In this document: positions 1 to 42,591 of the stretch, piece after piece | How positions within the stretch are numbered: position 1 is the stretch's first letter | Layout of the letters: each line of letters begins with the position of its first letter | DNA from: Bacteroidaceae bacterium | GTDB lineage: Bacteria; Bacteroidota; Bacteroidia; Bacteroidales; Bacteroidaceae | Direction of reading: 5' to 3' | NCBI GenBank assembly: GCA_024697285.1 | Contig: JAILFY010000126.1 | Coordinates: forward strand, 1 to 42,591 | DNA: 42,591 nt | The notes under the pieces: model-generated | Told to the model about the DNA's origin: nothing | Seen by the model: only the letters and a program-made list of their open reading frames with translations | The model's database searches: none | Made by a program: the position numbers and the translations under genes

Positions 1-179
1 CGCAACAAGAAAGGTGCATGAACGAGGTACTGCTTGTAGGTCTTGGGGGCCCGACGAAAAGCCCAGGTCGAAGAGACCTGCAGCGTGGGTTCACTGCTGT
101 GGTGGCGCAAGACATACCATATTATATAAGGTATGAGGAGCAGGAGGAGCAGGAGGAAATATGGATTTGCAAATTGCAT
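1..179 (-). CDS. BatA-like (VWA/aerotolerance) protein, N-terminal fragment running off the window edge
   Basis: Not in the ORF track. Minus-strand reading from cat at 177-179 gives MQFANPYFLLLLLLLIPYIIWYVLRHHSSEPTLQVSSTWAFRRAPKTYKQYLVHAPFLLR..., typical of the Bat operon BatA N-terminus; it follows moxR-DUF58-BatD-like genes in order. Confidence 0.8.
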   Translation of the reverse strand, partial: MQFANPYFLLLLLLLIPYIIWYVLRHHSSEPTLQVSSTWAFRRAPKTYKQYLVHAPFLL

Positions 180-269
180 AGTTATGGTGTTGAGAGAGCT
201 TTGCCAAATAGCAGAGCAAAAGGAATTATGATGGGAGCGTGCGACGCACGAGCCTGTGGAGACAGATTA

Positions 270-1349
270 TTACCGTAACAGATCTACAGCTAAGTACAGG
301 GCGTAGCCGATGGCCACGAAAGCCAGCACGGCCGTGACACCCATGACAACCTTCAGGGTGAAGGAACGCTTCTGGCTCTGCTTCACCTCTTCCGGCACCT
401 CCACGATTTCTGTGGGAGCGTTGGGGTCTACCTCTTGTTTCGTCTGATTGATAAACTCTATTGCATTCACCAAATTCGCATCGTTCTCTCCCGTGAGGGT
501 GGTCCACTTGGCGAACTTGACGAGATCTGCCGTGGTGAATAGCTGCCGGAGTTCTTCCAGGGCCTGTTCGTCCTGGACTTCCAGCAGACGGTCGATAATC
601 TCTGAGGAGGTCATCTCCGTGGCGTTGAATCCGAAACGTTCCTTGATGTAAGTACGCAGGGTGTCCGTCAGTTGGGTGTAGTACTCCTTGCTGTCCTCAG
701 CGGTCCAGGCTCGCTCGCTCTTTATTCGTTCTATCTCAGTCATAGCGACCTGATGTGCAGGGAGTTTCAACTTCTTGCGGATAATGCGAATCAGCGGCTT
801 GTTCTCCCGCCAGCGGCTGTAGATCCACAACAGGACTATGGCCAGCAACTGGTTGATGGCCAGGAGCCACATCACAGGTTTCCAGTCGTCCCAAGAGAAC
901 GGATTGTTCTGAATATCCTTGTTGGGGAAGAACTGATCCACATGCACGGTGTCCACGGGAATGGTCATCACCTTCAATGCCAATTGCTTGGACTGGTAAG
1001 GTTGACCATCCACCTCCACTTCAAAAGGAGGGAGCAGAACAAAAGTGGAGTCCCATGCAGTGATGGAATAACGCTGCAAGACCTGCATTCGTTTACCCTC
1101 GTCGAGGAACGTGGTGTCCGTGCCAAGCAGGTCCACGATTTCCACATCCGGCGCCAACGGCTGCATGGGTTTGTAGTCTGGCAATTTCAGTTTCTGTTGC
1201 GCACCGCAGGTGACATCAAGTGTCAGTTCACGCTGTTCGCCGATGAGCAGCACGAGGGTGTCTATACGTGCCTCAAAGACCACTTGTGCACTGGTTAACA
1301 GAGGTACAAGCAGCCATGAAAGGAGGAAAGTATGCTTCAGTTTTGTCAT
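270..1349 (-). CDS. BatD/DUF4381-like membrane protein of the MoxR-Bat cluster
   Basis: 359 aa, signal peptide, central TM (WLLAINQLLAIVLLWIY), C-terminal TM; between DUF58 and BatA genes. Confidence 0.7.
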   Translation of the reverse strand: MTKLKHTFLLSWLLVPLLTSAQVVFEARIDTLVLLIGEQRELTLDVTCGAQQKLKLPDYKPMQPLAPDVEIVDLLGTDTTFLDEGKRMQVLQRYSITAWDSTFVLLPPFEVEVDGQPYQSKQLALKVMTIPVDTVHVDQFFPNKDIQNNPFSWDDWKPVMWLLAINQLLAIVLLWIYSRWRENKPLIRIIRKKLKLPAHQVAMTEIERIKSERAWTAEDSKEYYTQLTDTLRTYIKERFGFNATEMTSSEIIDRLLEVQDEQALEELRQLFTTADLVKFAKWTTLTGENDANLVNAIEFINQTKQEVDPNAPTEIVEVPEEVKQSQKRSFTLKVVMGVTAVLAFVAIGYALYLAVDLLR

Positions 1350-2215
1350 GATCTTTGTGCAAATAGGCTGCGCAAGGCAGCTACATAATCTTGATCTGTG
1401 CGCACACTGACGTGGTCCACATTACTTCTGGAGAAGGTGTCGCCCAAGCGCGTCGTGTGCTCGTGCCACCATCTGGACTGGGCTGCACGAACCTTGCGGC
1501 TTGAGGTGTCTATCCATTGCAGATGTCCGGTCTCGGCATCTCTCACGTACATAAGTCCTACATCGGGCAGTTCTGCAATGCGGCGGTCATAGACCTGGAT
1601 GGCAACGACATCGTGTTTGCGATTGGCGATGGTCAGAGCCTGACGGAAATCGCGTTCGTCGATGAAGTCGCTGATCAGGAAACAGGTGCAACGACGTTTG
1701 ATGACCTGCGTAAGGTACTCCACGGCCTGCTGGATATTTGTGCGCTGGCTCTCGGGCTGGAAGTCCAGGAGTTCACGGATGATATACAGGATATGCTTGC
1801 GCCCTTTCTTAGGTGGAATGAATTTCTCTATGCGGTCGGAGAAGAAGATGACACCTATCTTGTCGTTGTTCTGTATGGCACTGAAAGCCAGTGTTGCACC
1901 AATCTCTGCCACCATATCACGCTTGGTCTGCACATTGGTTCCGAAATCCAGACTGCCACTGACATCAACGAGCAGCATCACCGTCAGTTCGCGTTCTTCC
2001 TCGAAGACCTTAATATAAGGCTTGTTGAAACGCGCTGTGACGTTCCACTCTATGTCACGGATATCATCACCATATTGGTATTCACGGACTTCGCTGAAGG
2101 CCATACCACGTCCCTTGAAGGCAGAGTGATACTCGCCTGCAAAGATATTCGCAGAGAGACCGCGGGTCTTGATTTCTATCTGACGGACCCTCTTCAGCAA
2201 TTCAGATGTTTCCAT
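1346..2215 (-). CDS. DUF58 domain protein
   Basis: GRGMAFSEVREYQYGDDIRDIEWNVTAR and LLVDVSGS motifs; ATGA-type overlap with downstream gene. Confidence 0.9.
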   Translation of the reverse strand: METSELLKRVRQIEIKTRGLSANIFAGEYHSAFKGRGMAFSEVREYQYGDDIRDIEWNVTARFNKPYIKVFEEERELTVMLLVDVSGSLDFGTNVQTKRDMVAEIGATLAFSAIQNNDKIGVIFFSDRIEKFIPPKKGRKHILYIIRELLDFQPESQRTNIQQAVEYLTQVIKRRCTCFLISDFIDERDFRQALTIANRKHDVVAIQVYDRRIAELPDVGLMYVRDAETGHLQWIDTSSRKVRAAQSRWWHEHTTRLGDTFSRSNVDHVSVRTDQDYVAALRSLFAQRS

Positions 2216-2224
2216 AATCAGCGA

Positions 2225-3220
2225 TTAGGGCACTTCCACCTTATTAAGAATCTTACTGACGATTTCGTCGGCAGTGACGTTGTTGGCCTCAGCCTCATAG
2301 GTGAGTCCAATACGATGGCGCAACACATCGTGGGCCACGGCGCGGACGTCCTCTGGAATGACATATCCGCGGCGTTTGATGAAGGCGTAGGAGCGAGCTG
2401 CCAGGGCCAGATTGATGCTGGCACGTGGCGAACCACCAAACTCGATGAAGTCCTTGATTTCCCTCAGACCGTAGTTCTCCGGGTAACGTGTGGCAAAGAC
2501 AATGTCAGTAATATACTGTTCGATCTTCTCGTCGAGATAGACCTGACGAACGACATCACGAGCCTCCATGATTTCCTTCGTGGAGAGTACGGGACGTACG
2601 GCAGCGCGCTGCCCTCCAATATTCTGGCGGATAATCTTTTTCTCCTCTTCCAGCTTCGGATAGCTGATGACTACCTTCAGCATGAAACGGTCCACCTGTG
2701 CTTCGGGCAGAGGATAGGTGCCCTCTTGCTCTATGGGGTTCTGGGTAGCAAGCACCAAGAAGGGCGAGGGCAACTGGAAGGTCTGTTTGCCAATAGTAAC
2801 TTCTCGCTCCTGCATCGCTTCGAGCAGAGCACTCTGCACCTTGGCGGGAGCACGGTTGATCTCGTCGGCAAGGACGAAATTAGCAAATACCGGGCCCTGT
2901 TCCACGAGGAAACGTTCGTCTTTCTGGGAGTAGATCATGGTACCTGTCACGTCGGCTGGCAACAGGTCGGGAGTAAACTGAATGCGGCTGAACTTAGCGT
3001 CGATGAGCTGGGCCAGAGTCTTGATTGCAAGGGTCTTGGCCAGACCTGGAACGCCCTCGAGAAGCACATGGCCGTCGGAAAGCAGACCTATCAGAAGAGA
3101 CTCTACGAGATGATGCTGACCTACGATGACCTGGTCCATGCCGGTCAAAAGGTTGGTTACGAAACCGCTCTGACGCTCAATGCGTTCGTTGAGTTCGCGG
3201 ATGTCAATGGATTCTGCCAT
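2225..3220 (-). CDS. MoxR family AAA ATPase
   Basis: LLEGVPGLAKT Walker A, DEINRAPAKVQSALLEAMQE Walker B, ATQNPIEQEGTYPLPEAQ. Confidence 0.93.
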   Translation of the reverse strand: MAESIDIRELNERIERQSGFVTNLLTGMDQVIVGQHHLVESLLIGLLSDGHVLLEGVPGLAKTLAIKTLAQLIDAKFSRIQFTPDLLPADVTGTMIYSQKDERFLVEQGPVFANFVLADEINRAPAKVQSALLEAMQEREVTIGKQTFQLPSPFLVLATQNPIEQEGTYPLPEAQVDRFMLKVVISYPKLEEEKKIIRQNIGGQRAAVRPVLSTKEIMEARDVVRQVYLDEKIEQYITDIVFATRYPENYGLREIKDFIEFGGSPRASINLALAARSYAFIKRRGYVIPEDVRAVAHDVLRHRIGLTYEAEANNVTADEIVSKILNKVEVP

Positions 3221-3247
3221 TTTTGTTGTATGTTTTAGTAGTTACGT

Positions 3248-4933
3248 TTATTTCTTTCTTAGTTCCGGGATGCGCAACTCTTTGTTCAGAGGCACGACAT
3301 CCGGATTTGTGATATCATTCATCACACAGATATAGGGAACAAAGTCCTTGCTATTGTAATATTTCAGGGAGAAGTTCAGCAGAGTCTTTCCCGGCTTCAT
3401 GATCTCAGTGCCCTTGATACCTACAATCCAGTAGTCACCTTCCTCCAGTTGGGGGTAGGCTAATGTCTCTGAAGGTATTTTCGGAGCTGGTGCCGCCTTG
3501 GCTTCTTCTTCTGATTGTCCGACGAAATCCGCAGAGTCTATAGGTATCACTATCACCGAATCAGGTGCATGTGCTGACTCTACAGAGGATTGTTCATCTG
3601 CTCCGAAGTTAAGCAATTCACTGCAACAAACTTCCCATACTCGTGCCACTCTTTCGAGGCTATCACATTTGATTGGCCTGATATAGCCAACAACATAGCA
3701 TAATGCACCGAAGGCCAGGAAGGATAATACCACAGTCAGGCTTCTGAAGAAACGGACGAACCCACTCCTCTGTTTTTGGGGTTTGCTAGATGTCCCAGGG
3801 TCCTTAGGGAGTGCAGATGGTTCGAGTTCCATCTGTTCGAGATATTCAGTAGGTTTCTTTTTAGAACTCCACTCCTCTTCTGTGCTTGCAGAGGTTTCTT
3901 CGGCCCCTGCGTCCTTTGTGGACGACACTGTTTCCTCGGCCTCGACAGCGCTGGGCGCCGTCATCTTTTCTTCGTTTTCCTCAGACTGCAAAGTTCCAGC
4001 ATCATCCGAAGAATCGTCAGTTTCTGATTCTGCTGATGTCTGTTCCAGAAGGGTTTCGGCAGGGGCAACAGTCTCTATTACAGGAGGATTAGTCGTTACT
4101 ACTGGAGCAGCGTCTTCTTCCGAGACATCTCCGGTGTTCTCTGAACAAACTTCTTCCGGAGTTTCTTCCTCTTTCTCCGCAGGATTCTCTTCCGGAGCAT
4201 CTTCCTCCTTCTCTGACGGATTCTCTTCCGGAGTTTCTTCTTCTTTCTCCGCAGGATTCTTTTCCGGAGCATCTTCCTCCTTCTCTGAAGGATTCTCTTC
4301 CGGAGTTTCTTCTTCTTTCTCTGAAGGATTATCTCCCAGATTGCCTTCTTCGTGATCAGCAGAGACTTCTTCAGAAATGTTTGTCTCGTTGTCTTGGGCA
4401 GAAGCTGCTTCTTCCATTTCTTCTGGCTTCTTCTCCAGCTCAGCCGACGCCTTCTCTGAGGTTTCTGTTGTCTCGTCGTCTGAAGTCTCAGGCCCAATCT
4501 CGTCTGCCACGACCACGTCTTCCGAAGTGTTTGCGGCAGAAAGCCTTGTATCGTTTGGCGAGGACATTGTTTCATCATCCTCCAAAGTATCCAGCAGCGA
4601 CAAGTCCAGGTTCTCGCTGAGGGAAACGGTCTCAAATTCAGCAAATGGCTTGTTCACAGCATCGCGCAATACTGCATCTGGGGTGAAAGACACCTTAGTG
4701 TGACCTGCTATCTGGATACGACTGCCATCAACCACACTGACGCTCTCTCGAGGTTCCACGCTGACAAGCTTGAAGGTGCCAAGTCCACGTACCTTCACAA
4801 TCTTCTCGCGCAGCAGTGCTTCTTGGATAGTCTCGAAGAACTGACGCACAAAAGACGCAGACACGGAATAAGGGATGTTGGAACGACGGACCAGCGCCTG
4901 AGCGATGTCCATTATATTATTCTTGCCACTCAT
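3248..4933 (-). CDS. HU-family DNA-binding domain protein with acidic repeat region, single TM and LysM-like C-terminus
   Basis: N-term HU-like (IAQALVRRSNIPYSVSASFVRQFFETIQEALLREKIVKVRGLGTFKL); 12-aa acidic repeats; TM LTVVLSFLAFGALCYVVGYI; C-term DYWIVGIKGTEIMKPGKTLLNFSLKYYNSKDFVPYICVMNDITNPDVVPLNKELRIPEL. Confidence 0.8.
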   Translation of the reverse strand: MSGKNNIMDIAQALVRRSNIPYSVSASFVRQFFETIQEALLREKIVKVRGLGTFKLVSVEPRESVSVVDGSRIQIAGHTKVSFTPDAVLRDAVNKPFAEFETVSLSENLDLSLLDTLEDDETMSSPNDTRLSAANTSEDVVVADEIGPETSDDETTETSEKASAELEKKPEEMEEAASAQDNETNISEEVSADHEEGNLGDNPSEKEEETPEENPSEKEEDAPEKNPAEKEEETPEENPSEKEEDAPEENPAEKEEETPEEVCSENTGDVSEEDAAPVVTTNPPVIETVAPAETLLEQTSAESETDDSSDDAGTLQSEENEEKMTAPSAVEAEETVSSTKDAGAEETSASTEEEWSSKKKPTEYLEQMELEPSALPKDPGTSSKPQKQRSGFVRFFRSLTVVLSFLAFGALCYVVGYIRPIKCDSLERVARVWEVCCSELLNFGADEQSSVESAHAPDSVIVIPIDSADFVGQSEEEAKAAPAPKIPSETLAYPQLEEGDYWIVGIKGTEIMKPGKTLLNFSLKYYNSKDFVPYICVMNDITNPDVVPLNKELRIPELRKK

Positions 4934-4935
4934 AG

Positions 4936-5223
4936 CTACCCCTCACCTCCTTCCTGCACTGCATCTTTCAGCGAAAGACTAGGTTTGAAGGACAAAGCCA
5001 ACTTGGGAGGTACTAGCATGCGCTGACCATTCGTCGGATTGACCACTATACGTTCGAGTTTCTTCTTCACCTCGAAGGTACCAAAGTTCTGGACCTGCAG
5101 AGACTCGCCCTCCTCGAAACGAGAAGTCATTTCTGCCAAGAGATTATTAACCAATGTCTGAGTGACCTTGGTTGAAGCGCCGGTGCGCTGAGAGAGTACT
5201 GATATAAAATCCTTATGGTTCAT
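4936..5223 (-). CDS. HU family DNA-binding protein
   Basis: 95 aa: KDFISVLSQRTGASTKVTQTLVNNLLAEMTSRFEEGESLQVQNFGTFEVKKKLERIVVNPTNGQRMLVPPKLALSFKPS. Confidence 0.9.
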   Translation of the reverse strand: MNHKDFISVLSQRTGASTKVTQTLVNNLLAEMTSRFEEGESLQVQNFGTFEVKKKLERIVVNPTNGQRMLVPPKLALSFKPSLSLKDAVQEGGEG

Positions 5224-6650
5224 ATGCGAACGGATGGATGAGTGGATTGTTTGTCTGTTGCCGGAGTGGCATAAAGGTCGAAGTCATCTGCAGATGTGAT
5301 ACGGACATCGACAAATGTTCCCGGAGTGGGAATAGCATGTCCAGGAGCGCATTCTGCTGCAAGGGCGAGGGGAATAAGGACCTCGGGGTCTACTTCTGGG
5401 GAATCGTACTGGGTGCGACCAATGAGATAGTCGCCTTCTGTTCGGTCGATGATCACCTTCTGTATGGTGCCGACCTTGGCCTCCTGCACTTCTGCCGAGA
5501 TTCGTTGTTGCAGACGCATAAGTCGCGAGAGACGGGCCTGCTTGGTATCCTCAGGAATATCATCGGAATAAGCAGTGGCACTGTGGGTTCCCTCTTCCTC
5601 CGAATAGGCAAAGGCTCCCATGCGTTCAAAACGAGCCCAGCGGGTGAAATCCAGCAACTGCTGATAGGCTTCTTCAGACTCACCCGGATGACCAACCATA
5701 AGGGTGGTGCGAAGATGTATTCCGGGCAGTTCCTCGCGGATACGACTGACGAAGTCGTAAGTCTGCTGGCTGGTGATATGGCGGCGCATAGCTTCCAGAA
5801 CAGGATCTGCTATATGTTGAAGTGCTATGTCAAGATAGCGACATACATTATCATGACGGGCCATCACGGGCAGCAACTCCCATGGGAAATCCGTGGGATA
5901 GGCGTAGTGAAGGCGAATCCAGCAAACACCGGGTATTTCGGCCATGCGGTCCACGAGTTCCGCTATGGCACGACGGTGGTACAAATCCACACCATAATAG
6001 GTGAGTTCTTGTGCAATGACATTGAACTCCTTGACACCCAAAGCCACCAGTTGTCGGACTTCCAGAAGAATATCTTCCATAGGACGACTCTGGTGGCGAC
6101 CGGTTATCAGGGGGATGGCGCAATAGGAGCACCGGCGGTCACACCCTTCTGATATCTTGATATAGGCGTAGTGGGAAGGTGTGGTGATGATGCGACCTGG
6201 TGTGAGGGTAGCATCCCAGACATGACCGAGATCTGCGAGAAGACGAGGCCAGTCGAATTTGCCGTACCAACCGTCCACTTCGGGAATCTCTTCTTGCAGC
6301 TCCGTCAGGTAGCGTTGGGAGAGACACCCCATGACATACAGCTTGCGAAGCCTGCCCTTTGCACTTCTGGACTTGGAAGAAGTAGACTTTTGATTGCTCC
6401 CAGAAACTTCTGTTTGAGCATGTTCTGGTGACTTGCGCTGCCCTTGCTGAAGAATCATGTTGATACTCTCTTCCTTGGCATCACCAATAAAACCGCAGGT
6501 GTTGATGACGCAGATATCACCCTGACACACTTCTGGGTCATGGGACACAGTGTAGCCCGCGTGGTGCAACTGAGCCATGAGGCGCTCGGAGTCCACAAGG
6601 TTCTTGGAGCAACCCATCGTGAGGATGTCTACGTGATTCCTTCTCATCAT
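5220..6650 (-). CDS. rimO: Ribosomal protein S12 methylthiotransferase
   Basis: TMGCSKNLVDSERLMAQL, INTCGFIGDAKEESI, CDRRCSYCAIPLITGRHQSRP, TTLMVGHPGE; downstream of ftsY as in other Bacteroidetes. Confidence 0.95.
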   Translation of the reverse strand: MMRRNHVDILTMGCSKNLVDSERLMAQLHHAGYTVSHDPEVCQGDICVINTCGFIGDAKEESINMILQQGQRKSPEHAQTEVSGSNQKSTSSKSRSAKGRLRKLYVMGCLSQRYLTELQEEIPEVDGWYGKFDWPRLLADLGHVWDATLTPGRIITTPSHYAYIKISEGCDRRCSYCAIPLITGRHQSRPMEDILLEVRQLVALGVKEFNVIAQELTYYGVDLYHRRAIAELVDRMAEIPGVCWIRLHYAYPTDFPWELLPVMARHDNVCRYLDIALQHIADPVLEAMRRHITSQQTYDFVSRIREELPGIHLRTTLMVGHPGESEEAYQQLLDFTRWARFERMGAFAYSEEEGTHSATAYSDDIPEDTKQARLSRLMRLQQRISAEVQEAKVGTIQKVIIDRTEGDYLIGRTQYDSPEVDPEVLIPLALAAECAPGHAIPTPGTFVDVRITSADDFDLYATPATDKQSTHPSVRI

Positions 6651-7615
6651 TTCTTATCACCAAAGAGGCTATCGACAAAGGCACGGCGATTGAAGGGCTG
6701 GAGATCTTCCACACCCTCACCGAGACCGATATATCGAACGGGAATCTTGAACTGGTCCGATATTCCAAGGACCACTCCTCCCTTAGCAGTGCCATCGAGT
6801 TTGGTGATGGCCATGGAGGTAACGTCGGTAGCTGCCGTGAACTGACGTGCTTGCTCGAAGGCGTTCTGCCCAGTGCTGCCGTCGAGCACGAGCATCACAT
6901 CATGTGGGGCGTCGGGCACCACCTTCTGCATGACTCGCTTGATCTTCGAGAGTTCGTCCATAAGACCTTTCTTGTTGTGGAGACGTCCGGCAGTGTCTAT
7001 GAGCACTACATCCACGTCGTTGGCCACGGCACTGCTGAGTGTGTCGAAGGCCACGCTGGCAGGATCACTTCCCATCTGCTGCTTCACGACAGGCACCCCT
7101 ACTCGTTCGCCCCAGATGACAATCTGCTCCACGGCGGCAGCACGGAATGTGTCGGCAGCGCCGAGCATCACCTTCAGTCCAGCCTGCTTGAACTGCCAGG
7201 CCAGTTTGCCGATAGTGGTAGTCTTACCCACTCCGTTCACTCCCACGACCATGATGACGTAGGGACGTTTTCCTTCAGGAATCTGATAGCCTTCTGTGTC
7301 AGAAGTGTTGTTCTCTGTGAGCAGGGCAGCAATCTCGTCGCGCAGGATATTCTGGAGCTCGCTGGTGCTGACATACTTGTCGCGCGCCACGCGCTCTTCT
7401 ATCCGATGAATGATGTTGAGGGTGGTGTCGACGCCAACATCAGAGGTGACGAGGACCTCCTCCAGATCGTCGAGCACTGCATCATCCACCTTGCTTTTGC
7501 CTGCCACGGCACGGGCGAGTTTGCCAAAGAAACTCTCTTTGGTTTTCTCGAGACCGCGATCCAAAGTCTCCTTTTGTTGCTCCTTGTTACGGGAGAAGAA
7601 ATTAAAGAATCCCAT
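6647..7615 (-). CDS. ftsY: Signal recognition particle receptor GTPase
   Basis: GVNGVGKTTTIGKLAWQFKQAG, GAADTFRAAAVEQ, DTAGRLHNKKGLMDELSKI, TKLDGTAKGG. Confidence 0.97.
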   Translation of the reverse strand: MGFFNFFSRNKEQQKETLDRGLEKTKESFFGKLARAVAGKSKVDDAVLDDLEEVLVTSDVGVDTTLNIIHRIEERVARDKYVSTSELQNILRDEIAALLTENNTSDTEGYQIPEGKRPYVIMVVGVNGVGKTTTIGKLAWQFKQAGLKVMLGAADTFRAAAVEQIVIWGERVGVPVVKQQMGSDPASVAFDTLSSAVANDVDVVLIDTAGRLHNKKGLMDELSKIKRVMQKVVPDAPHDVMLVLDGSTGQNAFEQARQFTAATDVTSMAITKLDGTAKGGVVLGISDQFKIPVRYIGLGEGVEDLQPFNRRAFVDSLFGDKK

Positions 7616-7639
7616 AATGTACTTCTATTTTTGCGAGTG

Positions 7640-7670
7640 CAAAGATACTGCTTTTTTCTGAATCATCCAA
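7640..7670 (-). promoter_or_regulatory. Bacteroidetes-type promoter for ftsY (TTGG-N19-TATCTTTG)
   Basis: On the minus strand TTGG, 19 nt, TATCTTTGCAC, about 25 bp upstream of the ftsY start; matches the -33/-7 consensus of Bacteroidetes. Confidence 0.75.
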
Positions 7671-8060
7671 ATTTTAATCATAGATTAAGACTGATTTAAG
7701 CATCTTAACATTTCAATGCATTTGCGGGGTTGTTATTGACCTTGATTAGTCCCTCACGTTCCTTTTTCTCTCAAGGCCTCTTCTGGCTATAAAAAAATAT
7801 TGCTGTCCGGCAAAACTCAGAATGCTTTATAATCTTTCCCCAGAAGCCTGTAAAACCAGGCTCTGGGGTATTATGTTTGCAAAGTAAGCCCCCTTCATTC
7901 GAACAAGGTCGGTTCTGGAGGCCCCTATTGTGTTTCTCCGGCAAATATTTCATCCCATGTTTTGTCTGGCTCTTCCATGAATCGGAAAAGGTCAACGTAA
8001 TACATGAGCGTAAGGCGAATCATTGTTACCACCTGGAAAAAAGCATCGTTGCATTTTATA

Positions 8061-8302
8061 TGTATATACGTGTTGGCAAAGATGTATATACGTGTTGGCG
8101 AGGATGTATATACGTGCTGGCAAAGATGTATATACGTGCTGGCAAAGATGTATATACGTGTTGGCGAGGATGTATATACGTGTTGGCAAAGATGTACGTA
8201 CGTGTTGGCGAAGATGTACGTACGTGTTGACAAATATGTACGTACGTGTTGGCGAAGATGTACGTACGTGTTGGCAAAGATGTACGTACGTGTTGAAAAA
8301 CG
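8061..8302 (+). repeat. Tandem array A: 11 x 22 bp, consensus TGTAYRTACGTGTTGGCRAAGA
   Basis: Units start at 8061, 8083, 8105, 8127, 8149, 8171 (tgtatatacg type) and 8193, 8215, 8237, 8259, 8281 (tgtacgtacg type); no length variation. Confidence 0.97.
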
Positions 8303-8322
8303 CAATGTAGATTAGATTTCAG

Positions 8323-8456
8323 GATGTATATATCTTCAGCTCAAAAGATATATATCTTCAGCTCAAAAGATATATATCTTCTGTCCATAAGATATAAATC
8401 TTCTGTCCATAAGATATAAATCTTCTGTCCATAAGATATATATCTTATTCGTATAA
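8323..8456. repeat. Tandem array C: about 6 units of 22 bp (first 24 bp) with palindromic core AAGATATATATCTT
   Basis: Units at 8347, 8369, 8391, 8413, 8435, e.g. gatatatatcttcagctcaaaa and gatatatatcttctgtccataa. Confidence 0.95.
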
Positions 8457-8564
8457 GAATCTACCCAGCTCGGTTATCCCCCGTGTATTCATTGTGTTCC
8501 CTGTTTAACTCCACTTTTTCTCATTCAGTCTGCTGTCATCACAAGTGGCAAAAGTACGTGTCCA

Positions 8565-8672
8565 CGAAAAATGTTGTTCAAAACAAACTACATACTACAT
8601 GAATTTTTATTGAGAAGTCCATTTTCCGCCATTTTCATGTAGTATGTAGTTTATTTTGAACAACATTTTCGC
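8565..8672. repeat. About 39-bp inverted repeat with about 30-bp loop; degenerate third copy at 8871-8894
   Basis: Left 8565-8603 cgaaaaatgttgttcaaaacaaactacatactacatgaa; right 8634-8672 ttcatgtagtatgtagtttattttgaacaacattttcgcg, reverse complementary apart from 1 mismatch and a 1-nt indel; 8871-8894 gtatagtatgtagtatattttgaa. Confidence 0.93.
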
Positions 8673-8681
8673 GGGAGGGAG

Positions 8682-8845
8682 GATGATTGCCGCGGACGGA
8701 CCGCGGCGCACTCGACCCAAAGGAGATGGGAAAAGGAGGTAGGAGGAAGGGAAAAAGGAGAAAGATGATCGCCGCGGACGGACCGCGGCGCACTCGACCC
8801 AAGGGAGATGGGGAAAGGAGGTGGGAGGAAGGGGGAAAAGGGAAG
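8682..8845. repeat. Tandem duplication, 2 x 82 bp, each containing CCGCGGACGGACCGCGGCGCACTC
   Basis: gatgatYgccgcggacggaccgcggcgcactcgaccca... at 8682 and 8764, followed by purine-rich ggagatggg-aaaggaggt-ggaggaaggg. Confidence 0.93.
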
Positions 8846-9093
8846 TAGTGGGCTTTTCAATGTGTTTTTTGTATAGTATGTAGTATATTTTGAATTATTG
8901 GTGTAGGCTAAAACTCACGATCAAGTAACTTTAATACCTGATTGTAAACCGGCTGTCCGGCAAAAAGTGCATTCTTTGCCCATGATTATGCTTTGATTTT
9001 GCAGCGAAAGTAAGGATAATCAAAATGACTGATACTTCATGTAAGTAACAGCCCAATAGTTGTCTTCAAATAAGTGTTACCTGACAGCAATAA

Positions 9094-9133
9094 CAAAAAA
9101 ACTCCTCAGTACCCTATAGAGGTGCTGGGGAGT
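9094..9133 (-). terminator. Rho-independent terminator of the rpmB-rpmG-DUF4295 unit
   Basis: Minus strand: ACTCCCCAGCACCTCTATAGGGTACTGAGGAGTTTTTTTGTT, GC stem plus T tract. Confidence 0.8.
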
Positions 9134-9230
9134 ATCAGTGTGATAAAATGTGCGTTTGTAATTCTTGCTTGAAGATCGGGTAAACACGTTCCCCCGGGAG
9201 GCTTTTCAGTCCCACGGAAATGGAAACAGC

Positions 9231-9386
9231 TTAGTTCTTGAAGAAACTATCGACGGCCTCGTTGGGAACCATTTGCTCATCGAAGATGTAGGAGCCCTTC
9301 TCAGACTTCACCATCTTGATAACCTTCGAATAGCTGCGGCCATCGGTCTTACCCGTTTGCAGGGTTGCGACTACTTTCTTTGCCAT
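9231..9386 (-). CDS. DUF4295 family small protein (51 aa)
   Basis: Below the ORF-track cutoff; translates MAKKVVATLQTGKTDGRSYSKVIKMVKSEKGSYIFDEQMVPNEAVDSFFKN; conserved position between rpmG and ftsY in Bacteroidetes. Confidence 0.92.
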   Translation of the reverse strand: MAKKVVATLQTGKTDGRSYSKVIKMVKSEKGSYIFDEQMVPNEAVDSFFKN

Positions 9387-9399
9387 AGTGCTTCAGTTT

Positions 9400-9588
9400 T
9401 TATTTGATTTCCTTGTGAACCGTCATCCGCTTGAGGATAGGATTGTACTTCTTCAACTCAAGACGCTCGGGATGGTTTTTTCTGTTCTTCGTGGTGATGT
9501 AACGAGAGGTGCCAGGGAGGCCGCTCTCCTTCATTTCAGTGCATTCGAGAATCACCTGTACTCTGTTGCCTTTAGCTTTCTTTGCCAT
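9400..9588 (-). CDS. rpmG: 50S ribosomal protein L33
   Basis: [62 protein letters not shown]. Confidence 0.96.
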
Positions 9589-9637
9589 GTTGCTTTCTCA
9601 GTGTTTAAAGGGTTAAACCGTTCGCGACTGGAATAGA

Positions 9638-9874
9638 TTACTGAAGATAACCTTTCTCGGCAGCCTGCTTGATAGCAGCATCGAGACCAATCTTGTTAAT
9701 CAAGCGCAGGCCAGCAGCGGAGATATTGAGGCTGATCCAGCAGTCCTCTTCGACCCAGTAGAACTTCTTCGTGAAGAGGTTCACATCGAAGACACGCTTT
9801 GTGCGGCGCTTAGAGTGCGACACGTTGTTACCGTGCATCGCTTTCTTTCCGGTGATTTGACAAATCTTTGACAT
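9638..9874 (-). CDS. rpmB: 50S ribosomal protein L28
   Basis: [40 protein letters not shown]...; start re-set from 9901 to the conserved MSK. Confidence 0.95.
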
Positions 9875-9926
9875 TTCGATCTTTCCTTTTGTAACTTTCA
9901 AGAATTACTTCTTCCAAACAGGGCGC

Positions 9927-9957
9927 AAAGGTAGAGCATTTTTTCGGAATATCCAAA
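9927..9957 (-). promoter_or_regulatory. Promoter for rpmB operon (TTGG-N19-TACCTTTG)
   Basis: Minus strand TTGGATATTCCGAAAAAATGCTCTACCTTTGCG. Confidence 0.75.
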
Positions 9958-9975
9958 CCTTTTGCGTCATTTTTT

Positions 9976-10479
9976 TCACTCTTCCGCCAAGGGGAAGTCA
10001 TTTTTCAGTTTTTCCAGCAGCATTTGCAAAGCGCTGGTGCAAGCTCGAGTCACATTTTCCTCTCTACCATCGTCGCCGGTGAGCTCACGTACTTCTATGC
10101 TGTCGACGTTTCCTACCGCCACGAAAATGGTACCCACAGGGGCCTCGGGACCACCGCCCGGACCGGCATATCCGGTGACAGCCACTGCATAGTCCGTCTG
10201 CAGTCGCTCCAACGCCCCTTTCACCATGGCTCGAGCGCAGTCTTCGCTCACAGCACCTTTCTCTTCCAGCAATTCTTCGGGGACACCCAGCAGTTGGGTT
10301 TTGAGTTCATTCACATAAGCTACAATGCCTCCGCGGAAATAGGAGCTGGCACCTGGTAATGCAGCTATGGCAGCAGAAACGAGGCCGGCAGTGCAACTTT
10401 CGGCAGTGGAGACGCTCTTGCCCGACCGCCACAGATACTCGCTGACTTCGCGAGAAATGACTTTGATTTGAATGCTCAT
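9976..10479 (-). CDS. CinA C-terminal domain / nicotinamide-nucleotide amidase
   Basis: VSTAESCTAGLVSAAIAALPGASSYFRGGIVAYVNELK, AVAVTGYAGPGGGPEAPVGTIFVAV. Confidence 0.92.
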   Translation of the reverse strand: MSIQIKVISREVSEYLWRSGKSVSTAESCTAGLVSAAIAALPGASSYFRGGIVAYVNELKTQLLGVPEELLEEKGAVSEDCARAMVKGALERLQTDYAVAVTGYAGPGGGPEAPVGTIFVAVGNVDSIEVRELTGDDGREENVTRACTSALQMLLEKLKNDFPLAEE

Positions 10480-10552
10480 CGCTATATTCTTTATGAATTA
10501 TTAAACTATAAGGGGTAGTAGAATGAAGTTATTCACTAAACCGGTCCTTCGT

Positions 10553-11638
10553 TCACAGCGCCACCCTGCTATAGGCCGGTGCTTCCATCGGACAGAAGTC
10601 CTTGTCCTGATATTTGAAATAGCCGGTAATACCTATCATGGCAGCATTGTCTGTGGTATAGCTGAACTTGGGAATATAGACCGTCCAGCCATAGCGTCTT
10701 GCATGCTCCTGAAACGCTTCTCGCAACCCTGTATTTGCACTTACACCTCCAGCCACAGCCACATGGTTTATCTTTAGTGCCTTGGCAGCCCTGCGTAGCT
10801 TGTTCATCAGGATATCCACAATGGTTCGTTCGAGCGATGCTGCAAGGTCTGCCTTGTGGTGCTCGATGAAATCAGGATCGTCCTGCAACCAATCGCGCAA
10901 GTTGTAGAGGAAGGAAGTCTTGAGACCACTGAAGCTGTAGTCATAGCCTGCAATGGCTGGCTTGGCAAACTGGTAGGCTTCCGGATTGCCCTGTCGGGCC
11001 AGACGGTCGATGATGGGTCCACCGGGATATCCCAGCCCCATGACCTTAGAACATTTGTCAATAGCCTCTCCCGCTGCATCATCGATGGTCTGACCGATGA
11101 TCTGCATGTCGTTGTAGGCACGAACCAACACGATCTGGGAGTTGCCACCGCTGACGAGCAGACAGAGGAAAGGAAAGGGAGGGGCTGAAGTATCGTCCTC
11201 TGTTTCCTTTATAAAATGGGCCAGCACATGGCCTTGAAGGTGGTTCACATCTATCATGGGAATACCTAATGACGCCGCCAATCCTTTCGCAAAGCTGACT
11301 CCCACGAGCAGCGAGCCCATAAGCCCCGGTCCACGGGTGAAGGCGATGGCTGATAGTTGGTCCTTGGACACACCTGCCCGCTTCAGAGCCTGATCCACCA
11401 CCGGCACGATGTTCTGCTGATGAGCTCTCGAAGCCAGTTCGGGCACAACGCCCCCATAGGCTTCGTGCACCGCTTGGGAGGCTGTGACATTACTGAGCAG
11501 GACTCCATCGCGCAGCACCGCTGCCGAGGTATCGTCGCAGGAAGATTCTATACCAAGGATAATAATGGAAGACGCACCGCCGCCACCTCCCATCTGGGAA
11601 GGGCGAGGCTGGCGCGATGTATCGTTTGTACTACTCAT
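10553..11638 (-). CDS. tsaD: tRNA threonylcarbamoyladenosine (t6A) transferase subunit
   Basis: ILGIESSCDDTSAAVL, GGVVPELASRAHQQNI, GPGLMGSLLVGVSFAKGLA, AVAGGVSANTGLRE. Confidence 0.96.
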   Translation of the reverse strand: MSSTNDTSRQPRPSQMGGGGGASSIIILGIESSCDDTSAAVLRDGVLLSNVTASQAVHEAYGGVVPELASRAHQQNIVPVVDQALKRAGVSKDQLSAIAFTRGPGLMGSLLVGVSFAKGLAASLGIPMIDVNHLQGHVLAHFIKETEDDTSAPPFPFLCLLVSGGNSQIVLVRAYNDMQIIGQTIDDAAGEAIDKCSKVMGLGYPGGPIIDRLARQGNPEAYQFAKPAIAGYDYSFSGLKTSFLYNLRDWLQDDPDFIEHHKADLAASLERTIVDILMNKLRRAAKALKINHVAVAGGVSANTGLREAFQEHARRYGWTVYIPKFSYTTDNAAMIGITGYFKYQDKDFCPMEAPAYSRVAL

Positions 11639-11720
11639 TAAAACAATGATATATTTTTCATCTGATTATGATTAACAGAGGGCTTGCTTTCCGCCCCACC
11701 TTCTGAAGCAGCGGTACTTG

Positions 11721-12581
11721 TTAGTGGGTCAGGACCTCCACTCCGTGTTCCGTCATCACGAAAGTGTGCTCCCATTGTGCGCTGGGCAACTCGTCCTCGG
11801 TGACGATAGTCCACCCGTCGTCCTCGTCGCAGAAGACTTCGTAGGTTCCCATATTTATCATAGGTTCTATGGTGAAGACCATTCCTGGAACGAGTAGCAT
11901 ACCAGTGCCTTTCTTGCCGTAATGATCCACATCCGGATCTTCGTGGAACTGCAGTCCCACGCCATGGCCAGCCAAATCACGTACGACAGAGAAGCCATTC
12001 TCATGAGCATATTTCTGAATAGCATTGCCTATGTCACCGACATAGACATAAGGTTTCGAGCACACTTCCTGTCCGATTTTCAGACACTCCCATGCCACAT
12101 CCACCAGTTTCTGTTTCTTCTTGGTCGTCTTGCCTCCCACGATATACATGCGAGATGCATCGGCAAAGAAGCCGTCGAGAATCGTGGTGCAATCCACATT
12201 GATGATGTCGCCGTCCTCCAAGACTTCCCACTCATTGGGGATTCCGTGGCAGACCACTTCATTCACGCTCGTACAGCACGAGCGCGGAAAACCTTCATAT
12301 CCCAGGCAGGCCGAGATAGCGCCATGCTCCGCGGTGTAAGCCGCCACCAAATCATCGATTTCCTGTGTGCACATCCCGGCATGTATTTTGTCGGTCAGCA
12401 TATCCAGTATTCCCGTGTTGATGACACCGGCCCTGCGGATGCCCTCAATCTGTTCTGGCGTCTTTATGAGCGAGCGGTTAGGGACAACCTTGCCCCGTTC
12501 CTGCGCCTCAAGAATGATTCTGTCCATCTCCGTCGGTTCCACACCTTCGGGGACTATCCATTGCTTCTTTTTCTTTTTCAT
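11721..12581 (-). CDS. map: Type I methionine aminopeptidase
   Basis: NEVVCHGIPNEWEVLEDGDIINVDCTTILDGFFADASRMY, GHGVGLQFHEDPDV, FTIEPMIN. Confidence 0.95.
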   Translation of the reverse strand: MKKKKKQWIVPEGVEPTEMDRIILEAQERGKVVPNRSLIKTPEQIEGIRRAGVINTGILDMLTDKIHAGMCTQEIDDLVAAYTAEHGAISACLGYEGFPRSCCTSVNEVVCHGIPNEWEVLEDGDIINVDCTTILDGFFADASRMYIVGGKTTKKKQKLVDVAWECLKIGQEVCSKPYVYVGDIGNAIQKYAHENGFSVVRDLAGHGVGLQFHEDPDVDHYGKKGTGMLLVPGMVFTIEPMINMGTYEVFCDEDDGWTIVTEDELPSAQWEHTFVMTEHGVEVLTH

Positions 12582-12605
12582 GGCTGCAAAATTACAAAGA
12601 ATTCG

Positions 12606-14057
12606 TCAGAAATTATCCTTTTTAACAAAGTTAAACGTACTCAACCACATTCCGAGCATTGTTAATGCCCCATTTAGCAATAAAAGTTCATAACCAAAAT
12701 GATAATTCCACATCTGCGAAGTAAGCAACGAGAGAAGATAACAGAGCACTGGAGATGCCACACATATCCATGGAACGAGGGATTCACGAGGACGAATACG
12801 CTCTGGCACAAAGAGACCAAAGACGAAGAGTCCAAGCAGCGGACCATAGGTATAGGAAGCAATCACATAAACGGCATCGATGACGCTGGTGCTGTTCAGT
12901 GCCCTGAAGGCAAGGATGCACAGGAGCACCACCACTGTAACAACTACGTGCATGCGTCGGCGCAGCCCTTCGTCCTCTGGACGTCGGAGCAGGTCCACAC
13001 ACGTGCTGGTGGTCAGTGCCGTAAGCGCACTGTCCGCACTGGAGAAAGCTGCTGCTGCGATGCCTAAGGTGAAACTCAGCAAAGCGGCCTTGCCGAGGTA
13101 GCCTCCGGCACAAAGTGCTGGCATCACCTCATCACCCAGCACTGGCAAGGTGATGCCGTGGCGAGCCGCAAAGACATACATCAACACGCCCAGCGAGAGG
13201 AAGAGGAAATTCGCAGGCACATACAGCAGGCCGTTGACAATCATGTTCTTCTGCGCATCGGGCAGTGTCCGGCAAGTCAGGTTCTTCTGCATCATATCCT
13301 GATCCAATCCTGTCATGACGACAACGATGAAGGCACCGCTCAGAAACTGCTTCCAGAAATACTGCCTCGAGGACCAGTCTGACCATTCGAAGATGCGGCT
13401 CATGGGACTATCGGCCACTACGCGCGCCGCATCGCCCACGCTCCACCCTTCTGCGGAGAGGATGGAAGAGATGATAAGTCCCAGAGCCAGAAGCAAAACG
13501 ATGGTCTGCAGGCAGTCGGTCCACACCAGCGTAGCGATACCTCCCCGGCGGCTATAGAGCCATATCAGCAGGAGAATCACTACGGCCGAAACCCAGAAGG
13601 GCCACCCCAGTGCATCGAAGACCACCCGCTGGAGAATCAGACACACGAGGTACAACCTCACAGCGGCTCCCAGCAATTTAGAGAGGAGGAAGAAACTGGC
13701 ACCAGTACGATAGCTGACAGCACCGAAACGGCCTTCCAGATATCCATAGATAGTGGTCAGCCTCAACCTGTAGTACACAGGAAGGAGCACAAAAGCCACC
13801 AACAGATAACCGGGGATGAAACCCAGGCACATCTGCAGATAGGTCATGTCCGTGGCACGCACCATTCCAGGCACGCTAACAAAGGTGACTCCGCTGAGCG
13901 AAGCCCCCAACATACCGAAAGCGACAGCCCACCACGGTGACCGTCGCTCTCCTCTATAGAATGTATCATTATTGGCACGCCCTGCCGTGAACTTCGAAAC
14001 GAGAATAAGCACACAGAAGTACGCGGCAGCAACGGCCAGAAACAACATTGCGTTCAT
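12606..14057 (-). CDS. Sodium:solute symporter (SSS family)
   Basis: Multi-TM; AFGMLGASLSGVTFVSVPGMV, TGLDQDMMQKNLTCRT, AAAFSSADSALTALTTSTCVD. Confidence 0.9.
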   Translation of the reverse strand: MNAMLFLAVAAAYFCVLILVSKFTAGRANNDTFYRGERRSPWWAVAFGMLGASLSGVTFVSVPGMVRATDMTYLQMCLGFIPGYLLVAFVLLPVYYRLRLTTIYGYLEGRFGAVSYRTGASFFLLSKLLGAAVRLYLVCLILQRVVFDALGWPFWVSAVVILLLIWLYSRRGGIATLVWTDCLQTIVLLLALGLIISSILSAEGWSVGDAARVVADSPMSRIFEWSDWSSRQYFWKQFLSGAFIVVVMTGLDQDMMQKNLTCRTLPDAQKNMIVNGLLYVPANFLFLSLGVLMYVFAARHGITLPVLGDEVMPALCAGGYLGKAALLSFTLGIAAAAFSSADSALTALTTSTCVDLLRRPEDEGLRRRMHVVVTVVVLLCILAFRALNSTSVIDAVYVIASYTYGPLLGLFVFGLFVPERIRPRESLVPWICVASPVLCYLLSLLTSQMWNYHFGYELLLLNGALTMLGMWLSTFNFVKKDNF

Positions 14058-14104
14058 GTGGGAATGCAGTATCTTCCTACTCCGGATGTTCTACCGGAAC
14101 GGAA

Positions 14105-14923
14105 CTACTCCAGCACGGAAAGACCTTCCGTGTCGTCGTCATCATCCACTTTCACGTCCGCCTCAGGAGCATAGCTGGAGTAGAACGTATCGTCGTCCTC
14201 GTTAGGCTGAACGTCGTCGTTGTCCTCGTCGTCATCCTCGTCGTCCCGGTCGTCGATTACTTCTTCTTCGTCGTCATCTTCATCTCTGCGCCGTATGCGG
14301 TTGCCGTCCTCGTCGTATTCGTTTTCGGCGAAGAATCTCAGCTTTGTGGCAGGTGCTTTCTTCTTGGCGAAGATGGCTTCCACCCACGAACCTTTCTGCA
14401 CTTCCAGCACTTCGAATCCATCGGCCACCTTTTTCTCCAGGGTGCCTCCGGGCATGTGGATACGTGATGCAGGCAGGGTTGTTGTGGAGATATCAAAACT
14501 ACTTTCTATGATGTCCTTCATCGCCAATGGAATGCCTTCCCATCCACCGCCGAAATTGCGGTCGATGAGTTCCAGCAAGGTAGCTGCCGTGATATGTCGT
14601 ACATTCTCGTAGCTGAGGTCATTCAGCCGTGAGATAGTGCGTCTGCGGATGGCTACAGACCCTTTCTTGTGGTTCTGCCGCTGAAACACGGTCCATTCCT
14701 CGCCCGAATACTTAGCACTCTCACGCTCGTTGTCGGCATCAAAATGCACAACTTCGAAGGCCAGTCGAATGATGTTCAGGAGTTTCTCCTCATAGGGCTG
14801 GAAACTCTCATCCTTCGACTCTTCTTCCCATAGTCTGGCTATCTCCGCGGCTCCTACATCCCACACATTCGTGGAGTTCAGATCCAGGATTGATTCTATC
14901 ACACAGTCTTTAAGTTTACTCAT
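14105..14923 (-). CDS. Hypothetical protein with Asp/Glu-rich C-terminal tail
   Basis: Start at MSKLKDCVIESILD; tail RRDEDDDEEEVIDDRDDEDDDEDNDDVQPNEDDDTF; promoter upstream. Confidence 0.75.
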   Translation of the reverse strand: MSKLKDCVIESILDLNSTNVWDVGAAEIARLWEEESKDESFQPYEEKLLNIIRLAFEVVHFDADNERESAKYSGEEWTVFQRQNHKKGSVAIRRRTISRLNDLSYENVRHITAATLLELIDRNFGGGWEGIPLAMKDIIESSFDISTTTLPASRIHMPGGTLEKKVADGFEVLEVQKGSWVEAIFAKKKAPATKLRFFAENEYDEDGNRIRRRDEDDDEEEVIDDRDDEDDDEDNDDVQPNEDDDTFYSSYAPEADVKVDDDDDTEGLSVLE

Positions 14924-15037
14924 TCCGTAAAGTTGAATAGTTAATTGTGATGCTCTATATATAATAAGGTGTAAGACGGCAACCACTCACCATATATAAT
15001 AAGGTGTAGTATTGCGCACATTCATCTTCCGAGGGCG

Positions 15038-15068
15038 CAAAGATAAATGGAAAAGCTCACACAGCCAA
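15038..15068 (-). promoter_or_regulatory. Promoter (TTGG-N19-TATCTTTG) for the acidic hypothetical gene
   Basis: Minus strand TTGGCTGTGTGAGCTTTTCCATTTATCTTTGCG. Confidence 0.7.
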
Positions 15069-15101
15069 ATTATTTCTTAAAAAAATACATAATTATAAAA
15101 C

Positions 15102-15138
15102 AAAAGAGGCCATATCCTGTGTGGACATGGCTTCTTTT
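15102..15138 (-). terminator. Likely terminator after the tRNA pair
   Basis: aaaagaggccatatcctgtgtggacatggcttctttt; stem AAAAGAxGCCAT/ATGGCxTCTTTT. Confidence 0.65.
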
Positions 15139-15141
15139 CTG

Positions 15142-15214
15142 TACGTCCTCAGGGGTTCGAACCCTGGACCCATTGATTAAGAGTCAATTGCTCTACCAAC
15201 TGAGCTAAGGACGC
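15142..15214 (-). tRNA. tRNA-Lys(CTT)
   Basis: Minus: GCGTCCTTAGCTCAGTTGGTAGAGCAATTGACTCTTAATCAATGGGTCCAGGGTTCGAACCCTGAGGACGTA; cloverleaf arms present, loop CTCTTAA. Confidence 0.95.
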
Positions 15215-15243
15215 CTCTTGTGCTCTCCTCACTTCGTGGAATG

Positions 15244-15316
15244 TACGTCCTCAGGGGTTCGAACCCTGGACCCATTGATTAAGAGTCAATTGCTCTACCA
15301 ACTGAGCTAAGGACGC
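15244..15316 (-). tRNA. tRNA-Lys(CTT), identical second copy
   Basis: Same 73-nt sequence, 29 bp upstream of the first copy in transcription order. Confidence 0.95.
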
Positions 15317-15372
15317 AACATTCTTTCGTTTCGGAAGCAAGCGGCTTGGTTACCGCTTTTGTTTTGCGGGTG

Positions 15373-15403
15373 CAAAGGTAGTGACTTTTCGGGAAACAGC
15401 CAA
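15373..15403 (-). promoter_or_regulatory. Promoter for tRNA-Lys pair (TTGG-N19-TACCTTTG)
   Basis: Minus strand TTGGCTGTTTCCCGAAAAGTCACTACCTTTGC. Confidence 0.75.
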
Positions 15404-15456
15404 ACTTTTCGGCTATTTTTTCGCCTCAAGGCCTTTTTTATGCTCCAAATAGGTGT

Positions 15457-16647
15457 TTACTTGATGATATCGAGCTTCCGGAAGACCCTCTGAAGGATTT
15501 CTACGGATTCATCCACCTGCTCTTTGGTGTGGGTGGCCATCAGTGCATAGCGCACCAGAGTATCCTGTGGAGCGCAGGCGGGGGGAATCACCGGATTGAT
15601 GAACACACCTTCGTCGTAAGCCATGGCAGTAACTGCAAATGTCTTGTCCACATCGCGCACATAAAGCGGGATGATAGGACTCTCGGTGTCGCCAATCTCG
15701 AAGCCTGCCTCGCGGAAACGGGTGAGGGCGTAGTTGGTGACGTCCCACAACTTCTGTATGCGTTCGGGCTCTTCCTGGATGATATGCAGAGCTTCGCGGG
15801 CTGCTGCTGTGGCTGCAGGAGTGCAGCTGGCCGAGAAGATGTAGGTGCGGGTGTGGTGGCGCAGGTAGTTGATGATGCTGCTGTCGGCAGCAATGAAGCC
15901 ACCGATGGAAGCCAGACTCTTGGAGAAGGTGCCCATGATGAGATCTATATCCTTCGTCAGTCCGAAGTGATCACAGACGCCACGGCCCTGCCGACCGAAA
16001 ACGCCCAGTCCGTGGGCCTCATCAACCATGATGGCAGTACCGGGATATTTCTTCTTCAGTTCCACTATCTTAGGCAGAGGAGCCAAATCGCCTTCCATGG
16101 AGAAGACTCCGTCGACGACGATAAGTTTCACTACATCAGCCGGACATTTCTGGAGAAGTTTCTCCAACTCATCCATGTCGTTGTGCTTATATTTCAGGCA
16201 ACGAGAGAAACTGTTGCGCACTCCATCCACGATACTGGCGTGGTCACGATCGTCGCAGATGATGAAATCATGACGATCCGTCAGGACACCCAGCACACCG
16301 CTGTTCACCGTGAAACCTGTGGCGAAGCACATAGCTTCATCCATGCCCACGAAGGCGGCCAGTTCTTTCTCCAACTGTACATGCAAGTCCAAAGTGCCAT
16401 TCAGAAAACGTGAGCCAGCACAGCCGCTGCCGTATTTCTCCATAGCCTTGATACCTGCTTGGATAACACGCTCATCGCCCGTCAGACCCGTGTAGGCATT
16501 CGAGCCAAACATCAACACCCGATGTCCGTCCATGATGACCTCAGTACCTTGTTTGCCCTCTATCTCACGGAAATAGGGATAGATACCCATCTCCTTATAT
16601 TTCTGAGGACGGTCGTACTTGGCCAATCGATCTTGTAGAATTCCCAT
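15457..16647 (-). CDS. Serine palmitoyltransferase-like alpha-oxoamine synthase (KBL/SPT family)
   Basis: MGILQDRLAKYDRPQKYKEMGIYPYFREIEGKQGTEVIMDGHRVLMFGSNAYTGLTGDERV; PLP motif GTFSKSLASIGGF; VDEAHGLGVFGRQGRG. Closely resembles Bacteroides SPT; KBL cannot be excluded by eye. Confidence 0.85.
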   Translation of the reverse strand: MGILQDRLAKYDRPQKYKEMGIYPYFREIEGKQGTEVIMDGHRVLMFGSNAYTGLTGDERVIQAGIKAMEKYGSGCAGSRFLNGTLDLHVQLEKELAAFVGMDEAMCFATGFTVNSGVLGVLTDRHDFIICDDRDHASIVDGVRNSFSRCLKYKHNDMDELEKLLQKCPADVVKLIVVDGVFSMEGDLAPLPKIVELKKKYPGTAIMVDEAHGLGVFGRQGRGVCDHFGLTKDIDLIMGTFSKSLASIGGFIAADSSIINYLRHHTRTYIFSASCTPAATAAAREALHIIQEEPERIQKLWDVTNYALTRFREAGFEIGDTESPIIPLYVRDVDKTFAVTAMAYDEGVFINPVIPPACAPQDTLVRYALMATHTKEQVDESVEILQRVFRKLDIIK

Positions 16648-16821
16648 ATAATAATTAAGGTGTATTTTCTTGCTATTGCAAATTTGCGGCGCAAAGGTAC
16701 ACATTTATTTTATACTTCAAGCCTTTTTATGCTCAAAAATATCCTTTTCGCTGATTTTTTCACCTATTTTTCCATCTTCTACCTCATATTACCTAACTTT
16801 ATATTACCTTTGTGCCGAATT

Positions 16822-17838
16822 ATGGACAAGACAAGACTACAGTTCATCGTAAACCCCATTTCGGGAACCCACGACAAACATCCCATCATCGAATCCCTGC
16901 CTTCTTTCTTGAGCAAGGAACGCTTCGAGTGGACGATAGCCTGGACAGACCACCGCGGTCATGCAGCGGAGCTGGCCCAGACGGCAGCACTCGAGGGCAT
17001 AGACGTCTGTGTGGCACTGGGTGGCGACGGCACCGTCAACGAAGTGGCCCGTTCCCTGCGCCACACCCAGACCGCCCTTGCCATCATCCCACTGGGCAGC
17101 GGCAATGGTCTGGCTCGGCACATACAGATTCCCATGAATCCCGAGAAGGCGCTGGAGGTTCTCGCCCGCTGCGAAATCAAGTCGCTGGACTACGGGGTGG
17201 TCAACGAGACGCCGTTCTTCTGCACTTGCGGCATGGGATTCGACGCCTTCATCAGCGAGAAATTTGCAGGCAGCGGCAAACGAGGATTGATCACCTATAT
17301 AGAGAATGCCTTGAGGGGGGGACTCTCCTATCAGCCAGAGACTTACGAGATAACTCTCGACGGCCAGACCGAATCGCGCAAGGCTTTCCTCATCGCCTGC
17401 GGCAACGCCTCGCAGTATGGCAACAACTTCTATATTGCTCCCCAGGCTTCGATGTCCGATGGTTTGCTCGACGTGACCATCATGGAGCCCTTCAACGTCC
17501 TGGAGGCGCCGCAGATCGTGATGCAGATGCTCAACAAGACCCTGGACACCAATCCCCGCATCCGCACCTTCCAGTGCCATTCCCTCCACGTCCACCGCTC
17601 CCAGTCGGGGGTGATACACTACGACGGCGAACCCGCCGAAGCCGGCACGGACATCGACATCAAGTTGGTGCCGAAGGGATTGCGCGTCGTAGTCAACGAG
17701 GAGGCCGACAAGAGTCAGACTCCTATGCAGCACATCTTCCAGGACCTCTACGAGCAGATCACCTCCGACATCAAGTCACAACAGCGTAAGCTCTTAGCCA
17801 TCAATAAAGATTTGCTCGACCGCATCCGTCCACACTAA
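16822..17838 (+). CDS. Diacylglycerol/sphingosine-type lipid kinase (DAGK catalytic family)
   Basis: FIVNPISGTHDKHP, ALGGDGTVNEVARSL, IPLGSGNGLARH; start re-set to MDKTRLQ. Confidence 0.9.
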   Translation: MDKTRLQFIVNPISGTHDKHPIIESLPSFLSKERFEWTIAWTDHRGHAAELAQTAALEGIDVCVALGGDGTVNEVARSLRHTQTALAIIPLGSGNGLARHIQIPMNPEKALEVLARCEIKSLDYGVVNETPFFCTCGMGFDAFISEKFAGSGKRGLITYIENALRGGLSYQPETYEITLDGQTESRKAFLIACGNASQYGNNFYIAPQASMSDGLLDVTIMEPFNVLEAPQIVMQMLNKTLDTNPRIRTFQCHSLHVHRSQSGVIHYDGEPAEAGTDIDIKLVPKGLRVVVNEEADKSQTPMQHIFQDLYEQITSDIKSQQRKLLAINKDLLDRIRPH

Positions 17839-17899
17839 TAACAGCGGGACTTCTCTCGCACGAGCCTCCGAGCTAAACACACAAACCATCCACCCACTC

Positions 17900-19915
17900 A
17901 TGTCTGAACGCCAAACCCTCCTCACCGACTTCCTTCCCACCACCCGCAAGGAGATGCTCCTCCGCGGCTGGGATCAAGCCGATGTGATCCTCCTGAGCGC
18001 CGACGCTTACGTGGACCACCCGTCCTTCGGCGCCGCGGTCATCGGGCGTTTACTGGAAGCCGAGGGACTGCGTGTGGCTATCATCCCGCAACCCGACTGG
18101 CACGGCGACTACCGCGACTTCAAGCGGTTGGGGCGTCCCCGCCTCTGGTTCGGGGTGGCTCCGGGGTGCATGGATTCCATGGTCAACAAGTACACTGCCG
18201 CCCGCCGTCTGCGCAGCGAGGACGCCTACAGTCCCGACGGCCGCCACGACCTCCGGCCGGAGTACCCCACCATCGTATATACCCAGATTCTTCGCCAACT
18301 CTTCCCCGACACCCCCGTGGTGCTCGGAGGCATCGAGGCATCCATGCGGCGACTGATGCACTACGACTACTGGCAGCAGCGCTTCCGTCCCAGCATCCTC
18401 GTCGATAGCGGTGCCGACACCATTATTTATGGTATGGGCGAACAGCCTACCCTGGAGTTGGTCCACCGAGCTCTGGAGGTTCTCGACAGCGGACATCCTG
18501 ACCTGAGCTACGACGAACAAGGCAACGCCCAGCTGACCTCAGCAGTGCTGCGCGAGATCATCAGCGGGACACCGACCGCCTACGCTCCCGCCTACGCCTC
18601 CTCCGCTTCCTCTTCCTCCCCCGCCTCCGCCTCCCTTCGCCAGAGCGTGATGCTCTACCCCACTGCGGCAGACATCCCAGGCGGCATCACAAGCGACGAC
18701 CTCGTGCTCCATTCCTACGAGGACTGTCTGCGCACCCCGCGCCTCCACGCCGAGAACTTCCATCATATAGAGGAACAGAGCAATCGCTACGAGGCTCACC
18801 GGCTGATTCAGCCCACGGACACCTCCTACGTGGTCGTCAACCCACCATTTCCACCGATGACCACCGAGGAGATAGACCACTCCTTCGACCTGCCCTACAC
18901 CCGTCAGCCTCATCCCAAATACCGTGGCAAGCGCATCCCTGCCTACGAGATGATCCGTTTCTCCGTGAACCTCCATCGCGGCTGTTTCGGCGGTTGTGCT
19001 TTCTGCACCATCTCCGCCCACCAGGGCAAGTTCGTCGTCTGCCGTTCCAAACAGAGCATCTTGCGCGAGGTGGAGGCCATCACCCACCTGCCGGATTTCC
19101 GGGGCAACCTCTCGGACCTGGGGGGACCATCGGCCAACATGTATGGTATGCACGGACGCAACCTTCGCGCCTGCCGCAAGTGCTCCCGCCCCTCATGCAT
19201 CCATCCCGAAGTATGCCCCAACCTCCTCGGCGACCATCGTCCCCTGCTCGATATCTACCGGGCTGTGGGTGAGGTGCCGGGAATCAAACGTACATTCATC
19301 GGCAGCGGAGTGCGCTACGACCTGTTGCTCCACGATTGGAAGGACGAGGCACTGAACCGGGCCGCCGACGACTACACCCGGGAGCTCATCCTCCACCACG
19401 TCAGCGGCCGGCTCAAGGTGGCGCCCGAACACACCTCCGATGCAGTGCTCAGGCTGATGCGCAAACCTTCCTTCCGACTCTTCCACGCCTTCAAGCGACG
19501 CTTCGACGATATCAACCGCCGAGCTGGATTGCGCCAGCAGATCATACCTTATTTTATCAGCTCTCATCCCGGTTGCCGCGAGGAGGACATGGCGGAACTG
19601 GCCATAGAGACCAAACAGTTGGACTTCCAGCTCGAACAGGTGCAAGACTTCACCCCCACTCCCATGACCACAGCCACCACGATGTGGGCTACAGGCTATG
19701 ACCCAGACACCCTTCAACCCGTGTTCAGCGCCCACACCCCCAAGGAGAAACAGGCACAACGCATGTTCTTCTTCTGGTATAAACCCGAGGAACGAAGGCG
19801 CATAGAGGCAGAACTCCGGCGCCTCCAGCGACCCGACCTCCTGGCACGACTCTTCTCCCCAGCCAACAGGAACTACAAGCCACACGACTCATCACCGGCC
19901 CACAAACGTCACTGA
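17900..19915 (+). CDS. YgiQ family radical SAM protein
   Basis: LPTTRKEMLLRGWDQADVILLSADAYVDHPSFGAAVIGR; NLHRGCFGGCAFCTISAHQGKFVVCRS; SGRLKVAPEHTSDAVL. Confidence 0.93.
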   Translation: MSERQTLLTDFLPTTRKEMLLRGWDQADVILLSADAYVDHPSFGAAVIGRLLEAEGLRVAIIPQPDWHGDYRDFKRLGRPRLWFGVAPGCMDSMVNKYTAARRLRSEDAYSPDGRHDLRPEYPTIVYTQILRQLFPDTPVVLGGIEASMRRLMHYDYWQQRFRPSILVDSGADTIIYGMGEQPTLELVHRALEVLDSGHPDLSYDEQGNAQLTSAVLREIISGTPTAYAPAYASSASSSSPASASLRQSVMLYPTAADIPGGITSDDLVLHSYEDCLRTPRLHAENFHHIEEQSNRYEAHRLIQPTDTSYVVVNPPFPPMTTEEIDHSFDLPYTRQPHPKYRGKRIPAYEMIRFSVNLHRGCFGGCAFCTISAHQGKFVVCRSKQSILREVEAITHLPDFRGNLSDLGGPSANMYGMHGRNLRACRKCSRPSCIHPEVCPNLLGDHRPLLDIYRAVGEVPGIKRTFIGSGVRYDLLLHDWKDEALNRAADDYTRELILHHVSGRLKVAPEHTSDAVLRLMRKPSFRLFHAFKRRFDDINRRAGLRQQIIPYFISSHPGCREEDMAELAIETKQLDFQLEQVQDFTPTPMTTATTMWATGYDPDTLQPVFSAHTPKEKQAQRMFFFWYKPEERRRIEAELRRLQRPDLLARLFSPANRNYKPHDSSPAHKRH

Positions 19916-19979
19916 CCGCTTTCAAACAAAGATATTCTAAAGCATTTTCAACAACCATTTAAATTAAAAAAAGAACACT

Positions 19980-20405
19980 ATGAAACGATTCCTCTCCATC
20001 CTCCTTGTGGCCGTCTTCGCTCTGACCGCCGCCAACGTAAGCCTCTCCGCCAAGTCCAAGCTCGAGAAGCGCTATGAGTACACCCTCTTCAAGCTGAAGC
20101 TTGACAAACAGACCGAGGCTCGCTTCGCTCCCGTCCTCAAAGCCTATCTCACCGAGAAGAAAGCCGCCAACGATCCCTACGACGACCTCAAGAAGAAGTA
20201 CCAGTCCGCCGAGGATGCTGGCACCCTCACCGACAGCCAGGCCAAGCAGTTGCTCGATGCTAAGTTCGAGGCCGAAGCCAAGGAACTGGCCATCAAGAAA
20301 AAGTACTACACCGAATTCGCCAAAATCCTGAAGCTGAAAAAGGTTTGGTACGCTTTCGACTACTCCAACGACAAGATGAGCAAGATAGAAGCCATCATCA
20401 AGTAA
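19980..20405 (+). CDS. Small secreted Lys-rich hypothetical protein
   Basis: 141 aa, signal peptide MKRFLSILLVAVFALTAANVSLSA; helical charged mature part. Confidence 0.75.
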   Translation: MKRFLSILLVAVFALTAANVSLSAKSKLEKRYEYTLFKLKLDKQTEARFAPVLKAYLTEKKAANDPYDDLKKKYQSAEDAGTLTDSQAKQLLDAKFEAEAKELAIKKKYYTEFAKILKLKKVWYAFDYSNDKMSKIEAIIK

Positions 20406-20439
20406 GCACCACGTTCTCATCTATCCCTTCCCTCGACAC

Positions 20440-22071
20440 ATGAACAGAAGACTTCTCATCACAGGAGCCCTGGCCCTCCTCGTAGGCGTGGCAGGTTATG
20501 CCTGCACCAACCTCATTGTGGGCAAGAAAGCCTCTGCCGACGGCTCCGTCATGATCACCTACTCCGCCGACGACTACGGTTCCTACGGCTACCTCCATTT
20601 CTATCCCGCCGCCGACCACCAGCCCGGCGCCACCCGTTCGCTCTACGACTACGAGACCAACAACTACCTGGGCGAAATCCCGGAGGTGGCTCACACCTAT
20701 AATGTAATAGGACAAATCAACGAGCACCAGCTCAGCATCATGGAGACGACCTTCGGCGGACGCGAAGGGCTCGCCGACACCACGGGACTGCTGGACTATG
20801 GTTCCCTCATGTATGTAACCCTGCAACGAGCCCGCACCGCTCGCGAGGCCATCGACGTCTGGACAAATCTGGTGGACACCTACGGCTACCGCAGCGAGGG
20901 CGAGAGCATCACCCTGGCCGACCCCAACGAGGTGTGGGTGCTGGAGATGATAGGCAAGGGACCTGGCCGCAAAGGCGCCGTTTGGGTGGCCCGCCGTCTG
21001 CCCGACGACTGCATCACCGGCCACGCTAACCAGGCACGCATCACCCATTTCCCCCTCAAGGACCCCAAGAACTGCCTCTACTCCAAGGACGTCATCAGCT
21101 TTGCCCGGGAGAAAGGCTACTTCAGCGGTAAGGACGCCGACTTCTCGTTCCGCGACGCCTATGCACCCAATGACTTCGGTGCCCGCCGTATCTGCGAGGC
21201 ACGTGTGTGGACCTTCTTCAACCGCTTCTGCCAGGGCATGGACAAGTACCTGCCTTATGCCATGGGCATTGAGGAGAACACGGAGGAGATGCCCTGGTGC
21301 ATCAAGCCCGACACACTGGTCAGCCTCAACGCCCTGAAACAGGCTATGCGCGACCACTTCGAGGGCACACCCATGGACATGACCTCCGACGTCGGTGCCG
21401 GACCCTACGAGGCGCCCTACCGCCCCACCCCGCTCTACTTCGAGGTCGATGGCAAGCAATATTTCAACGAGCGTCCCATCTCCACCCAGCAGACGGCTGT
21501 GACCTACCTGGCCCAGCTGCGCTCTTGGATGCCCAACCACGTAGGCGGCGTCCTCTGGGTGGGCTTCGACGATGCCAATATGGTGGCCTACTCACCCGTA
21601 TATTGCTGTTCCACCATCTGTCCGGAGCCCTATGCCGAGAAGACAGCCGACCCCTTCACCTTCTCCATGAAGAGCGCCTACTGGCTCGCCAACGCCCTCT
21701 CCAACTTCGTCTATCCCCGCTACTCCCAGCTCTTCCCCGAGCTGCGCGACGCCCGCAACCGGCTCGATGCAGACTTCGAGACCATGCAGCAGCGCGTCGA
21801 CAGCGAGGCACTGGCCATGCAGCAGCCCCAGGCCATCAGCCATCTCACCGACTACACCTCACGTGCTGCCGGACTGATGATGGACCGCTGGCGCCAGCTC
21901 TTCCAGCGCATCATCGTCAAGTACAACGACATGGCCATCAAGCCCGAGAAGGACGGTCAGTACGTCAAGACTCCCGGCGGAGACCACGTGCCCCTCACCC
22001 GCACCGGTTACCCCGAGCGCTTCCGCCGAGTCATCGTCACAGAGACTGGCGACCGCTATCTGAAACCCTGA
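20440..22071 (+). CDS. C69 family dipeptidase (Ntn hydrolase)
   Basis: GYACTNLIVGKKASADGSVMITYSADDYGS nucleophile-Cys region; signal peptide. Confidence 0.9.
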   Translation: MNRRLLITGALALLVGVAGYACTNLIVGKKASADGSVMITYSADDYGSYGYLHFYPAADHQPGATRSLYDYETNNYLGEIPEVAHTYNVIGQINEHQLSIMETTFGGREGLADTTGLLDYGSLMYVTLQRARTAREAIDVWTNLVDTYGYRSEGESITLADPNEVWVLEMIGKGPGRKGAVWVARRLPDDCITGHANQARITHFPLKDPKNCLYSKDVISFAREKGYFSGKDADFSFRDAYAPNDFGARRICEARVWTFFNRFCQGMDKYLPYAMGIEENTEEMPWCIKPDTLVSLNALKQAMRDHFEGTPMDMTSDVGAGPYEAPYRPTPLYFEVDGKQYFNERPISTQQTAVTYLAQLRSWMPNHVGGVLWVGFDDANMVAYSPVYCCSTICPEPYAEKTADPFTFSMKSAYWLANALSNFVYPRYSQLFPELRDARNRLDADFETMQQRVDSEALAMQQPQAISHLTDYTSRAAGLMMDRWRQLFQRIIVKYNDMAIKPEKDGQYVKTPGGDHVPLTRTGYPERFRRVIVTETGDRYLKP

Positions 22072-22101
22072 AAAAAAACAGAAAACAGAATACTTCGTTT
22101 C

Positions 22102-22227
22102 CTAGATTTTCTAGAAGGTCTATTAGCGCTAGATTATCTAATAGTGCTAGATTTTCTAGTAGTGCTAGTAGTTCTAGTTATTCTAGTAGTGCTAGTTTTT
22201 CTAGTTATTCCAGATTTTCTAGTAATA
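22102..22227. repeat. 9-bp tandem array, 14 units, CTAGNNNTN-type
   Basis: Units begin every 9 bp from 22102 to 22219: ctagatttt, ctagaaggt, ctattagcg, ctagattat, ctaatagtg, ctagatttt, ctagtagtg, ctagtagtt, ctagttatt, ctagtagtg, ctagttttt, ctagttatt, ccagatttt, ctagtaata. Confidence 0.95.
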
Positions 22228-22250
22228 TAGCTCTGCTCTCTTTTATTGTT

Positions 22251-22277
22251 GAGTGCGCCGCGGTCCGTCCGCGGCGA
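22251..22277. repeat. Third copy of the CCGCGG hairpin element (27 bp, inverted relative to 8.7 kb copies)
   Basis: GAGTGCGCCGCGGTCCGTCCGCGGCGA is the exact reverse complement of 8769-8795. Confidence 0.93.
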
Positions 22278-22297
22278 ACTTCTTTTTCTCCCCCTCT

Positions 22298-24076
22298 ATG
22301 AATCTCACTACTTTCTATACCAGCAAATCAACCTCCCTCCAATCAGAGATCACCTTGCTGCGGCGCCGCACCAGGAGCTATGTCATCATTGAGCTCGCCA
22401 CCTTCGTTCTCGCCGCCGTCCTCCTGCTCATCTTCTGGATAGGCGGCTACGCCCTGCAAGACGGTTGGGGTTTGCTCGCTGCTGCTCTCCTCGCCGTCCT
22501 CGTCTACCTCGCTGTTCGCAGCCGGGACGTCCGCTCTTCCGCCCGCCTCGAGGAGTGCGAGGCGCTGCTTGAGGTCTACGAGGGGGAACTGGCGGCCCTC
22601 GAGGGGGACTTCTCGCATTTCGACGACGGCCGGTGTTATGTCGATGCACATCACCCCTACTCCACCGACCTCGACCTCTTCGGGCCAGAATCCCTTTTCC
22701 ATCGCATGAACCGCACCGTCACCACCGGCGGCAGCGACCACCTGGCGGCCCGCCTCGCAGAGACCAGCGTGCCAGCCGTGGAAGAGATAACGAAACGCAA
22801 AGAAGACATCCGCGAACTCGCCGCACAGGAAGAACTGCGCACCTCCTTCATCGCCCAGCGCAAACAGGGCAGCGTGGATACTGGCGCCGTGCTGCAGTCG
22901 CTGCAACAGGTAGAGGACATCACCATTCCTGCCGTCGCAGCCTCTGCATGGACCTTGGCAATAGCTATCCTCCTGCTCCTCGTCTTCTACAGCCTGCTGC
23001 TTGCCACCTTGCTCGGGCTGGTCAGTGCGGGACTATTGCTCTCGTGGGCGCTGCTGGAAGTGCTCTTTGCTGCCCTGTGCTGTTCCAAAGCGCTACAGCA
23101 GACGAAACACGCCACCGAAGGCATCCACAAATCGCTGAAGACCTACCACCAACTCATGCGACTTACACCCGGATTGCAGGAGGTGTCACCCGCCCTGCAT
23201 TCCCTCGGACAAATCATCGCCAGCATCGATCGTCGCAACGAGTTCTGGGTACTCTTCTCCAACGCCCTCTTTCTCTCCGACCTCTTCATAGTGCGCCGTT
23301 TCCTGCAGTGGCGACGCCGTTATCTGACGCAGATACCTCGGTGGATAGAAGCCGTAAGTCGCTTCGACGCGCTGGTTTCCTTGGCCACCTTCTGCTACAA
23401 CCACCCCGAGGCCACCGAGGCCGAGATGGCGACGGGCGAGGACATTGTCTTCGAGGCGCGTCAACTTTGGCACCCCTTCCTCGGAGCCCGGGCAGTGCGC
23501 AACGATTTCAGCCTCACCGACAGCCACTACTACCTCATCACGGGAGCCAACATGGCAGGCAAGAGCACCTTCCTCCGTGCCGTGGGTATCAACTGCCTCC
23601 TTGCCCGCTGTGGCCTGCCCGTATTCGCAGAGCACCTCCGTCTCTCTGCCTTCGCTCTCTTCACCTCTATGCGCACTACCGACGACCTGCAGCACGGAAT
23701 TTCTTATTTCAATGCGGAACTACTACGTCTGGAACAACTCCTGACGGCAGTCCACGAGACGTCAGCACGCACCCTCATTATCCTCGATGAGATCCTGCGC
23801 GGCACCAATTCGCTCGATAAGCTGAACGGTTCTCGCCTCTTCCTCGAGACCATTGCCTCGCAGCCCGTAACCGGCATTATTGCCACCCATGATCTCGAAC
23901 TCTCCCGAATGGCGTCAGAACATCCCAAACGATTCCACAACTACTGCTTCGAAATCCAACTCTCAGACTCCGTCACTTACTCCTATCACATCACCCCTGG
24001 TGTAGCTCGCAACCAGAACGCCACCTACCTGCTCCAGAAAGTACTGGAAAGCATCTATTCCTCCAAAAACGACTGA
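22298..24076 (+). CDS. MutS-family (domain V ATPase) DNA mismatch repair-like membrane protein
   Basis: Start MNLTTFYTSK; TGANMAGKSTFLRAVGINCLLARCGLPVFAE; LIILDEILRGTNSLDKL; N-terminal TM segments. Confidence 0.9.
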   Translation: MNLTTFYTSKSTSLQSEITLLRRRTRSYVIIELATFVLAAVLLLIFWIGGYALQDGWGLLAAALLAVLVYLAVRSRDVRSSARLEECEALLEVYEGELAALEGDFSHFDDGRCYVDAHHPYSTDLDLFGPESLFHRMNRTVTTGGSDHLAARLAETSVPAVEEITKRKEDIRELAAQEELRTSFIAQRKQGSVDTGAVLQSLQQVEDITIPAVAASAWTLAIAILLLLVFYSLLLATLLGLVSAGLLLSWALLEVLFAALCCSKALQQTKHATEGIHKSLKTYHQLMRLTPGLQEVSPALHSLGQIIASIDRRNEFWVLFSNALFLSDLFIVRRFLQWRRRYLTQIPRWIEAVSRFDALVSLATFCYNHPEATEAEMATGEDIVFEARQLWHPFLGARAVRNDFSLTDSHYYLITGANMAGKSTFLRAVGINCLLARCGLPVFAEHLRLSAFALFTSMRTTDDLQHGISYFNAELLRLEQLLTAVHETSARTLIILDEILRGTNSLDKLNGSRLFLETIASQPVTGIIATHDLELSRMASEHPKRFHNYCFEIQLSDSVTYSYHITPGVARNQNATYLLQKVLESIYSSKND

Positions 24077-24126
24077 CTTCCATCCTCAGTTTCTCTCCCC
24101 CCTCTCCTCTTCTCATCTTTGAGGAA

Positions 24127-24500
24127 ACGTACAGACCTGTCCGCAAAGACGAAGCTTCGTGAGAACAAAGACGAAGCTTCGTGTGAAGCAACACGAAGGT
24201 ACGTGTGGAAGAATACGTATATACATCTTGAAGGATACGTATATACATCTTGAAGGATACGTATATACATCTTGAAGAACACGTATATACATCTTGAAGG
24301 ATACGTATATACATCTTGAAGAGGACGTATATACATCTTGAAGAGGACGTATATACATCTTGAAGAGGACGTATGTACATCTTGAAGAGGACGTATGTAC
24401 ATCTTGAAGAGAACGTATGTACATCTTGAAGAGAACGTATGTACATCTTGAAGAGAACGTATGTACGTTTTGAGGAAGATGAATATACGTCTTGGTGAAT
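24127..24500 (-). repeat. Tandem array B: about 17 x 22 bp; 12 well-conserved units (24215-24478) plus divergent leading and trailing units
   Basis: acgtatatacatcttgaagRRN units every 22 bp from 24215; in-phase upstream units acgaagcttcgtgagaacaaag (24149), acgaagcttcgtgtgaagcaac (24171), acgaaggtacgtgtggaagaat (24193), weaker 24127. Confidence 0.95.
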
Positions 24501-24534
24501 ATTGGTTGAAATACAAATCACGGCAACTGGAAAG

Positions 24535-24752
24535 ATTGACAGCCCCCCCTCTTTCTTTCAAGTCAGATGAACAAGACCATTGACAGCCCACCCTCTTTCT
24601 TTCACATCAGATTAACAAGACCATTGACAGCCCCCTCCTTCTTTCACCTCAGATTAACAAGATGATTGACAGCCCACCCTCTTTCTTTCACCTCAGATTA
24701 ATAAGATGATTGACTTGTCCACCCCTTTTGCAGTCACATCAGATTAAGAAGA
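24535..24752. repeat. 44-bp tandem repeat, 5 units (one 42 bp)
   Basis: attgacagcccaccctctttctttcacatcagattaacaagacc; units at 24535, 24579, 24623, 24665, 24709 (last degenerate). Confidence 0.93.
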
Positions 24753-24806
24753 ACATGCAAAATGCGTGTCTGGGTCAGGCTGGAGAAGATATTTACGCCA
24801 AAAATC

Positions 24807-24837
24807 TTGGCGATTCATGGTTGTTATCGTATCTTTG
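24807..24837 (+). promoter_or_regulatory. Promoter for pyrK-pyrD (TTGG-N19-TATCTTTG)
   Basis: ttggcgattcatggttgttatcgtatctttgcag, about 35 bp before the pyrK ATG. Confidence 0.75.
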
Positions 24838-24872
24838 CAGTCTGAAATCCCCTTCTATATATATATTAAGGT

Positions 24873-25715
24873 ATGAGAAAATATCAATTAGATCTCACTC
24901 TGAAACATCTGTCGAAGCCACGTCCAGGATATGTGCTGCTTCAACTGACCGACCCCTCTGCTCCCTTGCCCGAGATGCTTCCGGGACAGTTTGTGGAGGT
25001 GCGCGTGGACTCTTCTGCTTCCACGTTCCTGCGCCGCCCCATCAGCATCAATCTGGTGGATCGTCAGGAAAATGAGTTGTGGCTGCTGGTGCACGTAGTG
25101 GGACCTGGCACACAGGCTATGGCCGAACTGAACACTGGCGACCGACTGAACGTCGTAGTACCGCTGGGCAATGGTTTCACCCTGCCCCAACGACCTGCGT
25201 CGGAAGGAGAGCCCTGCGCCGAAGGTTCGTCGGAATCAGCCGTGGCTCCGCGCTATCTTCTCGTAGGCGGAGGAGTGGGAACGGCTCCCCTGCTTTATAT
25301 GGGTCAGGAATTGGTGCGCAGGGGTTGCAAGCCTACCTTCCTGCTGGGAGGTCGCACTTCCTCTGACTTGCTCCAGCTGGACTTATTCGGCAAGTTCGGC
25401 GAGGTCTTTGTGACCACGGAGGATGGCAGTGCCGGCGAGCGAGGGTTCGTGACCCAACACTCGTTGTGGCAAACAGCCACTGCCGAAGGGGGCGCACGCG
25501 TCTATGACCGCATCTGCACCTGTGGCCCCAAGCCCATGATGATGGCAGTGGCACGGCTGGCAGGCGAGAAGGGCATCCCCTGCGAGGCTTCCCTCGAGAA
25601 TATGATGGCATGCGGCCTGGGAGCTTGCCTGTGCTGCGTAGAGGACACCAGGGATGGACATGTGTGTGTCTGCACAGAAGGCCCCGTTTTTCCCACCGAT
25701 AAACTGAAATGGTAA
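24873..25715 (+). CDS. pyrK: Dihydroorotate dehydrogenase B electron transfer subunit
   Basis: [65 protein letters not shown]. Confidence 0.95.
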
Positions 25716-26629
25716 TGGCAGATCTTACTACTCATATTGGTTCTCTCGAACTGAAGAACCCCGTGATGACCGCTTCCGGGACATTCGGCTACGGTCTGGA
25801 ATTCGCTGATCTGGTGGAACTGGACCAGATAGGAGGCATAATCGTGAAGGGAACCACCCTGGAGCCACGTCAGGGTAATCCCTATCCCCGCATGGCAGAG
25901 ACGGCCCAAGGAATGCTCAACTGCGTAGGATTGCAGAACAAAGGCGTAGATTACTTCTGCGAACACATCTATCCGGAGGTGCGCAAAATCCATACGGCGG
26001 TGCTCGTCAACGTCAGTGGCAACAGCCCCGAGACCTATGCTGCATGTGCCGCCCGCATAGCAGAACTCGAAGATATACCTGCCATAGAGCTGAACATCTC
26101 CTGTCCGAACGTGCGGCAAGGGGGAATGGCTTTCGGCGTCACCTGCGAGGGCGCTGCTTCTGTTGTCAAGGCCGTTCGTGCAGCCTATCCCAAGACGCTC
26201 ATTGTCAAGCTCTCGCCCAACGTGACATCCATAGCCGACATAGCGCGTGCCGTGGAAGCAGAAGGTGCCGATGCGGTATCGCTCATCAACACCCTTATGG
26301 GCATGGCCATAGATGCCGAGAAGCGTCGTCCTATTCTCAGTATAGGCACTGGAGGCTTGTCCGGTCCTGCCGTGAAACCCGTGGCACTCCGTATGGTGTG
26401 GCAGGTCTTCGATGCCGTGAAGATTCCCATCGTGGGACTAGGCGGAATCATGAATGCCACAGATGCGGTGGAGTTCCTGTTGGCCGGAGCCTCGGCCATA
26501 GAGATAGGCACGGCCAATTTCATCGACCCGGCCGTGACCGTGAAGGTGGTTCGTGGCATAGAGGAATACCTCGACCGCCATGGATTCCGCTCCGCCAGCG
26601 AGCTCATAGGTCTGGCACATCAGTCCTGA
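25709..26629 (+). CDS. pyrD: Dihydroorotate dehydrogenase B catalytic subunit (start may be 25715)
   Basis: [60 protein letters not shown]; overlaps pyrK stop. Confidence 0.95.
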
Positions 26630-26654
26630 GCACTTATTCCCCCAACTCCAGCAC

Positions 26655-27611
26655 ATGAAACTCCATCGTCCTGATCGTCGTCTGATTCTGCTCATTGCCG
26701 TAGCGGTAGTGGCTCTGTGGATGGGCATCTTAATCGACCGATGGTTGCTGCGCCCCCACAGATCCTCGCTGGTTTCGCTGGACGAAGTTGCCATGGACTC
26801 CCTGGAGATGGAACCTATACCGCCGAAAGGCGATTCTACTTCTTCTTACTATGCAGTGCCGGTGCAGGAACCTGCCACCTTCCCTTTCGACCCGAACACG
26901 GCCGACTCCACTACGCTCCTGCGCCTCGGGCTGGCTCCCTGGCAAGTGCGCAGCATCTATCGCTACCGAGCCCGCGGCGGTCGCTACCACCAGCCATCGG
27001 ACTTCCAGCGCCTGCCAGGTATGACACCTGAACTGTGGAACCGCCTGTCGGCTTATGTGCAGATTGGCGAGAAGTATCGCTACTACGACCGCGAAGCTCT
27101 GGCCGCGGCAAGCAAGGGTGCCTCGTCTGCAACTGCGAGGAGAGACAGTTCGTCCACTTCGGTTGCCGCGCCATCCGACTCCACCTATCGTCCACGCTAT
27201 CCCTATCAAGAGAAGTTCTCCGAACTCACTATATTGGACCTCAACACGGTGGATACTACCACCCTGAAGAAAGTGCCAGGCATTGCTTCGGTGCGCGCCC
27301 GCCAGATTGTTCGCTACCGCGACCGACTGGGTGGGTTCGTCTCGCCCGAACAACTATCGGAGATAAATGGGATGCCTCCAGAGTTGCAGGCATGGTTTGC
27401 CGTAGAGACGGGGGTTTATCGGAAGCTGAACCTCAACACGACATCCATCGAACAACTCTCTCGTCATCCTTATATGGGTTGGAAACGGGCCCGGGCAATA
27501 GACAACTACCGGCGCTCCCAAGGGCGCTTGGAGGCGTTGACGGACCTGCAACTGTTGAAGGAGTTCACGGCAGAGGATTTCGTTCGGCTGCAACCCTATG
27601 TGGAGTTTTGA
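26655..27611 (+). CDS. Helix-hairpin-helix protein with N-terminal TM (ComEA-like)
   Basis: LDLNTVDTTTLKKVPGIASVRARQIVRYRDRLGGFVSPEQL and similar HhH repeats; N-term TM. Confidence 0.85.
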   Translation: MKLHRPDRRLILLIAVAVVALWMGILIDRWLLRPHRSSLVSLDEVAMDSLEMEPIPPKGDSTSSYYAVPVQEPATFPFDPNTADSTTLLRLGLAPWQVRSIYRYRARGGRYHQPSDFQRLPGMTPELWNRLSAYVQIGEKYRYYDREALAAASKGASSATARRDSSSTSVAAPSDSTYRPRYPYQEKFSELTILDLNTVDTTTLKKVPGIASVRARQIVRYRDRLGGFVSPEQLSEINGMPPELQAWFAVETGVYRKLNLNTTSIEQLSRHPYMGWKRARAIDNYRRSQGRLEALTDLQLLKEFTAEDFVRLQPYVEF

Positions 27612-27676
27612 CAGAAAAGAAACATCAGTAAATTAAGGATATGGACGAAGATTCATAGAGAATTATGAATGATTTC

Positions 27677-27707
27677 TTGGTTTTTTGTGGTAATGTCCGT
27701 ACCTTTG
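27677..27707 (+). promoter_or_regulatory. Promoter for his operon (TTGG-N19-TACCTTTG)
   Basis: ttggttttttgtggtaatgtccgtacctttgcg, 38 bp before the hisG ATG. Confidence 0.75.
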
Positions 27708-27745
27708 CGCCAAACACGAAAGCACTAAAGATTAGATAGAAAAAA

Positions 27746-28597
27746 ATGATACGCATTGCCGTACAATCCAAGGGTCGTCTCTTCGAAGACACGATGACCC
27801 TGCTGGCCGAGGCCGGCATCAAGATTCCCCAAAGCAAACGTACCTTGCTGGTACAATCCACCAACTTCCCCGTAGAAATCCTGTACTTGCGCGACGACGA
27901 CATCCCGCAGTCTGTGGCCAGCGGCGTAGCTGACCTCGGCATCGTGGGAGAGAACGAGTTTGTGGAGCGCAACGAGGAGGCCGACGTCGTTCGTCGTCTG
28001 GGCTTCAGTCGCTGCCGCCTCTCCCTGGCTATTCCCAAGGGTGTTGACTACCCGGGAGTAGAGTGGTTCGAAGGCCGCAAGATTGCCACGAGCTATCCGG
28101 GCATCCTCAATAAGTACCTTGCAGAGAAAGGCGTTCACTCCGAGATTCATGTCATCACAGGCAGTGTGGAGATCAGCCCGGGCATAGGTTTGGCAGATGC
28201 TATCTTCGACATCGTAAGCAGCGGCGGCACCTTGGTGAGCAATAACCTCCGAGAAGTGGAAGTCGTCATGAAGAGTGAGGCACTACTGATTGCCAACAAG
28301 AGCCTCACCGCTGAGAAGCAAGCCACGCTGGACGAACTGCTGTTTCGCATTGAAGCAGTGAAAGCCGCAGAGGATAAGAAATACGTGCTGATGAACGTGC
28401 CCAGCGAACGACTGGAGGAAGTCATTGCCGTGCTGCCCGGAGCCAAGAGTCCTACCGTGATGCCTCTGGCCACACCCGGATGGAACTCGGTACATACGGT
28501 GATCGACGAGAAGCGCTTCTGGGAGGTAATCTCCCAACTGAAAGCCCTGGGCGCTCAGGGTATTCTGGTGATTCCCATTGAGAAGATGATTCTCTGA
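27746..28597 (+). CDS. hisG: ATP phosphoribosyltransferase (long form)
   Basis: IAVQSKGRLFEDTMTLL, GVADLGIVGENEF, GLADAIFDIVSSGGTLVSNNL; C-terminal regulatory domain. Confidence 0.95.
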   Translation: MIRIAVQSKGRLFEDTMTLLAEAGIKIPQSKRTLLVQSTNFPVEILYLRDDDIPQSVASGVADLGIVGENEFVERNEEADVVRRLGFSRCRLSLAIPKGVDYPGVEWFEGRKIATSYPGILNKYLAEKGVHSEIHVITGSVEISPGIGLADAIFDIVSSGGTLVSNNLREVEVVMKSEALLIANKSLTAEKQATLDELLFRIEAVKAAEDKKYVLMNVPSERLEEVIAVLPGAKSPTVMPLATPGWNSVHTVIDEKRFWEVISQLKALGAQGILVIPIEKMIL

Positions 28598-28810
28598 AGT
28601 CGTTCTGTCTGCTCTCCAGAAAGGATATCTCTGGCAAGACAAGAGAGTCGCTAGTTAAACCAGCATTTCTCAAGCGGAACAAGTGATTCAAAGCCAAGCA
28701 AGAGACATCCATATATGACCAGATGGTTCTGCGCAGACAGAATAAGAAAGATTGCAACATATATATTAAGGTAGCTACATATATATTAAGGATATTAGCC
28801 AAGAAACGAC

Positions 28811-30091
28811 ATGAAGATATATAAGTACCCAAATGAAACGGAGGTGCGCGAGCTCATTGCCCGTCCAACAAAGGATGCGGCAGACCTCACGGAGACGGTG
28901 AGCGCCGTGCTCCAAAGGGTGAAGAGCGATGGCGACAGTGCCGTAATGGAATATGAACAGAAGTTCGACCACGTGACCTTGTCGGGCTTGCAGGTGCAGC
29001 CCCATGAGTTCCAGGCCGCCGAGGCTCTGGTGTCTGCGGAACTGCGCACAGCACTGGAGCAGGCCCACGAGAACATACGCAAATTCCATGAGGCACAGCG
29101 CTACGGCGGCGTGGAAGTGGAGACAGCTCCTGGCGTCCGCTGCTGGCAGAAGAGCAAGGCCATCGAGCGCGTTGGACTATATGTCCCCGGAGGCACTGCC
29201 CCCCTGTTCTCCACAGTTCTGATGCTGGCGACCCCTGCTCGCATTGCAGGCTGCAGTGAGGTGGTACTCTGCACGCCTCCGCAGCGCGACGGGAGTGTGC
29301 ACCCTGCCATTCTCGTGGCAGCACGCATAGCGGGTGTCTCCAAGGTTTATAAGGCAGGCGGAGTGCAGGCTATAGGCGCCATGGCCTACGGCACGCAAAC
29401 AGTTCCCAAGGTGCACAAGATCTTCGGTCCGGGCAATCAGTATGTGCAGTGCGCCAAACAGTTGGTGGCACTGACGGATGTAGCTATAGATATGCCCGCA
29501 GGTCCCAGCGAGGTTGCCGTGGTTGCTGATGCATCGGCAAATCCTGCCTTCGTGGCTGCCGACTTGTTGTCGCAAGCCGAACATGGAGTAGATTCCCAGG
29601 TGTTGCTGGTGACTACTTCCGAGGTAATGATGGAAAAGGTGCAAGAAGAGGTTGGCCTACAGTTGTCTCAACTGCCCCGCAACGAGATTGCCGCTGCCGC
29701 ACTGGAGCACAGCCGCATAGCTCTCGTTGCCACCACCGCAGAGGCCATGGCACTCTGCAACCGCTATGCGCCGGAACATCTCATCCTGGAAACCGAGGAT
29801 GCCGAAGCCCTGGCTGAGCAGGTGGTCAACGCGGGAAGTGTGTTCATAGGACATCTGACACCTGAAAGCGCCGGCGACTATGCGTCCGGCACGAACCACA
29901 CATTGCCGACCAACGGTTGGGCCACCGCCTACAGCGGAGTGAACCTCGACGCCTTCTGCAGGAAAATCACCTTCCAGCACATCACGCCAGAAGGTATTCG
30001 CAATATCGGCACCACCGTGGAGCGGATGGCCGAAGCCGAACTGCTGGAAGCACACCGCAAAGCTATGACCCTAAGAATACAAAGCCTATGA
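28811..30091 (+). CDS. hisD: Histidinol dehydrogenase
   Basis: [78 protein letters not shown]. Confidence 0.97.
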
Positions 30092-31128
30092 AACCGCTAC
30101 AAGAACTGACAAGAAGTGCCATCTGGGAACTCACTCCCTACTCCTGCGCCCGCGACGAATTCAAGGGGCGCGCTGCCAGAGTGTTCTTGGATGCCAACGA
30201 GAATCCATACAACAATCCGCTGAACCGCTATCCCGACCCCCTGCAAGAAGAGCTGAAGAAGAAGCTGGCTCACGTCAAGGGAGTGGCTGCCAGCAAGATA
30301 TTCCTGGGCAACGGATCCGACGAGGCCATTGACCTGGTCTTTCGCGTCTTCTGCGAACCACGAGAGGATAATGTCGTGGCCATAGCACCCACCTACGGGA
30401 TGTACAGCGTGTGCGCTGCCATCAACGATGTGGAATATCGCGGAGTGCCCTTGCGCCAGGACTTCACCTTGGATGCCGATGCGCTGCTGGCTGCTGCGGA
30501 CGAGCACACCAAAGTCATCTGGCTCTGTTCGCCCAACAACCCCACAGGCAATGCACTGGAGCGCCAAGCGGTGGAACAGGTGCTGCAACAATTCGAGGGC
30601 ATCGTTGTTGTAGACGAAGCCTATTCCGACTTCAACGACCAGCGCCCCTTCCGCCTGGATCTCGAGAAGTACCCCAACCTCATCGTCCTGAATACCTTCT
30701 CCAAGCTATGGGCTTCCGCAGCCATTCGACTGGGCATTGCCTACGCTTCGGAGGATATCATCGGATTGCTGAACAAGGTGAAGTATCCGTATAATGTGAA
30801 CGTGCTCACGCAGCAGCAAGCCATGAAGATGCTCGACGACCTGCAGCACATAGATTTGTGGAGAGCCACGCTGCTGAGCGAACGCACTCACCTCTTGCCT
30901 TCCGTGGCGGAGCTGCCTATCTGCAAAGCCGTTTATCCCACGGATGCCAACTTCTTCCTGGCCCGCATGACGGATGCCGACCGCATCTACCATTACCTCG
31001 TGGACAAGGGCATTGTCGTGCGCAACCGTTCGCGAGTGCAACTTTGTGATAACTGCCTCCGCATCACCGTTGGAACTCCTGAGGAGAACAATGCGTTGTT
31101 GGGAGCCCTACGCCAATACAAGCCATGA
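30088..31128 (+). CDS. hisC: Histidinol-phosphate aminotransferase
   Basis: [68 protein letters not shown] overlap with hisD. Confidence 0.95.
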
Positions 31129-32240
31129 AAGCACTATTCATAGATCGCGACGGCACCATCCTTCGCGAGCCCGCCGACGAGCAGATAGATTCTCTCGATA
31201 AATTTCACTTCGTACCCGGAGCCATCAGCGCCCTGCGTTTCCTGCGCCAGCACACCGACTATCGTTTCGTCATGGTGTCTAACCAGGACGGGCTGGGCAC
31301 CGAGGCCTATCCGGAGAAAGATTTCTGGCCCTCGCAGAACCTGATGCTGGAGATTCTGGAAGGCGAGGGAATCGTTTTCGACGAAATCCTCATCGACCGC
31401 AGTTTCCCGGAAGAACACCTGCCTACACGCAAGCCCGGCACGGCCATGCTCACCCACTACATGGATGGCAGTTGCGATATGTCTGCCAGTTTCGTCATCG
31501 GCGATCGCAACACAGACGCCCTGTTGGCAGCAAACTTAGGTTGTCGCGCTCTGATTCTTCCTTCGGAACTGTCTGTTTCGGACGAACAGAGCCGAGCAAT
31601 CTCCGAAAACGTCACGTACGTGCCTTCGTGGGAGAAGGTCGTGGAACTGGCCTACGCAGGACAGCGTCGCGCCACTGTCACCCGCACGACGAAGGAGACT
31701 GACATCGCCATAAGCCTGGACCTCGATGGAACCGGACAGAGCCACATAGCCACGGGGCTGGGATTCTTTGACCATATGTTGGAACAGATAGCCAAGCACG
31801 GCAGCATCGATCTCGACATCCAGGTGCACGGGGACCTCCACGTGGATGAGCACCATACTATAGAAGATACGGCCCTCGCCTTGGGCGAAGCCCTGCGCAA
31901 GGCACTGGGAGACAAACGGGGCATCGAGCGCTATGGCTACACCCTGCCTATGGACGATTGCCTTTGTACTGTCGCCCTGGACTTTGGCGGGCGTCCCTGG
32001 CTTGTCTGGGATGCATCGTTTCAGCGCGAACGCATCGGCGAAATGCCCTCCGAGATGTTCCTGCATTTCTTCAAGAGTCTATCTGATGCCGCTATGATGA
32101 ATCTGAACATTCAAGCTCAAGGCACCAATGAACACCATAAGATTGAAGGTATCTTCAAGGCGCTGGCACGAGCCTTGCGCATGGCTGTTCGCAGAGATGT
32201 GACCCACATGCAGTTGCCATCGAGCAAGGGGGTGCTGTAA
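31125..32240 (+). CDS. hisB: Bifunctional histidinol-phosphatase / imidazoleglycerol-phosphate dehydratase
   Basis: HAD motif [12 protein letters not shown] motifs [54 protein letters not shown]-term LPSSKGVL. Confidence 0.96.
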
Positions 32241-32309
32241 TCCACATGCGAGTGCCATCGAGCAAGGGGGTGCTGTAATCCACATGCGAGTGCCATCGAG
32301 CAAGGGGGG
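32204..32309 (+). repeat. 38-bp tandem repeat, about 2.8 copies, beginning in the hisB 3' end
   Basis: ccacatgcagttgccatcgagcaagggggtgctgtaat at 32204; ccacatgcgagtgccatcgagcaagggggtgctgtaat at 32242; partial at 32280. Confidence 0.95.
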
Positions 32310-32335
32310 ACGATAAGACTATCATAGGAAAAACA

Positions 32336-32382
32336 GAAGCCCTGCGACATTTCCTGAATTCATGGAATTGTCGCAGGGCTTC
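32336..32382. terminator. Bidirectional terminator between convergent hisB and prs
   Basis: gaagccctgcgaca...tgtcgcagggcttc, 14-bp perfect stem. Confidence 0.85.
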
Positions 32383-32458
32383 TTATTATAGAGATCTCTT
32401 CGGAAGAAACATCTCGCGGCCATGGGCTTACCCCCCCTAATGGCTTTGAGAGTGTCCG

Positions 32459-33388
32459 TTAGATGAGATACTGGCTACTGATGCTCTCGTTGTCCACCAC
32501 CCTTTGGATGGTCTGGGCCAACAGGTCGGCGATAGACAGTTGCTTGACCTTGGCGCAGCGGTTGCTGTAGGGAATGCTGTCGGTGAAGACCATCTCCACA
32601 AGTTTGCTGTTCTGCACCCGTTCGCTGGCAGGATCCGACATCACGCAGTGGCTGGCAATAGCACGAACGCTGTTTGCGCCGTTCTCCATGATAAGGTCTG
32701 CAGCCTTGGTGATTGTTCCGGCTGTGTCCACGATATCGTCTATCAGAACCACGTTGGCGTCTTTCACGTCACCGATGATCTGCATGGATGCAATCTCATT
32801 GGGGCGATTTCGGGTCTTGTTGCAGAGCACGAGCGGACAGCCTAAGTATTTGGAGTAGGCGCTGGCACGCTTACTACCACCTACGTCGGGAGCGGCTATC
32901 ACGAGATTGTCCAGGTTCAGGCTCTGAATGTAGGGGAGCATGACGCTGGAGGCATAGAGGTGGTCTACAGGAACATTGAAGAAACCCTGCTCCTGGTCGG
33001 CATGCAGGTCCATGGTGATGACACGCGTGATGCCAGCCACACTGAGCATATCTGCCACGAGTTTGGCACCGATGGCCACACGAGGTTTGTCCTTGCGGTC
33101 CTGACGTGCCCATCCGAAATAGGGAATAACGGCATTGATCGTGCGGGCCGAGGCGCGCTTGGCTGCATCGATCATCAGCAGCAACTCCATGAGGTTGTCG
33201 GTGTTGGGGAAGGTGGATTGCACAAGGAATACATCGCGACCACGTACGGTCTCGTCGTAGCATACGGTGAACTCACCATCGGCGAAACGCGTGATGTTGA
33301 TATTACCCATTTCAATGCCGAGGCTGACGCAGATTTTCTCTGTCAGATAACGGGTGGCAGTGCCCGAGAAGACGAGGAAGTTGTTCAT
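32459..33388 (-). CDS. prs: Ribose-phosphate pyrophosphokinase
   Basis: NITRFADGEFTVCYDETVRGRDVFLVQST, YFGWARQDRKDKPRVAIGAKLVADML, DLHADQEQGFFNVPVDHLYA, VVLIDDIVDTAGT. Confidence 0.96.
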   Translation of the reverse strand: MNNFLVFSGTATRYLTEKICVSLGIEMGNINITRFADGEFTVCYDETVRGRDVFLVQSTFPNTDNLMELLLMIDAAKRASARTINAVIPYFGWARQDRKDKPRVAIGAKLVADMLSVAGITRVITMDLHADQEQGFFNVPVDHLYASSVMLPYIQSLNLDNLVIAAPDVGGSKRASAYSKYLGCPLVLCNKTRNRPNEIASMQIIGDVKDANVVLIDDIVDTAGTITKAADLIMENGANSVRAIASHCVMSDPASERVQNSKLVEMVFTDSIPYSNRCAKVKQLSIADLLAQTIQRVVDNESISSQYLI

Positions 33389-33472
33389 GTTATGAACTGG
33401 CTTGGGGCCGTGTATAAAATTATGGTGAAAAGTTGGAAATGGTTGTTGATGTTCCGAGGGAGGAGAACTACC

Positions 33473-34081
33473 TTATCCTGCGGCTTTACGCAGTTTGCGG
33501 AAGTGGGTGATGATATCCTTGAAATCCAGACCAGAATGGATGTTGAAACGGGTCCAGAGGTCGCCCAGGATGACGGCACCGCCAAATCCATAGTCTGCCA
33601 GCAGAGGCAACGTCTCTGCATTGATACCTCCGGCAGCCATGACCTTGCGGTCGATGAGTCCTGCACGAGTGGCGTCGTGAAGTTCTTGGTGGGAGTAGGC
33701 GGCGTGGCGCTCGGGGTACGTGATGCTGTCGAACACCGGCGAGAGGAAGACGTAGTCCATGCCTTCGCGCCGGGAGCGCAGTTCTTCTATGCTATGCACC
33801 GAGCGGCTGAGCTGTCCTCGGTAGTTGCGCGGTGGCTCGGGGTTCGAGTCGGAGAGATGGATGCCTCGCAGCTGGAACTCCTCTTTCAGGTAGAAATGCT
33901 GGTGCACGACCACTTGATTATGCCATTCCGCAGGCAACAGGGTCAGCAAGCGTTCGCTGTAGATAGGCTCGCTGCCGGGTTTCCGCAGATGCATCATGTC
34001 CAGACCTTCTTCGAACAGTGCCTTGATAATCTTGTCTTCTTCAACGAAGAAGTCGGAAGTGGACAGAAGGATTAATTTCAT
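33473..34081 (-). CDS. Thiamine phosphate synthase-like (ThiE/TenI family)
   Basis: LDMMHLRKPG, HQHFYLKEEFQLRGIHLSD, MDYVFLSPVFDSITYPERHAA, VMAAGGINAETLPLLADYGFGGAVILGDLW; start re-set to MKLILLS. Confidence 0.8.
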   Translation of the reverse strand: MKLILLSTSDFFVEEDKIIKALFEEGLDMMHLRKPGSEPIYSERLLTLLPAEWHNQVVVHQHFYLKEEFQLRGIHLSDSNPEPPRNYRGQLSRSVHSIEELRSRREGMDYVFLSPVFDSITYPERHAAYSHQELHDATRAGLIDRKVMAAGGINAETLPLLADYGFGGAVILGDLWTRFNIHSGLDFKDIITHFRKLRKAAG

Positions 34082-34104
34082 GTCTCTTTTTGCTTTTCTG
34101 TGGG

Positions 34105-34135
34105 CAAAGGTATGGATTTTTGTTGACAAGAACAA
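34105..34135 (-). promoter_or_regulatory. Putative promoter for the thiE-like gene (TTGT-N19-TACCTTTG)
   Basis: Minus strand TTGTTCTTGTCAACAAAAATCCATACCTTTGCCC. Confidence 0.6.
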
Positions 34136-34169
34136 AGGAAAGCACGAAGATTTCGTACTTTCCTTTGTT
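34131..34169. terminator. Hairpin between the S41 protease and thiE-like genes
   Basis: aacaaaggaaagcacgaa gat ttcgtactttcctttgtt; 18-bp arms with a single G/T mismatch. Confidence 0.7.
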
Positions 34170-34176
34170 TCGGCTC

Positions 34177-37100
34177 TTATTTTCTGTTCATCATCAATTC
34201 CACGGCTCGCTCCAGCTGCAGGTCTCTGCCGTGAAGCAGGTCTCCGGGTTGGCTGATGATGAGGTGATCGGGTTCCAGTTGCTGGTTCTCCAGATAGTGG
34301 CCTCGGCGGTCGAGAGCACCCACCTGCGGAATGCCAAAGACAATATCATCTATGGTCTCCCACCAGACGGCCGTCATGGTGCCCGGGACGGGCGCTCCCA
34401 CGAGTTGTCCAATGCCCAGTTCTCGGTAGAGCCAGGGCGTGCCGTGGGCGTTGGAGTAGTTGTCCTCACAGATGAGCATACAGGAAGGTTTGTTCCACTT
34501 GTTGTAGGGGTCTTCGCCGATGAAACTCCCCCGAGGGGTATAGCGCACGGTGGCGGTGCCGCTGAGGAGGTCGCAGACATCATTGTGGAGCCATCCTCCG
34601 CCGTTGTGGCGGGTGTCCACGATGACGGCGTCGCGCACTCGGTTCTTGTCGGCAAGCAGTCGTCGATAGAGTTCATGGAAGCTATCGCCATTCATCTTCT
34701 CGATGTGCACGTAGGCCAGACGTCCATGCGAGAGGCTGTCCACGAGTCGCTCATTGCGGTCCACCCACCTGCGGTAGAGGGCATCGGCGTAGCTGGCACT
34801 GAGACGTACGGTGTAGTCCTTGGCCTTGCCCTTCTGATTCTGTATGGTCAGTCGGGTGTAGCGTCCGTCCTTGCCGCTGAGCAGGGGGTAGTAGTCTTCC
34901 TCCGCACGGACGGGTTGCCCATCGATGTGCGTGATGATAGAGCCAGCACCTACTCCGTGCTGTCGGGTGAGGGGCGATCCGGGAATGAGTTCGAGGATGC
35001 GCAGTCCGTCGCCCGTATAGCTGTCGTCGAGGAAGGCTCCCAGATCGGCAGTGGTCAGAGTGTTACCGGTTCCACTTTGCGGGCGGTAGCGGCAACCGGT
35101 GTGCGAGACGTTGAGTTCGCCCAGCATCTCGGAGCAGAGTTCGGCGAAGTCACGCGTGTTGCCCACATGCGGCAACTGACGGGCATAGCGCTCATGCAAC
35201 ATCTGCCAGTCGGCGCCATTCATGTCGGGGTCATAGAGTTTCTCGTGGGTCTGATGCCAGATGTGTTCGAAGGTTTGCTTGCGCCAACCTTGTGGATAGT
35301 CGTTGTGGAAGGCTTCGAAGTCAACATCACTGATTTTTCCCTCTTCCACCTGCAGCTTCCGGATACGTCCGCCAGCGGCGTAGTAAGCTGTCTTGCCATC
35401 CTTCGAGAGGTCGAAGGCGGTGAAGCTGACGCCAGTGGCCTTGATACTCGTGCTGCCTTTCTCCAGGTCGCGCAACCAGAGAGCGCTGCCATTGGGATAG
35501 TTGCTGGCGACATAGTAGAGTTGGGTGCCATCGGAATTCATCACGCAGTCTCCAATGTTGCTGCTGTTGTAGGTCAGCCTCACGGTGCGCAGTTCAAGAT
35601 CTGTGAAATCCAGCTCGGGGTTGGCGGCTTTGATACTGTCCTCCCGGGCCTTCTTCTCGTCGGCTTTCTTCTTGTCCTTGGCCTCCTTCTCGTCGGCCTT
35701 GCGCTTCTGCTCGTCGGACATCTTCTCGCGTTTCTTCTCGGCCTTCTCGCGTTTCTCTTTATCCTTTTTGTCGGTCTCTTCCTTGTCTTTGCTCTCGCGC
35801 TCCTTGCGTTCTTTCTCTGCTTCGTCGAAACGTTCGCGCTCCTCCTTGTTCATGCAGAACCGCTCGTAGCCCTCTATATTAAGAAAGGTGATATAAAGGT
35901 CGCTCTCTGCTCCCCAGGAACCGTGGCTGCGGTAGCCGGCGCGGTCGCTTTGGAAGATGATGGCCTTGCCACCCAGTGCCCAGCGGGGATTGCCTTCGCT
36001 GTAGCCGCTGTTGGTGAGGTTGACGATTTCGCCCTTGCCGTCGGCGGGTATAAGTGCTATGTCTTTGTTGTTCCATCCGCCCGTGCCGATATATTCCGAG
36101 AGGAGGTATTTCGAGTTGGGACTCCAGCTGAAGGATTGGTCGCCATCGCTGTAGGAGTACTGGTACTGGGGTGCCATGACACTGCGTATCTCTTTGTTCT
36201 TTGCATCCAGCACGCAGATTTCCTGGCGGTCGCGCAGGAAGGCAATCATCTTGCCGTCGGGCGAGTATTCGGGTTCGAAGCAGGTCTGGTCCTGCGGTGT
36301 GAGACGTTCTTCCGGTGTCAGTTCCGTGGCATAGGTGAAGAGTTTCTCGTTCTTCTGCTTGATGCTGATGCGGAAGAGGCCCCATCGTCCGTCACGCTCA
36401 CTGTCGTAGACCAGGCTGCGACCGTCCTCAGCAAAGGTGACATGGCGCTCCCGTGAGGGGGTGTCGGTGATTCTCACGGTCGTCTTGTAGTCCAAGCTGG
36501 TGACATAGACGTCGCCGCCCAGCACGAAAGCTATCTCCTTGCCTTTGGGGGAATGGGCGACTTGTGTGGCACCTCCGCTGAAGACGTGGTGCAGGGTTTC
36601 TTTCTCGTTGGTGTCCGCAATGATTCGTATATCCACCTTCTTAGGTTGCGAACCGGAACGCATGGTATAGAGTTCTCCGTCCCAGGAGAAGCACAGCATC
36701 CCATCGTCGCTGGCCGTGAGGTAGCGCACTGGCATATCTGTGAATTCCGTGAGTCGGCGGGCCTTGGCGTTGCCCTCGAGTTTCTGGCTCCACACGTTGA
36801 AGCAACCGCTGGCTTCAGAGAGCCAATAGAGGGTCTGAGTCTGGTGGACATATACGGGATTGCGATCCTCGCTGGCGGTGTGGGTGAGCTGCTGGTACAC
36901 GGGTGCAGCCGCAGGACGGGCCTTGCGGTCGGAAGTCATGTGCTGGGCGAAACTGAGTTGCCAGAGGTCACGGGCGATGGAACTGGTGTGGTGCTTGCGC
37001 AGCGGGTCTTCGTAGCCCTTGATGGCATCGTAGATGAGTGCTCCGCTGGGACCTATGGTCACATTGCCTGCCGAGATGTCGGAGACACGTTGTGGCCGGG

Positions 37101-37554
37101 AGCCCTCGCGTGTGCGTACCTTATATATATGTGTATAGGTATTGGAAGGGAACTGCATATTCTCGGCCGTGGGCAACCCTGTGGAGGTGAACAGCAATTC
37201 GTCGTCGCTGAGGAACACGAGTGGTGTCTCGGCTCCGGAACGTGTCGTCAGGCGGGTCAGTTCATCGCCCGCTGCTGTCATGATATAGAGGTCGAGGCTG
37301 CCTTCGCGCTCGCTGGCGAAGGCGATATGCTTGCCCGAGGGAGACCACACGGGCAGTCCGTCCCAGGCTGCATTGGAGGTGAGCTGACGCGCGTCGCCAC
37401 CAGAGGAGGGAACTGTGAAGAGGTTGCCTTTGTAGGCGAAGCAGATGGTCTGACCATCGGGAGAGATGGCGGAGGCACGCAGCCACAGGGGCGTCAGGGC
37501 ATAGGCGACAGGGGCGGCTGCGGCAAGAGCAATGGTAAGGAGGATTTTCTTCAT
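34177..37554 (-). CDS. Tricorn-like S41 peptidase with beta-propeller and PDZ domains
   Basis: Signal peptide; WD40/PD40 repeats (ISPDGQTICFAYKGNLF); DTRHNGGGWLHNDVCDLL; C-terminal S41 catalytic region. Confidence 0.9.
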   Translation of the reverse strand: MKKILLTIALAAAAPVAYALTPLWLRASAISPDGQTICFAYKGNLFTVPSSGGDARQLTSNAAWDGLPVWSPSGKHIAFASEREGSLDLYIMTAAGDELTRLTTRSGAETPLVFLSDDELLFTSTGLPTAENMQFPSNTYTHIYKVRTREGSRPQRVSDISAGNVTIGPSGALIYDAIKGYEDPLRKHHTSSIARDLWQLSFAQHMTSDRKARPAAAPVYQQLTHTASEDRNPVYVHQTQTLYWLSEASGCFNVWSQKLEGNAKARRLTEFTDMPVRYLTASDDGMLCFSWDGELYTMRSGSQPKKVDIRIIADTNEKETLHHVFSGGATQVAHSPKGKEIAFVLGGDVYVTSLDYKTTVRITDTPSRERHVTFAEDGRSLVYDSERDGRWGLFRISIKQKNEKLFTYATELTPEERLTPQDQTCFEPEYSPDGKMIAFLRDRQEICVLDAKNKEIRSVMAPQYQYSYSDGDQSFSWSPNSKYLLSEYIGTGGWNNKDIALIPADGKGEIVNLTNSGYSEGNPRWALGGKAIIFQSDRAGYRSHGSWGAESDLYITFLNIEGYERFCMNKEERERFDEAEKERKERESKDKEETDKKDKEKREKAEKKREKMSDEQKRKADEKEAKDKKKADEKKAREDSIKAANPELDFTDLELRTVRLTYNSSNIGDCVMNSDGTQLYYVASNYPNGSALWLRDLEKGSTSIKATGVSFTAFDLSKDGKTAYYAAGGRIRKLQVEEGKISDVDFEAFHNDYPQGWRKQTFEHIWHQTHEKLYDPDMNGADWQMLHERYARQLPHVGNTRDFAELCSEMLGELNVSHTGCRYRPQSGTGNTLTTADLGAFLDDSYTGDGLRILELIPGSPLTRQHGVGAGSIITHIDGQPVRAEEDYYPLLSGKDGRYTRLTIQNQKGKAKDYTVRLSASYADALYRRWVDRNERLVDSLSHGRLAYVHIEKMNGDSFHELYRRLLADKNRVRDAVIVDTRHNGGGWLHNDVCDLLSGTATVRYTPRGSFIGEDPYNKWNKPSCMLICEDNYSNAHGTPWLYRELGIGQLVGAPVPGTMTAVWWETIDDIVFGIPQVGALDRRGHYLENQQLEPDHLIISQPGDLLHGRDLQLERAVELMMNRK

Positions 37555-37582
37555 GGGTCAGGGCTTTCTATGAAATAAACAG

Positions 37583-37625
37583 AAAAGGCGGAATGGGGTG
37601 GTACGCTCCTCCCCTTCCGCCTTTT
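37583..37625 (-). terminator. Terminator after the M16 protease gene
   Basis: aaaaggcggaatggggtggtacgctcctccccttccgcctttt; GC-rich stem with A/T flanks. Confidence 0.8.
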
Positions 37626-37637
37626 CTTATGTGCATA

Positions 37638-40547
37638 TTAGTATCCGAAGATTTCTTCGATGGACACGTGCTTGATGGGTCCCACCTGCAACAGTGCTGG
37701 CAGGTCGAGTTCTTTCTCGTTGCCCAGAATCATATAGCGACGGGGTTTCTGAGCCATGCGCTCGTTGGCGAAGCGAACGATATCGTCGAGAGTGAGGTTG
37801 GGAAGTTCGTTGTAGATCTTCTCGTTGATATCGTAGTCCACGCCGCGTTCCTGAGCGGCCATCCATGCGTTGAGGACTCCGAATCGGGTAGTGCGCTGGG
37901 CCGCCAACTGCTTCGTCAGACTCTGCTTGGCGATTTCGAAGGCGCTCTGGCTCTGCGGAATGCTGTCCAGAATCTGGTTGAAGGTGTGGATGCAGTCCAT
38001 CATCTTGTCGTTCTGCGAGACGATGTAGGTGAAACTGGTCTCGGGATGTCCCTTGCGGTCGGGGGCCTGGTCGTAGTAGGCGCTGGCGCTGTAGGCCAGT
38101 CCGCGGCTCTCTCGCAGTTCCTGGAATACGATTCCGTTCATACCTGCACCGAAGTATTCGTTGAACAGGGCTGCAGTGGGCATCGTATCGGGGTTCCAGG
38201 GGGTCTCGTCGTTGTTGAAAGCTACCATGTAGATATTCTTGGCATCGTAGGGAGCCAGCAGAATCTCTGTCTCGGGAGTGGACTGCTCTTGATATTCCTC
38301 GAAAGCGAGGGGGGCCTTCAGCTGTTCGGGCAACTGGTGTTCAGCGGTCAAGAGTTCCTGGAGGTCTTCGATGGAACGTGGTCCATAGTAAAGCACGGTA
38401 TGTTCGTAGGAGGTCAGTCCGTGCAGGATGTCTACGAGTTCCTGGGGATTGGTCTGGGCCAGCAGAGCTGCTGTGAGGATGTCGCGCTGGCTGTTGCGCG
38501 GGCCGTAGGTGCCATAGGCATTCAGCCTGCGGAAGCATTCCTGTTGTTCCAACTTGGCATCTTGCTGCGCCTTGGCCACATTAGTGACATAGGAGGCGTA
38601 GGCGGCACTGTCCACCTGTACGTTCTTCAGCACGTTTTCCAGCAGTGCCAGTGCCTCGGGCATATTCTCGTCCAGACCGGATAGGGTGATGGTGGTCTGA
38701 TAGTTGCCACTACCTATTCCGAAGGAGCAAGCCAGTCCGTAGAACTTCTGCTGAATCTGCTCGGCCGTGAGGCTGTCGGTGCCCAGGAGGTCGAGGTAAT
38801 CGCTGGCTGCATCTATGCGCTTGTCGGCAGCAGTGCCGAAGGGCAGACGGAAGACGAGGTAGAAGATGCCGTTCTCGTTATTATGCTTGTAGACAAGGGG
38901 CAACTTATGCTCGTTCCATTCTCCCAGAGTCAGATCCTGCTGGAAGTTTACGAACCGAGGCTGGATGGGTTCTACTTCGGTGTCCTGAATCTCCTTGACG
39001 AAGGCACTCATCTTGTCGCGGTTGGCGGGAATAGCAGTGATTTCGGGTTTGTCTATCTTCTTGATATTGGGGTCTTCGCCCTGGCGCTTGAATACGGTGA
39101 CGTAGTTATCGGAGAAATGTCTCTGGGCGAATCCTACGATGTCTTCTTTGGTGAGGGCTGCAATGCGGTCGATGCGTTCCACAGCGTCTTTCCATTCTAT
39201 GCCGTTGATGAAAGCGTCCTGGAACATAGAGGTACGGGCACGGTTGCTCTCCAGCGAACGCATCTCCCGAAGCTTCATATTGTTGATGATGGCAGGCAGG
39301 AGGTCTTCGGGGAAGTCACCACATTGGAGTTTGTTCATCTCTGCCAGCAGCAGTTCGCGTGCTTCCTCCAGTGTCTGTCCCTCGCGGGGTGCTCCGCCCA
39401 TGATGAAGATGCCGTAATCAGCCAGGGCTTCGTGACCAGCGTAGGCTCCGAGCATGGTCATCTTCTGGTTGATATCCAGGTCGATGAGTCCGGCACGACC
39501 GTTGCTCATCACTTCGCTGATGAGTGCCAGGGTGTCGGATACGCGGTCTTTGGCACCGGGGAACTGCCAGCCCATATACAGCATCTCTGCTTCCAGTCCC
39601 ACTACGGTGGTGTCCACGGGGGCGGTCAGCGCAGCCACCTCAGGGTATTCGGGTTGTTGGCAGTCGGGGTTGGGTTGCCAGTTGCCAAAGTATTTCTCAA
39701 TGATGGCAATGGTCTTCTCGGGGTCGAGATCACCAGCCATGCAGATGGCCACATTGTTGGGGCAATAGTAGTTCTTGAAATAGTTCTTGATATTGGTGAT
39801 GGAAGGGTTCTTCAGGTGTTCCTGGGTTCCGATGGTCGTCTGCGTGCCGTAGGGGTGATTAGGGAAGAGCTTATAGAGCAGGGCATTGAGCATCTTGTCG
39901 CCGTCCTCGCTGAGGTGGATATTGTACTCTTCGTACACAGCCTCCAACTCGGTGTGGAATCCGCGGATGACCATATTCTGGAAACGGTCTGCCTGGATGC
40001 GCGCCCAGTTCTCCACCTCGTTGGAGGGGATGTTCTCCACGTAGCAAGTGATGTCGAAGGAGGTGAAGGCATTGGTGCCGTCGGAGCCTACGAGGGCCAT
40101 CAGTTTGTCGTACTCATTGGGGATATTGTACTGTGCGGCCAGTTGGCTTACGCTGTCGATCTCGTGGTAAGCCTGGCGGCGTGCCTCGGGGTCTGTGAGC
40201 TGGCGATAGGCTTCGAAGCGCTGTTCAATCTCATCGAGCAGGGGGGCCTCAGCTGTGGAATCGGAGGTGCCGAATTGTTTGGTACCTTTGAACATCAGGT
40301 GCTCCAGGTAGTGGGCCAGTCCGGTGGTCTCGGCGGGGTCGTTGCGGGAACCGGTGCGTACGGCGATATTTGCCTGGATGCGCGGCTCGTCGCGATTCAC
40401 GGAAAGGTAGACTTTCAGTCCGTTCTTGAGGGTGTAGATGCGGGTTTGCATCGGGTCGCCCTTGACGGAGTCGTAGCCCTGATTGTCGCAACTGCTGAGG
40501 ACAACAAGGGCGGTCAGTACTGCGGTGAAGAGGAATTTCAGTTTCAT
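37638..40547 (-). CDS. M16 family zinc metalloprotease, lipoprotein, two-domain
   Basis: Lipobox LVVLSSC; HYLEHLMFKGT (HxxEH); ELEAVYEEYNIHLSE; duplicated M16 halves. Confidence 0.94.
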   Translation of the reverse strand: MKLKFLFTAVLTALVVLSSCDNQGYDSVKGDPMQTRIYTLKNGLKVYLSVNRDEPRIQANIAVRTGSRNDPAETTGLAHYLEHLMFKGTKQFGTSDSTAEAPLLDEIEQRFEAYRQLTDPEARRQAYHEIDSVSQLAAQYNIPNEYDKLMALVGSDGTNAFTSFDITCYVENIPSNEVENWARIQADRFQNMVIRGFHTELEAVYEEYNIHLSEDGDKMLNALLYKLFPNHPYGTQTTIGTQEHLKNPSITNIKNYFKNYYCPNNVAICMAGDLDPEKTIAIIEKYFGNWQPNPDCQQPEYPEVAALTAPVDTTVVGLEAEMLYMGWQFPGAKDRVSDTLALISEVMSNGRAGLIDLDINQKMTMLGAYAGHEALADYGIFIMGGAPREGQTLEEARELLLAEMNKLQCGDFPEDLLPAIINNMKLREMRSLESNRARTSMFQDAFINGIEWKDAVERIDRIAALTKEDIVGFAQRHFSDNYVTVFKRQGEDPNIKKIDKPEITAIPANRDKMSAFVKEIQDTEVEPIQPRFVNFQQDLTLGEWNEHKLPLVYKHNNENGIFYLVFRLPFGTAADKRIDAASDYLDLLGTDSLTAEQIQQKFYGLACSFGIGSGNYQTTITLSGLDENMPEALALLENVLKNVQVDSAAYASYVTNVAKAQQDAKLEQQECFRRLNAYGTYGPRNSQRDILTAALLAQTNPQELVDILHGLTSYEHTVLYYGPRSIEDLQELLTAEHQLPEQLKAPLAFEEYQEQSTPETEILLAPYDAKNIYMVAFNNDETPWNPDTMPTAALFNEYFGAGMNGIVFQELRESRGLAYSASAYYDQAPDRKGHPETSFTYIVSQNDKMMDCIHTFNQILDSIPQSQSAFEIAKQSLTKQLAAQRTTRFGVLNAWMAAQERGVDYDINEKIYNELPNLTLDDIVRFANERMAQKPRRYMILGNEKELDLPALLQVGPIKHVSIEEIFGY

Positions 40548-40655
40548 TTTTTGTTGGTTTATTAGGGGTTTGTGGAGGAACGGAGAATCTTAGGAAGACC
40601 TAAGGGGGAATGGTAGTGCTCTGGGGTGGCAACAATTGCGGGATGCTTGCCGCGT

Positions 40656-41423
40656 TTAAGACATTTCGTGCTCCAGCCAGTCGTCGATGAGTCTGCGGGC
40701 TATGGAGGAGTGACCGGGAATAGCAGGCATATGGTCGCGGCGGTACCATCCGCCGGAAGAGAGTTCTTCGCGCTGGAGATGGATGTCTCCACCGGCATAA
40801 GTGGCGATGAAGCCGACCATGAGTCCACAGGGATAGGGCCAAGGTTGCGAACCGAAGTAGTGGATATCCTTGATCTCGAGCCCCGTTTCTTCTCGTACTT
40901 CGCGGCAAACGGCTTCTTCCAGCGTCTCGCCCGTCTCCACGAATCCTGCCACGAGGCCATAGTATGGCCGGCGGAAGTTGTTGGCGTGCACCAGCAGCAC
41001 CTCGTCGCCTCGAGTGACGCGAACGATGACGGCAGTGGCCAGCTGTGGCCACACCTCCTTGCCGCAGTTGGTGCAGCGCTTGGAGATTTCCGTGTGCAGT
41101 TTCATGGGAGCCCCACAGCAACCGCAGTACTTGGTATTCTGGTCCCAATAGATGAGCTCGGCCCCCTTGCCTGCCAGCGCATAGTGCTCGGCAGAGAGGA
41201 CATCGAAGGAGGCGCGCAGCGGCATCATCTCCAGTCCTGCAACGTCCACGACGGGGCGGTCCAGCCTGACGACGCCGACCTCCCCACCATCCATGTTCAG
41301 GGTGGTGACCCGGTTCCATGGCTGCAGGGCTACGGGCGGTTCGTCGTTAATGGGAAGAGAGAGGGTAGAGCCCTCTCTCCTTAATAGTATGTCGCCTGCA
41401 CAGAGGCAGACCCATATTGTCAT
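40656..41423 (-). CDS. nudC: NAD(+)/NADH pyrophosphatase (Nudix); ORF-track start is 41456
   Basis: Zinc ribbon CGCCGAPMKLHTEISKRCTNCG; Nudix box GFVETGETLEEAVCREVREETGLE; SQPWPYPCGLMVGF. Confidence 0.93.
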   Translation of the reverse strand: MTIWVCLCAGDILLRREGSTLSLPINDEPPVALQPWNRVTTLNMDGGEVGVVRLDRPVVDVAGLEMMPLRASFDVLSAEHYALAGKGAELIYWDQNTKYCGCCGAPMKLHTEISKRCTNCGKEVWPQLATAVIVRVTRGDEVLLVHANNFRRPYYGLVAGFVETGETLEEAVCREVREETGLEIKDIHYFGSQPWPYPCGLMVGFIATYAGGDIHLQREELSSGGWYRRDHMPAIPGHSSIARRLIDDWLEHEMS

Positions 41424-41442
41424 AGTCGTCGAAGTTTGTCTG

Positions 41443-42591
41443 TTAGTCAATGCCAAGATCCTTGCACACTGCCTTCACCTTGTCCTTGCCTTCCTGGCAA
41501 GCGCCCATGTAGCACTTGGCGCAATGCATCTCGGCGGGCACCTCGATGTAGAACTTGATCTTGGGTTCGGTGCCGCTGGGACGTACGCTGACCTTGGTGC
41601 CGTCCTCGGTGAACCACTGCAGTACGTTGCTGGTGGCAGGCATGTCCAGTTTCACGGCCTTTCCTTCGGCGTCGGTAGCTGTCAGGCTCTGGTAGTCCTT
41701 GGTGCAAACGACCTTGCTGCCGCCCAGCGTCTTGGGAGCCTTGGGACCGCGGAAGTCGGCCATCATCTGCTTGATCTCGTCGGCACCGCTCTTGCCCGGA
41801 CGCACCACATTGACGGTGTGGTTCAGGGTGAAGCCGTATTCTACGTAGATATCCATCAGCAGGTCATACAGCGTCTTGCCATTGTCCTTGGCCCATGCAG
41901 CGATTTCGCAGATGAGGCAGATGCTGGCAGGGCTGTCCTTGTCGCGCACCTTGTCGAAGGGCAGGAAACCGAAGCTCTCTTCGCCACCACCGATGTATTT
42001 CTTGATTCCTTCGTTCTCGCGGATGAGGGCTGCAATCCACTTGAAGCCGGTGTAGCAGTCCATCATCTCAACGCCGTTCTTGTCGGCAATGCGCTTGATG
42101 AGCTCGGTGGTCACGATGGTCTTCACCAGGAACTCGTTGCCCTTGAGCTGACCGAGTTTCTTCTTGTTGGCGATGATATACCAGGCGAACATCATGGCTG
42201 TCTGGTTACCGTTGAGAATCTCCCATTCTCCCTGCGGATTGCGGCATACGATGGCCAAGCGGTCGGCATCGGGGTCGCTGGCGATGACCAGGTCGGCGTT
42301 GAGCTTGGTGCCCAGCTTCATACCCAGTGTCATGGCCTCTGCGTTCTCGGGGTTGGGACTTACGACGGTGGGGAAGTTGCCGTCGATGACCATCTGTTCG
42401 GTCACCACATGAATGTTCTGGAAGCCCCAGCTGCGCAGTGCTTCGGGAATGATGACACGACCGGTGCCGTGGAGCGGCGTGTAGACGATGTTCAGGTCCT
42501 TCTGGCGCAGGATGACCTCCTGGTCCACCATAGCTTCCTTCACGGCCTGCAGGTAGTCCCAGTCCATCTCACCACCGATGATCTCGATGAG
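41443..42591 (-). CDS. Phosphoglucomutase/phosphomannomutase, C-terminal part (5' end beyond window)
   Basis: VYTPLHGTGRVIIPEAL, ASDPDADRLAIVCRNPQGEW, GGEESFGFLPFDKVRDKDS, VRPSGTEPKIKFYIEV; frame stays open to 42591. Confidence 0.93.
   Translation of the reverse strand, partial: LIEIIGGEMDWDYLQAVKEAMVDQEVILRQKDLNIVYTPLHGTGRVIIPEALRSWGFQNIHVVTEQMVIDGNFPTVVSPNPENAEAMTLGMKLGTKLNADLVIASDPDADRLAIVCRNPQGEWEILNGNQTAMMFAWYIIANKKKLGQLKGNEFLVKTIVTTELIKRIADKNGVEMMDCYTGFKWIAALIRENEGIKKYIGGGEESFGFLPFDKVRDKDSPASICLICEIAAWAKDNGKTLYDLLMDIYVEYGFTLNHTVNVVRPGKSGADEIKQMMADFRGPKAPKTLGGSKVVCTKDYQSLTATDAEGKAVKLDMPATSNVLQWFTEDGTKVSVRPSGTEPKIKFYIEVPAEMHCAKCYMGACQEGKDKVKAVCKDLGID

Follow-up and report, generated by a model that had tools for sequence, protein, structure and literature searches.

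Results

A 22-bp palindromic array lies between a MutS-family gene and pyrK

We analyzed a stretch of 42,591 nucleotides (the window), which is contig 49 of a rumen-type Bacteroidaceae MAG of 2.40 Mb and 73% completeness. The closest relatives of its pyrK were found in rumen Bacteroidales/Prevotellaceae MAGs. Array B, the subject of this study, is placed between a MutS-family gene and the pyrK-pyrD pair. These genes, the surrounding repeats, and a related array elsewhere in the window (array A) are listed below.

8060 to 8304, no strand: array A, a 22-bp array with core ATGTATATACGT and then ATGTACGTACGT, linker GTTGGCRAAG (TRF)
8316 to 8458, no strand: the other 22-bp family in the composite element, in which AAGATATATATCTT is joined to an 8-bp linker (CTGTCCAT / CAGCTCAA)
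22253 to 24076, plus strand: MutS-family gene carrying MutS domains III and V; array B lies downstream
24149 to 24214, no strand: array B, units 1-3, two copies of ACGAAGCTTCGT and the hybrid ACGAAGGTACGT, sharing the phase of the remaining units (TRF and register reading)
24215 to 24368, no strand: array B, middle, seven units with core ACGTATATACAT and linker CTTGAAGNNN (TRF and register reading)
24369 to 24500, no strand: array B, end, four copies of ACGTATGTACAT, then ACGTATGTACGT and the decayed final unit ATGAATATACGT (register reading)
24535 to 24756, no strand: array of period 44 (2 x 22) that follows array B directly, five copies, unit beginning ATTGACAGCCCACCC (TRF)
24830 to 24837, plus strand: promoter-like -7 motif TATCTTTG (TAnnTTTG) of pyrK-pyrD, some 330 bp beyond array B
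24873 to 25715, plus strand: pyrK-type gene (dihydroorotate dehydrogenase B Fe-S subunit), then pyrD at 25709-26629

We take TATCTTTG at 24830 to be a promoter-like -7 motif from the TAnnTTTG form of Bacteroides promoters.

TRF placed period-22 repeats at 24144-24205 and 24208-24494. Stepping through the sequence 22 bases at a time from 24149 resolved array B (24149-24500) into 16 back-to-back 22-mers in exact register, which moves its start to about 24149 from the 24127 given in a first-pass annotation. The same annotation had proposed that the array grades in phase into a different palindrome, and the 16 in-phase units agree with this: the core dyad stays in phase throughout while the core shifts from GAAGCTTC through a half-and-half hybrid to GTATATAC and then GTATGTAC. 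The hybrid unit joins the left half of one core to the right half of another. A palindromic core with a fixed-length linker is the best description of the repeat unit. Elsewhere in the window, a 38-bp unit was tandemly repeated (2.8 copies, 97% identity) at 32204-32308.

Array A shares a half-unit with array B and belongs to a composite repeat

The cores of arrays A and B had been described as reverse complements with different linkers, and the core switch in B as a mirror of that in A. The array A core, ATGTATATACGT, confirmed the first point. Both arrays do switch cores, but array A changes both halves symmetrically and array B (GTATGTAC) only one side, so the mirroring claim is only partly right. 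The linkers do differ, but part of the difference amounts to a re-pairing of 11-bp half-units. Array A combines half-unit ATACGTGTTGG with an inverted ATACATCTTYG and array B combines ATACATCTTGA with an inverted ATACGTCCTCT, so that most of one half-unit is common to both arrays; the common half, ATACATCTT, has different partners.

Array A sits in a composite repeat that was present at six loci (the window, L017, L021, L028, L070, and L073) and has conserved flanks, whereas array B stands without them. The composite (7985-8680 in the window) consists of a GTATATAC array, a joint of about 35 bp, a AAGATATATATCTT array, and a conserved flank containing ATTCGTATAAGATTCTACCCAG and then ACTACATACTACATGAA, and it ends in a long inverted repeat, AAAATGTTGTTCAAAACAAACTACATACTACATGAA ... 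TTCATGTAGTATGTAGTTTATTTTGAACAACATTTT, at 8575-8680. Order and orientation were identical at all six loci.

Arrays with a 22-bp period are dispersed through the genome

The pattern GTAYRTAC-N14-GTAYRTAC matched 263 times genome-wide, compared with a single match for the reversed control pattern; the 22-bp spacing of cores is far beyond chance. In a motif-free lag scan of 416 kb of the same genome, lag 22 gave 2321 matching positions, whereas lags 21 and 23 gave 192 and 12, and lag 22 was also dominant in G035, G052, and G042. A 558-kb sample of the 2.4 Mb contained 44 period-22 arrays of at least 60 bp, or about 8 per 100 kb, from which we extrapolate about 190 such non-coding arrays per genome; arrays with periods of 18, 20, 21, 23, and 24 numbered 8, 1, 7, 1, and 2 in the same sample. 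Thirty of the 44 lay near contig ends or the edges of fetched stretches. Among 101 genomes from the genus, 17 matched the GTATATAC pair pattern, and 22-bp arrays with other palindromes occur in other genomes of the genus. The reversed control pattern, itself a palindrome, matched 111 times in G035 and 62 times in G052.

A dispersed element family, one of two explanations offered by the first-pass annotation, is thus borne out by the pair matches and by the composite at six loci. It had also been argued that the shared core would be coincidental if other 22-bp-periodic loci lacked core conservation, and the genome-wide check did not find this to be so.

Cores and spacing are conserved and linkers are free

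We scored the self-complementarity of consensus units against shuffles for tandem arrays with periods from 14 to 36. Period-22 units were self-complementary (n = 105, mean 0.629 versus 0.509 shuffled), with 37% above the 95% null; the signal was weak at period 21, and the remaining periods were at or near the null. Within the source genome, mirrored core positions ±1, ±3, and ±4 covaried (for example, 94 of 115 Watson-Crick pairs versus 51 when shuffled).

In related species the cores were conserved beside free linkers. G097 carried core AAGACGTACATCTT followed by eight free bases, with an identity of 0.94 in the core versus 0.43 in the linker; G002 had an invariant 14-bp core, CCCACGTTCGTGGG, with a variable 8-bp linker, and G052 an invariant 18-bp core, AAATCCTCGTGTGGATTT, with a variable 4-bp linker. 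In G160 and G177, core GACTGTACAGTC was joined to a ten-base linker, and the elements examined had a fixed anatomy of three full cores between two bounding half cores. Core and linker always summed to 22 across these genomes (12+10, 14+8, and 18+4 bp), with 0 control matches for each. The retention of cores beside diverging linkers in G097, G002, and G052 bears out the other proposed explanation, selection on core and spacing. Invariant cores with linkers that drift at constant length suggest sequence-specific recognition and helical phasing and argue against pure slippage; on these patterns of conservation, the arrays point to a dimer recognizing sequence on one face of the DNA and not to neutral slippage.

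In G042 a few half words recur, variously combined and nearly always pairing one GT-class with one GC-class half, and the two halves of any one linker there were less alike than halves of other linkers (2.40 versus 3.51 of 7). The class pairing indicates that the units are polar and that linkers are not selected to be palindromic.

At two G160 loci (L305 and L307), 22-bp GACTGTACAGTC arrays lay between Bacteroides sRNA genes, with BTnc049 and a near-threshold GibS match flanking one and two copies of FopS the other; FopS, GibS, and BTnc049 were not consistent neighbors of the arrays.

HU-HIG genes are often preceded by 22-bp arrays

On a viral contig we found three copies of AAAGTATATACTTT at 22-bp spacing, and the gene directly downstream matched HU-HIG (PF18291) weakly, scoring below the curated cut-off. 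It was this array that led us to examine HU-HIG genes, a family related in the PDB to IHF and HU. When we searched for viral relatives of HU-HIG, the starting contig alone was returned. We compared lags of 16-30 in the 300 bp upstream of true gene starts, requiring a match of at least 15/22, and used control genes with equally free upstream DNA. Lag 22 was best for 22 of 46 HU-HIG genes, among which paralogues are not fully independent, versus 8 of 139 control genes (p = 7e-10). Same-genus control genes gave 7 of 72 (p = 5e-6 versus the HU-HIG genes). Cruder tests, measured from the HMM hit and with seven loci mis-oriented, gave p values of 0.058, 0.006, and 0.14.

A follow-up drew on records from Bacteroides finegoldii, Bacteroides sp., Phocaeicola massiliensis, and Parabacteroides distasonis. 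By the criterion used above, lag 22 was best upstream of all 12 HU-wHTH genes (12/12), of which 3 are homologous to discovery-set genes and so not fully independent, the control rate being that of the discovery-test genes. The arrays mostly had three to four palindromic units, each gene with its own palindrome. The unit before an HU-HIG gene recurred elsewhere in the same genome in five of five species tested. The Bacteroides HU-wHTH genes adjoin VapE, BT4734/BF3469, DUF4373, and N-acetylmuramoyl-L-alanine amidase genes (L350-L360), a recurring neighborhood.

For the core of array B itself, the non-coding DNA upstream of an HU-HIG gene on contig 82 of the source genome contained an array of four GTATATAC copies, some 730 bp before the start codon. 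No GTATATAC array was found within 600 bp upstream of the other HU-HIG genes with readable upstream DNA in this 73%-complete genome, nor of the HU-HIG genes read in G042, G094, G003, and G040, and HU-HIG copy number did not track the GTATATAC array count. The search for a co-occurring DNA-binding protein that the first-pass annotation had recommended therefore yielded a family associated with 22-bp arrays, but the association is not yet firm for the GTATATAC core.

Three further observations were made around such genes and sites. The window has a weak HU-HIG-family match on the minus strand at 4957-5235 (17.6 bits, below cut-off). Telomere-like CCCTAA/AACCTT and hairpin repeats (TTTAAACCGCGCCAAAGGCGCACC) lie upstream of an HU-HIG gene at L243:1020-1480. 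On viral contig 3300042453_003974 (L232:2739-2990), GTATATAC sites at 19-22 bp spacing precede a small unassigned gene in an iteron- or centromere-like layout.

Discussion

Array B belongs to a class of palindrome arrays phased at 22 bp. Its period of exactly 22, its dyad core with a variable linker, and the genome-wide dispersal of its unit are those of the arrays associated with HU-HIG, a clade of the HU/IHF superfamily. To our knowledge, HU/IHF sites do not take the form of phased palindrome arrays, and HU proteins are usually weakly sequence-specific DNA packers, which counts against reading the array as a set of specific sites. We nevertheless lean toward array B being a multi-site docking strip for an HU-HIG-type protein, a candidate ligand suggested by the arrays before HU-HIG genes; both the identity of this ligand and a regulatory or nucleoid role for the arrays are what we infer. 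Each 22-bp step would offer one dyad-symmetric site, and since steps are two helical turns apart, successive protein dimers would sit side by side on one DNA face. The ligand would be an HU-HIG member (an HU domain with, in some members, a C-terminal winged helix), with each paralogue having its own palindrome, and would bind both the array before its own gene, as autoregulation, and the dispersed intergenic arrays. Bound protein may bend or coat the DNA, organizing the nucleoid locally or influencing neighboring promoters such as that of pyrK. Identical units stand in blocks in both A and B, which fits growth of the arrays by unit duplication; array A would travel in the composite repeat as well. 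Further points weigh against a docking strip: the core changes within one array, from GAAGCTTC to GTATATAC, which one strict recognizer would not tolerate, and the GTATATAC array on contig 82 is about 730 bp away from its gene, with the other HU-HIG genes of this genome that have readable upstream DNA lacking one within 600 bp.

That the arrays are a neutral or selfish minisatellite, in which slippage multiplies 22-bp units, MITE-like composites carry them, and the palindromes are by-products, strikes us as unlikely, though it accounts for several features. Units are homogenized within A and B; six loci share the combination of array A, the second array, and a long right flank; and the position of 30 of 44 arrays near contig ends or fetched edges is typical of repeats. 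There is also a precedent in BrickBuilt of Porphyromonas gingivalis, a minisatellite with a 23-nt unit, AGAYCATARTATCCTCTCRTRTG, which is reported to lie within a MITE that has a leader, a tail, and IS-like terminal inverted repeats, to be specific to P. gingivalis, and to have promoter activity (PMC4596501). Like the present arrays, BrickBuilt is an intergenic, multi-copy tandem repeat of the Bacteroidales without spacers; unlike it, the arrays here have a TRF period of 22 bp with an unrelated unit, and are palindromic, with many unrelated cores and conserved spacing. Slippage does not readily explain cores kept beside diverging linkers, a period of 22 held constant over unrelated sequences and palindrome lengths, the fixed copy number and half-site boundaries in G160/G177, or the association with a single gene family. 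An RNA-level function, in which transcribed arrays fold into tandem hairpins that serve as terminators, perhaps bidirectional, or stabilize transcripts, is less probable still. Of about 36 arrays in other species, 16 lay between convergent genes, versus 50 of 276 background gaps, but promoter avoidance can equally explain this enrichment; array RNAs folded better than shuffles (z from -4 to -9), as would any palindromic repeat. RNA-level symmetry, which tolerates G-U and not A-C, was not seen in the HU-upstream arrays (array B not among them), where the gene-sense strand had 41 G.T and 33 A.C mismatches (p = 0.42); the near equality gives no sign of RNA pairing and fits symmetry kept in DNA, not in RNA. 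Of the two strands of array A, the one that folds best runs antisense to both neighboring genes, many cores are AT-rich palindromes of 8-12 bp without a loop, and the unlike linker halves of G042 also speak against hairpins. An Rfam search of the window returned tRNAs only, leaving its arrays without an Rfam family. We dismissed sub-threshold microRNA matches on the arrays as hairpin noise, and a hairpin-unit model was likewise rejected: half types agreed in 92 of 112 cases within the core and 73 of 98 across the linker, similar values that indicate no hairpin preference.

Iterons or centromere-like sites of a plasmid or phage (bound by a Rep_3 initiator or a partition protein), captured in the chromosome or titrating from it, share the tandem 22-bp steps. 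Array B had only one DNA match, a weak one (E = 0.09), to a block of 22-bp iterons that precedes repM on Psychrobacter plasmid pP43BP1, and viral contigs carry GTATATAC arrays spaced at 21-22 bp. That match, the single hit of blastn against plasmids, is not significant, and phage records gave none. Rep_3 iterons bind protein and lie beside the gene of the protein that binds them; the arrays, in contrast, are chromosomal, with hundreds of sites at tens to hundreds of loci and no replication initiator gene nearby, and array B has MutS-family and pyrK genes as neighbors. We consider this origin very unlikely. The arrays also resemble REP/BIME elements in being dispersed intergenic palindromes, sometimes clustered, but their fixed 22-bp phase and core palindromes without a hairpin loop set them apart. 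Movement by a REP-associated tyrosine transposase (RAYT) seems hardly credible and is largely refuted by the absence of a Y1_Tnp (PF01797) match from several array-carrying genomes, namely G040, G052, G160, and the 73%-complete G000. A CRISPR array was rejected as well, as it needs unique spacers of 25-40 bp, and the linkers here are 4-10 bp and repeated within arrays.

Extending the docking-strip reading to the order, we tentatively suggest that Bacteroidales HU-like proteins each have their own "address" palindrome, repeated every two helical turns before their own gene and at 5 to 100 or more intergenic loci, and that paralogues and addresses co-diverge. They may thereby form a sequence-specific, multi-channel system that organizes or silences the nucleoid, with array B as a station of the GTATATAC channel; we hold this broader proposal to be possible rather than probable. 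Descriptions of such arrays or of HU-HIG sites were not found in the open-licence literature searched. If HU-HIG paralogues do read phased arrays, this would provide predicted sites for a large uncharacterized family of gut and rumen Bacteroidales, and the targets of each paralogue would be mappable from sequence alone. It would also give a function to intergenic repeats that appear to fragment metagenome assemblies as well.
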